A stretch of DNA of 64,000 nucleotides from Roseivirga sp. GTDB lineage: Bacteria > Bacteroidota > Bacteroidia > Cytophagales > Cyclobacteriaceae. The notes beneath the pieces are model-generated. The model made no database searches and was not told the DNA's origin. It saw nothing but the letters and a program-made list of their open reading frames with translations. The stretch is from NCBI GenBank assembly GCA_021404565.1, contig JAAWWF010000016.1, positions 124,001 through 188,000 on the forward strand, written 5' to 3'. Positions 1 to 64,000 of this stretch are shown here, in pieces (within the stretch, counting starts at the first letter, position 1; each line of letters starts with the position of its first letter). Both the position numbers and the translations under genes were made by a program.

Positions 1-305
<305 letters not shown>

Positions 306-399
306 TTAATCCTTTTCATTTTATTTGAAACTTCATTTTAAGGCGCGAAAGTTCAATGTTTTGAAATGAATCGACTGAATAGAAAAAACGAACAGATTT

Positions 400-1146
400 A
401 TGGGTTTACTCGATGGAAAAACGGCACTGATCACGGGTGCTTCAAAAGGGATTGGCAAGGCAATAGCGATCACCTATGCAAAAGAAGGAGCCAATGTGGC
501 TTTTACTTACCTGAGCAGCGTGGAAAAAGGTCAGGCACTGGAAGGCGAATTGGCGGCTTTTGGCGTACAGGCCAAGGGCTATCGCTCTGATGCTTCTGAC
601 TTTGAAGCCGCGGGAGAATTGGTGAACAATGTGATCGCTGACTTCGGTGGACTGCACATTCTCATCAACAATGCGGGTATCACCAAAGACAATCTGCTGA
701 TGCGCATGACGGAAGAAATGTGGGATCAGGTGGTCAATGTAAACCTCAAATCCTGCTTCAATACAGTAAAAGCTTCTACGCGTAATTTTATGAAGCAGCG
801 CGGTGGCTCTATCATCAATATCACTTCTGTAGTGGGTTTGAGAGGGAATGCCGGTCAGGCGAACTACTCTGCTTCCAAGGCGGGTATTGTAGGCTTTACC
901 AAGTCTGTTGCGCTGGAGTTGGGTTCAAGAGGTATTCGTTCGAATGCTGTGGCTCCGGGCTTTATCGAAACTGAAATGACCGAGGTACTGGACGAAAAAA
1001 CGGTTCAGGGCTGGAGAGATGCCATTCCATTGAAAAGAGGCGGTACACCAGAGGATGTGGCACAGGCTTGTGTATTCCTGGGTTCTGATCACTCTACTTA
1101 TATCACCGGCCAGGTATTGCAGGTTGATGGAGGGATGCTCACCTGA
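400..1146 (+). CDS. fabG: 3-oxoacyl-[acyl-carrier-protein] reductase FabG
   Basis: Short-chain dehydrogenase that reduces 3-oxoacyl-ACP with NADPH in type II fatty acid synthesis, in the cytosol. The 248-residue protein has the cofactor motif TGASKGIG at 12-19, NNAG at 90-93, and a catalytic tetrad of Asn114, Ser143, Tyr156 and Lys160 (YSASK), plus the C-terminal VDGGM typical of FabG. Length is usual for the family. The ATG at 400 gives the standard FabG N-terminus; an ORF starting at 366 is in a different frame and is a shadow. It stands alone, without other fab genes nearby, so a role as a general SDR is possible but less likely. Confidence 0.92.
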   Translation: MGLLDGKTALITGASKGIGKAIAITYAKEGANVAFTYLSSVEKGQALEGELAAFGVQAKGYRSDASDFEAAGELVNNVIADFGGLHILINNAGITKDNLLMRMTEEMWDQVVNVNLKSCFNTVKASTRNFMKQRGGSIINITSVVGLRGNAGQANYSASKAGIVGFTKSVALELGSRGIRSNAVAPGFIETEMTEVLDEKTVQGWRDAIPLKRGGTPEDVAQACVFLGSDHSTYITGQVLQVDGGMLT

Positions 1147-1509
1147 TGGTGAGAGTTATCAGTGAATTAGTTAATCAGTTATCAGGGGGCAGGTCCGATA
1201 CTCTGTGCATGAAATGTTCAATGATGAAGGTTGAATTTTGAATGAATTGGAGGGATGGCTCCCTTTAGGGAGATGTCCGCATGCTTGCCCTGAAGCCTCA
1301 GCGTTGGGGCAAGGACAGAGGGCGTGACCTCACGGTCAATAGTTATCAGGGATTAGTTAATAGGGGCTTGGCAGAGGCATTCTGCTTTTAGGAGCATGAA
1401 TGTTTAACACCTCCGTTAAAACTTCGGTGTTTGATAAATATTGGATGAAGGAGAGAGTCGGCTCTTTTTGGGGCATCCTGAATCTCAACGGGCTAATAGC
1501 AACCAAGTG

Positions 1510-1551
1510 ATACGCGAGATATTTCACATATATGCGAAATATCTCGCGTAT
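1510..1551. repeat. 42-bp near-perfect palindrome
   Basis: Bases 1511-1525 read TACGCGAGATATTTC and 1536-1550 are its exact reverse complement. The centre ACATATATGC is itself palindromic except for one mismatched pair, and one further A/T pair extends the match to 1510/1551. It is followed by a T-rich run (1551-1559), so in the + direction it could act as a terminator, but the stem is AT-rich and unusually long. No other copy was seen in the window. Confidence 0.8.
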
Positions 1552-1616
1552 TGTTTTTTGATATGGTTTGATCAGAGGCAGGAGCTTCGGATCTCTGCCT
1601 ACCTGCTTCCTCCGGT

Positions 1617-1760
1617 GGCCGAAGCCTTTGGCGGAGGACTCGGTACTGACGGAGTATATCACTTCGGACTTCCACCCTCCCTACCTCTTATTTCAGCCAG
1701 CGAAGCTTTAGCGTAGTTGGCCTACCTCCTACCTCAATCACTGAAGCCCGTGGCGAAGGT
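1617..1760 (+). repeat. Three imperfect copies of a ~20-bp hairpin-prone unit
   Basis: Three related strings at about 1617-1640 (CCGAAGCCTTTGGCGGAGGA), 1699-1720 (GCGAAGCTTTAGCGTAG) and 1741-1760 (CTGAAGCCCGTGGCGAAGG) are spaced roughly 60-80 bp apart, each embedded in pyrimidine-rich CTACCTC sequence. The first can also pair TCCTCCG with CGGAGGA. They look like diverged copies of a non-coding intergenic element. Confidence 0.5.
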
Positions 1761-1895
1761 AATCTACCTCAATACCGTACCAACCCACCACTCATCAAAT
1801 CCCTGTGAAAAAATAAAATGCATAATGATCGATTTTCGTTTTATTGCGTAAGAGAAATCATTGATCATTAATTATTCTAATCTCCGGTAATCACT

Positions 1896-3983
1896 TTGCC
1901 ACTATTTCAATCCGTACTTGCTAAAGTTTCCATACAAACAGAGAGCTCTGCCTGGTTTATAGGTTTATGCCTGCTAGCTGGTGTTGTTTATGCCTACATT
2001 CTATACTCCAAAAAGACTTCCTGGGGCAAAAAGGTGAATACTACCCTGGGAATACTCAGAGGGGTACTTGTGGCCATTGTTGCTTTTTTGCTGCTGGGGC
2101 CCATGCTCAATCAGGTGAAGTTTTTTGACGAGAAACCGGTGGTAGTACTAGCCATTGACAACTCGGCTTCACTGCCGGCCACCTATGACTCTACGGATTT
2201 CGTGCAGCTGAAAACCCGCCTGGAAAGTGTTCAAAACGAATTGGAAGCAGCTGATATCGATGTAAGAATCAAAAGCCTGCAAGACTATGCTCCTACTTTT
2301 CAGACGGTAGCTTTCGATCAGCAGGCAACGAATTTACAGAGCCTGCTCAAAGGCATTGAAACGGACTATGAGCAGCAAAACCTGATTGGCGTAGTGCTGG
2401 CCAGCGATGGGATTCATAATTATGGCCGCTCGCCACAGTTTATGACCCTGAACATGCCAGTGTATACGGTTGGCTTGGGAGACACCATTCCCGCGCAGGA
2501 CCTGAGCATCAAATCTATCAACTATAACAAGGTAGTATATGAGGGCAACCGCTTTCCGCTCAATGTAGAGGTCTTTAACAATGGCTTTGTGGGCCAGAGT
2601 GCGGAGGTGCAGGTATTGAAAGAGGGCAAGGTTGTCAAATCTCAAAGGCTGCAGTTGCAGGGTGATGAGCAGATCAATTCTGCCGAGTTTATACTGGACG
2701 CAGAGAAAGTGGGTGTGGAGAGTTTTCGGGTGCAGGTGGTTCCGCTCAATGGAGAAAGCTCTACCGTCAACAACAGCCGTAATGTATTTTTGGAGGTAGT
2801 AGACAGCAAACAACGCATTTTGGTAGCTGCCCGTGCGCCTCATCCGGATATCAAGGCATTGACCAGTGTGATAGATAAAAATGAAGGTACGGAAACAGTA
2901 CTCTACATCGAAAGCGTAACTGACGTAAGCCCCGAAGGTCCCTTTGATTTGATTATACTACACCAGCTACCAGGCTTTAATGAACTACCGAGCTGGCTCA
3001 ATAGCTGGATTGACAATACCAATACGCTGTACATTACCGGTACAGAAAACCTGCAGCCTATCAACGAACGCAACGAGGTCGTGGATTATAGCAGCTATGG
3101 TCAGACAGACAATGTAAGTGCCAATGTGAACCCCAATTTTGAGCTTTTTGAAGTAGACGATGCCCTGCTAAGCCGTATGGAAACCTATCCTCCATTAACA
3201 GTGCCCTATGGACAGTTTACTTTCAAAAATGCCGTGGAGGTTTTGCTTTACCAGAAGATTGGTAATATCCAGACCGACCGACCATTGATTTCCATCTACA
3301 ACAGTGATGAGCGCAAGTCAGCTGTATTTTCAGGGGCGGGCTTCTGGAAATGGCGTCTGCAGGAATTTGCCCTGAATGATGACCAAAAGCTGTTTGATGA
3401 GATTTTTGGCAAGCTGGTACAGTACCTGGCTACCAAAGACGACAAAAGGAACTTTCAGATAAATACTACCACCAACCAGTATTTTGACAACGAACCTGTA
3501 GAGTTTATTTCTGATGTGTATAATGAGCTTTTTGAGAAGGTGTATGATTACTCCATAGACCTGACCATCGCTGATGCACAAGGGGCTCGCCAGGAATTTG
3601 ACTATGTGAACAGTGCCAGCAGAAATTTTCAGCTAAGCGGACTAACACCGGGTATCTATAGCTTTTCTGCATCCTCTACGGTGAATGGCCAGCGGGAAAC
3701 AGCACAGGGTACCTTCTCTGTAGAAAAGCTGGCCCTGGAAGATATCAACCTGACGGCCAATCATCAGCTATTGAGAAATATTGCCAATAACTCCGGTGGC
3801 CAGTACCTGGAAGAAGCTTCTATCAGCTCCATTACCGAGATGATCACGGCCCTGAATGCCAAGCCTATTTCCCGCTCTGACGAAAAGCTCCAACTCATCC
3901 TCAATAACCCTTTGATCCTGATCTTACTCTTGATTCTGGTATCGGGAGAGTGGTTTATCAGAAAATACAACGGCACCTACTAA
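1896..3983 (+). CDS. Membrane-anchored von Willebrand factor A-like protein
   Basis: A 695-residue protein with two N-terminal membrane segments (about 19-38 and 50-72), then a vWA-like domain opening VVVLAIDNSAS with the MIDAS pattern DxSxS at Asp88, Ser90 and Ser92, a long beta-rich extracytoplasmic region, and a C-terminal membrane segment (about 670-688). This architecture matches a family common in Bacteroidota, sometimes annotated as VWA or glutamine-amidotransferase-like membrane protein. The ligand is unknown. The frame is open only back to a TAA at 1878-1880 and contains no ATG before residue 70, so the TTG at 1896 is the only sensible start that keeps the N-terminal helices. Confidence 0.75.
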   Translation: MPLFQSVLAKVSIQTESSAWFIGLCLLAGVVYAYILYSKKTSWGKKVNTTLGILRGVLVAIVAFLLLGPMLNQVKFFDEKPVVVLAIDNSASLPATYDSTDFVQLKTRLESVQNELEAADIDVRIKSLQDYAPTFQTVAFDQQATNLQSLLKGIETDYEQQNLIGVVLASDGIHNYGRSPQFMTLNMPVYTVGLGDTIPAQDLSIKSINYNKVVYEGNRFPLNVEVFNNGFVGQSAEVQVLKEGKVVKSQRLQLQGDEQINSAEFILDAEKVGVESFRVQVVPLNGESSTVNNSRNVFLEVVDSKQRILVAARAPHPDIKALTSVIDKNEGTETVLYIESVTDVSPEGPFDLIILHQLPGFNELPSWLNSWIDNTNTLYITGTENLQPINERNEVVDYSSYGQTDNVSANVNPNFELFEVDDALLSRMETYPPLTVPYGQFTFKNAVEVLLYQKIGNIQTDRPLISIYNSDERKSAVFSGAGFWKWRLQEFALNDDQKLFDEIFGKLVQYLATKDDKRNFQINTTTNQYFDNEPVEFISDVYNELFEKVYDYSIDLTIADAQGARQEFDYVNSASRNFQLSGLTPGIYSFSASSTVNGQRETAQGTFSVEKLALEDINLTANHQLLRNIANNSGGQYLEEASISSITEMITALNAKPISRSDEKLQLILNNPLILILLLILVSGEWFIRKYNGTY

Positions 3984-4007
3984 ACTTTTCGTTCAAAGCA
4001 TTGTTTG

Positions 4008-4027
4008 TAAACTAACTACTTAGTTTA
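4008..4027 (+). promoter_or_regulatory. Short perfect inverted repeat before the TPR lipoprotein
   Basis: TAAACTAA at 4008-4015 and TTAGTTTA at 4020-4027 are exact reverse complements with a CTAC spacer, ending 9 bp before the ATG at 4037. It could be an operator or a small leader hairpin affecting translation. It has no GC-rich stem and no T-run, so terminator function is unlikely. Confidence 0.35.
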
Positions 4028-4036
4028 TTTACAGTT

Positions 4037-4852
4037 ATGAGGAACTCAAAGTATCTGTCAATCATAGCATTACTCGTCATAATGCTATCTTCCTGCTCTA
4101 TGGATGGAGTGCGCGAAGATGCCGATGCACTCTATCAGGAGGGCGACTATGAGGCAGCCGCAGCCAAGTATGACATGGTAATCGACTATGAACCTAATAA
4201 CCACTATGCGCTCTACAACCGTGGCAGGGCTCTGGAAGAAATCGGTGAATTCGAAGATGCTTATGATGATTTCAGTACGCTGTTGAAAATGAAAAAGAAC
4301 ATCAGGCTGTCGAGAATGGCCAGGGCGCGATGTTCCTATAAGCTGGGGAATTACAAGGGCGCGATTATGGACCTGAGGGCCATTCTGAGGAAGGACCCCA
4401 AAAACCTGGAGGCACTTCAATTGCGAGGAAACAGCTACCTCAAGTTGAATGAGGCCCCTTTGGCTTCAAATGACCTGGACAAGGTAGTAGCTGCAGATCC
4501 CACCAATGTGCATGCGCTGATCAGTCTGGGTGCTGCCTATGCCCGTATGGGCTGGGGCCCGACCGCAGTGCGATATTTTGACAAAGCCTTACGCATTCAA
4601 CCCGACCTGGCTGTTGGTTACTTCAACCGGGGCGTGGTTTTCTTCACTTATGAAAACTACGGAGAGGCCATGGAGAACTTTGAAAAGGCCCTGTCACTAG
4701 ATGAGAACTATGGCGAAGCGGAAACACGTATAGGCATGGTGATGATGAATGACCGCAAACACTCGCTGACCCAGGCCTGCAACCAGTTTAAAAAAGGAGA
4801 GAAGCTGGGTGATGAAGTGGCTACCGCATATCTAAAAGAATATTGTCGCTAA
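4037..4852 (+). CDS. Tetratricopeptide-repeat lipoprotein
   Basis: A 271-residue lipoprotein with an N-terminal hydrophobic signal and a lipobox ending LSSC, lipidated cysteine at residue 20. From about residue 28 to the end it consists of TPR-type helical pairs (recurring A-x-x-x-Y/F and N-H/P-A-L-x-x-G patterns such as YNRGRALEEIGEFEDA), perhaps six repeats. TPR proteins of this kind serve as scaffolds at the inner face of the outer membrane or in the periplasm; the partner cannot be read from the sequence. It follows the vWA gene by 53 bp on the same strand. Confidence 0.85.
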   Translation: MRNSKYLSIIALLVIMLSSCSMDGVREDADALYQEGDYEAAAAKYDMVIDYEPNNHYALYNRGRALEEIGEFEDAYDDFSTLLKMKKNIRLSRMARARCSYKLGNYKGAIMDLRAILRKDPKNLEALQLRGNSYLKLNEAPLASNDLDKVVAADPTNVHALISLGAAYARMGWGPTAVRYFDKALRIQPDLAVGYFNRGVVFFTYENYGEAMENFEKALSLDENYGEAETRIGMVMMNDRKHSLTQACNQFKKGEKLGDEVATAYLKEYCR

Positions 4853-4892
4853 GCATTTAGTTTAGCATCTTGTAGTAAACAACCGTGACAAG

Positions 4893-5303
4893 ATGCTTAA
4901 ACGACTGCTTAATACCGGAAACCACAGTTCAAACATTGACCTTTCCCTACTCATTTTTCGTGCGGGGGTGGGTATCATGATGCTGACTCATGGTTATCCC
5001 AAATTTTTACGACTCATTGCCGGAGAATTCAGATTTGGCGATCCGCTGGGGCTGGGTGTAGAGGCTTCTCTTATACTGGCTGTCTTAGCCGAATTCGTAT
5101 GTTCCATTCTATTAGTATTAGGGCTCACCACTCGTTATGCGCTGGTTCCCCTTATCATTATGATGGCCGTAGCAGGCTTTGTAGTACATGGAAATGACCC
5201 TTTTGGTACTCAGGAGAAATCAGTACTTTACCTGCTCACCTTTGTAGTACTAATGATCACGGGGCCGGGAAGGTATTCGCTTGATAAGCGCCTTTTCGGC
5301 TAA
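4893..5303 (+). CDS. DoxX family membrane protein
   Basis: A 136-residue, four-helix membrane protein. The DoxX pattern is visible: an N-terminal LLIFRAGVGIMMLTHGYPKF helix, a second helix beginning after LGLGVEASL, GLTTRYA before the third, and HGNDPF before the last. DoxX proteins are linked to quinone or redox homeostasis in the cytoplasmic membrane, but the function of most members is unknown. Its 3' end overlaps by 4 bp that of the opposite-strand gene at 5300-6028. Confidence 0.85.
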   Translation: MLKRLLNTGNHSSNIDLSLLIFRAGVGIMMLTHGYPKFLRLIAGEFRFGDPLGLGVEASLILAVLAEFVCSILLVLGLTTRYALVPLIIMMAVAGFVVHGNDPFGTQEKSVLYLLTFVVLMITGPGRYSLDKRLFG

Positions 5304-6028
5304 GGTTTGTCTCTGAGTTCGGCTATGAGAGAACCATCAGGCACCTCCTCGTTGAGCATTCCTATGATACGCCTGACTTCTCCTAAAGCATGCTCGAAAA
5401 CCTGCTTGTTGCCAATTTTCATAATCTCGCTATACTGGGCAAGATATCGGGCTTCGTCTTCGTTGAGCACCCTCATCAATTTCCTCTTCTTAGCGGGAGT
5501 CATACTACCAAAGTTCAATCCACGTGCAAAAGGCAGGTTGCTATTCATATAAGGTAGCAAATCGTTCAACACAAAGCTTCTGTCAGTATTTGACCACTCC
5601 GCCAGCAAATCGAAATCCGATTCATAGAGCTGAATCATTTCCTGTAGCAATTCCTTGTTTGAAATAAGCCGTGAGTTACCAAGGCTTCTCATTTCCTGAT
5701 AAGTGATATCCGTGGGATAGAACCCACCAAAGTTCATGATGAAAATCAGATTACGGGCAGTGGTATCAGTGTAGGGTGTATTCTCATCTACCAGTAACAG
5801 GTTTTGGGCAGCCTTCATTCGTAGGTCTAAACTCTTCACCTGGCCCGACAGGGCCGCAGAGTCGAGTATCAGATTTTCCCTGAACTGAGTCAGCAACTGC
5901 GCTTCCAGCTTTCTTTCGCTTCGCTCCTGCCTCCATTCATTCAGTATAAACGATAGGGAAATACCCAGCACTAGAATGAGGAGTTCGGCAAAGTAATAGC
6001 CTAGATATTTACGTTTCGGTCGGGCCAT
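5300..6028 (-). CDS. DUF6090-like single-pass membrane protein
   Basis: A 242-residue protein with a basic N-terminus (MARPKRK), one membrane helix at about 10-27 (YYFAELLILVLGISLSFILN), the NEW motif directly after it, and a charged, probably helical cytoplasmic or periplasmic domain. The helix followed by NEWRQERSERK is the hallmark of a Bacteroidota family of unknown function annotated DUF6090. It is convergent with the DoxX gene and no operon partner is visible on its strand. Confidence 0.65.
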   Translation of the reverse strand: MARPKRKYLGYYFAELLILVLGISLSFILNEWRQERSERKLEAQLLTQFRENLILDSAALSGQVKSLDLRMKAAQNLLLVDENTPYTDTTARNLIFIMNFGGFYPTDITYQEMRSLGNSRLISNKELLQEMIQLYESDFDLLAEWSNTDRSFVLNDLLPYMNSNLPFARGLNFGSMTPAKKRKLMRVLNEDEARYLAQYSEIMKIGNKQVFEHALGEVRRIIGMLNEEVPDGSLIAELRDKP

Positions 6029-6129
6029 AGTAGTAGTAGTCTGGTCAAAACTAAGTAAAAATTATCAAACAGAAACTTCCCTGAGGAGCCCTCAGCTATG
6101 TTTTTTAAAGAGTTTTAAAATTATTTTCA

Positions 6130-6186
6130 ATAGTTAGGAATCATAACTATTTAGTTTGCGTTGTGTAGATAATTAGAAATCCTAAC
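6130..6186 (+). promoter_or_regulatory. Operator-like inverted repeats upstream of the 6197-9415 gene run
   Basis: ATAGTT (6130-6135) pairs with AACTAT (6145-6150) around AGGAATCAT, and GTTAGGA (6133-6139) recurs inverted as TCCTAAC at 6180-6186, ending 10 bp before the ATG at 6197. Two overlapping dyads immediately before the first gene are what one would expect of a regulator operator; the MarR-type regulator encoded at the end of the same run is the obvious candidate. This is inference from layout only. Confidence 0.35.
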
Positions 6187-6196
6187 AATTAAAATC

Positions 6197-6931
6197 ATGA
6201 AGAGAATTACACTCGCCATTATTGGCTTCATGCTTTCTACAAGTGTGATACAAGCACAAGTGAAGCTCAATGAATCATCCACTTTCAAAACCAGTCCTGA
6301 CCTGAAAATAACAGCAGTGTCGGGCTCTTACCAGGCAGATCTTGCTCAAATCGTTATGGAGATTAAGGTACAGGGAACTGCCGGTAAATCGGTTCCGGAT
6401 AAAGCAGGACAGCTAGACGGTGCACCCGTATTGGGTTATGTTTTCCCTACCAACCTTAAATCAACAGACGTAGGCTTTGGGGCAACCGAAGGTATCGTGG
6501 CACTGGCGCTTACTTCACACCCCGATTTTGACGATACACCATTATGGGATGAAAATGCCGATAAAGACTTTGCCAATGACGGTATCATCTGGCACCCACA
6601 CTGGGTAGTACTACAGTCAGACGACCGCGTAGCCGGAGGCCTGTCGGTAAAACAGTTTGACCCGGAAGATAAGACGGTAACATTACCCCCAACCAACCCC
6701 GGCATGCCCATGTATATGGACTCACCCGGTTTTCCGGTGATCACAAAAGCCGGCAGCATCAAAGTGGTGGTTCCGGTTTACAGAATCGGCAACAAAACAG
6801 ATTTCAAATTTGATGGAGTGGCTGCCTATATGCAGGTAAATACGAGCGTGAAGGACAAGCCTCTGCTAGGTGTTTACAATGTCTACAGTGTTGCCTCCGG
6901 TGATTTGTCTTTGCCCTATTCTATCAGGTAA
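6197..6931 (+). CDS. Exported protein of unknown function
   Basis: A 244-residue protein with a clear Sec signal peptide (residues 1-20, cleavage after IQA). The mature part is beta-rich, with a HPDFDD stretch (108-113) and WHPHW (132-136) that could bind a metal ion, and a Pro/Met-rich loop GMPMYMDSPGFP. I do not recognise a named family. It is the first gene of a run of six genes reading to 9415; its TAA abuts the ATG of the next gene, so the two are almost certainly co-translated and probably work together outside the cytoplasm. Confidence 0.75.
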   Translation: MKRITLAIIGFMLSTSVIQAQVKLNESSTFKTSPDLKITAVSGSYQADLAQIVMEIKVQGTAGKSVPDKAGQLDGAPVLGYVFPTNLKSTDVGFGATEGIVALALTSHPDFDDTPLWDENADKDFANDGIIWHPHWVVLQSDDRVAGGLSVKQFDPEDKTVTLPPTNPGMPMYMDSPGFPVITKAGSIKVVVPVYRIGNKTDFKFDGVAAYMQVNTSVKDKPLLGVYNVYSVASGDLSLPYSIR

Positions 6932-7684
6932 ATGCGGCTCATTCAATCGCTATTCCTCATTCCGCTGATTTTGAGCTGTCAGCCAAAATCAGCTCAGGAA
7001 GTCACTATCAGGGCGGTGGACAGAAGTTCACTGCCCAAGGAGGCCGCACTTGCCCTGGTGACTCCTACCGATGAGTTGAGGTCAGGGGAAAACGAACTGC
7101 GGTTTAAGGTAGCCAGCTATGAGCTTGGAGTACCTACTGCTTCTTCCAGAGCTTCAGAACTTGCCAACTCCCCCAAGGGACAACATATCCATCATATATT
7201 GGACAATGCTCCCTATATGGCCAGGTACCATGAGCGTCTTACTCTTGATCTTGACACGGGGAATCACGTGCTTCTATCATTTCTTTCCCGATCTTATCAT
7301 GAAAGTATTAAGAGTTCCGATGCCTTTGTGATCCGCCAGTTTCAGGTCAGTAACAAAGGAGAAGCAAACTATGATCTGGAAAGAGGCAAACACCTGTTTT
7401 ACAGTCGCCCTAAGGGGAATTACATTATTCGTGCAGGACTGTCAGGGAGCATTCTACTTGACTTCTATCTGCTCAATACAAACCTTGAAGATGGATCTTA
7501 TATCAAGGCTGTACTAAACGGAAAGACCTTCATATTGAAAGAATGGAAGCCATACTTTATCGATGGTTTAGGATTGGGTGAGCATACGCTTTCCCTTCAA
7601 TTGATGAACCAGGCTGGTAAGCCTATTGAAGGTCCATTCAATTATTCAGGTAATCGAAAATTCACTATCTCACAAACGAAATAA
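6932..7684 (+). CDS. Lipoprotein with DUF4399-like motif
   Basis: A 250-residue lipoprotein, lipidated at Cys16 (ILSC). The segment GQHIHHILDNAPYMARYHE at 83-101 resembles the conserved HxH...DN..PY block of DUF4399-type proteins, where the histidines are suspected metal ligands. The rest looks like beta-sandwich segments. The start codon directly follows the stop of the preceding exported protein and the next gene starts 1 bp after the stop. Function unknown; a periplasmic binding role is suggested by localisation and histidines. Confidence 0.65.
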   Translation: MRLIQSLFLIPLILSCQPKSAQEVTIRAVDRSSLPKEAALALVTPTDELRSGENELRFKVASYELGVPTASSRASELANSPKGQHIHHILDNAPYMARYHERLTLDLDTGNHVLLSFLSRSYHESIKSSDAFVIRQFQVSNKGEANYDLERGKHLFYSRPKGNYIIRAGLSGSILLDFYLLNTNLEDGSYIKAVLNGKTFILKEWKPYFIDGLGLGEHTLSLQLMNQAGKPIEGPFNYSGNRKFTISQTK

Positions 7685-7685
7685 A

Positions 7686-7946
7686 ATGAAAGCAGCAGTA
7701 TTTGACACCTACGTAAACAAACCGGATAACTCAGTAATGCACTTTGATATCATTGTACCCGATAACACGGAATTTGAAAAGGTACAGGCTTACGGCCATG
7801 CCTACCTCAGTAGCAAAGGTCTGAACGATCTGCAGTTGACAACTCAGGAATGTAAATTTTGCCATATTGAGGAAGCCTCGTCTGAATTGGAAGCTTCCAT
7901 TGTGGCTCAGGGCTTTGGTATTATTGAACTTGGTAATTGTGACTGA
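7686..7946 (+). CDS. DUF2024 family protein
   Basis: An 86-residue protein matching DUF2024: N-terminal AVFDTYV, MHFDIIVP at about 18-25, and the C-terminal ECKFCHIEEA with Cys56, Cys59 and His60. The family is small and uncharacterised, with a conserved CxxCH that could bind metal or act in redox chemistry. The ATG at 7686 is chosen because it gives the family N-terminus MKAAVFDTYV; an upstream in-frame start at 7626 would lie inside the preceding gene. A further cysteine (Cys85) is near the C-terminus. Confidence 0.85.
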   Translation: MKAAVFDTYVNKPDNSVMHFDIIVPDNTEFEKVQAYGHAYLSSKGLNDLQLTTQECKFCHIEEASSELEASIVAQGFGIIELGNCD

Positions 7947-8190
7947 AGGAATATCATCTGAAAATTTCACCGTACTCTTGGAGCAGGCCCTTCGCATGAA
8001 GCAATATGTGAAGCTGGCCTACTTCGATGATATTCACGCTTTTCATTCCGTCAATGTGGTGATGAAAAGGACGGAACAGGGTATTGAGCTCACCAATGGC
8101 TATGTAATTGAAGAAAGCTGGATTGTGAGTCTGGATGAAGTGAAAGCACCAGCCTATCAACATATCGATGATTTTACCTGCGATTGTTAG
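7939..8190 (+). CDS. Small protein of unknown function, GTG start
   Basis: An 83-residue reading frame beginning with GTG at 7939 that overlaps the DUF2024 stop by 8 bp, a typical coupled arrangement. It contains a beta-rich core (YVKLAYFDDIHAFHSVNVVMK, then GYVIEESWIVSLDEV) and ends in FTCDC, giving a terminal CxC. The strand pattern faintly recalls the Rof/YaeO Rho-inhibitor fold, but no signature residues confirm it. The reading frame is open further upstream, but that part would overlap the preceding gene. An internal Met at residue 20 is an alternative start. Confidence 0.55.
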   Translation: MTEGISSENFTVLLEQALRMKQYVKLAYFDDIHAFHSVNVVMKRTEQGIELTNGYVIEESWIVSLDEVKAPAYQHIDDFTCDC

Positions 8191-8192
8191 CC

Positions 8193-8813
8193 ATGCAAAA
8201 GCTCCATTTAAAGTATCAGACCATATCGGATCACAGCTTTGAGTTCAAAAAGGTCAACCTCCTCTTTGTGTTTCAGGTAAACTGCCCGGGCTGTTTTGCC
8301 TACGGCTTTCCTGTCGTCAATCGCCTTAGAGAGCAATTTGGCGATGAGTTGGGTTACCTTGGACTATCCACAGCATTTGAGGATTTTGAGATGAATACTG
8401 CTGAAAACACCATAGCCTTGATTGAGACGGGCACAGCAGTAGGCGAAACCAGGAAAATGCTGGATTCTCAGGGCCTGGAAACCTACCCTGAGCCCATCAG
8501 CTTCCCGATAGCCAGCGATGAAATCATACCTCCGGAAGCATTATCTGATCATAAGCTGATCGATAAAATCTGTCACATTAATCCAAATTTTTCCATTTGG
8601 GCTCAATTTGATCAGGATCTGTTGAGGCAAAAAGTCCGCACCTATCTGACCCAACAAAAGAAGATTTCCTTTACTTTCACAGTAAATCAGTTTCGGGGTA
8701 CGCCAACATTTGTCATTTTTAATGATGAGATGGAGATCATTGAGCAGTGGTTTGGCCACGTATCTGCACCACTGATTGAAAACGCATTAGAGGAAGCCTT
8801 GAAAAGCCTATGA
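8193..8813 (+). CDS. Thioredoxin-fold protein with CPGC motif
   Basis: A 206-residue protein with a thioredoxin-like core: a strand VNLLFVFQVN followed by Cys31-Pro-Gly-Cys34, and RGTPTFVIF with a cis-proline at about residue 171. The roughly 120-residue insertion between them is helical, as in DsbA or peroxiredoxin-like members. No signal peptide is present, so it should act in the cytosol as a thiol reductase or isomerase. It sits in a run with two other Cys-rich small proteins and a MarR regulator, which argues for thiol or metal stress. ATG 8193 is preferred over the in-frame TTG at 8184, which lies in the preceding gene. Confidence 0.75.
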   Translation: MQKLHLKYQTISDHSFEFKKVNLLFVFQVNCPGCFAYGFPVVNRLREQFGDELGYLGLSTAFEDFEMNTAENTIALIETGTAVGETRKMLDSQGLETYPEPISFPIASDEIIPPEALSDHKLIDKICHINPNFSIWAQFDQDLLRQKVRTYLTQQKKISFTFTVNQFRGTPTFVIFNDEMEIIEQWFGHVSAPLIENALEEALKSL

Positions 8814-9415
8814 ATTCAGCATTTGACAGAGAAAAGCAGCAAGAAGATCTTGACAGCCGACTGGTAGTGGCCTTTGAAAAAATGGCAGAAGTGTTTCGGG
8901 TGCTATTGTGGGACCAGGCCAAGGTTCACGGCCTCAGTCCCATTCAGATGCAAATACTCATCTTTCTTAAAAATCATGAACCGGCCCTTGGTAGACCCGC
9001 TATACTTGCCAGCGAGCTCAATGTGACCAAACCCACCATTAGCGATGCTTTAAAATCACTGGTAGAAAAAGGGCTGATCGCCTCCAAACAAAACCCCAAC
9101 GACTCCAGAAGCAGGCTGCTCAGCCTTAAGTCCAAAGGTGCCAGCTTGACAGCAAAGATTGAGTCGTTTTCACATCCGCTTCAGGAACAACTGTCAAAGC
9201 TGGGTAGCACGGAAAAATCCATCGTATTGGAACGCATGCTTACCTTAATAGATGGCCTGGCCGCTGCGGATGTAATTTCTCCCCAACGCATGTGCTATAA
9301 CTGCTCTCACTATAAGGGAGACAGGCATCATGATCATCATTGTCTGCTATTGGAGAAAAGATTGAGTAAGGAGACGCTGCGTATTGATTGTCCCGAGCAT
9401 TCGTTAGTCAGTTAG
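8810..9415 (+). CDS. MarR family regulator with C-terminal Cys/His cluster
   Basis: A 201-residue transcription regulator. The winged helix spans about 38-110 with a recognition helix near 73-84 (TKPTISDALKSL) and a wing rich in Ser/Asn/Arg. Beyond the normal MarR length it carries a tail with Cys162, Cys165, four histidines in DRHHDHHC, Cys178, Cys194 and His197, arranged to bind a metal or Fe-S cluster. It overlaps the thioredoxin-fold gene by 4 bp and ends the run begun at 6197, so it probably regulates that run through a metal- or redox-sensing tail. Confidence 0.85.
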   Translation: MNSAFDREKQQEDLDSRLVVAFEKMAEVFRVLLWDQAKVHGLSPIQMQILIFLKNHEPALGRPAILASELNVTKPTISDALKSLVEKGLIASKQNPNDSRSRLLSLKSKGASLTAKIESFSHPLQEQLSKLGSTEKSIVLERMLTLIDGLAAADVISPQRMCYNCSHYKGDRHHDHHCLLLEKRLSKETLRIDCPEHSLVS

Positions 9416-9628
9416 ATTCAGGGTAAACAATCGTCAACCACCCCTTAGCCCTCCTGTCCATGAGGGGAATAGATGCGTTTTCACAAATAGAGTAGCCGTT
9501 TCGATCAGGACTAGTCATTGTGAATTTATCTGGTTCAGTCCCATCGAAAAGTGCCATTTTTTGAAACTTATTTGAGGTTAATCCTGTCTATACAGTGGGC
9601 CTATACCCTACTAATTTAATAGACTAAA

Positions 9629-10633
9629 ATGATTGAAACGGATATACTGATTATTGGAGCTGGTCCTGTGGGATTATTCACCGTTTTTGAGGCAGGTTTG
9701 ATCAAACTGCGATGCCACCTTATCGACTCCCTGGGGCAGCCAGGTGGTCAATTGACAGAGATTTACCCCAAGAAACCTATTTACGACATCCCCGGCTACC
9801 CCAAGATTTTGGCCGGTGAGCTGATAGACAATCTGATGGAACAAATCGCTCCTTTTGAGCCTGGCTTCACCCTGGGTGAGCGTGCTGAGGAGATTGTAAA
9901 AGATGATGAAGGCAAGTGGATTGTGACCACGAATAAAGGCACACAGCATAAAGCTTCAGTCATTGCCATTGCCGGTGGTCTGGGCGTATTCGAACCACGC
10001 AAGCCCCCATTAAAAGGACTCGATCATTTTGAAGATCACGGGGTTGACTATATAGTGAAGGAGCCGGAGAAGTTCCGTGATAAGCATGTAGTGCTGGCAG
10101 GCGGTGGAGACTCTGCTTTGGATTGGTCCATTGAGCTTTCGCAGATTGCCAAAAGAGTAACACTGGTGCACCGCAGAGATCAGTTCAGAGGAGCGCTGGA
10201 CTCTGTAGAAAAGGCATTTGAGCTGGCGAACTCCGGCAAAATGGACATCTTTACCAACTCTCAAATCACGGCTATTGGTGGTAACGGACATCTGCAAAAT
10301 GTCACCATCACCAATAAGGCAAAAGAAGAGCAGGTAGTAGATACAGACTATTTCATTCCACTCTTTGGTCTATCTCCCAAGTTGGGGCCACTTGCCAACT
10401 GGAACCTGGGCCTGAATGGTAATGCCATTAAAGTTGATCCACTCGACTACAGCACTGATGTAGAAGGTATTTATGCGATTGGGGATATTAATGATTACCC
10501 CGGCAAACTCAAGCTGATTCTCTGTGGCTTTCATGAAGCAACACTTATGGTGCAATCTGCTTTCAAGCGCATTTACCCTGAAAAGCACCTGAGTTTTAAA
10601 TACACTACGGTAAATGGCGTTAACGCTTTCTGA
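9629..10633 (+). CDS. Ferredoxin-NADP+ reductase, thioredoxin-reductase-like type
   Basis: Flavoprotein of 334 residues that exchanges electrons between NADPH and ferredoxin or flavodoxin. FAD motif GAGPVG at 10-15, QPGGQL at 37-42, NADP-domain GGGDSALDW at 158-166, and YAIGD near residue 284. The CxxC of thioredoxin reductase is absent from the NADP domain, which identifies the YumC-type FNR rather than TrxB. A ferredoxin gene starts 7 bp after its stop, giving a complete reductase-ferredoxin pair. Confidence 0.9.
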   Translation: MIETDILIIGAGPVGLFTVFEAGLIKLRCHLIDSLGQPGGQLTEIYPKKPIYDIPGYPKILAGELIDNLMEQIAPFEPGFTLGERAEEIVKDDEGKWIVTTNKGTQHKASVIAIAGGLGVFEPRKPPLKGLDHFEDHGVDYIVKEPEKFRDKHVVLAGGGDSALDWSIELSQIAKRVTLVHRRDQFRGALDSVEKAFELANSGKMDIFTNSQITAIGGNGHLQNVTITNKAKEEQVVDTDYFIPLFGLSPKLGPLANWNLGLNGNAIKVDPLDYSTDVEGIYAIGDINDYPGKLKLILCGFHEATLMVQSAFKRIYPEKHLSFKYTTVNGVNAF

Positions 10634-10640
10634 TAAACAG

Positions 10641-10982
10641 ATGGAAGAAAATTTAATCAAGGTCAGTATTAAGGACCGCTTAGGAGAATTTCATACCATA
10701 GAAGCCCCTACTGATATGAATTTTAATATGATGGAGCTGAGCAAGGCCAACGGTTTACCGGTAAAAGGTACCTGCGGTGGTACGGCCTCCTGCGCTTCCT
10801 GTCATCTGTATGTATTGTCTGAAGATACACCGCTCAAAGAGCCTTCTGAAGAGGAGGAAGATATGCTGGACTCAGCCTTTTTTGTAGAGGACAATAGTCG
10901 ACTTGGCTGTCAGATTTATATCAGCAACGAAATGGACGGACTGGCAGTAGAGCTGGCTCCTGAGGATGAAAGTGACAACTAA
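10641..10982 (+). CDS. 2Fe-2S ferredoxin, adrenodoxin type
   Basis: A 113-residue ferredoxin with cluster ligands Cys45, Cys51, Cys54 and Cys90 in the pattern TCGGTASCASCH...C, which marks the adrenodoxin/Isc type rather than the plant type. Such ferredoxins supply electrons to cytochromes P450 or to Fe-S cluster assembly. It is acidic at the C-terminus, as expected for docking. The ATG at 10641 (MEENLIKV) is preferred; an in-frame ATG at 10614 lies within the upstream reductase gene. Confidence 0.9.
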   Translation: MEENLIKVSIKDRLGEFHTIEAPTDMNFNMMELSKANGLPVKGTCGGTASCASCHLYVLSEDTPLKEPSEEEEDMLDSAFFVEDNSRLGCQIYISNEMDGLAVELAPEDESDN

Positions 10983-10986
10983 TTAG

Positions 10987-11150
10987 AGTCTGTCTATAAA
11001 ATCCCCTGGCTACGTTACGCCTGCTCAAAAAACACTCGATTACGCTAGTAAGTTCTGTTTTTTTGAGCTGCACACCTGTGTGCTGAAGCACTATGATGCG
11101 CAAGCACAAGCCTTGCCAGAGAACTTTCTTACTCAGACTCGGACGCTGTG
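10987..11150. repeat. Intergenic palindromic element
   Basis: GCTCAAAAAACA at 11023-11034 is matched by an inverted TGTTTTTTTGAGC at 11056-11068 (one extra T), enclosing CTCGATTACGCTAGTAAG. It is directly followed by a second hairpin, GCACAC-CT-GTGTGC, at 11070-11083. No gene spans it. The two nested stems look like a mobile or repetitive intergenic element rather than a simple terminator, although it lies downstream of the ferredoxin gene and could stop transcription there. Confidence 0.55.
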
Positions 11151-11162
11151 GGCTGGCACTAG

Positions 11163-11366
11163 TTAATAGTCGTCTCTGAAGTCCTCAGTCGTTACCTCGA
11201 TGGTTTCCAGAAATAGCTCTCCGTTCTTCAACTGCCGGGTGGCCCTGATAGAACGTAGTCGGTTTTTCAATTGTACAAAAAACTCAAACTCCCTCTGTGC
11301 CACATTGAAGCCTGTCTGATAGTCTTCTGGCGACACTGACCTCCTTCTTACCTTTCGCTTTCTCAT
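11163..11366 (-). CDS. Small basic protein of unknown function
   Basis: A 67-residue reading frame starting with the very basic MRKRKVRRR, followed by a helix-forming stretch (PEDYQTGFNVAQREFEFFVQLKNRLRSIR) and an acidic end (TTEDFRDDY). It has no membrane segment and no recognised family. It lies alone between convergent and divergent neighbours. The distinct charge pattern and sensible amino-acid composition support a real gene, but there is no homology evidence that I can give. Confidence 0.45.
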   Translation of the reverse strand: MRKRKVRRRSVSPEDYQTGFNVAQREFEFFVQLKNRLRSIRATRQLKNGELFLETIEVTTEDFRDDY

Positions 11367-11578
11367 AAGTAAACAGTTTTATATAGAATACCTTAGCAGG
11401 TATTTTACCCCCACCCCTATACGTTAAAAAGAGTTAAGTGGGTGATAATGAGGCTATAATTCTACCTCTGATAACAAAAAACGGAGCAATTCATTCCATA
11501 TTTTTCTAGATTCAGGTTTTTAAAGGCCAAAAACCGTTCAGAAGCCCTTTTAGGGTTTACTTTTTAATCAACCTTATT

Positions 11579-11755
11579 ATGAATCAGACCATTTCGCTGC
11601 ATGAGCACTGGAGTGTATCACGCAAAATATCCTTCCGGTTTATCAGCATATTTTTCTTACTGTACATGCTCCCTTTTCCCATCGATCAGATTCCCAGGCT
11701 GGGTGATTATGTGAGTGGTTGGTACTACGATTTCTGGAGTTTTCTTAATGAATAG
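11579..11755 (+). pseudogene. N-terminal fragment of the DoxX-like protein, ended by in-frame TAG
   Basis: From ATG 11579 the frame encodes 58 residues: a basic start, one membrane helix (FRFISIFFLLYMLPFPIDQI) and FWSFLNE, then TAG at 11753-11755. The same frame continues without another stop as AAGAFFGMDQFPPG into the 370-residue ORF at 11777. Related Bacteroidota proteins, as I remember them, run without a break through this point and carry PFP after the first helix and a Trp close to the stop position, so a TGG to TAG change is plausible. Whether this is a true nonsense mutation, a sequencing error or a read-through site cannot be told here. Confidence 0.65.
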
Positions 11756-11776
11756 GCGGCCGGAGCATTCTTTGGC

Positions 11777-12889
11777 ATGGACCAATTTCCTCCAGGAAAT
11801 GGTGGCAGCGGTGACAGAACCCAGGACTGGGTACAAATTTTCACAGTGGTACTTATTTCCATCATCGGAGGCACCCTATGGTCAGTATTGGATCGCAAGC
11901 GCAGGAATTACGCTAAACTCTGGCGCTGGTTTCACATAGTATTGGTCTACAACCTGGCCTATTGGCTCTTTGTCTATGGTTTTATCAAAGCTTTTGGTGA
12001 GCAATTTGGCAACATTGGTATTGCCCGAATGCTGGAAACTTACGGTGAAAGCTCCCCAATGCGCATCCTCTGGACCTTCATGTCAGTTTCAGAGCCTTAC
12101 GAACAGTTTTCGGGCTGGAGTGAGACCATAGCAGGGCTTTTGCTGCTTTTCAGGAGAACAAGAACACTGGGAGCTTTGGCAGCAGCTGGTGTCATGCTCA
12201 ATGTATTTACCATGAATATGACCTATGATGTACCCGTGAAGCTTTTCTCTTTCAGGTTGATGCTTCAGGGAATTTACATCGCCCTGGCCGATCGTCAGAG
12301 GTTGTTGGCCATCTTCCTTAAAAACAGGCCTGTCGGTGCCATCAACTGGCCTCCTTTCTTCAGAGTGGCCTGGAAAAACCGCCTGCTCCTGGTGATTCAG
12401 ATAGTACTGATGGGCTCTATTATTATCGATCAGTATATAGGCAGTGTACAGTATGAGATAGACCCCAATCAGCCCAGGCCTGCCCTCTACGGAATTCACG
12501 ATGTAGAGCAGTTTATCATCAATGGCGACACGTTAGCGCCACTTACTACCGACACGATAAGATGGAGCAAGGCCTTTATGGATGTGCCCTTTTTTGGCGG
12601 TACGCAGTACTTTGTGATCAAAAGGATGAACAACCGCAATCGCTATATGATTGCTGAAATCGACAGTGTCGCCAAACAACTCAGGCTCAAGCCACCAGGA
12701 GATACCGTTAATGTTTATAATCTTGACTATCAGTGGATTGATGGCAACCTGAGTCTGGATGGCGTTTTTGAAGGAGATACACTTCAAATAGAGACTAAAT
12801 ACTTTAATCCAGACGACTTTATTTTGAAAAGCCGTGGTTTCAACTGGATCAATGAAGTGCCGTATAATCGCGGAGTACCTTATAGATAA
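11777..12889 (+). CDS. DoxX-like membrane protein, main part (start lost upstream)
   Basis: A 370-residue frame with several membrane helices: one after GDRTQDWVQI, one after AKLWRWFHIV, the FLLLFRRTRTLGALAA helix, and SFRLMLQGIYIALAD, then a last helix near LLLVIQIVLMGSIII and a soluble C-terminal domain of about 140 residues rich in beta strands. The motifs FVYGFIKAFGEQF and SSPMRILWTFM resemble a large DoxX-related family of Bacteroidota. The annotated ATG follows an in-frame TAG 22 bp earlier, so the normal N-terminal helix is encoded separately at 11579-11755. Translation from 11777 would give a protein lacking that helix. Confidence 0.7.
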   Translation: MDQFPPGNGGSGDRTQDWVQIFTVVLISIIGGTLWSVLDRKRRNYAKLWRWFHIVLVYNLAYWLFVYGFIKAFGEQFGNIGIARMLETYGESSPMRILWTFMSVSEPYEQFSGWSETIAGLLLLFRRTRTLGALAAAGVMLNVFTMNMTYDVPVKLFSFRLMLQGIYIALADRQRLLAIFLKNRPVGAINWPPFFRVAWKNRLLLVIQIVLMGSIIIDQYIGSVQYEIDPNQPRPALYGIHDVEQFIINGDTLAPLTTDTIRWSKAFMDVPFFGGTQYFVIKRMNNRNRYMIAEIDSVAKQLRLKPPGDTVNVYNLDYQWIDGNLSLDGVFEGDTLQIETKYFNPDDFILKSRGFNWINEVPYNRGVPYR

Positions 12890-12936
12890 ACCAAGAACTC
12901 ATATAGAATAGCACTCCGCAGAGGCGATATTCTAGA

Positions 12937-13398
12937 TCAGATTTTAGAAGGCAAACTGTTGGAGTGTTTGATCTCAGACATGACAAATGAACTCTGCACG
13001 GTTCCGATATTTTCGAGAGCGGCAAGCTTTTTTGAAACGAACTCCTGATAGTCACTCATATCGGTTGCCATCACCTTAAGCAGGTAATCAAACAAGCCTC
13101 CAACATGGTAGCAATCTACCACATGGGTCAGCTGCTGTATATCCCGCTGAAACTCTTCTATATATTGGCTGTTGTGGTTTTTGAGTGATACACTGCAAAA
13201 CACCAACATATTCAGGCCAATGCGCTCCCTGTCAATGATTGCAGCATACTTTTTTATCACTCCTGCTCTTTCCAGTTTTTTAATGCGCTCATGCACGGGG
13301 GTAGCCGTGAGCCCAAGTTCACCAGCAATTTCTTTGATGGTAAGTTTGGCATCTTGCTGAAGCAGGTCTATGATTTTGTAATCGGTTTGGTCAAGCAT
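12937..13398 (-). CDS. Lrp/AsnC family transcriptional regulator
   Basis: A 153-residue regulator: N-terminal helix-turn-helix at about 4-60 (LTIKEIAGELGLTATPVHERIKKLERAGVIKKY) and a RAM/ACT-like effector and oligomerisation domain after it (VFCSVSLKNH, VVDCYHVGGLFDYLLKVMATDMSDY). Lrp proteins respond to amino acids. It is divergent from a PLP-dependent sulfur-amino-acid lyase 149 bp away, so that gene is its most likely target. Confidence 0.92.
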   Translation of the reverse strand: MLDQTDYKIIDLLQQDAKLTIKEIAGELGLTATPVHERIKKLERAGVIKKYAAIIDRERIGLNMLVFCSVSLKNHNSQYIEEFQRDIQQLTHVVDCYHVGGLFDYLLKVMATDMSDYQEFVSKKLAALENIGTVQSSFVMSEIKHSNSLPSKI

Positions 13399-13406
13399 GG
13401 CAGAAA

Positions 13407-13449
13407 ATTAATCTGAGAAGTAAGCTCTTGATTCGTAGATTCAGATTAT
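13407..13449. promoter_or_regulatory. Inverted repeat in the lrp-lyase intergenic space
   Basis: TAATCTGA (13409-13416) recurs inverted as TCAGATTA (13441-13448), a spacing of about three helical turns. The sites lie between the lrp start and the promoter of the divergent lyase, as expected for an Lrp-type operator. The surrounding sequence is AT-rich. Binding is inferred from position and symmetry only. Confidence 0.35.
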
Positions 13450-13498
13450 TAATCCAAAAAATCAGTTTGAGCAGATATTTTTTCTAAAATATACATTT

Positions 13499-13532
13499 TT
13501 TGCAGACTAAACATCCATAAGAAGTAATTTTG
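13499..13532 (+). promoter_or_regulatory. Bacteroidota-type promoter of the PLP lyase gene
   Basis: TTTG at 13499-13502 is followed after 22 bp by TAATTTTG at 13525-13532, matching the Bacteroidota vegetative sigma consensus TTTG-N(19-22)-TAnnTTTG. Transcription should begin a few bases after 13535, giving a leader of only about 10 nt before the ATG at 13548. This supports 13548 rather than the TTG at 13530, which lies inside the -7 box, as the start of the gene. Confidence 0.75.
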
Positions 13533-13547
13533 TACAAAGAAAAACCT

Positions 13548-14846
13548 ATGGAGCATCACCAGCTAAAACCGGAAAGTCTTATGATGTCTTTTGGCTATAA
13601 GCCAGAGCTATCAGAGGGATCAATCAAATGTCCAATTTTTCAGACCTCTACATTCGTTTTTCAAACCGCTCAAGAGGGAAAGTCATTTTTCGAGTTGGCC
13701 TATGGCCTGAGAGAAAAGGAGGAAAACGAGTCACCAGGGTTGATCTACAGCCGATTGAACAACCCCGACCTGGAAATTCTGGAAAACAGGCTTACACTCT
13801 GGGATAAAGCTGAAGATTGTGCTGTTTTTGAAAGTGGTATGTCTGCGATATCCACGGTGCTGCTGAAGTTTTTAAAACCCGGAGATTTACTGCTTTACAG
13901 CAACCCGGTTTATGGCGGCACGAGCCATTTTATCAAAGACATTCTCACTGGTTTTGGCATAGATGTATTGCCTTTTAGCGCTACCGACACGAAAGAGAAC
14001 ATTCTTGAACGGCTGAAGCAAAGTGGCAAGGCTCAAAACCTGGCCATGATCTATATTGAAACCCCGGCCAACCCGACCAACTCCCTCATAGACATCAGCA
14101 TGTGTCGTGCAATAGCCGATCACTATTCCAACACAGAAAAGCATATACTGCTAAGTGTTGATAATACCTACATGGGCCCCATATGGCAACACCCCCTCGC
14201 TCATGGAGCAGATCTGGTTTTATACTCCGCCACCAAGTATATAGGAGGCCATAGCGATGTGATAGCCGGAGCCTGTCTGGGCAGTCATTCATTAATTGCC
14301 CAGGTAAAAGAAATGCGCACTTTTTTGGGAAATATGGCAGGACCATGGACTGGTTGGTTGCTCATGCGTAGCCTGGAAACCTTGAAAGTACGAATGACTA
14401 CCCAAAACCGAAATGCCGAAAGAGTGGCTGCATTCTTACAGGATCATCCCAAAGTAGAACAGATCTACTTTTTAGGCAGCATTGCGGATCCGCGACAGCA
14501 GGAGATTTATAACAAGCAATGCAACAGTAGTGGGGCCATGGTTTCCTTCGATATCAAAGGCGGAGAAACAGAAGCTTTTGCTTTCCTGGACAACCTCAAG
14601 CTTATTAAGCTTGCTGTGAGCCTTGGAGGCACCGAGTCACTGGCTGAGCATCCCGCTACGATGACGCACGCGGGTGTACCCCCGGAGGGAAGAATGGCTC
14701 ATGGTATCAGCGACCAGCTGGTCAGACTTTCTATCGGGGTTGAGAATTCCGAAGATCTTATCTGGGACATTGGCCAGGCATTGGAAAAAGTAACCGTAAC
14801 AACAGAAGTCAAAGATTCTATCAACGTTTCCCTCATTCAGGTCTAA
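13548..14846 (+). CDS. Cystathionine gamma-lyase/synthase or methionine gamma-lyase family enzyme
   Basis: PLP enzyme of 432 residues in the Cys/Met metabolism family, which make or break C-S bonds of homocysteine, cystathionine or methionine. PLP lysine is Lys230 in YSATKYIGG; also IYSRLNNPD (67-74), FESGMSA (94-100), IETPANPTN (170-178) and SLGGTESLAEHPATMTH near the C-terminus. Position 124 is Gly (YGGT) where methionine gamma-lyase usually has Cys, so the reaction is uncertain. A 10-residue insertion before IYSRLNNP is unlike the textbook enzymes. Regulation by the divergent Lrp gene is likely. The ATG at 13548 is supported by the promoter. Confidence 0.85.
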   Translation: MEHHQLKPESLMMSFGYKPELSEGSIKCPIFQTSTFVFQTAQEGKSFFELAYGLREKEENESPGLIYSRLNNPDLEILENRLTLWDKAEDCAVFESGMSAISTVLLKFLKPGDLLLYSNPVYGGTSHFIKDILTGFGIDVLPFSATDTKENILERLKQSGKAQNLAMIYIETPANPTNSLIDISMCRAIADHYSNTEKHILLSVDNTYMGPIWQHPLAHGADLVLYSATKYIGGHSDVIAGACLGSHSLIAQVKEMRTFLGNMAGPWTGWLLMRSLETLKVRMTTQNRNAERVAAFLQDHPKVEQIYFLGSIADPRQQEIYNKQCNSSGAMVSFDIKGGETEAFAFLDNLKLIKLAVSLGGTESLAEHPATMTHAGVPPEGRMAHGISDQLVRLSIGVENSEDLIWDIGQALEKVTVTTEVKDSINVSLIQV

Positions 14847-14922
14847 AATCTTTCACTCAATTTCAAGGTACAGGACACTACATTTCAGTACAGTCAACCT
14901 ACTGTTCAGGCACTCACTCTTG

Positions 14923-14971
14923 ATATTTTAAACAAATGTTAACTATATTCGAAAGAATATTTTAAACAAAT
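14923..14971 (+). promoter_or_regulatory. Tandem operator-like repeat upstream of padR
   Basis: ATATTTTAAACAAAT occurs twice without mismatch, at 14923-14937 and 14957-14971, 34 bp apart (about three helical turns), and similarity continues a little beyond each copy. Between them ATATTC (14945-14950) and GAATAT (14955-14960) form a small dyad. The second copy ends 9 bp before the padR ATG. This is the layout of an autoregulatory PadR operator, inferred from position. Confidence 0.6.
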
Positions 14972-14980
14972 ATTAATAAT

Positions 14981-15316
14981 ATGGGAGATTTTGCGCTGGG
15001 CACCCTCGAGGAAACGGTATTGATTATCGTGCTTATGAAAGACGAAAGCTACGGTGTGGAGATAGCCAAGGTATATGAGGCCCACATGAAACAGTCCATT
15101 TCGCTACCCGCTATTCACATGGTGCTGAAACGGCTGGGTAAGAAAGGTCTGGTGAAATCTGATTTTGGTGAACCCACTCCTGAACGGGGTGGAAAACGCA
15201 AGAAATACTACCAGGGCACACCGGCAGGTTACCGGCTGGCCGCAGAAATACAGGAAAGAAGGCAGCAAATGTGGTCAATGGTGCCTAAAACTTCTTTGAA
15301 CTATGGGCTCCTTTAA
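14981..15316 (+). CDS. PadR family transcriptional regulator
   Basis: A 111-residue winged-helix repressor: FALGTLEETVLIIVLMKDESYGVEIAKVYE, ISLPAIHMVLKRLGKKGLVKSDF and the wing ERGGKRKKYYQGTPAG are the standard PadR core. In Bacteroidota such short PadR genes usually precede FtsX-type permeases with a prefix domain, as here; the coding regions overlap by 14 bp. It probably represses its own operon through the tandem repeat just upstream. Confidence 0.92.
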   Translation: MGDFALGTLEETVLIIVLMKDESYGVEIAKVYEAHMKQSISLPAIHMVLKRLGKKGLVKSDFGEPTPERGGKRKKYYQGTPAGYRLAAEIQERRQQMWSMVPKTSLNYGLL

Positions 15317-17879
15317 GAGCCCCCCCAAGTGGGCACTCGCAGTGCTCCAAAAGGTCTGCCCTTCTGACTTGATAGAGGAGGTGGAGGGCGATTTATACGA
15401 GGCCTATCAATGGCGAAACGCTGAGCGCGGGTCCTCCTATGCTTATCGCAAATACATCTTCGAGGTATTCAGATACCTGCGCTATTACAGAATCAATATT
15501 CAAACTCAAAATAACGGTCTTATGTTACTCAAAAATTATTTTAAAACGGGCTTCCGTTTTTTATGGAAAACCCGGGGCTACTCCAGTCTTAATATCCTGG
15601 GCCTGGCCTTGGGCATTGCTGTCTGCTGGCTTGCCTACATCTTCGTCACTGACGAACACTCCTATGACAGCTTTCATAAAAACAGCGAAAGGATTTATCG
15701 CAATACGGCCTCTATCAAGGCTCAGAGCCGGGAAGATAGCTTTGCCGGATCGTCATATATTATGGGCACCGAATTCCCCGCTAATATTCCGGGGGTTGAG
15801 ATGGGTAGTCGATTCAAAAGCGGCTTTGGTTTGCTCAAACAAGGGGCGGACTATAGCAACCGGAGCTTCCACTATGCCGACCCTGATTTCTTCAAGATCT
15901 TTGATGTGGATTTTGTAACGGGGCAGCCTGGCGATTTTCAACAACCAAACTCAGTAGTAATTTCTGAAAGAATGGCCGAAAGGCTCGGTATTGGAAACGA
16001 TATCACTGATCAGCAGTTAACGCTCAGATTAGGCGGGGAAGATATCTCGTTTGCCATCAGCGGAATCTATAAAACCTTCCCTACCAATTCTTCCATACGC
16101 CCTCATATTCTTATGCCATTCAGTGTTTGGGCCAGTCGCAACGAGAGGCGTCTCACCAATTGGTTCGACATTAACATGAATACATTCTACTTGCTCAACC
16201 CAGAGGTTGATCCCGAAGATGTAGCAGAGAAAATGACTGCTCATCTACTGGCAAATGAAGATTTTGGAGATGATGATGTATCTATGGGTCTCCAGCCCCT
16301 CGAAGATATTCATCTCAACCCGGAGTTCGAAACCGGCAATGGCATCAATGCTCGCGGAGATAACCAAATGGTGCTCATTGTCAGTATAGTAGGAATACTC
16401 TGCCTGCTGATCGCCTGTGTAAATTACTCCACCTTCTCGGTTGGCAATTATATTGTGAGACTCCGTGAAGTGGCCGTTCGCAAAGTTTTCGGGGCTGAGC
16501 GTAAGGCTGTGTTCAAGCAGTTTATCACGGAAGCCTTTATCAGCGCTTTCATTGGTCTCATTTTGTCCGTGGGGCTAATCGCTCTGCTCCTGCCGGGTTT
16601 TGCAGACTACGCCAACAAAAACTACGATATGTCATTAGTCTTTAATGGTCAGATCCTATTGGGCGGATTACTCATTGTAATAGTGGTCACCTTAATATCT
16701 GGTATATATCCTGCATTGGTGCTTTCCGGCTTCAGTACCATCAACGGACTGAAAGGCAAAACGAGGCTGGGCGGAAAAAGCACCATTACCAAGGCCCTGG
16801 TCACCATTCAGTTTGGTATTTCCATCTTCCTGATTGCCGGCACCCTGTCAGTTAACAAGCAACTCAATTACCTATTGGACTTGGATCTTGGTTACTCAGG
16901 AGAGAATCTGGTGCGCATATTCGGGCCTTTTCGAAACCCGGACCTTAGTCTCAGATATAAGCAAGACCTTCTCAGCATACCCGGGGTAACCGAGGTATCT
17001 ATCGCTTCAGGCTATAATGGTACTGAAATGGAGCTGGAAGATGGCAGCACAATAGATGTGCGGCATGCGAGGGTAGATCCTGACTACCTGGAGGTAATGA
17101 GCATCGAATTGCTACAGGGCCGCAACTTCAATCCCGATATGCCAACCGATTTTTCCAACGCCATGCTGGTAAATCAGGCTTTTGTAGATAAGCTAGGCCT
17201 TAAAAACCCCATTGGCTATACCACCAAGTTTAACTATGGAGAAATGAACGGCTCGACCGTTATAGGAGTGGTGGATGACTTTTATTTCAAATCACCTAAG
17301 GGGGATATAGAGCCACTGGTAATGTACATGTCGCCCCAGTTGGTTGTATTTGACCATATGATCAAAATTAACCCGAATACCGAGGGAGTTTTAGAAGATA
17401 TGGAGGAGGTTTATCGCGAACACTTTTCTCCAACTCCCTTTAACTACTCTTTTGTGGAGGATGACATTGCCGCGGACTATGAACTGGAAAACAACATTCG
17501 AATGATATCGAAGGCGGGAGCACTGGTAGCCATTTTCCTTACAGGCCTGGGGCTGATGGGTTTTGTAGGTACACAGATTCGTCAGCGGATGAAGGAGGTA
17601 AGCGTACGCAAAGTTTTAGGGGCAGAACCAGTCCAGATCTTCAACATCTTCTCCGGTCGTTACCTTGTTCTCATCTGTATTGGTTTTGTACTGGGTATGC
17701 CCCCGGCAGTGTGGCTGGTAAAGCAGTGGCTGGCTGACTATGCCAATAATGCAGGCTTTACCTGGGACACGGGTGCCATCACCATGCTGATTATACTTGC
17801 AGTGGCAGCTCTCACCATTGTATCTCAGCTATACCGGGCTATGTTTATCAATCCCGTAGCTTATTTGAAAGAGGAGTGA
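15303..17879 (+). CDS. FtsX/MacB-type ABC transporter permease with N-terminal prefix domain
   Basis: An 858-residue permease. A soluble prefix of about 75 residues (PKWALAVLQKVCPSDLIEEVEGDLYEAY) is followed by a membrane helix near 95-115, a MacB-like periplasmic domain, an FtsX block of three helices (about 355-480), a second helix and periplasmic domain, and a final FtsX block (about 740-850). The repeated REVAVRKVFGAERKAVFKQF and KEVSVRKVLGAEPVQIFNIF are the signature loops. No ATPase gene is adjacent. These permeases are linked to export of or resistance to envelope-active compounds; the substrate is unknown. The start overlaps padR. Confidence 0.9.
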   Translation: MGSFKSPPKWALAVLQKVCPSDLIEEVEGDLYEAYQWRNAERGSSYAYRKYIFEVFRYLRYYRINIQTQNNGLMLLKNYFKTGFRFLWKTRGYSSLNILGLALGIAVCWLAYIFVTDEHSYDSFHKNSERIYRNTASIKAQSREDSFAGSSYIMGTEFPANIPGVEMGSRFKSGFGLLKQGADYSNRSFHYADPDFFKIFDVDFVTGQPGDFQQPNSVVISERMAERLGIGNDITDQQLTLRLGGEDISFAISGIYKTFPTNSSIRPHILMPFSVWASRNERRLTNWFDINMNTFYLLNPEVDPEDVAEKMTAHLLANEDFGDDDVSMGLQPLEDIHLNPEFETGNGINARGDNQMVLIVSIVGILCLLIACVNYSTFSVGNYIVRLREVAVRKVFGAERKAVFKQFITEAFISAFIGLILSVGLIALLLPGFADYANKNYDMSLVFNGQILLGGLLIVIVVTLISGIYPALVLSGFSTINGLKGKTRLGGKSTITKALVTIQFGISIFLIAGTLSVNKQLNYLLDLDLGYSGENLVRIFGPFRNPDLSLRYKQDLLSIPGVTEVSIASGYNGTEMELEDGSTIDVRHARVDPDYLEVMSIELLQGRNFNPDMPTDFSNAMLVNQAFVDKLGLKNPIGYTTKFNYGEMNGSTVIGVVDDFYFKSPKGDIEPLVMYMSPQLVVFDHMIKINPNTEGVLEDMEEVYREHFSPTPFNYSFVEDDIAADYELENNIRMISKAGALVAIFLTGLGLMGFVGTQIRQRMKEVSVRKVLGAEPVQIFNIFSGRYLVLICIGFVLGMPPAVWLVKQWLADYANNAGFTWDTGAITMLIILAVAALTIVSQLYRAMFINPVAYLKEE

Positions 17880-17899
17880 GTAGGGAAAGTAGGAGGCAA

Positions 17900-17935
17900 G
17901 AAGTAAGAGGTAAGAGTTTTCTTACCTCTTACTTC
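17900..17935. terminator. Perfect 16-bp hairpin between convergent genes
   Basis: GAAGTAAGAGGTAAGA at 17900-17915 and its exact reverse complement at 17920-17935 enclose the loop GTTT. It lies between the stop of the FtsX permease (17879) and the stop of the opposite-strand lipoprotein (17944), where a shared terminator is expected. Neither strand has a T-run after the stem, so it is not a classic intrinsic terminator. The arm CTTACCTCTTA recurs in other gaps of the window. Confidence 0.55.
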
Positions 17936-17943
17936 AAAGAGCT

Positions 17944-19329
17944 CTATTCCTTTGTAATATAAACTTCATAAACTGTGCTGATCGGAACAGTCGGATTGGT
18001 CGTGACATTCCAGTTGTACGCATTGGATTTTATTCCTCCATAGAAATACCCCAGCAATACTTTCTCTCCAGTCTTAATTTTGTCAAAGTCATAGATACCA
18101 TAACTGTCATTAAAGAGTAAGTCTTTTGCTGCCGGGGCAACGATAAAATCAGCTTCTGCCCCTAAATAGCCAGGCATAGAGTTGGCATTAAGACTCTCGC
18201 TGGTCACTGCAGTGGTAAGCTCTCTCTTTATCTTCAGTATTTTCTGCGTGAACTGATCTTGTAGCTTAACCGTATCAACGCCCATACCTCCCAGAATGGT
18301 AGTATGCATGGTATTTGACTCTTTGCTATACATTAGTACCGTTGGGGCCGCATAGATGTTCGAAGTCTGAATATAGCTCGAATCTACCTGATATCCCTTT
18401 TGGCTTCCGTCCAGATAGATGGGGTTTCTGAAAGGCAAGAAACCCGGGTAGAAAGTACCTATTGGTGAGGTAAACACACCACCGTATATCGATAGGTTGA
18501 CTGTACCTTGCGCATCTACCACCGCTGGAACCACGACTAAATCCCTTCTTCTGAAATTGGTCTTTGAGTCCACGTAATTGTCTGAGATGTAACGAACCGA
18601 AGTTTTATCAACTGAGATGCTCGAGCTGGTTTCGTTCACTTTAAATACATGAACGGAATCCAGATAAGTCTGAGTGTAGCCTGTAGTATCCGAAGAGTTG
18701 TATTTACCCTCAAAATTCTGTCCCAACACCAAATAGAACTCTTTGTTGGGCATGCGATAAAGCTCACCCCCGGTGGCTTTGACAAAGCCTGACTCATCAT
18801 AAACGATGGCGCTGGACAAAGCAATCTCATCGTTAGTGGTGATAGCGGAGACCAACATTTCCACATCTACTCGGGAAAGGGTATTGTAGGTCTGCCATTC
18901 AGGACTATCAGAGTCGGGATCTATTTCTCCGTAGCCTCCGTTGATGTACAGATACTTTCCTTCCTGAAAGTGCTGCATGTTGGTAGAAGTATACTGCTTA
19001 CGCAGCGTTTCCGGCAGGGCATCTACTGATATAGAGTCGAGCTTATTGGCAGACCAGTCATAGGCATAAATATGCTTATTCGCTTCTTTGTCGGGAAATG
19101 ACTCATCGGCACCTCCCAGGCCGTGAAAACCATTGATTCGCCCGCCAATCAGCAGCCAGTGTGTTTCGGTAGTACCGAGCACAAAAGATTGCAATGCCGG
19201 TAATTTGGTAAGGGTTGTGCTTTCTTCCAAGCTGATAGTGAAATCGGTAGTCGTGGTTTCTTCACTTTGGGTAGTACAGGCGCCAAAGACCACAACAATG
19301 GCCAGTAGTGCAAAAAAATTGCGTTTCAT
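17944..19329 (-). CDS. Lipoprotein with probable beta-propeller fold
   Basis: A 461-residue lipoprotein, lipidated at Cys18 (VVFGAC). The mature protein contains recurring strand pairs of the type THWLLIGGRINGFHG, KYLYINGGYGE, EFYLVLGQNF, NLSIYGGVF, TTILGGMG and LLGYFYGG, spaced about 60 residues, which suggests a kelch-like or related beta-propeller at the cell surface or periplasm. No catalytic motif is seen. The start at 19329 is preferred because it begins the signal peptide MKRNFFALL; the frame is open to 19368, but the extra 13 residues would spoil the signal. Confidence 0.7.
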   Translation of the reverse strand: MKRNFFALLAIVVVFGACTTQSEETTTTDFTISLEESTTLTKLPALQSFVLGTTETHWLLIGGRINGFHGLGGADESFPDKEANKHIYAYDWSANKLDSISVDALPETLRKQYTSTNMQHFQEGKYLYINGGYGEIDPDSDSPEWQTYNTLSRVDVEMLVSAITTNDEIALSSAIVYDESGFVKATGGELYRMPNKEFYLVLGQNFEGKYNSSDTTGYTQTYLDSVHVFKVNETSSSISVDKTSVRYISDNYVDSKTNFRRRDLVVVPAVVDAQGTVNLSIYGGVFTSPIGTFYPGFLPFRNPIYLDGSQKGYQVDSSYIQTSNIYAAPTVLMYSKESNTMHTTILGGMGVDTVKLQDQFTQKILKIKRELTTAVTSESLNANSMPGYLGAEADFIVAPAAKDLLFNDSYGIYDFDKIKTGEKVLLGYFYGGIKSNAYNWNVTTNPTVPISTVYEVYITKE

Positions 19330-19482
19330 GATAAAAAATTTCTTAGTTAAGGCTGATTCTAAGATCAATTTAAACTTTATCAGGGGAATTCCGAAGTCTC
19401 GGGCTATTTTGTATCAGATCACTTCGGCTACTTAAGCTGGTCAGCTATTCCCTATTACGCCACCATTAGCTAAATTTGCGAC

Positions 19483-19848
19483 ATGCAAAATGATCCCGAA
19501 CTGAATGGAAAATACCTTGGCACCATTACCAAGGATTTTGTGCTGGTGGCCGATACCCTAAAAGAAGCTGCGTATCAGGTAAAGAAGAGAGGTTTTTCGG
19601 ATTACCCCATTTTCCCCATCTCCCAAACAGAAATGCCCATTGGGCAGCTACTCATTGGGAGAAGTGAATTGGCTACTGCCTGGAATTACAATATCTCTTA
19701 CCTGGATGAATTTGTGCAACGCAAGTTGGTGGAGCAAGCAGATGATTTTATTGCCGCTTATAAAAATCCGGATGAGTTTTGTTGCCTTTTTGTCGTGGAT
19801 CAGGAGTTTACCAGTTTTATATTCATTCCATACCCGGAAGATGAATAA
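19483..19848 (+). CDS. Conserved hypothetical cytosolic protein
   Basis: A 121-residue protein without signal or membrane segment. It has a compact alpha/beta pattern (KYLGTITKDFVLVADTLKEAAYQVKKRGFSDYPIFPIS, then a helical part and FCCLFVVDQEFTSFIFIPYPEDE). I do not recognise a named family, but composition and conserved-looking core suggest a genuine gene. A small gene on the same strand follows after an intrinsic terminator. Confidence 0.6.
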   Translation: MQNDPELNGKYLGTITKDFVLVADTLKEAAYQVKKRGFSDYPIFPISQTEMPIGQLLIGRSELATAWNYNISYLDEFVQRKLVEQADDFIAAYKNPDEFCCLFVVDQEFTSFIFIPYPEDE

Positions 19849-19878
19849 CTAAATGATCGTTTGCATCGTTCTTTCATT

Positions 19879-19901
19879 AGGTGTTGTAACGACACCTTTT
19901 T
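19879..19901 (+). terminator. Intrinsic terminator after the gene ending at 19848
   Basis: AGGTGTTG (19879-19886) pairs with CGACACCT (19890-19897), loop TAA, with one G-T wobble, and the T-run TTTTTATTT follows. It sits 30 bp after the stop at 19848. Its position argues that the next gene starts after it, at ATG 19913, rather than at the ATG at 19853. Confidence 0.75.
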
Positions 19902-19912
19902 ATTTGAACATT

Positions 19913-20200
19913 ATGCAAGCAGTAGCGGAGGAAAACCGAACCATCGTCAAAGACCTGCTCAGAAAGCTTTCCGAAATGAAAGTGGGTCTTACCTGGCGAA
20001 TCAATAATACATATACAGATGGGTTGAATAACACCGTACTGGAACTTCTGATTTTTGAAGACAAATCTCAAACCGGTCGTATCGCTTTCAGGCTTGAAGA
20101 TGGTAATGTGATCAAATACCATTATAAGGATCTTGAAAAACGCAAGCCCGTCCATATTGTAGATATGCTACTGGATGTTATAGGTTACGAAATGGACTAG
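19913..20200 (+). CDS. Small hypothetical protein
   Basis: About 95 residues, cytosolic, with an N-terminal helix (EENRTIVKDLLRKLSEMK) and a beta-rich rest (LTWRINNTYTDGLNNTVLELLIFED, TGRIAFRLEDGNVIKYHY). The frame is open to an ATG at 19853, but those first 20 codons contain an intrinsic terminator at 19879-19901, so the ATG at 19913 is preferred. I recognise no family. Confidence 0.5.
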   Translation: MQAVAEENRTIVKDLLRKLSEMKVGLTWRINNTYTDGLNNTVLELLIFEDKSQTGRIAFRLEDGNVIKYHYKDLEKRKPVHIVDMLLDVIGYEMD

Positions 20201-20248
20201 CCAGGCGGCTGGTTGATTTGTTATTGGTTATTAGTCCCATAAGACTCC

Positions 20249-21184
20249 CTACACTTTATTTGCACAAACGTAAGCCATTACAAATTCATCGTAAGCCTTT
20301 AGCAGTTTTTTGCAGTTCTCTCCTACTTTCCCTTTCCCTATTGATTGATCATCGAGCTTTATCACCGGCATTACGCGCCTATTGGTACTTGTCATAAATA
20401 CCTCATCAGCTTCCCGCAATTCATCCAGCGTAAAGTCTCTGATCTCCGTTTCAAACATCCCTCCTGCCACTTCGAGCACTTTCATACGACTGATGCCTTT
20501 AAGAATAACATTCTCATTGGTAATCAGTTTATCTCCTTTAAAAAAGAAAATGTTGCTTCTGCTCAGCTCTGTGACCGTGCCCGCTGTATGATAAAGCACA
20601 TCAAAATGTCCGTCTTTTCTCCATTGGGGTAAAAGCTTAACGGCCTGGACATAGCCGGTAGTTTTTGATGTGGGAAAATCACGAGTATAATCGTGAGTCA
20701 TGAGAGTCGTACCCTCATCGTAACATTTCTGAGCATTATTTTCGAGCACATCATTGAGAACGGCCAAATTCGGCTTGCCCGGGGCAAAGCCATCGGGTGT
20801 AACTCCTCCGGTCATCAACAGCTTAATGTAGCCCAGTGGTAAGGCGTTCACCTTTATCAACTCATAAATCACCGACCTGATTTTCTCCCTTGAGAAGGGT
20901 AGCTCCATACCGATGACGGCAGCAGAGTTTTCGAAACGATCCAGATGGTTTTCAAGAAAAACCGGGACTCCCTCAATCACCCGCATAAAATCAAAGATGC
21001 CGTAGCCTCTGAGAATACCCACATCGTCAATGGAAAATTTTATCGCTTCCCTTGGAAGAAACTCTCCGTTATAAAACTGAATTGCCACTTTTGTTCGTTT
21101 AAATGCCTGGCTGTTGCCACTAAGTCCTGAAATATCGTTGAAAGTAAAAATGCTAAAACTTTGTAACTTCTGATCCATAGCCAA
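20249..21184 (-). CDS. Class IV aminotransferase (branched-chain/D-amino acid/ADC lyase family)
   Basis: PLP enzyme of 311 residues as read from 21184. The fold-type IV signatures are visible: FYNGEFLPRE near 37-46, GYGIFDFMRV (60-69), LDRF, the PLP lysine probably Lys174 in SKTTGYVQAV, AGTVTELSRSNIFFFKGD (201-218) and LKGISRMKVLEV. Members interconvert branched-chain or D-amino acids or cleave aminodeoxychorismate; specificity cannot be fixed by eye. The first ~32 residues precede the usual start of the domain, and the ATG lies only 6 bp from the divergent dnaJ-like gene. A GTG at 21088 is an alternative start. Confidence 0.82.
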   Translation of the reverse strand: MAMDQKLQSFSIFTFNDISGLSGNSQAFKRTKVAIQFYNGEFLPREAIKFSIDDVGILRGYGIFDFMRVIEGVPVFLENHLDRFENSAAVIGMELPFSREKIRSVIYELIKVNALPLGYIKLLMTGGVTPDGFAPGKPNLAVLNDVLENNAQKCYDEGTTLMTHDYTRDFPTSKTTGYVQAVKLLPQWRKDGHFDVLYHTAGTVTELSRSNIFFFKGDKLITNENVILKGISRMKVLEVAGGMFETEIRDFTLDELREADEVFMTSTNRRVMPVIKLDDQSIGKGKVGENCKKLLKAYDEFVMAYVCANKV

Positions 21185-21190
21185 GCCGAA

Positions 21191-21982
21191 ATGCCAAGGG
21201 ACTATTACGAGATATTAGGTGTATTAAAAGACGCCAATGCGGAAGACATTAAAAGGGCTTTTCGGCAAAAGGCCAGAAGCCTGCACCCGGATATAAACCA
21301 ATCTCCGGATGCTCTCAGCAGTTTTCAAGAGCTTCAACAAGCTTATGAGGTACTAAAAGATCCTGAGAGAAAGGAAAGATATGATACAGGGGAAGCTTTA
21401 CCTGAGCCAGTTGAGCATGAGCGTTCACAGCCCCAAAGGAGCTATCAATCGGGAGGTGCCTGGAACAGTTTTTCTAAATATGATCCGGAATATGGCTATG
21501 TCGATACTGACTATGCCCATTATAACGGTCTCACCACCTTCGTGGGTATCATTACCTTACTATTTGCCACCACTTTTCTTATCGATTTTCTATTCGCTAC
21601 TGAATCATACAATCAGACTGTGGTTTCTGTGCAAAACAAAGGGCTCATTACCAAAAAACCTGATGATCTCAGCCTTATGATCATTCAAACCTCAGACCTG
21701 CGATTTGAGAAAACTGCTGTTGAAGCAGAGCTGGTTGCAGGAGAGTTCATCGACATAAAAAAAAGCCTGATTTATGGCTTTCTGCAGTTTAAGCGAAGCG
21801 ATGAATCATCTTATCAACGCACTACCTCTATGTCGCTGGTCAACTATGTGCTAGCCATAATAGTGTACATCGCGGCTCTCAATGCCATTCTGAATAAGAA
21901 GCATCAGGAGCGCAAATTCAATGCAGCGATCATCGCTGCATTTTTCAGTGTTATGCTGCTATTCTTTGCTCTTGTTTTTTAA
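21191..21982 (+). CDS. Membrane-anchored J-domain protein
   Basis: A 263-residue protein with an N-terminal J domain (residues 4-66) that includes the HPD motif at 32-34, required to stimulate DnaK ATPase. There is no G/F-rich or zinc-finger region. A membrane helix lies near 114-132 and two more near 220-237 and 246-263, enclosing a domain of about 80 residues that is probably extracytoplasmic. It may recruit DnaK to the membrane. It ends 6 bp from the convergent thiL stop. Confidence 0.85.
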   Translation: MPRDYYEILGVLKDANAEDIKRAFRQKARSLHPDINQSPDALSSFQELQQAYEVLKDPERKERYDTGEALPEPVEHERSQPQRSYQSGGAWNSFSKYDPEYGYVDTDYAHYNGLTTFVGIITLLFATTFLIDFLFATESYNQTVVSVQNKGLITKKPDDLSLMIIQTSDLRFEKTAVEAELVAGEFIDIKKSLIYGFLQFKRSDESSYQRTTSMSLVNYVLAIIVYIAALNAILNKKHQERKFNAAIIAAFFSVMLLFFALVF

Positions 21983-21988
21983 CCCGGA

Positions 21989-23020
21989 TCAGGGCAGGTG
22001 ATTCCAGCCCTGGGCTTGCAAAGGCACCACATTTTCACTCTTGGTTACCATGACATTACCCTTCGACTGCTCCTGTACATAGCCGATGAAATGAATATCG
22101 GGGTGCTTTTCGAGTTTTTCATACTCAGCCTGGCTGATGGTAAAAAGCAGCTCATAATCTTCACCTCCATTGAGCACGCAGGTAATTGGATCCATATTGA
22201 ATTCCACCGCAGTTTCGTAGGTCTGTCGGTCTATGGGTAGCTTATCTTCATAAATGGCAACACCGACACCTGAATTTTGAGCAAGGTGCAGGCATTCAGA
22301 AGCCAGTCCATCTGACACATCGATCATAGCACTCGGTACTATACCCAGGGTGTTCAGCTCATGGATAATATCCATGCGAGCACCGGGCTTTAGCTGACGT
22401 TGCACTATGTATCGATAATCGTCCAGCTTGGGTTGCATTTGCGGATTGGCTAGAAAAGTCTGTTTTTCGCGCTCCAATACCTGTAGTCCTACATAGGCAG
22501 CTCCCAGATCACCGGTAGCACAAATTATGTCGTTTACTTTGGCACCCTTTCGATAGGCCACTTGCTCTTTCGCCACAGTACCCAGGATAGAGATGGAAAT
22601 GACCAGGCCACTTTTAGAGGTAGTGGTATCTCCGCCAACGATGTCAAGGTTATAGTCTTTTGCAGCAGTATTCATTCCCTGATATAGCGCATCAATTGCC
22701 TCCAGCGAAAAGCGATTGCTGATACCCAAAGATACCGTGACCTGCTTTGGGACACCATTCATGGCTGCGATGTCAGATACATTGACCGCAATGGCCTTAT
22801 AGCCCAGGTGAGGCAGGGGTGCGTAGGAAAGATCAAAGTGTATGCCTTCGAGGAGCATATCTGCCGCCAAAAGTCCGTACTCCTCTCCATTGTCCACCAC
22901 TGCTGCATCATCACCAATGCCTTTTACTGTGGACACGTTGGAAGTAGTAATCCCCTTGGCGAGGTGATCAATCAAACCAAACTCTCCTAAATCCGAAAGT
23001 TCTTTTCTCTCTGTAGCCAT
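21989..23020 (-). CDS. thiL: Thiamine-monophosphate kinase
   Basis: ATP-dependent enzyme that makes thiamine diphosphate from thiamine monophosphate. The 343-residue protein has the ThiL/PurM signatures: GEFGLIDHLAKG at the N-terminus, GIGDDAAVVD, ADMLLEGIHFDL, YKAIAVNVSDIAAMNGVP, DIVGGDTTTSKSG, ATGDLGAAYVGLQVL, and MIDVSDGLASECLHLA followed by NGGEDYELLFT. Length and motif order are standard. No other thiamine genes are nearby. Confidence 0.93.
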   Translation of the reverse strand: MATERKELSDLGEFGLIDHLAKGITTSNVSTVKGIGDDAAVVDNGEEYGLLAADMLLEGIHFDLSYAPLPHLGYKAIAVNVSDIAAMNGVPKQVTVSLGISNRFSLEAIDALYQGMNTAAKDYNLDIVGGDTTTSKSGLVISISILGTVAKEQVAYRKGAKVNDIICATGDLGAAYVGLQVLEREKQTFLANPQMQPKLDDYRYIVQRQLKPGARMDIIHELNTLGIVPSAMIDVSDGLASECLHLAQNSGVGVAIYEDKLPIDRQTYETAVEFNMDPITCVLNGGEDYELLFTISQAEYEKLEKHPDIHFIGYVQEQSKGNVMVTKSENVVPLQAQGWNHLP

Positions 23021-23244
23021 CTCTCAATATTTGCTGCAAAGGTAAGGCTTAAGTTCGATGTTTAAAGTGTTGTATTCTGGTAGCAGGCACTGTTCTGTCA
23101 CTGATCTGTAAAATTCATTTATATCATATGCTTTTAATAGGTATTTCATTCGATTGATTCCGCATTTCACATAGTACGCGGCATTGCTATCAATATCGGC
23201 TATATTAGGGCGTTCTGTAAAACAGTTTTCTAACGACCCTATTG

Positions 23245-25215
23245 ATGTTTGATGGCTGGTTGTCTTTTTTAGACATTTTAAATGAGAAGGCCAAAAAATG
23301 GCCGGATTGCAAGATTTTCACCTTTCTTTCAAGCAATGGAGCTGAAGTCAGAGTGTTGACTTACAAGGATTTATTGAACCACAGTCTGGACCTTGCTGTA
23401 CGGATACAACAGAAGACCAGTCCTGGACAAAGAGTACTCCTTATTTCTCAAAATCAGGCCGATTTTACCATCTCATTTTTAGGGTGCCTCATAGCAGGCG
23501 TGATCGCGGTTCCGGCCCAGACACCAAAGCGCAACAGGAAGGACCTTAAGCTGGCCAATATTATAGATAACAGTAAACCAACTCTCATCATTGGCGATGA
23601 GGAGACGCATGATAAATCAGCCCGAATCAATCCAGAACTGACTCGTATAAAATGGCTGTTTGCTAAAGTCCCCTCAAACCCGGTTTCTGCTTTCAAACCA
23701 GTCCGCATAGGCCCTGAAATGCCTGCTATGATCCAATATACCTCAGGCACCCTGGGACAGCCGAAAGGAGTAGTGCTTTCTCACGGCAATATCATGGCAA
23801 ATTCAGGATTCATTCAATCGGCAATGAGGTTGGGAGAGCAAAATTCATTTGTGAGCTGGTTGCCACACTATCACGACTTAGGGCTTTTTGGCTCTGTTCT
23901 GGAACCCATCATCAGCCAGGTACCCGCAGTATTTCTTTCGCCCTTGGACTTTGCAAAAAAGCCTCTCAACTGGCTGCGAGCTATCAGTAAATATAAAGCT
24001 ACTATCTCCGGAGCCCCCAATTTCGGCTATCAACACTGTCTTGACCGAATCAAACCAGAAGACTGCTTAGGGCTCGACCTGAGTAGTTGGAAGGTAGCCT
24101 ATTGCGGGGCTGACATGATACAAGCCACGGTTCTTGAGAGTTTTGCAAAACGCTTTGGAAATTTCGGGTTTAACAAAACTGCCTTTATGCCCTGCTATGG
24201 AATGGCAGAGGCCACCCTGATGATGACCTGTGGGCCGTATGCAGACGCTATTAAGACCATAAAGATCAGCGGTGAGGGTGACCACCATGAAAAGGAAGTA
24301 GTGAGCTGTGGGTTGGTAAACAAAGGCTGTACCATCCAGGTGGTCAAAGATCAAAGGACAGCCAATGAATATGAGGTTGGCGAAATCTGGTACAAGGGAA
24401 ATAATGTCGGGCTGGGCTACTGGAGTAATGAATCAGAAACCGAAAGCAACTTTAACCATTCATTGAATGGAGATGAGGGGTTTCTAAGAACAGGTGACTT
24501 AGGCTTTGTTGCCAATGGGGAGTTGTACCTGACCGGACGCTTAAAAGAAATAATCATTAGCAGGGGACGTAACTTCTACCCGCAGGATATTGAACATATA
24601 GCTACAGGAAGTGATGGCAGTCTGGCGGCAGGTCTGTCTACGGCCTTCGCAGTCGAAGAGCGCAATGAAGAAGGTCTTGTTATTTTACAGGAAGTCAAGC
24701 GAGCTTTCTGGAAAAAACCTGATTATTCGACCGTACTCCGCGAAATATTTAATGTGGTGAATGACCAATTGGAGCTAAGCCCCCAAACTGTTGCTCTGTT
24801 GCAACCGGGTAGTTTACCACGCACCTCCAGTGGCAAAATTTCGCGCTTGGGTGCAAAAAGGCTATATCTCGCACAAAAGTTTGATTTTTTGAAAATCGAG
24901 CGGTTCAAACCCGACAGGGCACCCGTAGCATCTCAACCGGGCTCAGGCATATCTCTCAGCCAGGTACAAGAGGAAATCATGAGCCTGGTTCAAAGCAGTG
25001 TAGATGCAACCAACGCAGGGATGGAAGCAGATACTTCCGTATTCGATTTAGGAATCGATTCTATAGCAGCAGTAGACCTGGTGGCTGCCATTGAGGAACA
25101 TTTCGGTATCGATCTGGATGCCTCTTTACTCTGGCAATTCGATACAATTGAAGAAATCTCCTGGTACATATTTGAGAACAAACTAAAGGTTGATGATCTG
25201 GGGACCCTTCGATAG
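23245..25215 (+). CDS. Fatty acyl-AMP ligase fused to an acyl carrier protein
   Basis: A 656-residue two-domain protein. Residues 1-545 are an ANL adenylating enzyme: YTSGTLGQPKGVVLSH at 165-180, WLPHYHDLGL at 205-214 (characteristic of FAALs, which make acyl-AMP for carrier proteins rather than CoA), YGMAE at 318-322, TGDLG at 416-420, GRLKE, and LPRTSSGKI with catalytic Lys531. Residues about 570-645 form an acyl carrier protein with DLGIDS, phosphopantetheine site Ser606. So it should activate a fatty acid and load its own carrier. First gene of a four-gene operon; ATG 23245 chosen over TTG 23242. Confidence 0.92.
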   Translation: MFDGWLSFLDILNEKAKKWPDCKIFTFLSSNGAEVRVLTYKDLLNHSLDLAVRIQQKTSPGQRVLLISQNQADFTISFLGCLIAGVIAVPAQTPKRNRKDLKLANIIDNSKPTLIIGDEETHDKSARINPELTRIKWLFAKVPSNPVSAFKPVRIGPEMPAMIQYTSGTLGQPKGVVLSHGNIMANSGFIQSAMRLGEQNSFVSWLPHYHDLGLFGSVLEPIISQVPAVFLSPLDFAKKPLNWLRAISKYKATISGAPNFGYQHCLDRIKPEDCLGLDLSSWKVAYCGADMIQATVLESFAKRFGNFGFNKTAFMPCYGMAEATLMMTCGPYADAIKTIKISGEGDHHEKEVVSCGLVNKGCTIQVVKDQRTANEYEVGEIWYKGNNVGLGYWSNESETESNFNHSLNGDEGFLRTGDLGFVANGELYLTGRLKEIIISRGRNFYPQDIEHIATGSDGSLAAGLSTAFAVEERNEEGLVILQEVKRAFWKKPDYSTVLREIFNVVNDQLELSPQTVALLQPGSLPRTSSGKISRLGAKRLYLAQKFDFLKIERFKPDRAPVASQPGSGISLSQVQEEIMSLVQSSVDATNAGMEADTSVFDLGIDSIAAVDLVAAIEEHFGIDLDASLLWQFDTIEEISWYIFENKLKVDDLGTLR

Positions 25216-26365
25216 ATCTTTAAAGCAGAACCCCTATCCTCATTATGACCAGCAAATGCAGGAGAGGTCATTGTTTGTAGCCCCAAGTAATATCGTATTC
25301 TCCCTGGACTATCAGTCGGTCAAATACATTTTAAATAACGAAGATGACTTTCGCTCCACTCCTCCTGCTCGTGGTGGCAAATATACTCTTCCCGGTTTCG
25401 ACAGGCTGATGGAACAATGCCTGCTCACCACTGATGGCCAAAAGCAGCAGCAAAACAGGTCTTTTATGGCCGATTATTTCAATTTAAGTGAGGCTGAAAA
25501 AAGTACCGAAACCAGTACCCTCTCAATACTCGACAGGCTGGGAGATCGCCCCTTTGACCTAATCCAGGAATTGGTTCAGCCTGTGGTGGCAGGCACCCTC
25601 ATGGAAATACTGGGAATAGCACCGGAGAATCGGGCAAGGGCGATTGAATGGTCTGGCAGGCTGCTGAGAAGTGTCGATATCTTTGTGACCAGCAAAAAGT
25701 ATCTGGAAATGGAAAAAGCCAGCCTTGCATTTGAAAGCTTTGTCCACCGATCCATTGAAGACCAAACCTGTGGTGAGTTTCTGGAGCATGTTTTCAATGG
25801 GCTTAGTGAGCAGGAATCGACAACAGAGGCCTTATCAAAAACTGCTTCTTATACGGCCACCCTTCTGTTTACAGGAATCAATACGGCTGTCGGCCTCATT
25901 GGAAACATCGTACATGAGTTGCTATCAAAACCGAAACTTGGGGAGGAGTTCCAAAATATGAATAGCAGGCAAGGGGAGATATCTTCCCGGGCTTTGGAAG
26001 AGCTTATTAGACTTTGCCCGTCCGTGCACTTCACCTTCAGGTTTGCCAGCAAAGCCACAGATATAGAAGACCTGCATGTCAAGAAGGATCAGATTATTGC
26101 CCTATGCCTGGCTTCTGCCAACCGTGACGCCAGGGTATTTGAGGACCCTCATAGATACCTGTTCGATCGGAACCCAAACCCACACCTGTCTTTTGGAACA
26201 GGCAGGCACTATTGTTTTGGTGCAAAACTGGCTCGCATGCAGGTGAAGACAGTACTCTCCTGCCTGATTGACAGATTACCAAACCTGCAGCTCAGTGCAG
26301 AACCGACTTACATGAATTATAATTTTGTGAGAGCTCCTGAATCTTTAATGATAAAGGCAATTTAA
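25193..26365 (+). CDS. Cytochrome P450
   Basis: Soluble bacterial-type P450 of 390 residues. Heme-binding loop FGTGRHYCFGAKLAR with ligand Cys341, ExxR motif Glu270-Arg273, and I-helix FTGINTAVG at 226-234. In the I-helix the usual acidic residue before the threonine is Asn230 (Gly-Ile-Asn-Thr), which is atypical for a hydroxylase. It overlaps the FAAL-ACP gene by 23 bp and precedes an MBOAT gene by 6 bp, so its substrate is probably the acyl chain held on the carrier domain or the product of the MBOAT. Electrons may come from the ferredoxin/reductase at 9629-10982. Confidence 0.93.
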   Translation: MIWGPFDRSLKQNPYPHYDQQMQERSLFVAPSNIVFSLDYQSVKYILNNEDDFRSTPPARGGKYTLPGFDRLMEQCLLTTDGQKQQQNRSFMADYFNLSEAEKSTETSTLSILDRLGDRPFDLIQELVQPVVAGTLMEILGIAPENRARAIEWSGRLLRSVDIFVTSKKYLEMEKASLAFESFVHRSIEDQTCGEFLEHVFNGLSEQESTTEALSKTASYTATLLFTGINTAVGLIGNIVHELLSKPKLGEEFQNMNSRQGEISSRALEELIRLCPSVHFTFRFASKATDIEDLHVKKDQIIALCLASANRDARVFEDPHRYLFDRNPNPHLSFGTGRHYCFGAKLARMQVKTVLSCLIDRLPNLQLSAEPTYMNYNFVRAPESLMIKAI

Positions 26366-26371
26366 ACTTCC

Positions 26372-27817
26372 ATGACCTTTATCTCCTTTGAGTTTCTTTT
26401 ATTCATTACAGGGTGCCTGGTCATCTATTTTGCTATCTCCTCGCGCTGGAAATGGCTTTGGCTATTGGTTTGCAGCTACTTTTTTTATGGCTACCACAAC
26501 CTCATCTATGTACCGCTGCTTATGTTCAGTACAGTAGTTGACTATTGGATCGGGCTTAAAATAGGCAGCACTGAAAAGCCTATATTAAGAAAGCGATGGC
26601 TTTATCTCAGCATTTTTGTAAACCTCTCCCTCCTGGCCTTTTTTAAGTACTTCAACTTCTTCAACGGAGAGTTTCAAGGTCTGGCAGGCTATCTTGGCAT
26701 GCGCGTGTCCTCCTTTCAGCATAACTATCTGCTGCCTCTGGGGATTTCCTTTTATACTTTTCAGACTTTGGGATACAGCATCGATGTTTACAGAAAGTAT
26801 ATCAAACCTGAAAAGCACATTGGTAAATATGCCTTATATGTTAGCTTCTTTCCTCAGCTCATAGCAGGTCCTATTGAGCGAGGCAGAAAACTCCTTCCCC
26901 AGTTAAGCCTTCAAGTTTCGTTCGACTATCAGCGTACCGTGGAAGGACTCCAGCTGATCTTATGGGGGCTTTTCAAAAAAATGGTGATTGCTGACCGCCT
27001 GGGGTTGTATGTAAACCAGATCTTTGATATTTCAAATAACCATCAGGGACCTGCAGTCATTTTTGGAGCCTTTTTGTTCGGCTTACAAATTCTATTCGAT
27101 TTTGCGGCTTACAGCGAAATCGCCATTGGGCTGGCCCGTATTCTGGGAGTGAAGCTTTCCAGGAATTTTGGCAATGTCAGTTTCTTTACTTCACCTGTAC
27201 ATATGTGGAACAACTGGCATATTACCCTTACTTCATGGTTTCGGGACTATGTTTACTTTCCGCTTACCAGGTCAAACAAGAATAAATGGGCTTCGCATTC
27301 AGCCTTGATTATAACCTTTCTCATCACCGGACTCTGGCACGGAGCCTCCTGGGGTTTTATCATATGGGGAGGACTTCATGGTATATACCTGGCATTCGAT
27401 CATATTACCGCTCAGAGCCGAAACCAATTGTATACATCCATTGGCCTTGAAAAGAACTCCCGGGTCAGGCGTTTGATTGGCATTCTGGTATTTCTTCCGT
27501 TCAATATACTCACTGGCTTTTTCTTTAGAGCAAGCTCCACCTCGAACGCATTCACATTAATTGAACGATCTCTCGATTGGTCGTCTGTTTACCTGTATAT
27601 CAGGACAGTCGGGGCAGCCGAACTATTGCTTATAATCAGTTTGCTGATAGGGGTCGAGTTCGTAAACAATAAATTGGGAAAGAGGCAAATCCATCACTTT
27701 CTTGTTGAGAAGCCTACACACGTGCGTTGGTTATTTTATTTTGTGTTGACAGAAGCAATTCTATTATTAAGATTATCTGAGGTGGAAAAATCCCCTTTTA
27801 TATATTTTGATTTCTGA
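26372..27817 (+). CDS. MBOAT family O-acyltransferase (AlgI/DltB-like)
   Basis: Polytopic membrane protein of 481 residues with about 10 or more helices. It carries the MBOAT core: LLPLGISFYTFQTLGYSIDVYR, FFPQLIAGPIER, MWNNWHITLTSWFRDYVYFPL with His283, and the catalytic histidine His323 in GLWHGASWGFIIWGG. Relatives AlgI, PatA and DltB move acyl groups across the membrane onto polysaccharides or peptidoglycan-linked polymers. Here the donor is likely the acyl-ACP made by the upstream FAAL-ACP. An SGNH protein gene follows after 1 bp. Confidence 0.93.
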   Translation: MTFISFEFLLFITGCLVIYFAISSRWKWLWLLVCSYFFYGYHNLIYVPLLMFSTVVDYWIGLKIGSTEKPILRKRWLYLSIFVNLSLLAFFKYFNFFNGEFQGLAGYLGMRVSSFQHNYLLPLGISFYTFQTLGYSIDVYRKYIKPEKHIGKYALYVSFFPQLIAGPIERGRKLLPQLSLQVSFDYQRTVEGLQLILWGLFKKMVIADRLGLYVNQIFDISNNHQGPAVIFGAFLFGLQILFDFAAYSEIAIGLARILGVKLSRNFGNVSFFTSPVHMWNNWHITLTSWFRDYVYFPLTRSNKNKWASHSALIITFLITGLWHGASWGFIIWGGLHGIYLAFDHITAQSRNQLYTSIGLEKNSRVRRLIGILVFLPFNILTGFFFRASSTSNAFTLIERSLDWSSVYLYIRTVGAAELLLIISLLIGVEFVNNKLGKRQIHHFLVEKPTHVRWLFYFVLTEAILLLRLSEVEKSPFIYFDF

Positions 27818-27818
27818 T

Positions 27819-28718
27819 ATGACACGGTTATTAAAAAAAGGACTGTTTTTCGCCTTGCTTACTCTGGTTCCCTATGGAGCTTTACAGTATTTCATAATAA
27901 CCAACTATGACCCTATTTATACCAAGCTGGTAGGAAAGCACAAATTCGTGATTACGGGTGTATCCAGAGCAAAAATAGGTCTTTCACCTATGATCCTGCA
28001 TGAGGAAATGGAACTTAAAGCCGTGCCTCAAAACCTGGCAATTTCCAACCTTTCAACCCCCTATGGTCCATTCTATTATGCCTTTCTTCAGAAAAAAATC
28101 ACAATTCAAGAGGCCGCTGACCACTTCCACCTGATATCAGTTTCTCCAGTCTCAATTATGGATGTAGATGACACTCTGACTTATAGCCGTGAATCTCATG
28201 ACCTCATCTATAAGCTACAATCTGTATCTAACCGTCCAAATCTGGAATATGTATTTAGAATACCATCATTTGAGATGCTTCACAACCAGATTAGACTTTC
28301 TCTGACTGAATCACAAATGGTTCTCAAAATGCATAATACCGGATGGATGGAGGTTAACCCTAAAGGAGATTTCCGGATGTCAATCAATTACATAGATGCC
28401 CCCTATAGGCCTAGTTTGGAAAGGGAAGAGTACCTGAGAAAGACCATTAGCCTTTTGGAGAAAACAGGTAACGTTTTTCTAATTAGAATGCCTGTTAGCA
28501 GCAGTATGTTGCAAATTGAAAAAAATCTCTACCCTAATTTTGACGAGGTCATCACAAAAATTGCCCATGAGTCCTCAGTACCTTATCTTGATTATACGGC
28601 CGATGGAGACAGCTACGAATTCTATGATAACCCGGGTCATCATCTTACCGGCAAAAGTGCCAGAGATTTCACACGAGTTGTAACTAAGGACCTCAAAAAG
28701 ATTCTTTCAGAGGATTAA
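27819..28718 (+). CDS. SGNH-hydrolase-like membrane-anchored protein (DltD/AlgX-like partner of MBOAT)
   Basis: A 299-residue protein with one N-terminal membrane helix (about 8-28) and a large extracytoplasmic domain. VITGVSRAKIG at 44-54 is in the position of the SGNH nucleophile block (Gly-x-Ser, Ser49), and NPGHHLTGKSARDF near the C-terminus resembles the Asp-x-x-His block of DltD, AlgX and similar proteins. Overall sequence is divergent and I cannot prove catalysis. The gene starts 1 bp after the MBOAT stop, the usual pairing for acyl transfer outside the membrane. The in-frame TTG at 27807 lies inside the MBOAT gene. Confidence 0.7.
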   Translation: MTRLLKKGLFFALLTLVPYGALQYFIITNYDPIYTKLVGKHKFVITGVSRAKIGLSPMILHEEMELKAVPQNLAISNLSTPYGPFYYAFLQKKITIQEAADHFHLISVSPVSIMDVDDTLTYSRESHDLIYKLQSVSNRPNLEYVFRIPSFEMLHNQIRLSLTESQMVLKMHNTGWMEVNPKGDFRMSINYIDAPYRPSLEREEYLRKTISLLEKTGNVFLIRMPVSSSMLQIEKNLYPNFDEVITKIAHESSVPYLDYTADGDSYEFYDNPGHHLTGKSARDFTRVVTKDLKKILSED

Positions 28719-28741
28719 TACACCTTACCTCTTATATCCAG

Positions 28742-29143
28742 TCACCTAATCTCCTGACAAAGCTCGATCAATACCCCATTGGTAGTTTTTGGGTGAAGAA
28801 AACACACGAGTTTGTTGTCTGCGCCCTTTCTCGGAGTTTCATTGATTATGATAAACTCTTCTTCCTTAAGCCTGGCAATCTCGGCATGAATATCTTCTAC
28901 ATCAAAGGCAATATGATGGATACCCTCCCCTCTCTTTTCAAGGAATTTGGCTATGGGACTGTCAGGACCGGAGGCTTCCAGCAATTCAATCTTGTTGGGA
29001 CCAACCTGAAAAAAAGAGGTGTTCACCCCTTCAGAGGCTACTTTCTCCAGTTTATAGTGCGATTCCCCAAAGAGTTTGGCAAAAAGGTCATTAGAGGATT
29101 CCAGGCTTTTTACGGCAATTCCAATGTGCTCAATCTTATGCAT
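28742..29143 (-). CDS. mce: Methylmalonyl-CoA epimerase
   Basis: VOC-fold metalloenzyme of 133 residues that interconverts (R)- and (S)-methylmalonyl-CoA, linking propionyl-CoA to succinyl-CoA. The conserved N-terminal KIEHIGIAVKSLE with metal ligand His6, FFQVGPNKIELLE, and GEGIHHIAFDVEDI are all present, followed by ETPRKGADNKLVCFLHPKTTNGVLIELCQ, which is the family ending. Length is standard. It stands alone here. Confidence 0.93.
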   Translation of the reverse strand: MHKIEHIGIAVKSLESSNDLFAKLFGESHYKLEKVASEGVNTSFFQVGPNKIELLEASGPDSPIAKFLEKRGEGIHHIAFDVEDIHAEIARLKEEEFIIINETPRKGADNKLVCFLHPKTTNGVLIELCQEIR

Positions 29144-29274
29144 AGGTAGTAATTCTCGTTTTTCTTGGTTAATGGCTATCTTTGTCAGCGAAAAGGAAAC
29201 TTTCGGATCAAACCCAATGTTTCACTTTTCAAATCCAATTTATAACTTGGATTTAACATTTAACTGAATTGCTG

Positions 29275-29691
29275 ATGAATATGACAGGTATGGGAACAGA
29301 TATTCATGTGGAGAGTGTGAAACTCCAGAAGAAAATCGAAAGTCACCTGGGCATCCAAGGGAGCGAATTGAGCTTTGAATTTCAGAATACGGAAGGCAAA
29401 GTAAAGCTTGATCTGATAACAATTAACCCAAGGCATAACCAGTCTTTTCTTTTCCACTCTGAGCTGGGAATAGATAAACTGGACGCCCTGCGAAGAATGC
29501 AGGAGTATGTGAGATCATATAAGGACAAATACGACTCTTATACCATTCAGTGGATTGCCAAAGGTGAGACTGAATTGCACACCTCATATTTTACAGCAAG
29601 CAATATGTATGATGCCCTGGATAAGCTCTATTATGGGAGGGACATCAATACAATAACCGTTTTTAGTGTAGTACTTAACCCTGTAGCCTGA
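29275..29691 (+). CDS. Conserved hypothetical protein upstream of hesB/iscA-like gene
   Basis: About 138 residues, cytosolic, alpha/beta, with GKVKLDLITINPRHNQSFLFHSELG, a helix ALRRMQEYVRSYKDKYDSY, TIQWIAKGETELHTSYFTASNMYDALDKLYYGRD and a beta end. I do not recognise a family. Its stop overlaps the start of the IscA-like gene by 1 bp, so the two are translationally coupled, suggesting a tie to Fe-S assembly or its targets. ATGs at 29275 and 29281 are both plausible starts; a TTG at 29269 is less likely. Confidence 0.65.
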   Translation: MNMTGMGTDIHVESVKLQKKIESHLGIQGSELSFEFQNTEGKVKLDLITINPRHNQSFLFHSELGIDKLDALRRMQEYVRSYKDKYDSYTIQWIAKGETELHTSYFTASNMYDALDKLYYGRDINTITVFSVVLNPVA

Positions 29692-30017
29692 TGATAACAG
29701 TAACAGACACAGCAAAGAATAAGATAGTAGATTTAAGAAGTACCGAAGGTAAATCTGACGACCACAACATCCGCGTTTCGGTACAGGGAGGCGGTTGCTC
29801 CGGCTTGATGTACGATCTGGATTTTGACTCTGAGGTAAGAGAGAAAGATGAGATATTTGAGGACAAAGGCATCAAAATTTTGGTAGACAGAAAGAGCTTG
29901 CTCTACCTGCTCGGTACCACGCTTGATTTCTCAGACGGACTGAATGGCAAGGGCTTTCAGTTTGTAAACCCGAATGCTTCGCGCACCTGTGGTTGTGGGG
30001 AGAGCTTTTCGGTATAA
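29691..30017 (+). CDS. HesB/IscA family iron-sulfur cluster carrier
   Basis: A 108-residue A-type Fe-S carrier protein. It has the three invariant cysteines: Cys36 in VQGGGCSGLMYDLDFD, and Cys100 and Cys102 in SRTCGCGESFSV. It would accept clusters from the SUF or ISC machinery and hand them to apoproteins. Sequence alone does not separate IscA, SufA and ErpA roles. It is preceded by a coupled small gene and followed by a strong terminator at 30040-30072. Confidence 0.93.
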   Translation: MITVTDTAKNKIVDLRSTEGKSDDHNIRVSVQGGGCSGLMYDLDFDSEVREKDEIFEDKGIKILVDRKSLLYLLGTTLDFSDGLNGKGFQFVNPNASRTCGCGESFSV

Positions 30018-30350
30018 GGATCAAAAGACTTTTGAAAAGACCAGGGTTGGATTTTCCAGCGCTGGTTTTTTTGTGCTAAATGGGTAGTGAACAGGGATTC
30101 CATTGGTCAGACCGAACTTGTACTGCCGTAGATATCGGTCGGACCATGGTGCAAAATCGCCTTGGGTGATTCCTGCGTCAGCATAAAAAGGCTCAACGCT
30201 GGCTTGATTCGATAAATTTCCTATTCACGATATTTATCGCAGAGCAATACTCACTCAGCCTGATTTACCAATTAACTAATAAACTGATAACTCGTCAGCA
30301 AACCCTAAACGGTCTAAGGTGTGGTGCTTATGGGGAAGTGCCCAATAAAC
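30018..30350. other. Gene-free gap with terminator and repeat remnant
   Basis: No gene seen in about 330 bp between the convergent IscA-like gene and purF. It begins with an intrinsic terminator (30040-30072). Around 30269-30290 it carries AATTAACTAATAAACTGATAACT, the reverse complement of the TTATCAG..TTAGTTAAT string found in the 1147-1895 gap, so this is a second copy of that dispersed non-coding repeat. Confidence 0.55.
30040..30072 (+). terminator. Intrinsic terminator after iscA-like gene
   Basis: ACCAG (30040-30044) pairs with CTGGT (30062-30066) and, inside it, TGGA with TCCA around a TTT loop; a seven-T run follows (30066-30072). It lies 23 bp after the IscA-like stop. Confidence 0.7.
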
Positions 30351-32237
30351 CTAATAAGCCCTGGACTCTTTGCCTTCCATAAAGTTCATAAAGGCTTTGT
30401 TGACTACACGGTTGCCTCCCGGGGTGGGGTAGTTTCCTGTGAAATACCAGTCGCCCAGATTATCGGGGCAGGCCTTGTGCAGGTTATCTACCGTCTGGTA
30501 GATAACTTCCAATTCAGCTTTGAGTCCCTCCGGCTTGATGATCTCGGCAATCTTATTGGAGACCTCCTCATCCGTAAACTGATCGTAAAGCTCTTTCAGG
30601 TAGTTGGCCTGATTTTTAGAGCCAATATTGGTAAGCACCTTGTGATAGGCGTCATCCATTTGGTTTTCCACGAAGCGATCTTTCAGCAAGGCCTTCATGG
30701 CACGGAAGGCTACAAATTCTTTCACCTTCGACATATCAATGCCATAACAATCAGGATAGCGGATTTGCGGGGCGGATGAAACAATCACAATTTTCTTAGG
30801 TTCCAGCTTATCGAGCATTTTAAGGATGCTCTTCTCCAGTGTGGTGCCTCTTACAATGGAATCATCAATGATCACCAGGGTATCGGTTTTCTTACGGATT
30901 ACCTCATAGGTAGTATCATATACGCTGGCCACCAGGTCGTCACGCGTGCTGTCATCAGCTATGAATGTCCGCAGTTTGGCATCTTTGATCACCAGCTTTT
31001 CCACACGTGGCTGGAAGCTCAGTATTTCTTCAAGATCATCGATATGGGGTTTTCCATCAATGATCACTTCTTTTCTTCGTTTAAGGAGGTACTCGTCCAG
31101 TCCCTGCATCATGCCCAAAAAGGAAATTTCGGCAGTATTGGGTATGTAAGAGAAAACAGTGTTTTTGAGATCGAAATTAACCGCCTTCAGGATCTGAGGG
31201 ATCAACAAACGCCCCAGCTCTTTACGCTCACGATAGATATCCGGATCGGTACCGCGGGAGAAATAAATCCTCTCAAAAGAGCAGGACTTCACTTCACCTT
31301 TGTCCATAATCGGTACCTCGTCATATTCACCGTTTTTGTGAACAATAAGCGCATTACCAGGCTCTATCTGACCAATATCTTCATAGTTGACATTGAAAGC
31401 TGCTTTGATGGCCTGCTTTTCGGAGGCTACCACTACCACTTCATCATCAATATATTTATAGGCAGGGCGAATAGCATTCGGATCACGTACTACAAAGGCA
31501 GCTCCGTGACCAGTAAGCCCGACCATCGCATAACCACCGTCAAAATCTTTGAAAGACCTTCTGAGCACCCTCTGCAGGTTCAGTTCGCTTTCAATTTTCT
31601 CAGTAATCTCCTGGTTGGAGAGTTTCTTTTTGTACTTGTCAAAAACCCGTTGATTTTCTTCATCCAGAAAGTGACCGATCTTTTCCATCACGGTTACTGT
31701 ATCCGTCTTTTCTTTGGGGTGCTGACCAAGGTCGCAGAGCAGATCGAAAAGCTCATCAACATTCGTCATGTTGAAGTTACCGGCCATTACCAGGTTGCGG
31801 CTTCTCCAGTTATTTTGTCTTAAGAAGGGGTGGCAGCTTTCAATGCTGTTTTTCCCGTGGGTTCCGTAGCGCAGGTGTCCCATCCATAGTTCTCCGCTAA
31901 AGCCCACATTTTCTTTAAACCAGACGGCATCCGTATCGCTATAGCCCGGCTTTTTGGTCGCCTTCTCATATTTCCGGCTAATCTTTCCGAAAATATCCTG
32001 AATTGGCTGGGGTTTGATGGTTCGGTAACGGCTTATGTATCTCGTGCCCGGGTCCACACCAATTTTAATATTGGCAACGCCTACACCGTCTTGCCCTCGG
32101 TTAGACTGCTTCTGCATCAGGATATACAGCTTTTTAGCGGCATAATGCAGAGACCCATATTTGTCAACGTAGTATTGAAGAGGCTTTCGAAGTCGAATCA
32201 TTGCGATTCCACATTCATGTTTGATCTGCTCGCTCAT
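30351..32237 (-). CDS. purF: Amidophosphoribosyltransferase, long Bacteroidota type
   Basis: Commits PRPP to purine synthesis by making phosphoribosylamine from glutamine. The 628-residue protein is longer than the classical enzyme of about 500 residues but matches the long form of Bacteroidota. The Ntn glutaminase nucleophile is Cys9 (after MSEQIKHE, so an eight-residue propeptide would have to be removed); QSNRGQDGVGVA, MGHLRYGTHG and AGNFNMTN follow. The phosphoribosyltransferase half carries IVRGTT in the PRPP loop VIIDDSIVRGTTL and YFSRGTDPDIY. No other purine gene is adjacent. A paralogous role is possible if the genome also has a short purF. Confidence 0.85.
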   Translation of the reverse strand: MSEQIKHECGIAMIRLRKPLQYYVDKYGSLHYAAKKLYILMQKQSNRGQDGVGVANIKIGVDPGTRYISRYRTIKPQPIQDIFGKISRKYEKATKKPGYSDTDAVWFKENVGFSGELWMGHLRYGTHGKNSIESCHPFLRQNNWRSRNLVMAGNFNMTNVDELFDLLCDLGQHPKEKTDTVTVMEKIGHFLDEENQRVFDKYKKKLSNQEITEKIESELNLQRVLRRSFKDFDGGYAMVGLTGHGAAFVVRDPNAIRPAYKYIDDEVVVVASEKQAIKAAFNVNYEDIGQIEPGNALIVHKNGEYDEVPIMDKGEVKSCSFERIYFSRGTDPDIYRERKELGRLLIPQILKAVNFDLKNTVFSYIPNTAEISFLGMMQGLDEYLLKRRKEVIIDGKPHIDDLEEILSFQPRVEKLVIKDAKLRTFIADDSTRDDLVASVYDTTYEVIRKKTDTLVIIDDSIVRGTTLEKSILKMLDKLEPKKIVIVSSAPQIRYPDCYGIDMSKVKEFVAFRAMKALLKDRFVENQMDDAYHKVLTNIGSKNQANYLKELYDQFTDEEVSNKIAEIIKPEGLKAELEVIYQTVDNLHKACPDNLGDWYFTGNYPTPGGNRVVNKAFMNFMEGKESRAY

Positions 32238-32246
32238 GTACGGGGT

Positions 32247-33758
32247 TCAAAATACAAAATTAATACTATTCAAAACGTTCATCAACCATTCTGACTGAAA
32301 GAACCAAATTAACAACGGCAGCACCATAATAGTGCCCCAAATATGATCTGGTATTGACGATTTTTCTAAAACCGTCTTTTCACCTGTTTTAAAGAACAGA
32401 TAATAAGGCAGCTTCAGGTAATAGAAAAGTGCAACAACGGTATTTAACAAGCCTAGTATAAATACCCACAACAGAATAGAATTGTTCTGCACCTGGTAGG
32501 CTTCCCAGATAGCTGAGAAAACGTAGAGCTTGGCATTAAAGCCTACTGTGGGTGGAAGACCAGTGAGGGCGATCATCACGATAACCACCAGAATTCCTAA
32601 AAAGGGCATTTTCATACCCAGACCTCTCATATCATCAAAAGCAGCTGAGCCGGTACGCCTTTCGAGTATAGCGATTAGTAGAAAAGCTCCAACATTCATC
32701 ACCAGGTACATAGCGCCATAAAACAGCATGGAGGTATTACCTGCTTCGGTGTAAGCAACAAGCCCGACTAATAAAAAGCCAGCGTGGGCAATAGAAGAAT
32801 AAGCGAGCATACGCTTGGCATCTTTCTGCCAAAGGGCGGAGAAATTACCAAAGATCATACTGGCAATGGCCACCACACCCAGAATCAATTGCCAATCAAA
32901 CAGCCCGGCAGGCAGCACGTTGATGACTCTGAATAACAGAGTCAAAGCTGCCAGTTTGGGTAAGGTAGAAAAGATGGAGACGATGGCCGTTGGGGCTGCC
33001 TGGTAAACATCAGGTGACCAGATATGAAAGGGTACCGCGCCCAGTTTGAAAATGATACCTCCTATAGTCATGATGAGCGCAATGGTGAGCGGCAGGACAG
33101 ACACCTCTGACAAACCGCTGATAAAGGCCTGGCTTGTGACATCCAGCGTTCCTGTAAAGCCATAGAGCCAACTAATCCCATATAGCATCACGGCAGATGA
33201 TACCGCCCCAAAGAGCAAATACTTAAGCGCGGCTTCCGCCTTTCTTTTTCCTTTCAGAATGCCCGTAAGCATATAAGAGCAAATTGATACAACCTCTATA
33301 GACAAATAGATCATCAGCAGGTTGGTAGCCATAGTCATAAGGAATACCCCCAGGAAAAGACCGAAGAGGATTACCAGGGATTCACCTGTTTGAAACAGGT
33401 TGTTTTTTTCCCCGTTTCTTGCTGCGATAATCAACCCAAGGGCTCCCCCCAGGCTAAAAATCAGCTTGAGAAAAACAGAGAGCTGATCATACCTCAGCAG
33501 ATTGCCCATGATCATGAGATCGGTGCTGAAATTAGTCCACTGAAAAGTGAGTATGACAAAAGTGGAAGCCAGGCCGCAAAAAGCTATGGAGGCCAGACCT
33601 ATCTCTTTATTCTTCTTAAAAAGCAGATCAAAACCAAGCAATAAGAGTAAGGCTATGACAACCGAGATTTCGGGGGCAAGCATCCACACATCTTCAGACA
33701 GGTTACCGAGTTGGTCTTTCAGGTCGGATGCGTTATTTGATTGCAACAATGAGATCAT
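32247..33758 (-). CDS. nuoN: NADH-quinone oxidoreductase subunit N
   Basis: Antiporter-like membrane subunit of complex I that takes part in proton translocation. The 503-residue protein has about 14 helices and the family motifs LSIEVVSICSYMLTG, KYLLFGAVSSAVMLYGISWLYG, FKLGAVPFHIWSPDVYQAAPT and AYSSIAHAGFLL. It is the last gene of the nuo cluster and its start overlaps the nuoM stop by 4 bp. Confidence 0.95.
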   Translation of the reverse strand: MISLLQSNNASDLKDQLGNLSEDVWMLAPEISVVIALLLLLGFDLLFKKNKEIGLASIAFCGLASTFVILTFQWTNFSTDLMIMGNLLRYDQLSVFLKLIFSLGGALGLIIAARNGEKNNLFQTGESLVILFGLFLGVFLMTMATNLLMIYLSIEVVSICSYMLTGILKGKRKAEAALKYLLFGAVSSAVMLYGISWLYGFTGTLDVTSQAFISGLSEVSVLPLTIALIMTIGGIIFKLGAVPFHIWSPDVYQAAPTAIVSIFSTLPKLAALTLLFRVINVLPAGLFDWQLILGVVAIASMIFGNFSALWQKDAKRMLAYSSIAHAGFLLVGLVAYTEAGNTSMLFYGAMYLVMNVGAFLLIAILERRTGSAAFDDMRGLGMKMPFLGILVVIVMIALTGLPPTVGFNAKLYVFSAIWEAYQVQNNSILLWVFILGLLNTVVALFYYLKLPYYLFFKTGEKTVLEKSSIPDHIWGTIMVLPLLIWFFQSEWLMNVLNSINFVF

Positions 33759-35470
33759 TTCACCGCCTGGACCATTAGTTGAGTAAAGCCTTCAACCGAA
33801 TTGCTGATGAGGTCGAGCAAGGTGCCTGGAAAAATGCCGAACCAGATAATCATAGCGATGAGCGGCACAAACATCAGGTATTCTCTAAGAGTCAGGTCTT
33901 TCAGGTTGTCGTGCCTTGCGGCATCTTTTACCCAATACTTACCAAAGAACATTCTCTGTAAAGTCCAGAGGTAGTAACCAGCCGAAAGCACGAGCCCCAG
34001 CGTTGCCACTACGGGCATCCACATAGGAATGGCGCCAATAAAGCTGGCTGATTTAAAGGCACCCAGAAAGACCATTAGCTCGCCAATAAACCCTGAGAAG
34101 CCAGGAAGCCCCAGGGAAGCAAAGAAGGCGATACTCACCACCACTGTATATTTTGGAAGTTGATGCGCCAGTCCGCCATAGTTTTCAATAAGACGGTTTT
34201 GGGTACGATCATAGAGCACCCCGGCTACCAAAAAGAGGGTGGCAGAAATAAGTCCATGGGAGAACATCTGGTAAATGGCTCCGCTGACACCTTCTACCGT
34301 AAGCGCAGCCAGGCCAAGGAGCACAAAGCCCATATGCGATACCGAACTGTAGGCGATAAGTTTCTTGATATCTTTTTGCGCCAGGGCATTCAATGCTCCG
34401 TAAATGATGGAGAACATACCAAAGAAGCCAATCAGCCAGGAGTAGTGGTAAGCACTATCAGGGAAGAAGCTAAAAGCTGTACGGATCATGCCATAGCCTC
34501 CAATTTTCAGAAGAATCCCCGCCAATACTACCGAGATAGGAGTAGGTGCCTCTACGTGTGCATCGGGTAGCCAGGTGTGGAATGGAAAAGCGGGCAGCTT
34601 GATGGCAAAACCAATCAGCAAGGCCAGAAAAGCCATCCAGCGAGCTGACTGACCAAAGACCTGAGCAGCACTGCTTTTTGACAGGAAAGAGTCGGGCAGA
34701 TAGTTATCTTCATTAGCCATGGAAATCATATTGAATGATTTCACAATGTTTTCGGAGCTGACATTCCCCAGTTTTACCTGGGTTTGTACTTCGGAAATCT
34801 GATCGCTTGTAGCCGAAGATATTGACTCAAAGATTCCTGCTTCGGCACCTGTTTTGATCGGGTCGTAGACTGAGTTATACAGGCCAATCATCACAATCAG
34901 GATGAGTATAGAACCCACCAGTGTATAGAGAAAGAACTTGATAGCCGCGTACTCTTTTCTGGGCCCTCCCCAAATACCAATAAGGAAGTACATGGGCAGC
35001 AGCATAAACTCAAAAAACAGATAGAAAAGGAAGAAATCGAGCGCCACAAAACAGCCCAATACAGATGAAGAAAGCAGCAAATAGAGGCTGAAATAGCCCT
35101 TTCTTTTGTTTTTGATGTTCCAGGAGGAGATGGCACCGATAAATAGTACAATGGCCGCCAGTAAGAGCATACTCACGTTGAGCCCGTCAACCCCCAGAAA
35201 ATAGTCAACTGAAAACCGACCCAGAGAGCCCAGATTGATGGAAAACCATTCTACCTTCTCTATCATCTGCAAGGAGGCCTCACTATTGGTCAGGCCAGTC
35301 ACGTCACTATCAAAAAGAGATACACCCACTACTGAGAGCACGAGGGACAAGCCCAGGGCCACAATGGCTATGAGACGGTAGCTATCCGCCAACCGCTTGG
35401 GCAGCAGTGCCACCACCAGCGAAGCCAGCAGTGGAATAAAAATGATATAGCTTAACAGATGCTCAGTCAT
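33755..35470 (-). CDS. nuoM: NADH-quinone oxidoreductase subunit M
   Basis: Antiporter-like proton-pumping subunit of complex I, 571 residues. Visible signatures are FLFYLFFEFMLLPMYFLIGIWGGPRKEYAAIKFFLYTLVGS, KLPAFPFHTWLPDAHVEAPTPISVVLAGILLK and AYSSVSHMGFVLLG. An insertion of about 60 residues (TGAEAGIFESISSATSD and following) after the first antiporter block is longer than in E. coli NuoM and is likely a periplasmic loop. It lies between nuoL (9-bp gap) and nuoN (overlap). Confidence 0.95.
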   Translation of the reverse strand: MTEHLLSYIIFIPLLASLVVALLPKRLADSYRLIAIVALGLSLVLSVVGVSLFDSDVTGLTNSEASLQMIEKVEWFSINLGSLGRFSVDYFLGVDGLNVSMLLLAAIVLFIGAISSWNIKNKRKGYFSLYLLLSSSVLGCFVALDFFLFYLFFEFMLLPMYFLIGIWGGPRKEYAAIKFFLYTLVGSILILIVMIGLYNSVYDPIKTGAEAGIFESISSATSDQISEVQTQVKLGNVSSENIVKSFNMISMANEDNYLPDSFLSKSSAAQVFGQSARWMAFLALLIGFAIKLPAFPFHTWLPDAHVEAPTPISVVLAGILLKIGGYGMIRTAFSFFPDSAYHYSWLIGFFGMFSIIYGALNALAQKDIKKLIAYSSVSHMGFVLLGLAALTVEGVSGAIYQMFSHGLISATLFLVAGVLYDRTQNRLIENYGGLAHQLPKYTVVVSIAFFASLGLPGFSGFIGELMVFLGAFKSASFIGAIPMWMPVVATLGLVLSAGYYLWTLQRMFFGKYWVKDAARHDNLKDLTLREYLMFVPLIAMIIWFGIFPGTLLDLISNSVEGFTQLMVQAVK

Positions 35471-35479
35471 TCACTTTAC

Positions 35480-37618
35480 TTAAAAGGCAAACCATAATAA
35501 CAGCATGATTAACATGGCAATGGCCGACAAAATATAGGTTTGTACATTTCCCGTTTGAATCGACCTTGTCAACTGCCCTACTTTACCCGAAGTAAATGCG
35601 GTCAAATGTACAAAACCATCAATGATATATCGGTCGAACATACCAGTTAAATGCGCTACGACTACCTGGGTACGCGCAAGGAGGTTGACACAACCATCCA
35701 GTATTTTCTCATCGAACCAGGCCAGCATTTTCGACTGGGTCAGAATGAATTTCAAAATGACCTTGGTATAAAGTACGTCCTGATACCAATGGTAAAAGGA
35801 GACCTGAACCAGAGGGCTGACAGGCTCTCTTTTGCTATCGAATGCTTCGGCCAGCTTAGCCCCGGGCTTGTAGATAAGAAGGGCGGCAATAATACCTGCC
35901 AGTGCCAGGCCAATGGAGACTACCGCCAGCCAAATATGATCCGCCCCGGCACTTTCAAGCATCTCTGCCTGCCCCACCGCTGCATATTTTGTGGGCACCA
36001 TTGCTCCGGAAGGAGTTTCCACCGCTTTATGAAGCCAGCTAGTCTCGGCATCAAAGGTTGAACCAAAGGCGAAGCTCAATGACAGTAAGGCCAGTATTAC
36101 CACCGGGATCAATAGTGTTCGGTTTCCTTCTTTTAATTTTCCAGCAATATCTGATACTCCGGTTAACTCAGGAAGTCTGAACTTACCGGTAAAAACCAGC
36201 ATAACCGCTCTCATTATGTAGAAGGCTGTGAGGATAACAGTAGCGAAAGCCATCAGCTCAATCAGGTAATAACCCCCACCCTTTTCTACCGACCAGGCGT
36301 GAGTGTTGATCAGAATGGCCTCCTTGGAAAGGAATCCGCTAAAGCCCGGTAGGCCTGCCAGCGACAAACTGCAGATCACAAAGCAGGCAAAAGTAATGGG
36401 CAGATGCTGTTTCAGACCTCCCATTACGCGCATATCCTGCGTATTAAATTTTACTCCTTCAGATTCCAGACCATGCAACTGGTGAATGATAATTCCAGCA
36501 CTGAGGAAAAGACCGGCCTTGAAAAAAGCATGGGTAAAGAGGTGGAACAAACCGGCATCATAAGCTCCGACTCCCATTGCCAGCACCATATATCCCAGCT
36601 GAGATACCGTAGAGTAAGCCAGTACTTTTTTGATATCAAACTGAGACAGCGCGGCTACCGCAGCCATAAGGGCAGTAATGGCCCCAACAATGGCAATTAC
36701 TTCCAGTGCCTGCGCATCGAGTAGTACAAAAACCCGTGATAGCATAAAAACTCCGGCTGCCACCATAGTAGCTGCGTGAATAAGGGCAGATACCGGAGTG
36801 GGGCCTTCCATGGCATCAGGCAGCCAAATCTGTAGTGGAAACTGAGCCGACTTACCTACTGCCCCACAGAAAAGGGCAATGCCTGCGGCACTGAGCCAGC
36901 GACCATCGAGCACATGGATCACTTCTTTACCGTTACTGAAATAGGTGACCACCCAGTTACCGTCTTCAATCTGGCTTTCACCCATCATGAATTCTATTGC
37001 TCCCAAATCCAGGGTTTCAAATTGGGTATAGAGAATCATCAAACCTGTAAGGAAACCAAGGTCACCGATGCGGTTCATGATAAAGGCTTTGTTGGCTGCC
37101 AGAGAGGCAGATTTTTTCTCAAACCAAAAGCCAATCAGGAGATAGGAAGAAAGGCCTACCAGTTCCCAGAAAATGAAAATAAACAGTAGGTTATGGAACA
37201 GCACTATCCCCAGCATGGAAAAGGTAAAGAGTCCCAAAAACGCATAGTAGCGAGGCTTAGCCTTATCATGGCGCATATACTCTGCTGAGAAAATATGCAC
37301 GAGCAAGGAAATAAAGTTGACAATAACGAGCATAATCAATGCTGCGTTATCCAACAGAAAACTGTAATTAAATACAGTTCCGCCTATTTCAAACCAGGTT
37401 CCTTTAAGACTTGTGCCCATCTCACCCCAGTACGTGACAGCAATATAGCCGGAGATACAGGTATTAATACCCAACAGCAGACTTGACCAGACAGATGCTT
37501 TATCTTTAAGCAAACCCGTAGTAAAGAAGGAAAGCAGAGGAAATGCAAAGAGAGCCAGTATCCAGTAAATCAAAGGATCGAAGGCATTGGGGGCCAAAAG
37601 GTCTTTGAGTTCTATCAT
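35480..37618 (-). CDS. nuoL: NADH-quinone oxidoreductase subunit L
   Basis: Largest antiporter-like subunit of complex I, 712 residues. It shows FIFWELVGLSSYLLIGFWFEKKSA, AANKAFIMNRIGDLGFL, KSAQFPLQIWLPDAMEGPTPVSALIHAATMVAAGV and AYSTVSQLGYMVLAMG, then the long C-terminal segment with a lateral helix and a final membrane helix (SAIAMLIMLLLWFAF). Length is slightly above typical (about 610-650). It follows nuoK with a 4-bp overlap. Confidence 0.95.
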   Translation of the reverse strand: MIELKDLLAPNAFDPLIYWILALFAFPLLSFFTTGLLKDKASVWSSLLLGINTCISGYIAVTYWGEMGTSLKGTWFEIGGTVFNYSFLLDNAALIMLVIVNFISLLVHIFSAEYMRHDKAKPRYYAFLGLFTFSMLGIVLFHNLLFIFIFWELVGLSSYLLIGFWFEKKSASLAANKAFIMNRIGDLGFLTGLMILYTQFETLDLGAIEFMMGESQIEDGNWVVTYFSNGKEVIHVLDGRWLSAAGIALFCGAVGKSAQFPLQIWLPDAMEGPTPVSALIHAATMVAAGVFMLSRVFVLLDAQALEVIAIVGAITALMAAVAALSQFDIKKVLAYSTVSQLGYMVLAMGVGAYDAGLFHLFTHAFFKAGLFLSAGIIIHQLHGLESEGVKFNTQDMRVMGGLKQHLPITFACFVICSLSLAGLPGFSGFLSKEAILINTHAWSVEKGGGYYLIELMAFATVILTAFYIMRAVMLVFTGKFRLPELTGVSDIAGKLKEGNRTLLIPVVILALLSLSFAFGSTFDAETSWLHKAVETPSGAMVPTKYAAVGQAEMLESAGADHIWLAVVSIGLALAGIIAALLIYKPGAKLAEAFDSKREPVSPLVQVSFYHWYQDVLYTKVILKFILTQSKMLAWFDEKILDGCVNLLARTQVVVAHLTGMFDRYIIDGFVHLTAFTSGKVGQLTRSIQTGNVQTYILSAIAMLIMLLLWFAF

Positions 37619-37923
37619 CCCTTTAGCTCACTGATTTTATCCAGGTCGGCCGTCTGGAAGTATTGATAAACTTTGACAACGATAGCCAGGGCGACTGCGG
37701 CCTCGGCTGCTGCCACGGTAATAACAAATAGGGCAAAAACCTGACCTTGCAGTAAGTCAGGATCGAAATGACTAAAAGCTACCAGGTTGATATTAGAAGC
37801 GTTTAGCATCAACTCTACTCCAATCAATACGGCAATGGCATTTTTGCGGGTCAGCACCACAAAGAGGCCAATGCAGAAGAGAATGGCTCCGAGAATTACC
37901 AGGTGCTCAACTGGCATCTTCAA
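37615..37923 (-). CDS. nuoK: NADH-quinone oxidoreductase subunit K
   Basis: Small three-helix subunit of complex I, 102 residues. The conserved GVELMLNASNINLVAFS carries the membrane glutamate used in proton transfer, and AAAEAAVALAIVVKVYQ the second one. Start overlaps nuoJ by 17 bp and the stop overlaps nuoL by 4 bp, so the order J-K-L is tightly coupled. Confidence 0.95.
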   Translation of the reverse strand: MKMPVEHLVILGAILFCIGLFVVLTRKNAIAVLIGVELMLNASNINLVAFSHFDPDLLQGQVFALFVITVAAAEAAVALAIVVKVYQYFQTADLDKISELKG

Positions 37924-38434
37924 CCTCCTTCCTGGCTCCTGCCGCTATTTTAACTGCACCAATGAGTGCCAACAGTAAGAGTAGGCCAATCACCTCAAAA
38001 GCCAGGACATAATCTGTCATCAGCTTCATACCAAAGCTCTCCAGTCCGGGACTTTCAGGTTGGGCCGATTCAATCCATTTAATAGCTCCGAAATTAGCTT
38101 CGATAATCGCCTTGTAGAAAATGAACAGGAGACCTCCTGATACCAGCAGGCCCAACAGCTTATTATAGGATGGCGTGGTCACCTGTTGCCCCTTTAGTCG
38201 GTTGGTGAGCATTACGCCAAAGACGATCAAGACCAGAATACCGCCCACATAGACCAGAATCTGACTAATGGCAATAAAGCCCGCTCCGATCAGCATGAAA
38301 ATACCCGCTACGCCCAAAAAGGTAAGAATCAGTGCAAAAGCGGCATACAATACGTTTTTAGTAAAGGCTATGTACAGAGCAGACAACAAGGTCAAGCCAA
38401 TAAAACAGTACAATATAATAGTGGCGAAGGTCAT
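37907..38434 (-). CDS. nuoJ: NADH-quinone oxidoreductase subunit J
   Basis: Membrane subunit of complex I, 175 residues, five helices. NVLYAAFALILTFLGVAGIFMLIGAGFIAISQILVYVGGILVLIVFGVML is the typical NuoJ block. It follows nuoI by 6 bp and overlaps nuoK. Confidence 0.94.
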   Translation of the reverse strand: MTFATIILYCFIGLTLLSALYIAFTKNVLYAAFALILTFLGVAGIFMLIGAGFIAISQILVYVGGILVLIVFGVMLTNRLKGQQVTTPSYNKLLGLLVSGGLLFIFYKAIIEANFGAIKWIESAQPESPGLESFGMKLMTDYVLAFEVIGLLLLLALIGAVKIAAGARKEVEDAS

Positions 38435-38440
38435 ATGTGG

Positions 38441-39535
38441 TTATTGGTCCTCCCCTCCTTTCTCAGATGAATCCTGAGCATCATCTTTTTTCCTTACAGG
38501 AATTTTCGGTCTCACAGGCACTTTAGGCCTTACCGCCTTTGGCTTATTCTCAGGGTTCTCTTCCTTTTCTTCGCCCTCCTTTTTCAACAAAGGAATCTTT
38601 GGTTTCATTGGCACCTTGGGCCTCAATGCCTTCGGTTTTTCATCCTGTTCACCTTCTTCGCTTTCCTTCTTCTTAATCGGGATTTTGGGCCTCACTACTA
38701 CCTTAGGCCGTGTAGCTTCTAGTTTGTTCTCTTGAGTATTCTCAGTACCCTCTTGCTTGGGTGGAGTTACCTTAGGCTTCACCACTACCTTGGGCTTCAA
38801 TATGGGTTTGGGGGTTGCTGAAGCTGCTTCTCCTCCCGGCTTTTTCACCACAACACGTGGCCTGAAGGTTGGTTTAGGCTTATCAGCAGTCTCACCAGAC
38901 CCGGCTACTCTGGGCTTAATCTGCGGCATGCCCGTTGGCCTGGGCCTTGCTTTTGCTTCTCTAGCTTTAGCGGCTTTCTCCTCCTCTTTCTTCTTCTTAA
39001 ACTCCTCCAGTTCTTTTTTACGCTGTAATATCTCGAGCGGAGTCATCTCTCCAAACTCAAAATTATGCTCCGCGAAGTCATATGCGCTAAAGTCATACTC
39101 ATCTGTCATCGTCAGGCACTCTGTGGGGCATACCGTGGTACATAGTCCACAGAAGCAGCACTTAGCCATATCAATGTCAAACTTCGCAGCAAAGATTCTC
39201 TTGGGGGTACCATCAGAAGTTTTTCCAATTTCTTCAACAGCCCGAACCGGCTCAATATCAATACAATTTACCGGACATACCTTAGCACATTTATCACAAA
39301 CAATGCAATCGTCTATCTCATTATGAAGCTTGTAGCGACCATGATCAGGCACTGGTAATTTTTCGTGGGGGTATTGCGTGGTAAAGAGCCCGTTTTCCTT
39401 TTCGAAATAGTTCTCTTTATCCGGATAGCGCTCTTCCTGTGAACCGCGAGCATCCTTCATATGCTTCAGAGTCACCTTTAGCCCCTCATTCAGGGTTTTG
39501 GTAGCATTTCTGATGTTCTTCCAGTAATCGCTCAT
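38441..39535 (-). CDS. nuoI: NADH-quinone oxidoreductase subunit I with long Lys/Pro repeat tail
   Basis: Two-[4Fe-4S] ferredoxin-like subunit that passes electrons to the quinone-side cluster N2. Cluster ligands are Cys77, 80, 83, 87 and Cys126, 129, 132, 136, each followed by Pro. The normal domain ends near residue 170. Residues about 173-364 are an unusual extension: a charged KKELEEFKKKKEEEK helix and then repeated units of the type RPKVPVRPKIPVRKK separated by acidic spacers. Normal NuoI has 160-220 residues. The ATG at 39535 overlaps the nuoH stop (ATGA); a longer frame to 39658 is rejected because it runs into nuoH. Confidence 0.93.
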   Translation of the reverse strand: MSDYWKNIRNATKTLNEGLKVTLKHMKDARGSQEERYPDKENYFEKENGLFTTQYPHEKLPVPDHGRYKLHNEIDDCIVCDKCAKVCPVNCIDIEPVRAVEEIGKTSDGTPKRIFAAKFDIDMAKCCFCGLCTTVCPTECLTMTDEYDFSAYDFAEHNFEFGEMTPLEILQRKKELEEFKKKKEEEKAAKAREAKARPRPTGMPQIKPRVAGSGETADKPKPTFRPRVVVKKPGGEAASATPKPILKPKVVVKPKVTPPKQEGTENTQENKLEATRPKVVVRPKIPIKKKESEEGEQDEKPKALRPKVPMKPKIPLLKKEGEEKEENPENKPKAVRPKVPVRPKIPVRKKDDAQDSSEKGGEDQ

Positions 39536-40629
39536 ATCATCAGCATCCTCCACAGTGCGCTTAGCAATACCAGTAGTATACCTGCAGGTGTCAGGTACTT
39601 CCAGCTCAGGTTCATCAGCTGATCGATTCTTAGCCTCGGATAGGTCCAGCGTACCCACATTTGTACACCCACGGTCAACAGTGCCTTACCGATCAGCCAG
39701 AAGGCTCCCCAAAGATGCCCGACCATTGTCCCTGGTTCTCCACTGGTCCAGTCTGCCAAAGCTACCGAACCAATATTAGGCAAGGGAGAGTTCCAGCCCC
39801 CCAGAAACAGGATGGCTCCCAGGAAGGCCACGAGCAACATCATACCATATTCAGAGAGCATTACCATGGCCCAGCGAAAGCCCGAATATTCTACGTGAAA
39901 GCCACCGACCAGCTCTGATTCAGCTTCAGGAATATCAAAGGGAGCGCGGTTGCACTCCGCCAGAGAGGCGATAAAGAAGATGAGCCAGGCAAAAAGAAAG
40001 ATGGGAGCCCGGAAAATATTCCAGGTAAGGATACCACCTATATTAGTCGTCTCAATGCCCAGTGCCTTGATGCCAAACAGATAGTTAACAGCTTCCGCAT
40101 CAATTTTACCAATCCAGATACCTTGTTGATATACAATCTCCTGCAAGTTGAGGCTCTGTGAAATCATCACCACACAAAGGACTGACAGGGTTAGAGGAAT
40201 TTCATATGAAATAATTTGCGCAATGGCCCTCATAGAGCCAAAAAGGGCATATTTACTATTGGATCCCCAGCCTGCCATCAGAATCCCCATGACATCTAAA
40301 GACACAATGGCCAGCAGGTAAAAGAGCCCGGCATCAATACCAGAGCCGGTAAAACCAGAGGTCAAGGGTAGTACAGCAAAGCCGGCAAAAACAGCTACGA
40401 AGATTAATACCGGAGCCGGTTTGAACATTTTCCGGTCAGCTGAAAGGGGAACAATATCTTCTTTTTGGAGTAGCTTGAGTAGGTCGGCTACCGTCTGGAG
40501 CAAACCATAGTAGCCTACCTCCATAGGCCCATATCGATCCTGAATGAAGGCAGATATCTTCCTCTCTGCATAGACCGCAAACACAGTGTAAATGAGAAGA
40601 AAATTAAGAAAGAACAGAAATGCGTACAC
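39532..40629 (-). CDS. nuoH: NADH-quinone oxidoreductase subunit H
   Basis: Membrane subunit that lines the quinone chamber of complex I, 365 residues, about eight helices. AVYAERKISAFIQDRYGPMEVGYYGLLQTVADLLKLLQKED, RAIAQIISYEIPLTLSV and AECNRAPFDIPEAESELVGGFHVEYSGFRW are diagnostic. The start codon used is GTG at 40627-40629; the same frame stays open without an ATG for 28 more codons upstream, so the exact start is not certain. It is the first nuo gene here; no nuoA-G precede it. Confidence 0.93.
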   Translation of the reverse strand: MYAFLFFLNFLLIYTVFAVYAERKISAFIQDRYGPMEVGYYGLLQTVADLLKLLQKEDIVPLSADRKMFKPAPVLIFVAVFAGFAVLPLTSGFTGSGIDAGLFYLLAIVSLDVMGILMAGWGSNSKYALFGSMRAIAQIISYEIPLTLSVLCVVMISQSLNLQEIVYQQGIWIGKIDAEAVNYLFGIKALGIETTNIGGILTWNIFRAPIFLFAWLIFFIASLAECNRAPFDIPEAESELVGGFHVEYSGFRWAMVMLSEYGMMLLVAFLGAILFLGGWNSPLPNIGSVALADWTSGEPGTMVGHLWGAFWLIGKALLTVGVQMWVRWTYPRLRIDQLMNLSWKYLTPAGILLVLLSALWRMLMI

Positions 40630-40950
40630 GCTGCCTGAACCGATGGTTTGGATGCAAAGAAAATCAATTAAACCCGGATTATGTAATAGAAATCGTCATG
40701 AAGCCTTAAATAGCACAGAATCAGGAAGTTTGACTTTGAAAGCATGGCACTGCTACTGTGGTGGGGCAAACGAAGTCAACATGTTGGCGACTGATTCAAA
40801 GGTAATTATGGCTGGAATAGATAGGTTATTGCATTATCCGGGTTGCAATGCTATGGTACCAGCAGAGTGGGGTATTCTTGATATGAGTGGTATGGTAACG
40901 GCATCACCCAACGATTTTAATGAGAACAAATAATGTTCAGAAACCATACA
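40630..40950. other. Gap upstream of nuoH, no gene recognised
   Basis: About 320 bp between nuoH and murI, both read leftwards. The plus-strand reading frame that crosses it (40592-40933) has an unnatural composition and no family. I see no clear terminator or promoter match, although the nuoH operon promoter must lie here or within murI. Confidence 0.5.
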
Positions 40951-41757
40951 TCACTCCCAAAGCACATGCTTTTCCAGTACAATCTCACGCTGAAAAAAGA
41001 GCTCAGCTGCGGCCTGAAAGGATGGGGTGAAATCGGAGACGAAAAATTTATCAGGAGCTCCGCTTGAATCTGAAAGCAAGGACTTTGCTGCAAGCAATTC
41101 CCTGAGAGCCTTAGCCACAATTAGTGAAGAGTCTATTACCTCAGCGTTTCCCTTGAAAAAGGACTCTACCTGCTTTTTAATCAGGGGGTAATGCGTACAG
41201 CCCAGGATAAGGGCTTCAATATTTTGCAAAGCGGGATTTTGAAGGTATTGCGCAATAATCTGATCGGAGATTTCATTTTTATGAAAACCTTCCTCTATCA
41301 TCGGTACGAGTAATGGTGTTGCGAGAGCACTCAGGGGCATGTGGCAGTTCCTGGCCCTGAGTTTGGTGTCATAGACTTCTGAACCAACTGTCTGCTTTGT
41401 TCCGATCAGCCCGATTCGCTTATCTGAGTGCTTATCAATAATGTATTGAACAACCGGATCGATTACATTGAGGACCAGTGCTTTGCTACCTACATAAGCC
41501 TTTACCAGGTCATAAGCAGCTGCCGAAGCCGAATTGCAAGCAATGAGAATCACCTTACAGCCCTGTTGCAAAAGCACATCACAAATCTTGACGGAATAAG
41601 CCTGAATAGTAGCCGCGGACTTATCGCCATAGGGCAAATGTGCACTATCACCAAAATACACAAGTCGCTCATTTGGTAGCGTTTTTTTTACGGCATTGGC
41701 CACGGTAAGGCCACCCATTCCACTGTCAAAGACTCCTATAGGATCACTATGCTGCAT
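40951..41757 (-). CDS. murI: Glutamate racemase
   Basis: Makes D-glutamate for peptidoglycan, cofactor-independent. The 268-residue protein has GVFDSGMGGLTV with catalytic-site Asp11, YFGDSAHLPYGDKS, the first catalytic Cys74 in IACNSASAA, and the second Cys187-Thr-His189 in LILGCTHYPLI. Length is usual. A terminator-like hairpin lies 61 bp upstream of its start. Confidence 0.95.
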   Translation of the reverse strand: MQHSDPIGVFDSGMGGLTVANAVKKTLPNERLVYFGDSAHLPYGDKSAATIQAYSVKICDVLLQQGCKVILIACNSASAAAYDLVKAYVGSKALVLNVIDPVVQYIIDKHSDKRIGLIGTKQTVGSEVYDTKLRARNCHMPLSALATPLLVPMIEEGFHKNEISDQIIAQYLQNPALQNIEALILGCTHYPLIKKQVESFFKGNAEVIDSSLIVAKALRELLAAKSLLSDSSGAPDKFFVSDFTPSFQAAAELFFQREIVLEKHVLWE

Positions 41758-41817
41758 TTCCTGATTGATAACCCTTACCTCTTGAAGTTATTGCGCTCCT
41801 CGCTCACCTTAGCTCAT

Positions 41818-41849
41818 AAAAAAGCCCTACCCAAAGTATGAGTAGGACT
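41818..41849 (-). terminator. Terminator-like hairpin in the murI leader
   Basis: On the minus strand AGTCCTAC (41849-41842) pairs with GTAGGGCT (41830-41823), one G-T wobble, 11-nt loop, followed by a T-run at 41823-41818. It lies upstream of murI, not downstream of any minus-strand gene, so it would act as a leader attenuator or end an unseen short transcript. Confidence 0.5.
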
Positions 41850-41896
41850 GCAAGCAAAGAGTTAGGTTTCATTCTTTGTTTAAGCAATGCAGCCGA

Positions 41897-42733
41897 ATGA
41901 AAAACCACATCACTTTCTCATTTAAATTTCCTCTTAAATCTAATGACCCCATTCACATAAAAAAATTATTTTCAATAATTCTTTATCTTCAATCAGCTCT
42001 GAAAAAAGTCTTCCAAATAATCTACACGGCCTGGGTGGCCATTCTCTTTGTAACAGGCATGTTCCTGGCACTCCCCTTTGTGGTCATTCCTATTCTGATC
42101 AGCGAAAAACTGGGAGGTATCAGTTTTCTGGCTACCCGCATCTGGGTCTACTTTTTTGCCACTCCTTCGCTCATTTTTTTTAAAACACATAACCGGGAGA
42201 TCATAGATAAAAAGAAGTCTTACATTTTCGTGATCAACCATACTTCCTTTATGGACGCACCGGCCATTGCCATGTCCACGCCCATTCAATTGAGAGCCCT
42301 TGGTAAAAAAGAACTCTCAAAGATTCCAGTCTTTGGATTTATCACTAGTCGTGTGGCTGTATGGGTGGATCGCTCTGATCCGGAAAGCAGAAAAAAAAGC
42401 CTGGCGAGACTTATAAAGACCCTGGACAATGGCATCTCTATTTTGGTGGCTCCTGAAGGTACCCGTAACAACTCCGGTGATCCCTTGCTTCCTTTTTTTA
42501 ACGGTCCTTTCCGATTGGCCATTGAAACCGGCACCCCTATACTGCCACTTGTGATTCATGATGCCAAAAAAGTAATGCCGAAAGGACAGCTTGGCGTGAA
42601 GCCGGGAACAATTCACAGTTATTTTTTATCTCCTGTAGAAACAGGTGAAATGAGTGAAGAAAACCTCCCAGAGCTAAAAGAGAGGGTATTTCAACTCATG
42701 AAAGAGAAGGTCGAGGCGCTGGACGAATTGTAA
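41897..42733 (+). CDS. plsC: 1-acyl-sn-glycerol-3-phosphate acyltransferase family protein
   Basis: Membrane enzyme of 278 residues that acylates lysophosphatidic acid. The acyltransferase motifs are NHTSFMD (catalytic His and Asp), LGKKELSKIPVFGFI, VDRSDPESRKKS and APEGTRNNSG. An N-terminal hydrophobic stretch (about 38-62) anchors it to the membrane. The ATG at 41897 is preferred over the TTG at 41876. Confidence 0.85.
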   Translation: MKNHITFSFKFPLKSNDPIHIKKLFSIILYLQSALKKVFQIIYTAWVAILFVTGMFLALPFVVIPILISEKLGGISFLATRIWVYFFATPSLIFFKTHNREIIDKKKSYIFVINHTSFMDAPAIAMSTPIQLRALGKKELSKIPVFGFITSRVAVWVDRSDPESRKKSLARLIKTLDNGISILVAPEGTRNNSGDPLLPFFNGPFRLAIETGTPILPLVIHDAKKVMPKGQLGVKPGTIHSYFLSPVETGEMSEENLPELKERVFQLMKEKVEALDEL

Positions 42734-42791
42734 TGGCAAAACTTTTGGCATATATTTTGGCAATAGCCAATTCAACAAAACTTTTAAGCTT

Positions 42792-43937
42792 ATGAAAAAG
42801 CACACTTACTTTTTATTAGGGCTTCTCGGATTGACGCTCATAAGCTGTGCAACCGGGAAGAACGCATTTGACAAGGGCAATTATGAAACGGCCATTGACA
42901 GGGCTGTCAATCGCCTGCAAGCCAACCCGGACAACAAAAAATCCAAGCAGGTTTTGATTGACGGGTATCAGCTTGCTTCCAGCTATCACCTGGATCTTAT
43001 CCAAAACTATAAGTCGGGTGGTGATAATTTTAAATGGGAGCGGGTTTTCCAGGAGTATCGCCAGCTGAATAGCTATTATTCAAAAATTCAGAGATGCCCT
43101 GCTTGTCTTAAACTGGTAAACCCGACTATCTACCAGGCAGAACTGGAAAATGCGGCCAGTCTGGCTGCACAAAACCGCTACGACATAGGGAAGACTGCCT
43201 TAGGGGATAGCACCATAGAGAGTGGACGCGAGGCATTTCGCCATTTCAGAACGGCCGTGGATTATGATCAGAATCTGCCAGACATAGACAACCTGATGGG
43301 CATAGCCCGCAATATGGGTACTGTACGTGTTTTGGTTGAACAAATCCCGATCCACTCACGATCTCTGGCATTGACTAACGAGTACTTTGAAAACAAAATC
43401 ATAGAGTACCTGGATGGATACAGTCGCGATAAATTTGTACGGTTTTTCACATTTGATGAAGCCGAACAGATAGGTTTACAGCCCGATCAGATCATCTCCC
43501 TACAGTTCGATGATTTTGTACTGGGACAAACCCTGATTGAATCAAAAACAAAAGAGGTGAGCCAGGACAGCGTGGTTGTAGGCAGCTATAAAGATGGTGA
43601 TGGTGTAGAACATGATGTATTTGGTACGGTAAAAGCTGAGGTGACTACTAATCGCAAGACTCTGGAATCGAACGGGATTATGAACCTGGAAATACGCGAT
43701 GCTTATACGGGAAGAATCCTGACACAACAAAAACTTCCCAGCAGAGATGTATGGGTACATGAATGGGCTTCTTATAACGGAGACAAACGGGCCTTAACTA
43801 AAAAAGAGATCAATATGTCTAAGCGAAAGGAGCTACCGCCTCCTAATCCACAAACGCTGTTTATCAGCTTTGTAGATCGGATTTATGGACAGATTACTTC
43901 ACGGGTAGGGAATTTCTATCGAGACTCCAGAATATAG
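42792..43937 (+). CDS. Lipoprotein with N-terminal helical repeats
   Basis: A 381-residue lipoprotein, lipidated at Cys19 (LISC). After CATGKNAFDKGNYETAIDRAVNRLQANPDN, a TPR-like opening, comes a helical region to about residue 175 that contains a CPAC pair, then a beta-rich C-terminal domain. This layout is a conserved hypothetical of Bacteroidota envelopes; I know no function. Its 3' end is followed by a strong bidirectional terminator. It lies on the strand opposite to the susCD pair. Confidence 0.7.
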   Translation: MKKHTYFLLGLLGLTLISCATGKNAFDKGNYETAIDRAVNRLQANPDNKKSKQVLIDGYQLASSYHLDLIQNYKSGGDNFKWERVFQEYRQLNSYYSKIQRCPACLKLVNPTIYQAELENAASLAAQNRYDIGKTALGDSTIESGREAFRHFRTAVDYDQNLPDIDNLMGIARNMGTVRVLVEQIPIHSRSLALTNEYFENKIIEYLDGYSRDKFVRFFTFDEAEQIGLQPDQIISLQFDDFVLGQTLIESKTKEVSQDSVVVGSYKDGDGVEHDVFGTVKAEVTTNRKTLESNGIMNLEIRDAYTGRILTQQKLPSRDVWVHEWASYNGDKRALTKKEINMSKRKELPPPNPQTLFISFVDRIYGQITSRVGNFYRDSRI

Positions 43938-43960
43938 AGAAACATGGATACCTGACAACA

Positions 43961-43993
43961 AAAAGGCCTTCATGCAATGCATGAAGGCCTTTT
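43961..43993. terminator. Strong bidirectional terminator
   Basis: AAAAGGCCTTCATGC (43961-43975), loop AAT, then the exact complement to 43993, giving a 15-bp stem with A-runs and T-runs on both sides. It serves the convergent lipoprotein gene (ends 43937) and susD (ends 44013). Confidence 0.9.
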
Positions 43994-44012
43994 TTATTAA
44001 GTATCGTAAGTC

Positions 44013-45419
44013 CTAGTAACCTGGGTTAGGCTCAATGTTTGGATTTGCATCCAGTTCAGCCTCAGGAATAGGTAAGATTACTCTGTTGTTAGGGTAAGCG
44101 ATAGTACAGATAGGAGAAGTACAGTTAGTTCTCACCACATCTTGCTTGTATCGCATCAAATCCCAAAGACGCTGACCTTCGTAAGCGAGCTCTTTTCTTC
44201 TTTCCAGCAGTACCTCGTCAATTAAGGCAGCACCAGTAGCAGTTACTGCAGCAGCAGTTGGTTGAGCTCTCTGACGGATCAAATCAACATCTGCCTGAGC
44301 AGCGTTGTTGCCTTGCTGAGCTCTCGCTTCAGCGCGAATCAGGAACATCTCAGAAAGTCTGATCACCTTGGTATTATTGGTACCGGCAACGCTTGGGTAT
44401 TTCACCATTCTGAAAGGTGCGTAATCACCAGTCAGGAAGGCATCATCAGCAAACCAATCAGTACGAACATCATCGTTAGGAATCAAAGAAACCAAATCGT
44501 TGGCAGGCAGGTAATCGCCATATCCTTCAACAATGTACATTCTACCTAAGGCGTTTGAACCTCTGTTGTCGTTCTCGGTCATGTTAATTTCGAAGATAGA
44601 CTCAGCAGAGAAATCAGCCACCCACGCATTGTTGTAATTAGCGTTAGTAACCAAAGAGTATCTACCACTGTTGATCACAGTGTTAGCCATAGACTCAGCA
44701 TTAGCCCAGTCTTCTTTGTAGAGGTACACTCTGGCCAACAAAGCCTGAACAGCACTTTTAGACAAAGTAGAAGTGGTTCCAGACCTTGGGTTATCGTCCA
44801 TCATATTGATGGCTGCAGTCATATCACCGATCACCTGATCGTATACTTCTCTTACAGAATTACGGCTAGGCTCGTTTGATTGATCAAACTCCAATACAAT
44901 CGGCACACCTAAGTGAGACGCATCTGAAGTAAAAGTGTAGTGCTGAGCAAACATGCGCACCATATCGAAGTAAATCAGGCCTCTCATGGCCATGGCTTCA
45001 CCTACCATATGGGTTCTTTCGCCTTCTACACTCGCAGGTAAATCTACTTCTGCATTGATGATTGCATTCGCAGCATTGATACTGCTAAACATCTGATTCC
45101 ACATTCCTGATGCGATACCATCACCCACTACAGCTGAATACTCAGCGTAGTCTTTGGCTCTGTTTGCACTGGGATGTTGTTTCACATCATCACTCATTAC
45201 ATCCGGCACCAGGTAGAAGTAGCGTCCGTAATAGTTTGCACTAGACAAACCATTGTAGATAGCCGTAATAGACGATTTATAATCATCCAGTGTGGTCAAT
45301 GCATCTTCATTGGCCACTGACTGCTGAGGAGTAAGCTCCAAAAAGTCATCTCCGCAGCTCAGGGTTATAAAGGCCAGAGCAGCGATTAAGCTTTTGATAT
45401 ATATTTTTTTCATTTTCAT
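44013..45419 (-). CDS. SusD/RagB-like outer membrane nutrient-binding lipoprotein
   Basis: A 468-residue surface lipoprotein, lipidated at Cys22 (LSCGDDFLELTPQQSV). The SusD features are present: the N-terminal DFLEL opening, TTLDDYKSSITAIYNGL, the TPR-like helices with AEAMRGLIYFDMVR, and the C-terminal LLERRKELAYEGQRLWDLMRYK, ending with LPIPEAELDANPNI. It caps the SusC channel encoded just upstream. The substrate may be a glycan or a peptide; no enzyme gene is nearby to decide. Confidence 0.95.
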   Translation of the reverse strand: MKMKKIYIKSLIAALAFITLSCGDDFLELTPQQSVANEDALTTLDDYKSSITAIYNGLSSANYYGRYFYLVPDVMSDDVKQHPSANRAKDYAEYSAVVGDGIASGMWNQMFSSINAANAIINAEVDLPASVEGERTHMVGEAMAMRGLIYFDMVRMFAQHYTFTSDASHLGVPIVLEFDQSNEPSRNSVREVYDQVIGDMTAAINMMDDNPRSGTTSTLSKSAVQALLARVYLYKEDWANAESMANTVINSGRYSLVTNANYNNAWVADFSAESIFEINMTENDNRGSNALGRMYIVEGYGDYLPANDLVSLIPNDDVRTDWFADDAFLTGDYAPFRMVKYPSVAGTNNTKVIRLSEMFLIRAEARAQQGNNAAQADVDLIRQRAQPTAAAVTATGAALIDEVLLERRKELAYEGQRLWDLMRYKQDVVRTNCTSPICTIAYPNNRVILPIPEAELDANPNIEPNPGY

Positions 45420-45432
45420 TTCAATCTTTTAA

Positions 45433-48400
45433 TTAAAAGCCGATATCTACACCAAGAGAAACAGTTTTAATAGCTGGAGTCAAACCACCGGCTACACCGT
45501 TAATTGCCTGCTCAGGATCAAGGAAAAGATCTTTGTCTTTTGTGATTGTCCAAAGGTTAGTTCCTCTCACGTAAGCACGGAGTGAACGTACATTCAGGAA
45601 TGACAATACAGACTCATCAAAGCTATAAGCTAAAGTCACATTTCTCAATCTCAGGTAAGTAGCATCCATTAAGTATCTTGTGCTGTTAGCAGTCTGACCA
45701 CCTTTTCTATCTCCCCAATCGTGTAATGGAAGAAGTGCATTAGTGCTGCCTGGTGTCCAGCGATTTTCAAATGCCCATACTGTAGTACTTCTTGGAGTAA
45801 GTCTACCATCACCATGGATAAATCGTCCGTTGGCATCGTAGATGTAATTACCAGAAGAGTAGTTGAACTGAGTAGTCAGAGTGAAATCCTTGTAAGTAGC
45901 ATTGATGTTAAAACCACCAAAGAAATCAGGTGTAGCACTCTTATCCTGGAAGTATCTAACAGCATTATTCACGTTGTTAGTAGTCTCAGTTTCAGTCTCA
46001 TCCGTGTACCACAGTGGATCTCCGTTAGACTGATCTACACCGGCCCATCCATACAGGTAGTAAGATTGGAAATCACGGCCTTCCTCACGTCTCTTAGTAC
46101 CTGAGTTAAATGGCTCATTCAGTCTGGTAAGAGTGTTGTCGAGTGAAGTAATATTAAACCCGAAATCCAAAGTAAAATCAGAGTTATTAACTATCTGATA
46201 ATTCAAAGTCAGCTCCATACCTTCGTTTTTCATATCACCAAAGTTTTGCAACAAGCTGGTGAAACCTGTAGTACGAGAGATAGGCACATTCAAGAGTAGG
46301 TCTTCAGACTCACGGTTGAAATATTCAATTGTACCAGACAGTCTGCCAAACATTTCGAAATCGAGTCCGACATTGAAACTTTTTGATTGCTCCCAGGTAA
46401 GATCAGGATTGGCAATCTGAGTTGGTCCTCCACCAGGAGTTCCATCGTAATCCTGACCATATCCATAAAGACCTACAGACGGGAAGTTTCCGATAGCTGC
46501 ATTACCTGTAACACCGTAAGAGGTTCTCAGCTTTGCAAAATCAAGGAAGCTTACATCTTCGAGGAAGCTTTCTTCACTCAAAGTCCAGCCAGCACCTACA
46601 GAATAGAAAGTACCGTACCTGTTGTCAGCACCAAATCGAGAAGAACCATCTCTTCTTAAACTGGCAGAGGCAAAGTATTTGCCATCGTAGTCATAGTTAA
46701 CTCTACCAAACAAAGAGGCAAAAGTATACTCTGTTTTAGTAGCAGAAGCGTCATAAGAAGCAGCTGCACTTGCCAGATTTTTAAGCTTGTCATTCGGAAA
46801 CTCCTGACCAAAGCCATAAGTAGTGTTTCTGTTCGAGCTCTGAGCTTCGTAACCCACAAGAGCATCGAGGTTATGTACACCACCAAATGTTTTTCCATAC
46901 TGGAGAGTTTGTGTAGTCACAAGGTTACGATCCAACAGGGTAGATACCTGTGCAAAACCACCAATGTTTCTACCATCACCATAACGTCTGTTTTTGTATT
47001 GGGTCTCATCAACCGTGATCACATCAAAGTTATACTGAGAACGGAAAGTGAAGTCATCAGCAAACTTAATAGTCATTGCAAAGTTATCAGTTACTCTGAG
47101 CTGCTGTGTCAACCTCAGGTCATCACCACTCAGTGCTCCCACCGGGTTGTTACCACCCATTGGGTAATAGTTTCTGTGCTCTGCATTAAATCTACCTTGC
47201 TCATCACGAATAGGGATAAGCGGAGAAAGCAAATAAGCATTGTACAACGGATTTGCCCAGGCAGATCCATCTACCATACCATTTTGGTCAAAACTACCAA
47301 CACTCAGGTTGTTAGAGAAGCTGATGTTATCGTTGGCCTTAAAGGTAAGATTAACCCTTCCTGAAAGACGCTCGAAATCACTACCAATAATATGGCTTTC
47401 CTGATTGAAGTAAGAACCAGAGAAGAAGTAAGTCATTTTCGGAGTACCTCCGCGTGCAGATAGGTTATAGCTCTGCGTCATACCTGTTCTGGTTACAGCA
47501 TCGAGCCAGTTGGTATCGGTACGTTGTCCTGTCAGCGGATCAGTCAGCTGCGAAAATCTGTCCGTCAGATTTTGTTGCGCCTGTGCAAGCGAAACACCAT
47601 CATTGGTATAACCCTCGATGAACAGTTGAGTATATTGATCGGCATTTAAAGGCTGCAGTAAGTTATTAGAAGCTACACTGTTAAATCCTACCAAAGTGCT
47701 CAAATCAATTTGGGCTGAGCCGCTTTTTCCTGATTTTGTAGTAATAAGAATTACACCATTTGCACCCCTTGAACCATAAATAGCGGTAGAAGCTGCATCT
47801 TTCAACACACTTACCGACTCAATATCGTTAGGGTTGATAGAGGCCATTACGTTGCCACTACGGTTGCCATTACTGTTCAACTGAGTAACATCACCTGACT
47901 GAACAGGAATACCATCAATAACATATAATGGCTCACTTGATGCTGTGATAGAACCAATACCGCGGATTCTTATCTGCTGATTGGCACCAGGCGCTCCGTC
48001 AATACCAGTAGACTGAAGACCGGCAATATTTCCCTGCAGTGACTGCTCGAAAGAAGTCATAGGAACCTGCTCAATTTTAGAGGCGTCCAACACTCCTACA
48101 GATCCCGTTACAGCTTCGGCCTTTTGGGTACCATAACCCACAACTACGACTTCACCCGCATTGGTTACCTCAGGCTGCATAGTAATGTTGATGGTTGTGC
48201 GGTTACCAACTACTTCTTCCAGAGAAGTGTAACCCAAAAATCTGAAGATTAACGTACTCCCGGACTGGGAGACTTGTAAACTGAACCTACCATCCGTATC
48301 GGTGGAGGTACCATTGGAAGTGCCCTTTTCAAGCACCGTGGCTTGGGGTAACGGTTGACCAGTTTCATCAACCACACGCCCCGTGACTGTGCGATTCTGC

Positions 48401-48459
48401 GCCTGTATGGTAAGACATACAAGCATCGACATCGCAAATGTCAGTAGCAATTTTCTCAT
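45433..48459 (-). CDS. SusC/RagA-like TonB-dependent outer membrane receptor
   Basis: A 1008-residue outer membrane channel that imports substrate delivered by SusD. Signal peptide 1-20, carboxypeptidase-regulatory-like domain (about 24-105, TVTGRVVDETGQPLPQATV), plug domain opening GEVVVVGYGTQ, with VLKDAASTAIYGSRGANGVILITT, and a beta-barrel to the C-terminal SLGVDIGF. The ATG at 48459 is chosen because it begins the signal peptide MRKLLLTFAMS; the longer frame to 48519 adds 20 non-signal residues. It precedes susD with a 13-bp gap. Confidence 0.95.
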   Translation of the reverse strand: MRKLLLTFAMSMLVCLTIQAQNRTVTGRVVDETGQPLPQATVLEKGTSNGTSTDTDGRFSLQVSQSGSTLIFRFLGYTSLEEVVGNRTTINITMQPEVTNAGEVVVVGYGTQKAEAVTGSVGVLDASKIEQVPMTSFEQSLQGNIAGLQSTGIDGAPGANQQIRIRGIGSITASSEPLYVIDGIPVQSGDVTQLNSNGNRSGNVMASINPNDIESVSVLKDAASTAIYGSRGANGVILITTKSGKSGSAQIDLSTLVGFNSVASNNLLQPLNADQYTQLFIEGYTNDGVSLAQAQQNLTDRFSQLTDPLTGQRTDTNWLDAVTRTGMTQSYNLSARGGTPKMTYFFSGSYFNQESHIIGSDFERLSGRVNLTFKANDNISFSNNLSVGSFDQNGMVDGSAWANPLYNAYLLSPLIPIRDEQGRFNAEHRNYYPMGGNNPVGALSGDDLRLTQQLRVTDNFAMTIKFADDFTFRSQYNFDVITVDETQYKNRRYGDGRNIGGFAQVSTLLDRNLVTTQTLQYGKTFGGVHNLDALVGYEAQSSNRNTTYGFGQEFPNDKLKNLASAAASYDASATKTEYTFASLFGRVNYDYDGKYFASASLRRDGSSRFGADNRYGTFYSVGAGWTLSEESFLEDVSFLDFAKLRTSYGVTGNAAIGNFPSVGLYGYGQDYDGTPGGGPTQIANPDLTWEQSKSFNVGLDFEMFGRLSGTIEYFNRESEDLLLNVPISRTTGFTSLLQNFGDMKNEGMELTLNYQIVNNSDFTLDFGFNITSLDNTLTRLNEPFNSGTKRREEGRDFQSYYLYGWAGVDQSNGDPLWYTDETETETTNNVNNAVRYFQDKSATPDFFGGFNINATYKDFTLTTQFNYSSGNYIYDANGRFIHGDGRLTPRSTTVWAFENRWTPGSTNALLPLHDWGDRKGGQTANSTRYLMDATYLRLRNVTLAYSFDESVLSFLNVRSLRAYVRGTNLWTITKDKDLFLDPEQAINGVAGGLTPAIKTVSLGVDIGF

Positions 48460-49156
48460 AAGAAGTCTATTAAGTTTGGTTAAACAAAAAAACATCACAC
48501 ACGCCACGCAGGGTGACATGATGATGGGAGATTCACAAAATAAAATTTCGGTTGTTCAGCCGACAAAAACAGCGCTTTCCTGTCGAGCGTAGTTTACTTT
48601 CAACTAAAAAACACCTTAGAACGTCATGATCCTTACTTCAAACTTCATTTTTTACGATTTCTAAGAAACTATGCCTCGCATAACACCCCAATAAATCAAT
48701 AAAAACAACCTTCTAAATAAGCTATCAACCAATTGTCACACCTCAGATCGAATAAAAAAATGATTTTATTTTGACCTTCTTTTTTGACCTCAGGCGAATT
48801 GAAAAATACGGCTGACATTCAGGTATTTACACGAACGGTAAAACAAACAGGTCAGGAATCGAACCTTCTTACCCATTTCAATTTTCGATCATGCGCACTT
48901 TCTTTCGCAAACTATCGCCCATACGACAGGCTGTTTGCGTAAAGAAGCATGTACGTACAAATGGACAATGTGGTTAGGGGCTAATTGCAAAAAAATTCAG
49001 AGTGGAATTCAACGAGCATTTATAGAACCTTATCCTTATATAATCTCCTCCTAAAATTTCAATATGCTGAAATGAAAGGTCCACATTCAAGGAGCCATTT
49101 CCACCGAAGTTGCGCTTCACTTGTGTTCAGGCTTTGGCATGGAAACAACACAGCAT
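48460..49156 (-). promoter_or_regulatory. Long leader/promoter region of susC
   Basis: About 700 bp without a gene lies between susC and the terminator of the upstream cystathionine beta-synthase. It contains a stem with one bulge at 48899-48947: CGCAAAC (48906-48912) pairs with GTTTGCG (48933-48939), extended by TTCTTT with AAAGAA. I did not find a clear TAnnTTTG box on the minus strand. Such long leaders before susCD often hold regulatory RNA, so this region deserves attention. Confidence 0.4.
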
Positions 49157-49183
49157 AAAAAAAGCCGGCCAGGGACCAGCTTT
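49157..49183 (-). terminator. Intrinsic terminator of the cystathionine beta-synthase gene
   Basis: On the minus strand AGCTGG pairs with CCGGCT (one G-T wobble) around a TCCCTGG loop, followed by seven Ts. It lies 20 bp after the stop of the CBS gene. Confidence 0.75.
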
Positions 49184-49202
49184 CTTAATTGAAATCTTCG
49201 AT

Positions 49203-50579
49203 TTAATTTCCTGCCATACTTTTCAACAGATCATGTTGAGTAATAATATGAGGCTCGTTATTCTCATCGCGTACCATCACTGCAGGATTATCGCGATTGA
49301 TGACTGAAGAGAGTACATCGAGCGTATTGTCAGCAGTAACAAACTGAAATGGTTTATCCATTACAGTGGAAACTGCCTGATCTTTAATCTCAGGGGTTTC
49401 GATCATTTTGGCCAGCAGGCGAGAATCAATGAGACTTCCTACAAACTCATTCCCATCCGTGACCGGAAGTTGTGAGATACTACCCGAGGTAAGCAGGGAA
49501 ACGGCTTCCGATATCTTGGCATTCTTATCAATGGTCACCAGGTTGCCGTTACCATTTTGCCTTTGCAGAATATCGGCTGCCGTGGCAAAGTCTCTTTCTT
49601 CGAGGAAACCATGGTCCTTCATCCAGTTGTCATTGTATACCTTGCCCAGGTAGCGTGTACCATGATCTGGCAGAATGATCACCATGACATCGTCTTCTTT
49701 CAGATTTTCCCTGGCCCATTCCAAAGCTCCGGCTACTGCCGAACCACAAGACCAACCACAGAAGAGACCTTCTTCGCGTGCCAGCTTACGCGTCATGATA
49801 GCTCCATCCTTATCCGTCACTTTTACAAAGTGATCGATCAGACTGAAGTCTACATTTTTAGGTAATATATCTTCTCCAATGCCTTCAGTGAGGTATGGAT
49901 AGATTTCTTTCTCATCAAAATTCCCGGTCTCCTTAAATTTCTTAAAAACCGAACCATAGGTATCGATACCTACAGAAACGATATCAGCATTTTGCTCTTT
50001 CAGGTATTTCGCGGTACCGCACATGGACCCTCCTGTACCCACACCCGCTGCATAGTGGGTTATTTTACCCTCGGTATCTCTCCACATTTCAGGACCAGTG
50101 GTTTCATAATGTGCCAGTGCATTGGAAGCATTATCATACTGGTTAGGGTAATATGAGTTGGGAATTTCTTCGTTGAGCTTCTGTGCTACTGAGTAATAAG
50201 ATCTGGGGTCTTCCGGCTCTACATTAGTAGGACAAACAATTACTTCTGCTCCCACGGCCCTCAGAATATCCATTTTCTCAGGAGACTGCTTATCGGCCAG
50301 GGTAAAAATACATTTATAACCTTTGGAAATAGCGGCTAATGCGAGCCCCATACCTGTATTACCCGATGTGCCTTCAATGATGGTTCCTCCGGGCTTAATA
50401 TCTCCCCTCTTTTCGGCATCTTCAATCATTTTTAATGCCATGCGGTCCTTCATGGAATTGCCTGGATTAAAGTACTCTACTTTGGCCAGAATAGTACCCG
50501 GGATTCCTTTAGCGACAGAGTTTAATTTTACCATAGGTGTATCTCCAATGGTCTCTATGATTGAATTGTAATACCTCAT
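49203..50579 (-). CDS. Cystathionine beta-synthase (PLP domain plus CBS pair)
   Basis: A 458-residue enzyme that condenses serine and homocysteine, or related cysteine synthesis. PLP lysine is Lys44 in NPGNSMKDR; substrate loop GTSGNTGMGLAL; GVGTGGSMCGTAKYLKE; C-terminal CGWSCGSAVAG. Residues about 335-455 form two CBS domains, which may bind adenosyl ligands. The N-terminal heme domain of the animal enzyme is absent. With the gamma-family lyase at 13548 the genome can run transsulfuration in part. Confidence 0.93.
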   Translation of the reverse strand: MRYYNSIIETIGDTPMVKLNSVAKGIPGTILAKVEYFNPGNSMKDRMALKMIEDAEKRGDIKPGGTIIEGTSGNTGMGLALAAISKGYKCIFTLADKQSPEKMDILRAVGAEVIVCPTNVEPEDPRSYYSVAQKLNEEIPNSYYPNQYDNASNALAHYETTGPEMWRDTEGKITHYAAGVGTGGSMCGTAKYLKEQNADIVSVGIDTYGSVFKKFKETGNFDEKEIYPYLTEGIGEDILPKNVDFSLIDHFVKVTDKDGAIMTRKLAREEGLFCGWSCGSAVAGALEWARENLKEDDVMVIILPDHGTRYLGKVYNDNWMKDHGFLEERDFATAADILQRQNGNGNLVTIDKNAKISEAVSLLTSGSISQLPVTDGNEFVGSLIDSRLLAKMIETPEIKDQAVSTVMDKPFQFVTADNTLDVLSSVINRDNPAVMVRDENNEPHIITQHDLLKSMAGN

Positions 50580-50676
50580 CTCCTTATAATTTCTGCAAAG
50601 CTACCATTAATCCCCGTGAACTGAAATGTTCGTGAATTATGATTTGTTTAATACAGTATTTCCAGGCAGGTAGTTC

Positions 50677-51648
50677 CTATTTTCTTAGAAAATCATTGAT
50701 CAGCTGACCATAACGAGCCCTGTGTTGTGGCTGCGTATAGAGTTGTACATGCTCAGCCCCTTCAAAAAGATGGGCTTCCACATGCGCCAATCCCGTAATC
50801 TCCCGCTCTAATATTGGGGAGGGCGTGGTATGATCACCATTGCCATACAGGATTAAAGTAGGTCTCGGACTGATGCCCAACAGGTGAGAGAATTTCATAT
50901 TGTCTATCCAGCCATCATAGGCACCACTGAACTTATCATAAGACATGTCGAAGATAAAGCGGGGAATCCCCATGTCTGCACCCGCTGTGGCCATGGTCTC
51001 GTACACATTGCTCAGCGGGCTGGTAAGGACCAGCTTTTCTACATTGAGGTTCTCCTGCTTCATAAATTCCCGGAGGTCGGGGCGTACCATGGCTGTAGCG
51101 CTGGCCATAGCTCCCATAGAAAAGCCCCAGAGCACAAACTGATCCTGAGCATAATTGGTCTTCAGCATTTTAAGTACGGCTGTCACATCTTCAGAGAACT
51201 CATAACCCATAGCTGTGCTGGCCTCCTGAGACTTCCCGGAGTTGCGGTGGTCTGGAATGAATACATTGTACAGACTATCCAAACCAAATTCTTTGATTAT
51301 CTGGAGGTATTTCATGGTTTTGAGCCGATTAGCGGTACGGCCATGGCTTATCACCAGTGTACGATTAATGCTGTCTTTGGTAGCAGGCACATACCAACCG
51401 TTCAATCGAATATCATCCTGTAGCGATTTGTAATCTACCTCCTGATAGTTGGGGTAGCCATAGTCTGCCGGGTTTCGCTTTGTACCTATAGCATAGTCAG
51501 ATATCATAGCCGTATCCTCTGTGACTAACTCAAAGGTATATCGAGGATAGTCAGTAGCAAGTTTTACGGTTTTTGGCAGCACCAGTAAATAGAATGCTGC
51601 AATCACCACTGCTATGATGATCAGGAAGATTTTTAAAAACTTTTTCAT
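50677..51648 (-). CDS. Alpha/beta hydrolase, membrane-anchored
   Basis: A 323-residue protein with an N-terminal hydrophobic signal anchor (about 5-24) and an alpha/beta-hydrolase domain: SHGRTANRLKTMKYL near the oxyanion hole, nucleophile Ser177 in WGFSMGAM, GNGDHTTP with the Asp, and GAEHVQLY with the His. The substrate is unknown. It is the third gene behind pyrR and pyrB, spaced by 6 bp from pyrB, so it is probably co-transcribed with them without an obvious metabolic link. Confidence 0.85.
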   Translation of the reverse strand: MKKFLKIFLIIIAVVIAAFYLLVLPKTVKLATDYPRYTFELVTEDTAMISDYAIGTKRNPADYGYPNYQEVDYKSLQDDIRLNGWYVPATKDSINRTLVISHGRTANRLKTMKYLQIIKEFGLDSLYNVFIPDHRNSGKSQEASTAMGYEFSEDVTAVLKMLKTNYAQDQFVLWGFSMGAMASATAMVRPDLREFMKQENLNVEKLVLTSPLSNVYETMATAGADMGIPRFIFDMSYDKFSGAYDGWIDNMKFSHLLGISPRPTLILYGNGDHTTPSPILEREITGLAHVEAHLFEGAEHVQLYTQPQHRARYGQLINDFLRK

Positions 51649-51654
51649 TAGAGT

Positions 51655-52584
51655 CTATTTAGAAACGGAGGCCAGCAAATACAAAACGGCCATTCTGACG
51701 GCTACTCCGTTTTCCACTTGATCCAGTATAATGGCATGATCTGAGTCAGCTACATCACTGTTAATCTCAACTCCCCTGTTAATGGGGCCCGGATGCATAA
51801 TAGTGATCTCCTTATTAAGCGAATCCAGCAGTGCTTTGTTCACTCCGTAGTAAAGAGAATATTCTCTTAATGAGGGAAAATACTTTATTTGTTGCCTTTC
51901 GAGCTGAATTCGCAGGATATTCGCCACATCACACCATTCGAGAGCTTTCCTCACATCGAGTTCTACTTTGACTCCCAGACTCTGAATATGCTTTGGCAAA
52001 AGTGTGATAGGTCCACAAACCATTACCTCTGCCCCAAGCTTCTGCAAGGCAAAAATATTGGAGAGCGCTACACGGGAATGGAGAATGTCTCCGATAATGG
52101 CAACTTTCTTTCCCCCGACCTCACCTAGTCTTTCACGAATTGAGTAGGTATCCAGTAAGGCCTGTGTAGGGTGCTCATGGGTACCATCTCCGGCATTGAC
52201 AATGTTGGCTTCGATATGCCTCGATAGAAAGTGGGGAGCACCCGGACTGGCATGCCTCATCACGATCATGTCTACCTTCATAGACAAAATGTTGTTGACA
52301 GTATCGAGCAGGGTTTCGCCCTTTTTCACAGAGCTGTTACTGGAAGAAAAATTGATTACATCAGCTGAAAGTCTCTTTTCTGCCAGCTCAAAAGAGAGCT
52401 TGGTACGCGTAGAATTCTCGAAGAAGACATTGGCAATGGTAATGTCTCTCAGAGAAGGCACCTTCTTAATGGGCCGGTTGATAACATCCTTGAATTCATC
52501 AGCAGTCTTAAAAATAAGCTCGATATCCTCCAGAGTAAGGTTCTCAATTCCAAGCAGGTGTTTCGTACTTAACTGCTGACTCAT
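51655..52584 (-). CDS. pyrB: Aspartate carbamoyltransferase catalytic chain
   Basis: Makes N-carbamoyl-aspartate, the committed step of pyrimidine synthesis. The 309-residue protein has [13 protein letters not shown] with the carbamoyl phosphate site Ser58-Thr59-Arg60-Thr61, [22 protein letters not shown], and [12 protein letters not shown]. It overlaps pyrR by 4 bp. No pyrI is adjacent, consistent with a PyrI-free enzyme coupled to PyrR. Confidence 0.95.
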   Translation of the reverse strand: [309 protein letters not shown]

Positions 52585-53126
52585 TCTTCTGTATTAATTA
52601 ACCAAATTGTGTCTTCTTCTACTCCCGCTCCCTTCCATTCAACAAGCACTCTTTGAGAGTCGATGGTATTGACTTGTTTGCCAATATAATCAGGCTTAAT
52701 AGGTACATGGTGAGCATACTTTCTCTCTATCAATGCCAATAGCTCCACTTTGGCAGGTCTGCCAAAGGCGGTCATGGCGTCCAGAGATGCCCTTACCGAA
52801 CGCCCCGTATAAAATACATCATCCACCAGGATTACGTCCTTCCCCTCAACCAAAAAGTCTATGCGCGTTTCGTTTGCCCTTACCGGGGAGTCCCTTCTTC
52901 TGAAATCATCTCTGAAAAATGTCGAATCCAGGTACCCCAAGTCTACCTTCACTTTGGTAAATTCTTCAAGGCGTGCTCTTATGCGTTCGGCCAGATAAAT
53001 GCCTCGTGGCTGAAGCCCCAGAATAACGGTATTTTCGAAATTTTCGTGATTTTCTATCAGTTCCTGACAGAGTCGGCTAATGGTAATTGCCAGTTGTGGT
53101 TGGCCTAGTAGAAGTCTGCGTTCCAT
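52581..53126 (-). CDS. pyrR: PyrR, pyrimidine operon regulator/uracil phosphoribosyltransferase-like
   Basis: A 181-residue type I phosphoribosyltransferase with the PRPP loop VILVDDVFYTGRSV at 98-111 and the PyrR hallmarks ILGLQPRGIYLAERI and LGYLDSTFFRDDFRRRD. In Bacillus PyrR binds pyr mRNA and causes attenuation and also has weak UPRTase activity. The gene precedes pyrB with overlap. No attenuator structure was obvious in the short gap upstream of pyrR. Confidence 0.92.
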   Translation of the reverse strand: MERRLLLGQPQLAITISRLCQELIENHENFENTVILGLQPRGIYLAERIRARLEEFTKVKVDLGYLDSTFFRDDFRRRDSPVRANETRIDFLVEGKDVILVDDVFYTGRSVRASLDAMTAFGRPAKVELLALIERKYAHHVPIKPDYIGKQVNTIDSQRVLVEWKGAGVEEDTIWLINTEE

Positions 53127-53178
53127 CTAGGTTACAAATATAGCAAAAGGGAATAGACATAGAACCAACAGCGGATTT

Positions 53179-54741
53179 TTAATCTATGCGAGATGCGACA
53201 GGTGCGTTGGTTGCCGAAACCTTATTGATGAAGAAAACCTTACGGAGTGGCTCAGATTTGTCAGAAGAGCGTACATGCTGAATACCGTACACAAGGTAAT
53301 GATTGTCGTACCAACGAACAGTCCCCAAACTCTCATCTTTTTCGAGCCTTAACTCATCGGTTTCGTCCATTAACTCCAAACTGGTGGTCAGCATTTCCGA
53401 TTCACCAGCCTCATCCAATATCTTCATGAACAGTTCTTTGTCATGATAGTAGATATAGGCAGCCCTTTCGCCCAGCCACTGGAAGCTTCCAAACTCATTC
53501 ATACCTCCAGTGATGTTCTCATCAATCTCCATATAGTTATCCCATTGAATTTCTCCCTGCTGATTAAGTACCAGGGTGTAAGCGTGGGTAACATCACTTT
53601 CCTGAACCTGCGTTGTATTACTCTGCCATTGGTCGTAGGAGTTATAAAGGTTATTGAAATTGTTGTATGAGTTCAATCGACCATATTGGTTGAGTCTGCC
53701 AACGTTGTTGTCTTGTGTATAGGTTTTGAAAAACTCCCCGGTAAAAACCAGCTTCCCATCCTTCTCTATCAGCTCTCTCATCATAGCGCTGGCTTTGTAG
53801 CGAAGCTCTTTACCTTCCTTTTTCATGTTGAGGGCCTTTGCTTTTTGCTTATTGGCTCTTTTCTCACCCAGATAATCGAGAAACCTCGGAAGTTCACCAA
53901 AGTTGTAAAAGTTCATGGTTTGAGTGCCGGTACGGTCTACATAGTTGACATAGAGACCGCTCACAGCATAATTACTCTTATACCCGTACATGCCCACCAC
54001 CACTTGTGAAATATCATTGATAGAGGAAGACACACCATTGATCAATTCATAGTCTGGCCTGGTATGTATGGTGTAGTCTCGCAGCGGATTGCCTTCGTAG
54101 TCATAGGTATTGACCACAATGGCCCTGTCCTTGTTCTCGTCCTTAATACTGGCAAGTACATTAAAGCTAATACTGTCTTTGTTGATCTTGACCTCCAGCA
54201 GGTCAGAATCGTTCTGATAAACATTTTGCAGGGTCCGCACCTTATTCTGGATAAGATCATAGGCGAAAACTACCGGCCTTTCTTCGAAATAACCTCCGAT
54301 GATGGCCGTATTCTTCACTACTTCAAACTCGGTAATATTCAGCTCGGCAAGCTCTTTTGAATCGAATTCTTTGAGCTCTTTCTTTTGTGTATCTACCCGG
54401 AGCACCTTGACTGAATGCTGATGTGTATTTTGCAAAAGCAGGTAGCTGCGTTTTTCAGCATAGAAGTATCCTTTGACAAAAAAGCGGGTCGGGATATCCA
54501 ATGTGTCTGACCACACCCTTTTAAGCTCAGTATCCAAATGACTTAGAAATAATGGGTATTTTTTCGAAGAGCCATCATAGTCTGCCTGCACTAATAATAC
54601 TCCCTGTTCATCATTGGATATGACGAGGTAATTATCCTTTAGCCAATTATGCTTCTGCTCATAGCGCTCTCCAAATTCTACCTGTGCCTGTGCGAGACAT
54701 GACAATATTATTCCGAGTAATACCAGAGCGGGCTTTTTCAT
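53179..54741 (-). CDS. Exported protein of unknown function
   Basis: A 520-residue protein with a signal peptide ending SCLAQA (residues 1-19). The rest is beta-rich with repeated strand patterns of the kind seen in WD-like folds (YLVISNDEQGVLLVQADYDG, RSYLLLQNTHQHSVKVLRVD), and a Asn/Tyr-rich low-complexity segment near residues 350-375 (QYGRLNSYNNFNNLY). No enzyme motif. Its ATG directly follows the TAA of the EVE-domain gene, so the two form an operon. Secreted or surface location is likely. Confidence 0.65.
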   Translation of the reverse strand: MKKPALVLLGIILSCLAQAQVEFGERYEQKHNWLKDNYLVISNDEQGVLLVQADYDGSSKKYPLFLSHLDTELKRVWSDTLDIPTRFFVKGYFYAEKRSYLLLQNTHQHSVKVLRVDTQKKELKEFDSKELAELNITEFEVVKNTAIIGGYFEERPVVFAYDLIQNKVRTLQNVYQNDSDLLEVKINKDSISFNVLASIKDENKDRAIVVNTYDYEGNPLRDYTIHTRPDYELINGVSSSINDISQVVVGMYGYKSNYAVSGLYVNYVDRTGTQTMNFYNFGELPRFLDYLGEKRANKQKAKALNMKKEGKELRYKASAMMRELIEKDGKLVFTGEFFKTYTQDNNVGRLNQYGRLNSYNNFNNLYNSYDQWQSNTTQVQESDVTHAYTLVLNQQGEIQWDNYMEIDENITGGMNEFGSFQWLGERAAYIYYHDKELFMKILDEAGESEMLTTSLELMDETDELRLEKDESLGTVRWYDNHYLVYGIQHVRSSDKSEPLRKVFFINKVSATNAPVASRID

Positions 54742-55149
54742 CTAATTAGAGGCTAGTTCCATGATAATATCGTACTCTTCTTTTTTTACGGGTTGTACTG
54801 ACAAACGGGCAATTTTGATCAAGATCATTTCTGCCAGCCGCTCGTCAGCCTTCACCTCGGCCAGGGTTACGGGTCGTTTCAATTTCTCTTTCGGTACCAG
54901 ATCTACCACAACCCATCGGTCATCATCAGTGGTAGGGTCCTGGTAATATTCTCTCACACATTCCGCCACCCCGACAATCGATTTTTCATTCACACTGTGA
55001 TAGAATAACGCCAAATCACCCACTTTCATATTCTTCATATGTTTGCGGGCAGCGTAGTTCCTTACCCCATCCCAGTGGTCTCTTCCGAGTTTCACAAAAT
55101 CATCCCATGAGTAAGTGTTAGGTTCAGATTTGATTAACCAATAGTTCAT
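54742..55149 (-). CDS. EVE domain protein
   Basis: A 135-residue protein of the EVE/PUA-like fold. MNYWLIKSEPNTYSWDDFV at the N-terminus, WDGVRNYAARKHMKNMKVGDLALFYHS, and VGVAECVREYYQDPT are standard. EVE domains bind modified bases in DNA or RNA. It is followed without a gap by a secreted protein gene. Confidence 0.92.
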   Translation of the reverse strand: MNYWLIKSEPNTYSWDDFVKLGRDHWDGVRNYAARKHMKNMKVGDLALFYHSVNEKSIVGVAECVREYYQDPTTDDDRWVVVDLVPKEKLKRPVTLAEVKADERLAEMILIKIARLSVQPVKKEEYDIIMELASN

Positions 55150-55246
55150 AAAGACTGAATTTTGAGTTAGCTTTCCAGTGAAATTAGGAATGTTCCCTGA
55201 TTAAAAAAAGGAGGTTCCTACCCTATTTAAGCATAATTCGCAGGCC

Positions 55247-56959
55247 TTGGACAACAAGACAATACTTAAACAACTGAAACTACAGGCAGCACTTATGGAG
55301 CTGCATGAGGAAAACGCATTTAAGATCAGAGGATACCAAAATGCCATCTATAATTTGGATAAGTCTGATATTTCTCTCGGAGCATTATCCCTGAAAGAGC
55401 TGGAAGGACTGGATGGAGTAGGCAAAAGCATAGCAGCGACAATCAACGAAATCAACCTGACAGGCTCCTCAGAAGCACTCTCTCAGTATCTGGACGAGAC
55501 CCCCCAGGGTATTGTAGAGTTGCTGGACATTAAAGGCATTGGCCCTAAAAAGATCAAAGTACTCTGGAAAGAACTGGGCATAGAAAGCGGACATGAACTG
55601 AAAGAAGCCGCCAACTCAGGACTCGTGGCTAAATTAAAGGGATTTGGAGAAAAGACACAGACCACGCTGCTAAAGGCCCTTGAGTTTATGGAGGCCAATG
55701 CCAATAAGCTGCACTATGCTGAAGCAGAAAAACTAAGCCAGGAAATTATTGAAGTACTTGAAAAGCTGTTTCCCGGACAAAAAATATCAGAAACAGGTGA
55801 GCTGCGCAGGCAGATGGAAATAATTGATACTGTTTCACTCCTGCTCGCTTCGGCAGATTTTGATGCAGCTGAAGAGGTATTGGATGGCTCAGAAGACTTT
55901 GATCAGGACCTCAAAACATCGGGGCCTGTTACCTGGAGGGGGAGTTTCAGAGAATCGAAAGTGCCCATACTCATTAATTTCTGTGAACCAGACAGGTTTG
56001 TGGAAACGCTCTTCAGCAGTACAGGAAGCATTGCTCACCTTAGTGCCAAGGTAAGCGAGAAAGACAGTCTGAAAAACCTGGCGATTGGCGGAAGCTTTGA
56101 GAACGAAGAAGCCATATACGCAGCGGCAGGTATGGACTATGTGTTACCGGAGCTGAGAGAGGGAACTTTTGAATTGGAAGCAGCCAAAAACAAGTCGCTA
56201 CCTGTTTTGGCCGAAATGAGCGACCTTAAGGGCATTCTACACAACCACTCTACCTACAGCGATGGAAAGCATACGTTAAGACAAATGGCCGAGTACTGTA
56301 AGGAATTAGGCTACGAATATCTGGGCATTTGCGATCATAGCAAATCGGCTTTTTACGCCAACGGGCTGGACGAAGACAGACTGGTAGAACAACATGCCGA
56401 AATTGATAAACTCAATGAGGAACTCGCACCATTTAAAATATTCAAGGGCATAGAGTCGGATATTTTGTATGACGGAAAACTTGACTACGATGACGATGTC
56501 TTAGCGAGCTTTGATTTTATAGTCTCCTCAGTTCATTCAGTACTTAATATGAACAGGCAGAAGGCCACCCAACGCCTGCTCACAGCCATAGAGAATCCTT
56601 ATACTACCATTCTGGGCCACCCAACCGGCAGACTGCTGCTGAGAAGAGCCGGCTACCCGATTGACCATAAAGCCGTGATTGATCACTGTGCCAAACATGG
56701 TGTGATCATTGAGATCAACGCCAACCCCTGGAGGCTGGATCTCGACTGGCGATGGGTGAGATACGCTATAGATCAGGGGGTTAAACTTTCTATCAATCCA
56801 GACGCTCACGAAATGAATGGTTATCATCATATGAAATATGGTTTATTGGCTGGTAGAAAGGGGGGGCTCACAGCCAACATGACCTTTAATGCCATGGGTA
56901 AAGACGCGCTGGCAAGCTTTTTCGAAGCGCGCAAGGAGAAAGCAGCGGCCCATGCCTGA
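55247..56959 (+). CDS. PolX-like protein: degenerate polymerase domain with intact PHP phosphoesterase
   Basis: A 570-residue protein. Residues 1-150 are helix-hairpin-helix DNA-binding modules (GLDGVGKSIAATINEI, IKGIGPKKIKVLWKEL). The polymerase palm that follows lacks its catalytic aspartates: where active PolX has the DxD pair, this one has Thr195 and Ser197, and the third Asp is replaced by Leu. The C-terminal PHP domain is complete: His332, His334, Asp339, His364, His430, His458, Asp519 and His521. So it should be a nuclease or phosphoesterase in DNA repair without polymerase activity. The start is TTG at 55247; no ATG exists in the open frame upstream. Confidence 0.88.
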   Translation: MDNKTILKQLKLQAALMELHEENAFKIRGYQNAIYNLDKSDISLGALSLKELEGLDGVGKSIAATINEINLTGSSEALSQYLDETPQGIVELLDIKGIGPKKIKVLWKELGIESGHELKEAANSGLVAKLKGFGEKTQTTLLKALEFMEANANKLHYAEAEKLSQEIIEVLEKLFPGQKISETGELRRQMEIIDTVSLLLASADFDAAEEVLDGSEDFDQDLKTSGPVTWRGSFRESKVPILINFCEPDRFVETLFSSTGSIAHLSAKVSEKDSLKNLAIGGSFENEEAIYAAAGMDYVLPELREGTFELEAAKNKSLPVLAEMSDLKGILHNHSTYSDGKHTLRQMAEYCKELGYEYLGICDHSKSAFYANGLDEDRLVEQHAEIDKLNEELAPFKIFKGIESDILYDGKLDYDDDVLASFDFIVSSVHSVLNMNRQKATQRLLTAIENPYTTILGHPTGRLLLRRAGYPIDHKAVIDHCAKHGVIIEINANPWRLDLDWRWVRYAIDQGVKLSINPDAHEMNGYHHMKYGLLAGRKGGLTANMTFNAMGKDALASFFEARKEKAAAHA

Positions 56960-57965
56960 AAAAGTACTGATTATCCGCTTCTCCTCTATAGGAGACATCG
57001 TGTTGACAACCCCGGTTATCAGGGCCCTAAAAACACAGTTGGACAATTCAGAGGTACATTTTTGCACCAAAAAACAGTATGCTTCTTTGCTGGAGGCAAA
57101 CCCTTACATAGACAAACTCCACTTGCTGGATGATGACCTTTCAGCCCTGGCCGACTCACTACAGCAAGAAGGCTTTGACTATGTAGTAGACCTGCACAAT
57201 AACCTGAGGACCAAAAGGCTCAAAGCGAAGCTTAAAAAGCCCTCGGCAGTATTTCCCAAGCTCAATTGGGAAAAGTGGCTGATCGTCAACTTTAAGATCA
57301 ACAAACTACCTAACATCCACATCGTAGACAGGTATTTTGAAGCTGCCGCAGAGTTGGGCATCAAAAAAGATACACTGGGCCTTGACTATTTTATTCCTGA
57401 AAAGGACGAGGTCGAGGATAACTGGCTACCTGATACACATCAGAAAGATTTTGTAGCCTTCGCCATTGGTGGAGCTCATGAGACTAAAAAGCTGACGCTG
57501 GACCGCATGATTGAGCTTTGCGACAAAATCAATAAGCCCATTGTATTACTTGGTGGTAAAGAGGATGTTGAAAATGGTGAAAAAATTGAAGCTTTCTTCA
57601 ATGCCGAAGATGACTCTCAAGAACTGAAGGAGTCGCTGGACCAGTTAGGGAAAAAGGCCCAAATCTACAATGGCTGTGGCAAATTCAATGTAAACCAATC
57701 TGCCTCCATTGTAAAGCGGGCCTCCTATGTTTTTACTCATGACACTGGCATGATGCACATAGCTGCAGCACTGAAAAAAAACATCTTTTCTATTTGGGGT
57801 AATACCATACCTGAATTTGGCATGTACCCCTACCAGACAAAGTTCACGATACTTGAGAATAAAAAACTGAGCTGCAGGCCTTGCTCCAAAATTGGCTATG
57901 ATAAGTGTCCCAAGGGGCATTTTAAATGTATGAATGATATCATTTTTGACTTCTGGCTTCCATGA
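56952..57965 (+). CDS. Glycosyltransferase family 9 (heptosyltransferase-like)
   Basis: A 337-residue enzyme of the ADP-heptose:LPS transferase superfamily. LIIRFSSIGDIVLTTPVIRALK at the N-terminus, YDYVVDLHNNLRTKR-like region, FVAFAIGGAHETKKL, and FTHDTGMMHIAAALKKNIFSIWG carry the signature. The C-terminal CRPCSKIGYDKCPKGHFKCM resembles the Cys-containing ends of many members. The ATG at 56952 overlaps the PolX-like stop by 8 bp; the longer frame to 56889 lies inside it. Confidence 0.88.
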   Translation: MPEKVLIIRFSSIGDIVLTTPVIRALKTQLDNSEVHFCTKKQYASLLEANPYIDKLHLLDDDLSALADSLQQEGFDYVVDLHNNLRTKRLKAKLKKPSAVFPKLNWEKWLIVNFKINKLPNIHIVDRYFEAAAELGIKKDTLGLDYFIPEKDEVEDNWLPDTHQKDFVAFAIGGAHETKKLTLDRMIELCDKINKPIVLLGGKEDVENGEKIEAFFNAEDDSQELKESLDQLGKKAQIYNGCGKFNVNQSASIVKRASYVFTHDTGMMHIAAALKKNIFSIWGNTIPEFGMYPYQTKFTILENKKLSCRPCSKIGYDKCPKGHFKCMNDIIFDFWLP

Positions 57966-58231
57966 ACACCAAGCGTATCCACCTCAGCTCACTTGTACTT
58001 ACAGCTACCTCTTTTCTATTCGAATTGGGGATTAATCAGGGTTGGGTAGAATCCGAATATCAGAATATTGTTTTCGGTATTTCACTCGGGCTAATGCTGG
58101 TGGCGCTGGGCATGAATGTAAAGGTGGTCCGCAGTATGAACACCCCTACTAAAGAAAAACAGAAAAGCCAGCTGATTATGCTGGCCGTATCTGTCTATGC
58201 ATTTTTAGTATATGGGCTTGAGCTCATTTAG
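57962..58231 (+). CDS. Small membrane protein
   Basis: An 89-residue protein with three probable membrane segments (about 9-25, 36-54 and 70-88). It overlaps the GT9 gene by 4 bp (ATGA) and its stop lies 9 bp from the convergent M23-like gene. I recognise no family. Confidence 0.6.
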   Translation: MNTKRIHLSSLVLTATSFLFELGINQGWVESEYQNIVFGISLGLMLVALGMNVKVVRSMNTPTKEKQKSQLIMLAVSVYAFLVYGLELI

Positions 58232-58239
58232 GTAATAGT

Positions 58240-59175
58240 TTACTTCTTTTTCTTCTTACCCTTTTTCTTAAGCTCACGCTTCGTCCACTCTTGTATAATT
58301 AAGGCTTCGGTATGCAAGCTCGTGTAAGCTTCTCCATCGTCCAGTTGAATATTGCCCTTGCTCTCAGTCGCAAATGAGGGTTTTATATAGACCCAGCTAT
58401 ATCTCGTCCCTTCATTTTTACTCTTGTCAAAGCTCAGGTAGTAAATCATCAATCGCACATGAGTGCCTGCCGTATAGTTCTCTCCACCTGCCAGGGCAAT
58501 TGCATCACCAGCCTCTACCTCAGCTCCAACTTCAACCATGAAGCTGTTATTTTTAAGCACCGAGTATCGGGCCAGACTATTGTCGCGATGTCTGATCAAA
58601 ATGCTATTACTGTTTTTAGAATAAGACAGGTTCCTATCTGAACTTCCTCCTCCATTTTTAATCTCCACTACCGTACCTCTCCTGGCTGCAAATACTTTAT
58701 CGCCATCGTTCATTTTAAAACCAACGGCATAAAAATCAGCAGGAGCCTTCTCATCTCCATAAGTATCCTTAAGGTTTTGTAATCCCAGGGTTTTTACTGT
58801 ATCCCCCGATTTGACAGGGATCAGATAGGCCACATCCTCTTTGATTTTCGGATTGGCAAAGCCTTCATAAGAAGTCCAGCGATAGTCCCAGTCTCCCTGA
58901 TCAATTAAGCCATCAGGAATCAGCTTAAATAATCGCTTTTTGCCTAAACCAACATTTCCTTCGTAGGGCAGCTGACAGTCACATCGCAGGCTCATCAATT
59001 TGGTCATCGTAAGCACTATGTGGTAGTTTCTGGAGGAATTGTTCTGCGCATAGAACACCACATTGCCATTGCTGTCTCTCTCTGAAGTAATCTTAATCGG
59101 TCTTACCTGAGCAAAAGAAATTGTAGCAGAAATGAGGAGTAGAAAGAAAAATAAGTGCCTTGTTGAAAAACCCAT
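58240..59175 (-). CDS. M23-like exported protein lacking zinc ligands
   Basis: A 311-residue protein with a signal peptide (MGFSTRHLFFFLLLISATISFA). The central part matches the LytM/M23 beta-fold (KVFAARRGTVVEIKNGG, NSILIRHRDNSLARYSVLKN, VEVGAEVEAGDAIALAGGENYTAGTHVRLMIYY), but the HxxxD opening, the His of the YxHL segment and the HLH motif are missing: the latter reads HVR. It is therefore probably not a peptidase but may activate or bind like EnvC-type proteins. The C-terminus is very lysine-rich. Start at 59175 gives the signal peptide; the frame is open to 59199. Confidence 0.7.
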   Translation of the reverse strand: MGFSTRHLFFFLLLISATISFAQVRPIKITSERDSNGNVVFYAQNNSSRNYHIVLTMTKLMSLRCDCQLPYEGNVGLGKKRLFKLIPDGLIDQGDWDYRWTSYEGFANPKIKEDVAYLIPVKSGDTVKTLGLQNLKDTYGDEKAPADFYAVGFKMNDGDKVFAARRGTVVEIKNGGGSSDRNLSYSKNSNSILIRHRDNSLARYSVLKNNSFMVEVGAEVEAGDAIALAGGENYTAGTHVRLMIYYLSFDKSKNEGTRYSWVYIKPSFATESKGNIQLDDGEAYTSLHTEALIIQEWTKRELKKKGKKKKK

Positions 59176-59293
59176 ATATGCTGGCTGTAGATAAGACAAT
59201 TATAATCAATCTAAGAACATATAATGCAATATGCTCAGTGATTAAGCAAGCTAATTATCGATTCATTATATTCGCGGACCAATCAATAGATCG

Positions 59294-60454
59294 ATGACAG
59301 AGAAAGTTCTTCTGTTAGGCTCCGGTGAACTCGGCAAAAAACTGACTTTTGCCTACCAGGAGCAAGGCCGGCAAGTGATAGCCGTAGGCCATTATGCCAA
59401 TGCACCTGCCATGCAGGTAGCGGATGCTTTCGAGGTAACCGATATGACAGACGGTGCCTCTCTCGATGCTATTGTTAAAAAGCACAGCCCAGACTATATC
59501 ATACCCGAAACAGAAGAGATACACAGCGAATGCCTGAAAATATACCAGCAGCAAGGTATACAGGTGGCACCCAGTGCCAAAGCCAATGAGATGGCGACCA
59601 ACAGAAAAGCGATGAGGCACCTGGCTGATAAAGTACTTAAACTAAGAACTCCCAATTACCTATATGCTTCTAACCTGGATGAACTGATCTTTTGTGTCAA
59701 ACGCCTGGGGCTTCCCTGTGTAGTAAAATCACTCACCTCCTCTTCGGGTAATGGGCAATCGCTCATTAAAGAAAGTACGGATATAGAAGTGGCATGGAAT
59801 GCGGCTTCACGAGAAAGCCCTGAGCATAGCCGGGTAATGGTTGAGCAATACATCCCTTTCGAAAGCGAGATTACCCTGCTGACAGTAACACAGAAGGAAG
59901 GCCCAACACTTTTTTGCCCGCCAATAGGACACCGGCAGGCCCGGGGCGATTATCAGGAGAGCTGGCAACCTGATATCATCAAACCCGAGCAGCTTGATCT
60001 GGTTCAAAAAATGGCTCAAAAAATCACCTGGGCGTTAGGCGGAGCCGGATTATGGGGAGTGGAATTCTTCCTGACAAAGGACAAGGTCTATTTTTCAGAA
60101 GTCGGCCCCAGGCCTCACGATACCGGACTGGTAACCCTGGCCGGCACTCAAAACCTGAACCAGTTTCAGCTTCATGCCATGGCCACCCTGGGACTGCCCA
60201 TACCCGAAATTACACTGGAAAGGGCCGGGGCCAGTGCTGTAATCCTCACTGAATCATCAGATACCGAACCCAGTTACAGCGGACTGGACAAGGCAAAAAA
60301 GGTTCCGCAAAGCGATGTATGCATCTTTGGTAAGCCCCTGACTCGCCCCTACAGGAGAATGGGTGTAGCACTGGCACATGGCGACCTGAATGAAAATATG
60401 GAGGAGATCAGAGCACGTGCAAGACAAGTAGCCAAAACAATTCAGGTAAAGTAA
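59294..60454 (+). CDS. purT: Formate-dependent phosphoribosylglycinamide formyltransferase
   Basis: ATP-grasp enzyme of 386 residues that makes formyl-GAR from formate in purine synthesis. GSGELGKKLTFAYQEQG at the N-terminus, PETEEIHSECL, EQYIPFESEITLLTV, GLWGVEFFLTKDKVYFSEVGPRPHDTG and SYSGLDKA are the PurT signatures. The glycine-rich ATP loop reads SSSGNGQS, with Asn where E. coli PurT has Lys (SSSGKGQ), a substitution worth noting. It stands alone. Confidence 0.9.
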   Translation: MTEKVLLLGSGELGKKLTFAYQEQGRQVIAVGHYANAPAMQVADAFEVTDMTDGASLDAIVKKHSPDYIIPETEEIHSECLKIYQQQGIQVAPSAKANEMATNRKAMRHLADKVLKLRTPNYLYASNLDELIFCVKRLGLPCVVKSLTSSSGNGQSLIKESTDIEVAWNAASRESPEHSRVMVEQYIPFESEITLLTVTQKEGPTLFCPPIGHRQARGDYQESWQPDIIKPEQLDLVQKMAQKITWALGGAGLWGVEFFLTKDKVYFSEVGPRPHDTGLVTLAGTQNLNQFQLHAMATLGLPIPEITLERAGASAVILTESSDTEPSYSGLDKAKKVPQSDVCIFGKPLTRPYRRMGVALAHGDLNENMEEIRARARQVAKTIQVK

Positions 60455-60539
60455 TCCTAGGCTCAGACCGTTTATTCCTTCTACTCTCCACCCCGCTACT
60501 TCCTTACCCTCTTTTGAAAATATTCTGCTTTATTAAAAT

Positions 60540-61790
60540 GTGAGAGGTTTCGTAGTGGCCATATTACTCTTATTGATTCTTTCGGAAAAGGCCGTTGCCC
60601 AAATTGTGCAGAAAGACATCTTGGGTACCTGGCTTCCCATTTCAGTTAAGAATTGGGCTGGTCAATACTCCTTTCCTGTTCCTGCGCTATTACTTGTTTT
60701 TGAACAGGAAGGCAAAGGCATTAGAAAAGGCATTGGATCCAATTTGGTGACTACGCCATTTTCTTATCACTTATATCCTGATAGCCTGGAATGGAAATTT
60801 GAAGAAAATACGTGGAAAACTAACCTACCTGAGTTTAAGGATGATTTGATGACAATCTGGTTTGATTCCAGCCATGTAACTGATTATATACGCATGCCCC
60901 AGATTGATTCAGGTGTTGAGATATCGGAGTTTAAAGATGCTCTCGAAAACCAAACCTGGGAACTCACTATAGGATCATTTAATGAACCAACATCCATTCT
61001 ATACCAGTTTGAAGATCATGTGCTTGATAGCGGGCTTACAGATTATCGACTATGGTCTCATGATTTGGGGCTTAGATCATATCAATCTTCCATAACGCAA
61101 GCGATAAGGCAATCATGGACGGTAAGTCAACAGGGTAATACATTAATTCTGGGAATTGACAGGGAGTTTTCACTCTTCGGGTCATTCACCCTACTCTTAA
61201 AGAGTTTTTCCGATGACCGCATGGTCTTCTCCCTTTGGGATGCAAGCGGAGAACATGAAGCGGTGATGAAAAGGCTTCATAAACCAACTTCAAAGCAAAG
61301 TAAAAAGAAACTCAAATGGCTAACTCATCACAAATGGCGTTTCTACTCAGAATACATTCCTCCGCCAGAACCCGTAGATACAACTCAGGTCATGGATTTG
61401 GGTATTGTTACAGACGATTTTGAGGATTTATACCCTGATCGATTCCCTGATTACGAATATGATAGCACACTGCTCGTGAACCAGAAGGACTTAGATAATC
61501 AGTCATTGATTCTCGATTTCTCAACAAACAGAACCTATCGAATATTTCGTAACGAGAGATTACTGGACCAGGGCAGCTGGCAATACCTGTTTAGCGAAAC
61601 TGTGATAGAGCTGAAAAGCACCAGAAAGGAAGATTCCGGAGATGGAATTTACCGGGGTTCAGTTCAGATAATTTCTTTGGACAAAAATGAGATGCAGCTT
61701 TATCGACATTTTCAAAGCCTTCTGAGTAACTCACATCAACAATCCTACAGCCAGCTCGAAACCTACAAACCTGACAAAAAAAGCAATTGA
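60540..61790 (+). CDS. Exported lipocalin-like protein, first of a tandem paralogous pair
   Basis: A 416-residue protein with a signal peptide (about 1-20, ending AVA). It opens with DILGTWLPISV and later has LTHHKWRFYSEY and LILDFSTNRTYRIFRNERLLDQGSW, strand patterns reminiscent of lipocalin-like modules; two or three such modules seem to be strung together. The neighbour at 61792 is clearly a paralogue: same order of GTW, W-based and SGDGIYRG-type motifs and the same end (LETYKP). Start is GTG at 60540. An ATG two bases earlier is followed by a stop at once. Function unknown. Confidence 0.7.
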   Translation: MRGFVVAILLLLILSEKAVAQIVQKDILGTWLPISVKNWAGQYSFPVPALLLVFEQEGKGIRKGIGSNLVTTPFSYHLYPDSLEWKFEENTWKTNLPEFKDDLMTIWFDSSHVTDYIRMPQIDSGVEISEFKDALENQTWELTIGSFNEPTSILYQFEDHVLDSGLTDYRLWSHDLGLRSYQSSITQAIRQSWTVSQQGNTLILGIDREFSLFGSFTLLLKSFSDDRMVFSLWDASGEHEAVMKRLHKPTSKQSKKKLKWLTHHKWRFYSEYIPPPEPVDTTQVMDLGIVTDDFEDLYPDRFPDYEYDSTLLVNQKDLDNQSLILDFSTNRTYRIFRNERLLDQGSWQYLFSETVIELKSTRKEDSGDGIYRGSVQIISLDKNEMQLYRHFQSLLSNSHQQSYSQLETYKPDKKSN

Positions 61791-61791
61791 C

Positions 61792-63084
61792 ATGGTAAAA
61801 GGGTACTTTTCAAAGTTGGAATTAAAGAGACTATTCAGATGGGTTTGTCAATCAGGCTTTCTGCTGGCTTTAGTACTGATGGGGATTACCCAGCAAAACA
61901 AAGCACAAATTTACGAAGAGGATTTAATCGGGACCTGGTTTCCGGTGATGGAGCAATTTATTAATGATGATACCATATCACTAATCAACCCTGTGCTTCA
62001 GGTATTTGAGCCTTCAGGTCAAGGTCGTACAGAGGTATTAGGCAATAACTCGAAGCTGTACCCTTTTAATTATGTCATTCACAATAACAGTCTTCAAATC
62101 ATTGCTGATAATGACACTTTTAAGACTAAGGTATTATCCCTTACACCTGAGTTGTTAATCATCGAAGTTGATTCTTTGAGAGCTGTGAGTTTTGTACCTC
62201 TACCGGAATATCACACCGGGAAGGTTCTGCCTGATTTAAAGAAGGTACTCACCAATAACTCCTGGCAGTTTGAGATAACCAGTAACCTTACCAATGAAAC
62301 ATATTTGATTAGCTACCACTTCACAGATTACCTGAACAATCTTTCGTACATGTTACCAGATTTTGAAAAATCAGTTTTTACTGCCTGGTCAAGTGTTCAC
62401 GTCCCGCATGAAGATCAATCTCTAATATGGTCGGTGGGAGAACATAACAACACTTCTATATTGCGAATGCAATCTGTTTTCAAAGAAAGTGAAGATTTGA
62501 TATTGATAGTAAAAGCGTTCAGATCCAATACTATCGAGTTTGTTACCTGGAACATGGGCGTTCAAAATACCATTGTGGCTAGAAAGGTAAAGAGGCCAAC
62601 AATGAAAAATCAGGAAAAAACTTTGAGCCTGCTGACTGGAAAAAAATGGCGAATTGATAAAGAGTCCTTTCATGTGAAGAGAAACTCCAGGTCTGAAGAA
62701 CCCATAGATTTCTACACTACCTCAAGCGTTTATGCCCGAGGACCTTACTCGCTTGACAGCACTTCGTTAATTTGTCGGAATGATATAGAGCAGCAATTGG
62801 TAGTTCTTCAGTTCAATCCAGATTTTACTTATAAAGTATATCGCGAACAGAGGCTCCTGGACGAGGGACGTTGGATTCTCACATTTAACGGTCAAGAAAT
62901 CAGGTTGTCTAGTTCACGCGAAGAGTGGTCTGGAGATGGTGTTTACGGAGGTATAATCCGAATAGGCAAACTGCAGAAAAATAGAATAATACTTAAGAGG
63001 AGGTTCCATCACCAGCTTGACCACGACCATTCGATTGAGGAAAGCAATTGGGAAACCTACAAACCATACAGAAAACAGAAGTGA
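61792..63084 (+). CDS. Exported lipocalin-like protein, second of a tandem paralogous pair
   Basis: A 430-residue protein related to the preceding one. It has an N-terminal signal (about 20-38), DLIGTWFPVMEQ, LLTGKKWRIDKESF and LVVLQFNPDFTYKVYREQRLLDEGRW, then SGDGVYGGIIRI and NWETYKPY. The alignable length covers the whole protein, so this is a tandem duplication followed by strong divergence. The ATG at 61792 follows the TGA of the first copy by 1 bp, and both are surely co-transcribed. Confidence 0.7.
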   Translation: MVKGYFSKLELKRLFRWVCQSGFLLALVLMGITQQNKAQIYEEDLIGTWFPVMEQFINDDTISLINPVLQVFEPSGQGRTEVLGNNSKLYPFNYVIHNNSLQIIADNDTFKTKVLSLTPELLIIEVDSLRAVSFVPLPEYHTGKVLPDLKKVLTNNSWQFEITSNLTNETYLISYHFTDYLNNLSYMLPDFEKSVFTAWSSVHVPHEDQSLIWSVGEHNNTSILRMQSVFKESEDLILIVKAFRSNTIEFVTWNMGVQNTIVARKVKRPTMKNQEKTLSLLTGKKWRIDKESFHVKRNSRSEEPIDFYTTSSVYARGPYSLDSTSLICRNDIEQQLVVLQFNPDFTYKVYREQRLLDEGRWILTFNGQEIRLSSSREEWSGDGVYGGIIRIGKLQKNRIILKRRFHHQLDHDHSIEESNWETYKPYRKQK

Positions 63085-63142
63085 GCCACCTATTAGCGGT
63101 TCATTCTTTACTCAGTTAGCTAAGACATCATTAACCAATATG

Positions 63143-64000
63143 CTACTCCACCAATTCATTAATAGCCTGTTCCCACTTCTCAAAATCAAAGTGGGCCATA
63201 TTAGCCGCCATCATAACCTTGATTTCTTCAAGATTGAGCTGACCAATGCTGCCTTCGTGCCCATGATCCACGCTTCGTTCAGGATCAAAGTCTCCTTTCT
63301 CAATAGCCAGACCTATTTGCTTGTAAGCGTCCCGAAATGGCACACCTTGCAAGACCAGTTTATTCGTTTCCTCAACACTGAACAGGTATTTGTATTTATC
63401 CTTCACGATCAGATCTTCGCTGATCCTGACCTTATCCAGCATAAAGTCAGCCATAAACAGGCAGTCTTTCAGGTCTTGAAGGGCCGGAAACAGCACCTCC
63501 TTGATTAGCTGCATTTCCCGGTGATAACCCACGGGAAGATTCGCTGTCATCAGGGCAATATCATTGGGCAAAGCCTGAATCCGGTTGGCCTTGCCGCGCA
63601 TCAGTTCAAACACATCCGGATTCTTTTTATGGGGCATAATGCTTGAGCCTGTTGTCAGCTCATCCGGAAAGGAGATAAAGCCAAAGTCCTGGCCCATGTA
63701 CTGGCACACATCCATGGCAAACTTACCCAGCGTAGCACCGATAGCCGCCATACCCATGGCCAGTGAGCGCTCTGCCTTGCCGCGACCCATCATGGCATAA
63801 ACCACATTGTAGTTCAGGTCTTCGAATCCCAGTAGTTCTGTGGTAAACTTGCGATTGAGCGGAAATGAAGAGCCAAAGCCAGCCCCGGAACCCAGCGGGT
63901 TTTTATTCACTATTTTGTATGCTGCCTGCAGCATGTGCAGGTCATCCACGAGGCTTTCGGCATAGGCACCAAACCATAGACCAAAGGATGAGGGCATGGC
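63143..64000 (-). CDS. argH: Argininosuccinate lyase, C-terminal part (cut by window edge)
   Basis: Releases fumarate and arginine from argininosuccinate. About 285 residues are in the window; the gene continues past 64000. The superfamily signature GSSIMPHKKNPDVFELMRGK is complete, containing the flexible catalytic loop Ser. Other marks are GSGAGFGSSFPLNR, AERSLAMGMAAIG and the C-terminal GVPFRDAYKQIG. The stop is TAG at 63143. It converges on the lipocalin-like pair. Confidence 0.93.
   Translation of the reverse strand, partial: AMPSSFGLWFGAYAESLVDDLHMLQAAYKIVNKNPLGSGAGFGSSFPLNRKFTTELLGFEDLNYNVVYAMMGRGKAERSLAMGMAAIGATLGKFAMDVCQYMGQDFGFISFPDELTTGSSIMPHKKNPDVFELMRGKANRIQALPNDIALMTANLPVGYHREMQLIKEVLFPALQDLKDCLFMADFMLDKVRISEDLIVKDKYKYLFSVEETNKLVLQGVPFRDAYKQIGLAIEKGDFDPERSVDHGHEGSIGQLNLEEIKVMMAANMAHFDFEKWEQAINELVE

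Follow-up and report, generated by a model that had tools for sequence, protein, structure and literature searches.

An acyl relay mechanism is established for DltB-X-D and for PatA-B, and PatA carries its acyl-shuttle peptide at its own C-terminus. FAAL–ACP pairs, DptE/F and the like, supply starter units for the synthesis of lipopeptides and polyketides. Parts of PMC12148441 define the shuttle motif as FxYxxF and describe MBOAT–SGNH pairs that acylate envelope polymers; Pat/Alg pathways are said there to use acyl-CoA, without a carrier protein. A part of PMC10741444 has the P450 BioI (CYP107H1) cleaving ACP-linked fatty acids. Here we compare these systems with a locus in the 64,000-nucleotide stretch of Roseivirga DNA analysed (the window).

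A four-gene operon akin to Dlt and Pat/Alg

The operon (23245–28718, + strand) runs from a FAAL–ACP fusion through a P450 and an MBOAT to a one-helix SGNH-like protein (Table 1). Rechecked coordinates bear out exactly the four co-directional genes of the original prediction, with a 23-bp overlap between FAAL–ACP and P450 and gaps of 6 bp (P450–MBOAT) and 1 bp (MBOAT–SGNH). Pfam matches and PDB comparison agree with its naming of FAAL–ACP, P450 and MBOAT. The ThiL gene to the left matches TIGR01379 at 320 bits, above the cut-off.

Table 1 Features of the locus and its edges, in window positions
Feature	Position	Strand	Basis or remark
ThiL (thiamine-phosphate kinase)	21989..23020	-	Left edge of insertion site, outside system; TIGR01379
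FAAL fused to ACP, 656 aa	23245..25215	+	Pfam AMP-binding and PP-binding; PDB matches
FAAL-specific helix segment SPLDFAKKP, residues 232-240	23938..23964	+	Alignment to 3pbk (EcFAAL)
ACP of FAAL-ACP (ligase ~ residues 1-550)	about 24976-25161	+	
Ser606, predicted phosphopantetheine site (GIDSIA)	25060..25062	+	PF00550 match
Cytochrome P450, 390 aa	25193..26365	+	Pfam p450 6.2e-20
Asn230 of P450, at usual I-helix acid position	25880..25882	+	
Cys341 of P450	26213-26215	+	
MBOAT, 481 aa	26372..27817	+	PF03062 and sub-threshold DltB model matches; His283, His323
His323 of MBOAT	27338-27340	+	
Acyl-shuttle hexapeptide FIYFDF, C-terminal, Tyr478	27797..27814	+	FxYxxF motif
SGNH-like protein, 299 aa, one N-terminal hydrophobic segment (residues 8-26)	27819..28718	+	
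Ser49 of SGNH-like protein	27963-27965	+	
His275 of SGNH-like protein	28641-28643	+	
Glyoxalase-family gene	28742..29143	-	Right edge of insertion site, outside system; site comparison

The gene set had been matched to Dlt (DltA, DltC, DltB, DltX and DltD), and the likeness of roles stands: ligase, carrier protein, MBOAT and SGNH protein are shared, the catalytic histidine of the MBOAT is kept and the acyl donor is presumably carrier-bound. Membership of Dlt does not stand, being ruled out by the DltA and DltB models, under whose curated cut-offs the window proteins score (ligase, NF003417, 100.8 bits against 476; MBOAT, TIGR04091, 140.7 bits against 375). The shuttle, too, looks unlike that of Dlt, because the tyrosine that Dlt places on DltX lies on the window MBOAT itself, in a peptide at its own C-terminus as in PatA; gaps of 6 bp and 1 bp leave no room for DltX inside the operon. 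Further differences from Dlt are that a FAAL stands where Dlt has its D-Ala ligase, that the core includes a P450 and that the host belongs to Bacteroidota.

PatA–PatB and AlgI-type O-acetylation systems likewise have an MBOAT with the FxYxxF shuttle at its C-terminus and an SGNH gene after it. Features of MBOAT–SGNH envelope acyltransferases are present (catalytic His and C-terminal FxYxxF in the MBOAT, Ser-His in the SGNH-like protein). The window system departs from this type in its link to a carrier and a P450, and in its MBOAT, which has lost Pro269, Arg281, Gly299-Gly300 and Trp382, residues found in the ordinary MBOATs used for comparison. As read from its genes, the system is one that would work like Dlt plus Pat/Alg, and it fits neither subtype. 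The original statement that no described system is known with this exact set holds for the titles and abstract openings of the papers listed from the open-licence PMC literature, where we found no description of the whole; the one listed paper to combine all five terms concerns an algal genome.

A conserved ACP–P450–MBOAT–SGNH core

In the sister species the four genes lie at the same site with 61, 57, 77 and 48% identity (flanking genes, 73–99%); a scan of genome contigs found the sister species alone. ThiL and the glyoxalase-family gene are adjacent at the site, with the operon absent between them, in 8 of 17 other congeners. The order ligase–ACP–P450–MBOAT–SGNH recurs in another family of the order, at 27–37% identity over the first four genes. 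Seven wide-flank loci have the full ordered set (the window, L022, L154, L202, L204, L208 and L210) and seven further ones the core without an upstream ligase (L155, L199–L201, L205, L207 and L209); an SGNH gene adjoins the MBOAT in all 16 wide-flank loci with both P450 and MBOAT (16/16). L203 and L206 have FAAL–ACP–P450 and no MBOAT within the fetched stretch. The ligase of L155, considered as a FAAL, was set aside as being of the CoA-ligase type.

Thirty P450 loci were found from the other-family member, with an ACP nearby in 30/30, an MBOAT in 29/30 and a ligase in 17/30, as counted by HMMs built partly from these same loci; tblastn with the L154 proteins gave identical counts. Twenty-four of the 30 come from one genus, so the loci represent few independent events. 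A first P450 survey gave an ACP at 10 and an MBOAT at 5 of 19 non-own loci. Among controls, 0/20 phylum-wide P450 loci had an ACP or MBOAT, and a P450 or ACP was found at 0/30 and 2/29 loci in two sets of MBOATs, which were best matches to an ordinary MBOAT or to the window MBOAT. These controls rule out a chance neighbourhood; the operon is not a chance one, because it is syntenic in the sister species and its gene set recurs in other genera. A genome search for the four-family operon, proposed at the outset, thus finds order and co-occurrence kept across genera and families. The accompanying idea that the P450 was inserted into a Dlt-like set fails: a late insert is ruled out, since the P450 belongs to the constant core. 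ACP–P450–MBOAT–SGNH is a real core and the ligase is the variable part.

The same loci bear on the acceptor. It is unlikely, in our view, that the carrier, P450 and MBOAT–SGNH route ends on a small exported lipid or metabolite and not on an envelope polymer. FAALs with carriers are known from the pathways to polyketide and peptide natural products (PMC11837247), the window flanking proteins scanned included none recognisable as a glycan gene product, and ACP–P450 pairs also occur without an adjoining MBOAT (L157–L159, L165 and L166); yet the four genes include no NRPS, PKS or export gene, the MBOAT–SGNH pairs in the parts of PMC12148441 cited above act on envelope polymers, and some members lie near envelope genes (Wzi-like and epimerase genes at L201, a glycosyltransferase gene at L204), although others do not (a sensor–regulator pair at L199).

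A fatty acyl-AMP ligase fused to its carrier

The first gene product matches Pfam AMP-binding (4.3e-58) and PP-binding (6.4e-14). Ligase and ACP are likewise fused in the sister species, and P0040–P0042 carry both domains in 646–656 aa. The top PDB matches, 7r7g (401 bits) and 3kxw (370 bits), we take to be FAAL domains. Chains labelled FAAL or FadD23/28/32 score 254–178 bits, and three labelled acyl-CoA synthase, 5d6j, 5icr and 7wua (233–201 bits), are presumably FadD32-like FAALs, whereas the first chain labelled an ordinary CoA ligase, 5x8f, reaches 81 bits only. Because FAAL chains outscore it, we assign the protein as a FAAL and not a CoA ligase. The FAAL-specific helix of EcFAAL (R251–P259 in 3pbk, a one-residue offset being assumed between chain index and residue number) aligns ungapped with window residues 232–240; by reading of the alignment, the FAAL-specific insertion is present and looks shorter than that of EcFAAL. 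PDB kinship and helix together support the fatty acyl-AMP ligase first proposed. Against the NCBIfam FAAL models the protein reaches 379 and 333 bits, under the curated cut-offs of 600 and 775, and no such cut-off is reached. Identity to the FAALs of distant members is 36–37%, against 35–41% to other FAALs, so by this measure the window FAAL is no closer to the former.

A DSx-type Ser for holo-ACP is present (Ser606, GIDSIA), and the window's genome has two PF01648 (PPTase) matches over the cut-off. From its family, the ligase would adenylate an acid, probably fatty, and load it onto the phosphopantetheine of its own fused ACP. DptE/F-like starter units share this FAAL and ACP pair; the window operon differs in having no NRPS or PKS among its genes, and the chain would pass to the MBOAT.

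A P450 paired with the carrier

The P450 carries ExxR and FGTGRHYCFG. Among P450s counted as ACP-adjacent (P0010 and P0011 indirectly, via a FAAL–ACP relative), the Cys ligand and I-helix Thr are kept in 26/26; the I-helix acid position is N or S in 4/4 of the window clade and Glu in the other 22/22. Without this acid, activity in the window clade could be altered. ACP-adjacent P450s, counted in the same way, fill 26 of 54 rows of the P450 tree, into which 13 P450s from the 30 distant loci were entered, and need three label changes; the placing of the window clade and a single origin of ACP-adjacent P450s are both left unsettled by it. A class-wide scan with a window-type P450 profile found the window's genome alone (1/395).

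Searched against the PDB, the family profile matches BioI best (161 bits; next, 152), a distant match by profile in which the kinship consists; with the window P450 as a single query, BioI ranks sixth only. An adjacent ACP domain or gene is a further likeness, whereas the link to MBOAT–SGNH and a clade without the I-helix acid are differences. Because ACP–P450 pairing is constant and BioI is kin, we infer that the P450 would oxidise the acyl chain while it is carrier-bound. Candidate redox partners elsewhere in the window are a ferredoxin (10614–10982) and a reductase (9629–10633). The BioI match would also suit an operon that supplies a shortened or dicarboxylic acyl-ACP by C–C cleavage, as for pimelate, with MBOAT–SGNH secondary. 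We hold this very improbable: 29 of the 30 distant loci retain an MBOAT and 17 a ligase, and none of the window's flanking proteins scanned was recognisable as a biotin gene product.

A separate MBOAT group

In the MBOAT (Pfam E-value 2.9e-21), His283 and His323 align to DltB H289 and H336, the latter being the named active site. FIYFDF fits the FxYxxF shuttle motif and is of the ordinary FIYFxF kind; most P450-linked MBOATs have the xYYxxF kind. The MBOAT tree holds 81 rows (three duplicates were removed from 84 before tree and residue counts), and its 18 P450-linked rows lie on one side of one branch, with support 100/99 (bootstrap 100). Twelve MBOATs from the 30 distant loci entered the trees, and eight MBOATs were thinned out before another tree. 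Most unlinked MBOATs were checked with HMMs for a neighbouring P450, those of L091–L122 via BLAST of ORFs only.

Residues chosen by scanning for differences between unlinked and linked MBOATs are Pro269 (63/63 against 0/18), Arg281 (62/63 against 0/18), Gly299 (62/63 against 1/18), Gly300 (62/63 against 2/18, with Lys or Arg in 16/18 linked) and Trp382 (59/63 against 0/18); the window MBOAT has V, N, T, R and G. They may mark an acetyl-CoA subtype. DltB retains an Arg corresponding to Arg281, and position 300 aligns, across a gap, to DltB 305–312, the DltC docking stretch.

By tree and residues, then, the MBOAT groups with P450-linked MBOATs and is not of the ordinary polysaccharide kind, a result in favour of the original prediction. 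We judge it distinctly unlikely that MBOAT and SGNH form an ordinary acetyl-CoA polysaccharide O-acetyltransferase sharing an operon by chance with an unrelated FAAL–ACP–P450 lipid pathway. Against that reading stand linkage that repeats across genera with negative controls, the separate group of linked MBOATs and their joint loss of near-invariant residues, even though MBOATs are abundant in the family (102/196 genomes at E<=1e-60), most such MBOATs have no adjoining carrier genes and the window's FIYFDF falls in the common FIYFQF class.

An SGNH-like protein with one membrane helix

The last gene product has no Pfam or NCBIfam match at E<=0.1, and a word-limited protein search with it found only itself and one relative. 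Ser49, Asn72 and His275 are invariant among 13 aligned relatives, which, with the single hydrophobic stretch, sustains the early call of an SGNH-like protein with one membrane helix. Compared with the PDB, a profile of these relatives finds SGNH thioesterases at 5.5e-5; among its matches there are no envelope SGNH acyltransferases and no chain labelled DltD, PatB or AlgX. The window protein has an unusual D-x4-H spacing, in contrast to the D-xx-H or N-xx-H of most relatives, so its SGNH activity could be altered.

Discussion

We favour, at a probability of roughly 0.6, the reading that this operon belongs to a conserved system of Cytophagales in which an acyl group, once modified by the P450, is delivered to an extracytoplasmic acceptor. 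The comparisons establish which genes are present, their order and linkage, the conserved motifs and the distinct MBOAT group; the acyl group, its oxidation and the acceptor are inferred. On the cytoplasmic side of the membrane the MBOAT would accept the acyl group from the ACP, His323 would move it to Tyr478 in the MBOAT's own FIYFDF peptide, and Tyr478 would hand it to Ser49 of the SGNH-like protein, from which it would pass to a glycan at the cell surface or to another acceptor with a hydroxyl group. This tyrosine relay is proposed from motifs.

More tentatively, and somewhat short of an even bet, the system may represent a third way of delivering acyl groups across the membrane, in which a dedicated P450 remodels the carrier-bound acyl group, a carrier-adapted MBOAT lineage exports it via a tyrosine relay and the surface gains oxidised fatty acyls. 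A second branch of this machinery, fed by a carrier and equipped with a P450 and a distinct MBOAT group, would be evidence that it can deliver tailored, probably long, acyl groups. Its fused, unfused, ligase-plus and ligase-minus variants are natural material for asking how MBOATs tell carrier from CoA. On this reading, Cytophagales should also carry surface molecules whose lipid decoration has so far gone unrecognised.

Composition of the operon

The four-gene operon is a real, conserved acyl-transfer system. Its novelty lies in the combination and in a new MBOAT group, each part being known, and no description of it was found in the open-licence PMC literature searched, among the matches listed. 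All four genes are present exactly as the original prediction placed them. Pfam assigns AMP-binding and PP-binding domains to the first protein and p450 and MBOAT to the second and third, respectively; the fourth matches nothing in Pfam or NCBIfam. A profile of 13 relatives nonetheless places this protein in the SGNH superfamily, as had been proposed, matching SGNH thioesterases in the PDB at E 5.5e-5, with no chain named DltD, PatB or AlgX among the matches. The window SGNH has two additional residues between Asp and His. Key residues are in place throughout: Ser606 (ACP), Cys341 (P450), His323 and Tyr478 (MBOAT), and Ser49 and His275 (SGNH).

The call of a fatty acyl-AMP ligase is borne out by PDB scores and by the FAAL-specific helix, whose segment aligns without gaps. 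The top two chains (401 and 370 bits) we take to be FAAL domains; chains named FAAL or FadD23/28/32 reach 254 bits, the first named as an ordinary CoA ligase 81 bits. None of the curated NCBIfam FAAL cut-offs is reached, and kinship to the FAALs of other members is not specific.

Coordinates of the operon genes and of other features discussed
Feature	Location	Basis or remark
FAAL-ACP	window 23245-25215 (+)	
P450	window 25193-26365 (+)	
I-helix Asn/Ser position of P450	window 25880-25882	P450 comparison
MBOAT	window 26372-27817 (+)	
SGNH-like protein	window 27819-28718 (+)	
Thioredoxin-reductase-like flavoprotein gene overlapping ISC-like 2Fe-2S ferredoxin gene	window 9629-10982	sub-threshold models
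ADOP-type duplicated permease	window 15303-17879	sub-threshold match
MaoC-like and SDR genes preceding another MBOAT-SGNH pair	L100:7527-11066	locus in window's genome
Sodium:solute symporter gene	L154:4028-5422	immediately 3' of SGNH gene
Sodium:solute symporter gene	L208:9416-10810	immediately 3' of SGNH gene

The ADOP-type permease is weakly like DarB, the darobactin export permease.

Recurrence in other genera

Following weak P450 matches in other genera led to G186, a genome of another family of the Cytophagales, where FAAL, ACP, P450, MBOAT and SGNH are separate genes in the order of the window operon (identities 36, 31, 27, 37 and 19%, respectively). The genome search suggested with the original prediction thus shows the set recurring, by this order, by locus counts and by controls. 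The G186 P450 found a match in 33 of 198 genomes; the 30 loci listed, which span four genera with 24 from one genus and are not 30 independent events, have an ACP (30/30), an MBOAT (29/30) and an AMP ligase (17/30) within 1.5 kb. The neighbour HMMs were built partly from these same loci; tblastn with the proteins of one locus, L154, gave the same counts. The first P450 search, over 19 loci outside the window's own, had found an ACP in 10 and an MBOAT in 5, and control P450s across the phylum (395 genomes) had neither at any of 20 such loci.

Starting from the MBOAT, a P450 or ACP lies beside 2 of 29 best matches to the window protein, in both cases as an ACP-P450 pair divergent from MBOAT-SGNH, and beside none of 30 best matches to an ordinary MBOAT. 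Among 16 wide-flank loci with P450 and MBOAT, an SGNH gene always adjoins the MBOAT; the ligase is upstream in seven, at the far end and of CoA-ligase type in one (L155), and not found in eight, two of which, L092 and L156, are divergently arranged. Two loci have a symporter gene beside SGNH (table).

A distinct MBOAT group

In a tree of 63 MBOATs without a neighbouring P450 (unlinked), some from the same families and genomes, and 18 with one (linked), a single branch sets all linked proteins apart (bootstrap 100, SH-aLRT 99; SH-aLRT 99 in two further trees as well). The tree is unrooted and has the window pair nearest the split, so it allows a single origin without proving one. Five positions near-invariant in unlinked MBOATs, chosen by scanning for differences between the sets, are lost in the linked set, window included. 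Residue 300, Gly in 62/63 unlinked and Lys or Arg in 16/18 linked proteins, aligns across a small gap into DltB stretch 305-312, the DltC docking stretch. We infer that this change may be an adaptation to a carrier protein; the change at position 281 is not a general carrier mark, since DltB keeps Arg there. The second place of the C-terminal shuttle hexapeptide is Tyr in 15/18 linked MBOATs and the ordinary Ile in the window (FIYFDF) and its sister species.

The MaoC-like and SDR genes before another MBOAT-SGNH pair of this genome (table) perhaps mark a second modified-acyl system.

Gain or loss as a unit

The sister species, G009, carries the whole operon at the corresponding site, with 61, 57, 77 and 48% identity for FAAL-ACP, P450, MBOAT and SGNH and 73-99% for flanking genes (one antisense ORF pair left out). 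Among the 17 other congeners, ThiL and glyoxalase, the edges of the site, are adjacent in eight (78-278 bp by BLAST edges); the contig stops beside ThiL in three, and in six no glyoxalase or operon gene turned up within 1.5 kb. At E<=1e-20 the P450 matches nothing in any of these 17 genomes. With the site empty in those eight and whole in G009, the operon was gained as a unit, or lost as a unit elsewhere. The window genome measures 8.57 Mb; genome size is 8.6 and 8.2 Mb in the two carriers against 2.1-5.8 Mb in the 17 others.

Across 5.8 billion proteins, a word-limited search picked up four further close P450 relatives; three have a FAAL-ACP relative with an equally long longest contig (162952, 76910 and 5742), a sign, though no proof, that the two genes are neighbours there.

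Proposed route and the P450

As shown in PMC12148441, PatA acetylates the Tyr of a C-terminal FxYxxF peptide, PatB can take acetyl from such a peptide, and DltB makes the equivalent transfer with an acyl carrier and DltX. The window MBOAT, like PatA, has the shuttle at its own C terminus. On the simplest reading of the sequences, the P450 would first oxidise the ACP-bound acyl group, the MBOAT Tyr relay would carry it to the SGNH protein, and this would pass it to an outside acceptor. Constant ACP adjacency argues for a P450 step on the carrier, as does the rank of BioI as top PDB match to the P450 family profile (sixth for the single window sequence); BioI acts on ACP-linked fatty acids (PMC10741444).

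Against this reading stand the two additional SGNH residues, the unspecific FAAL kinship and the P450 I-helix, which has Asn or Ser in the window P450 clade versus Glu in 22/22 other P450s counted as ACP-adjacent; with this acid missing, the clade's oxygen chemistry may be unusual. The genome has 14 Fer2 matches (ferredoxin-like genes), and the flavoprotein-ferredoxin pair, which lies some 12 kb upstream of the FAAL-ACP gene, offers candidate redox partners.

Further ACP-P450 pairs (L157, L158, L159, L165 and L166) have no MBOAT within the fetched stretch and varied neighbours (GNAT, beta-lactamase-like, DUF4915). They hint that P450s coupled to a carrier form a broader module in the family to which the window belongs.
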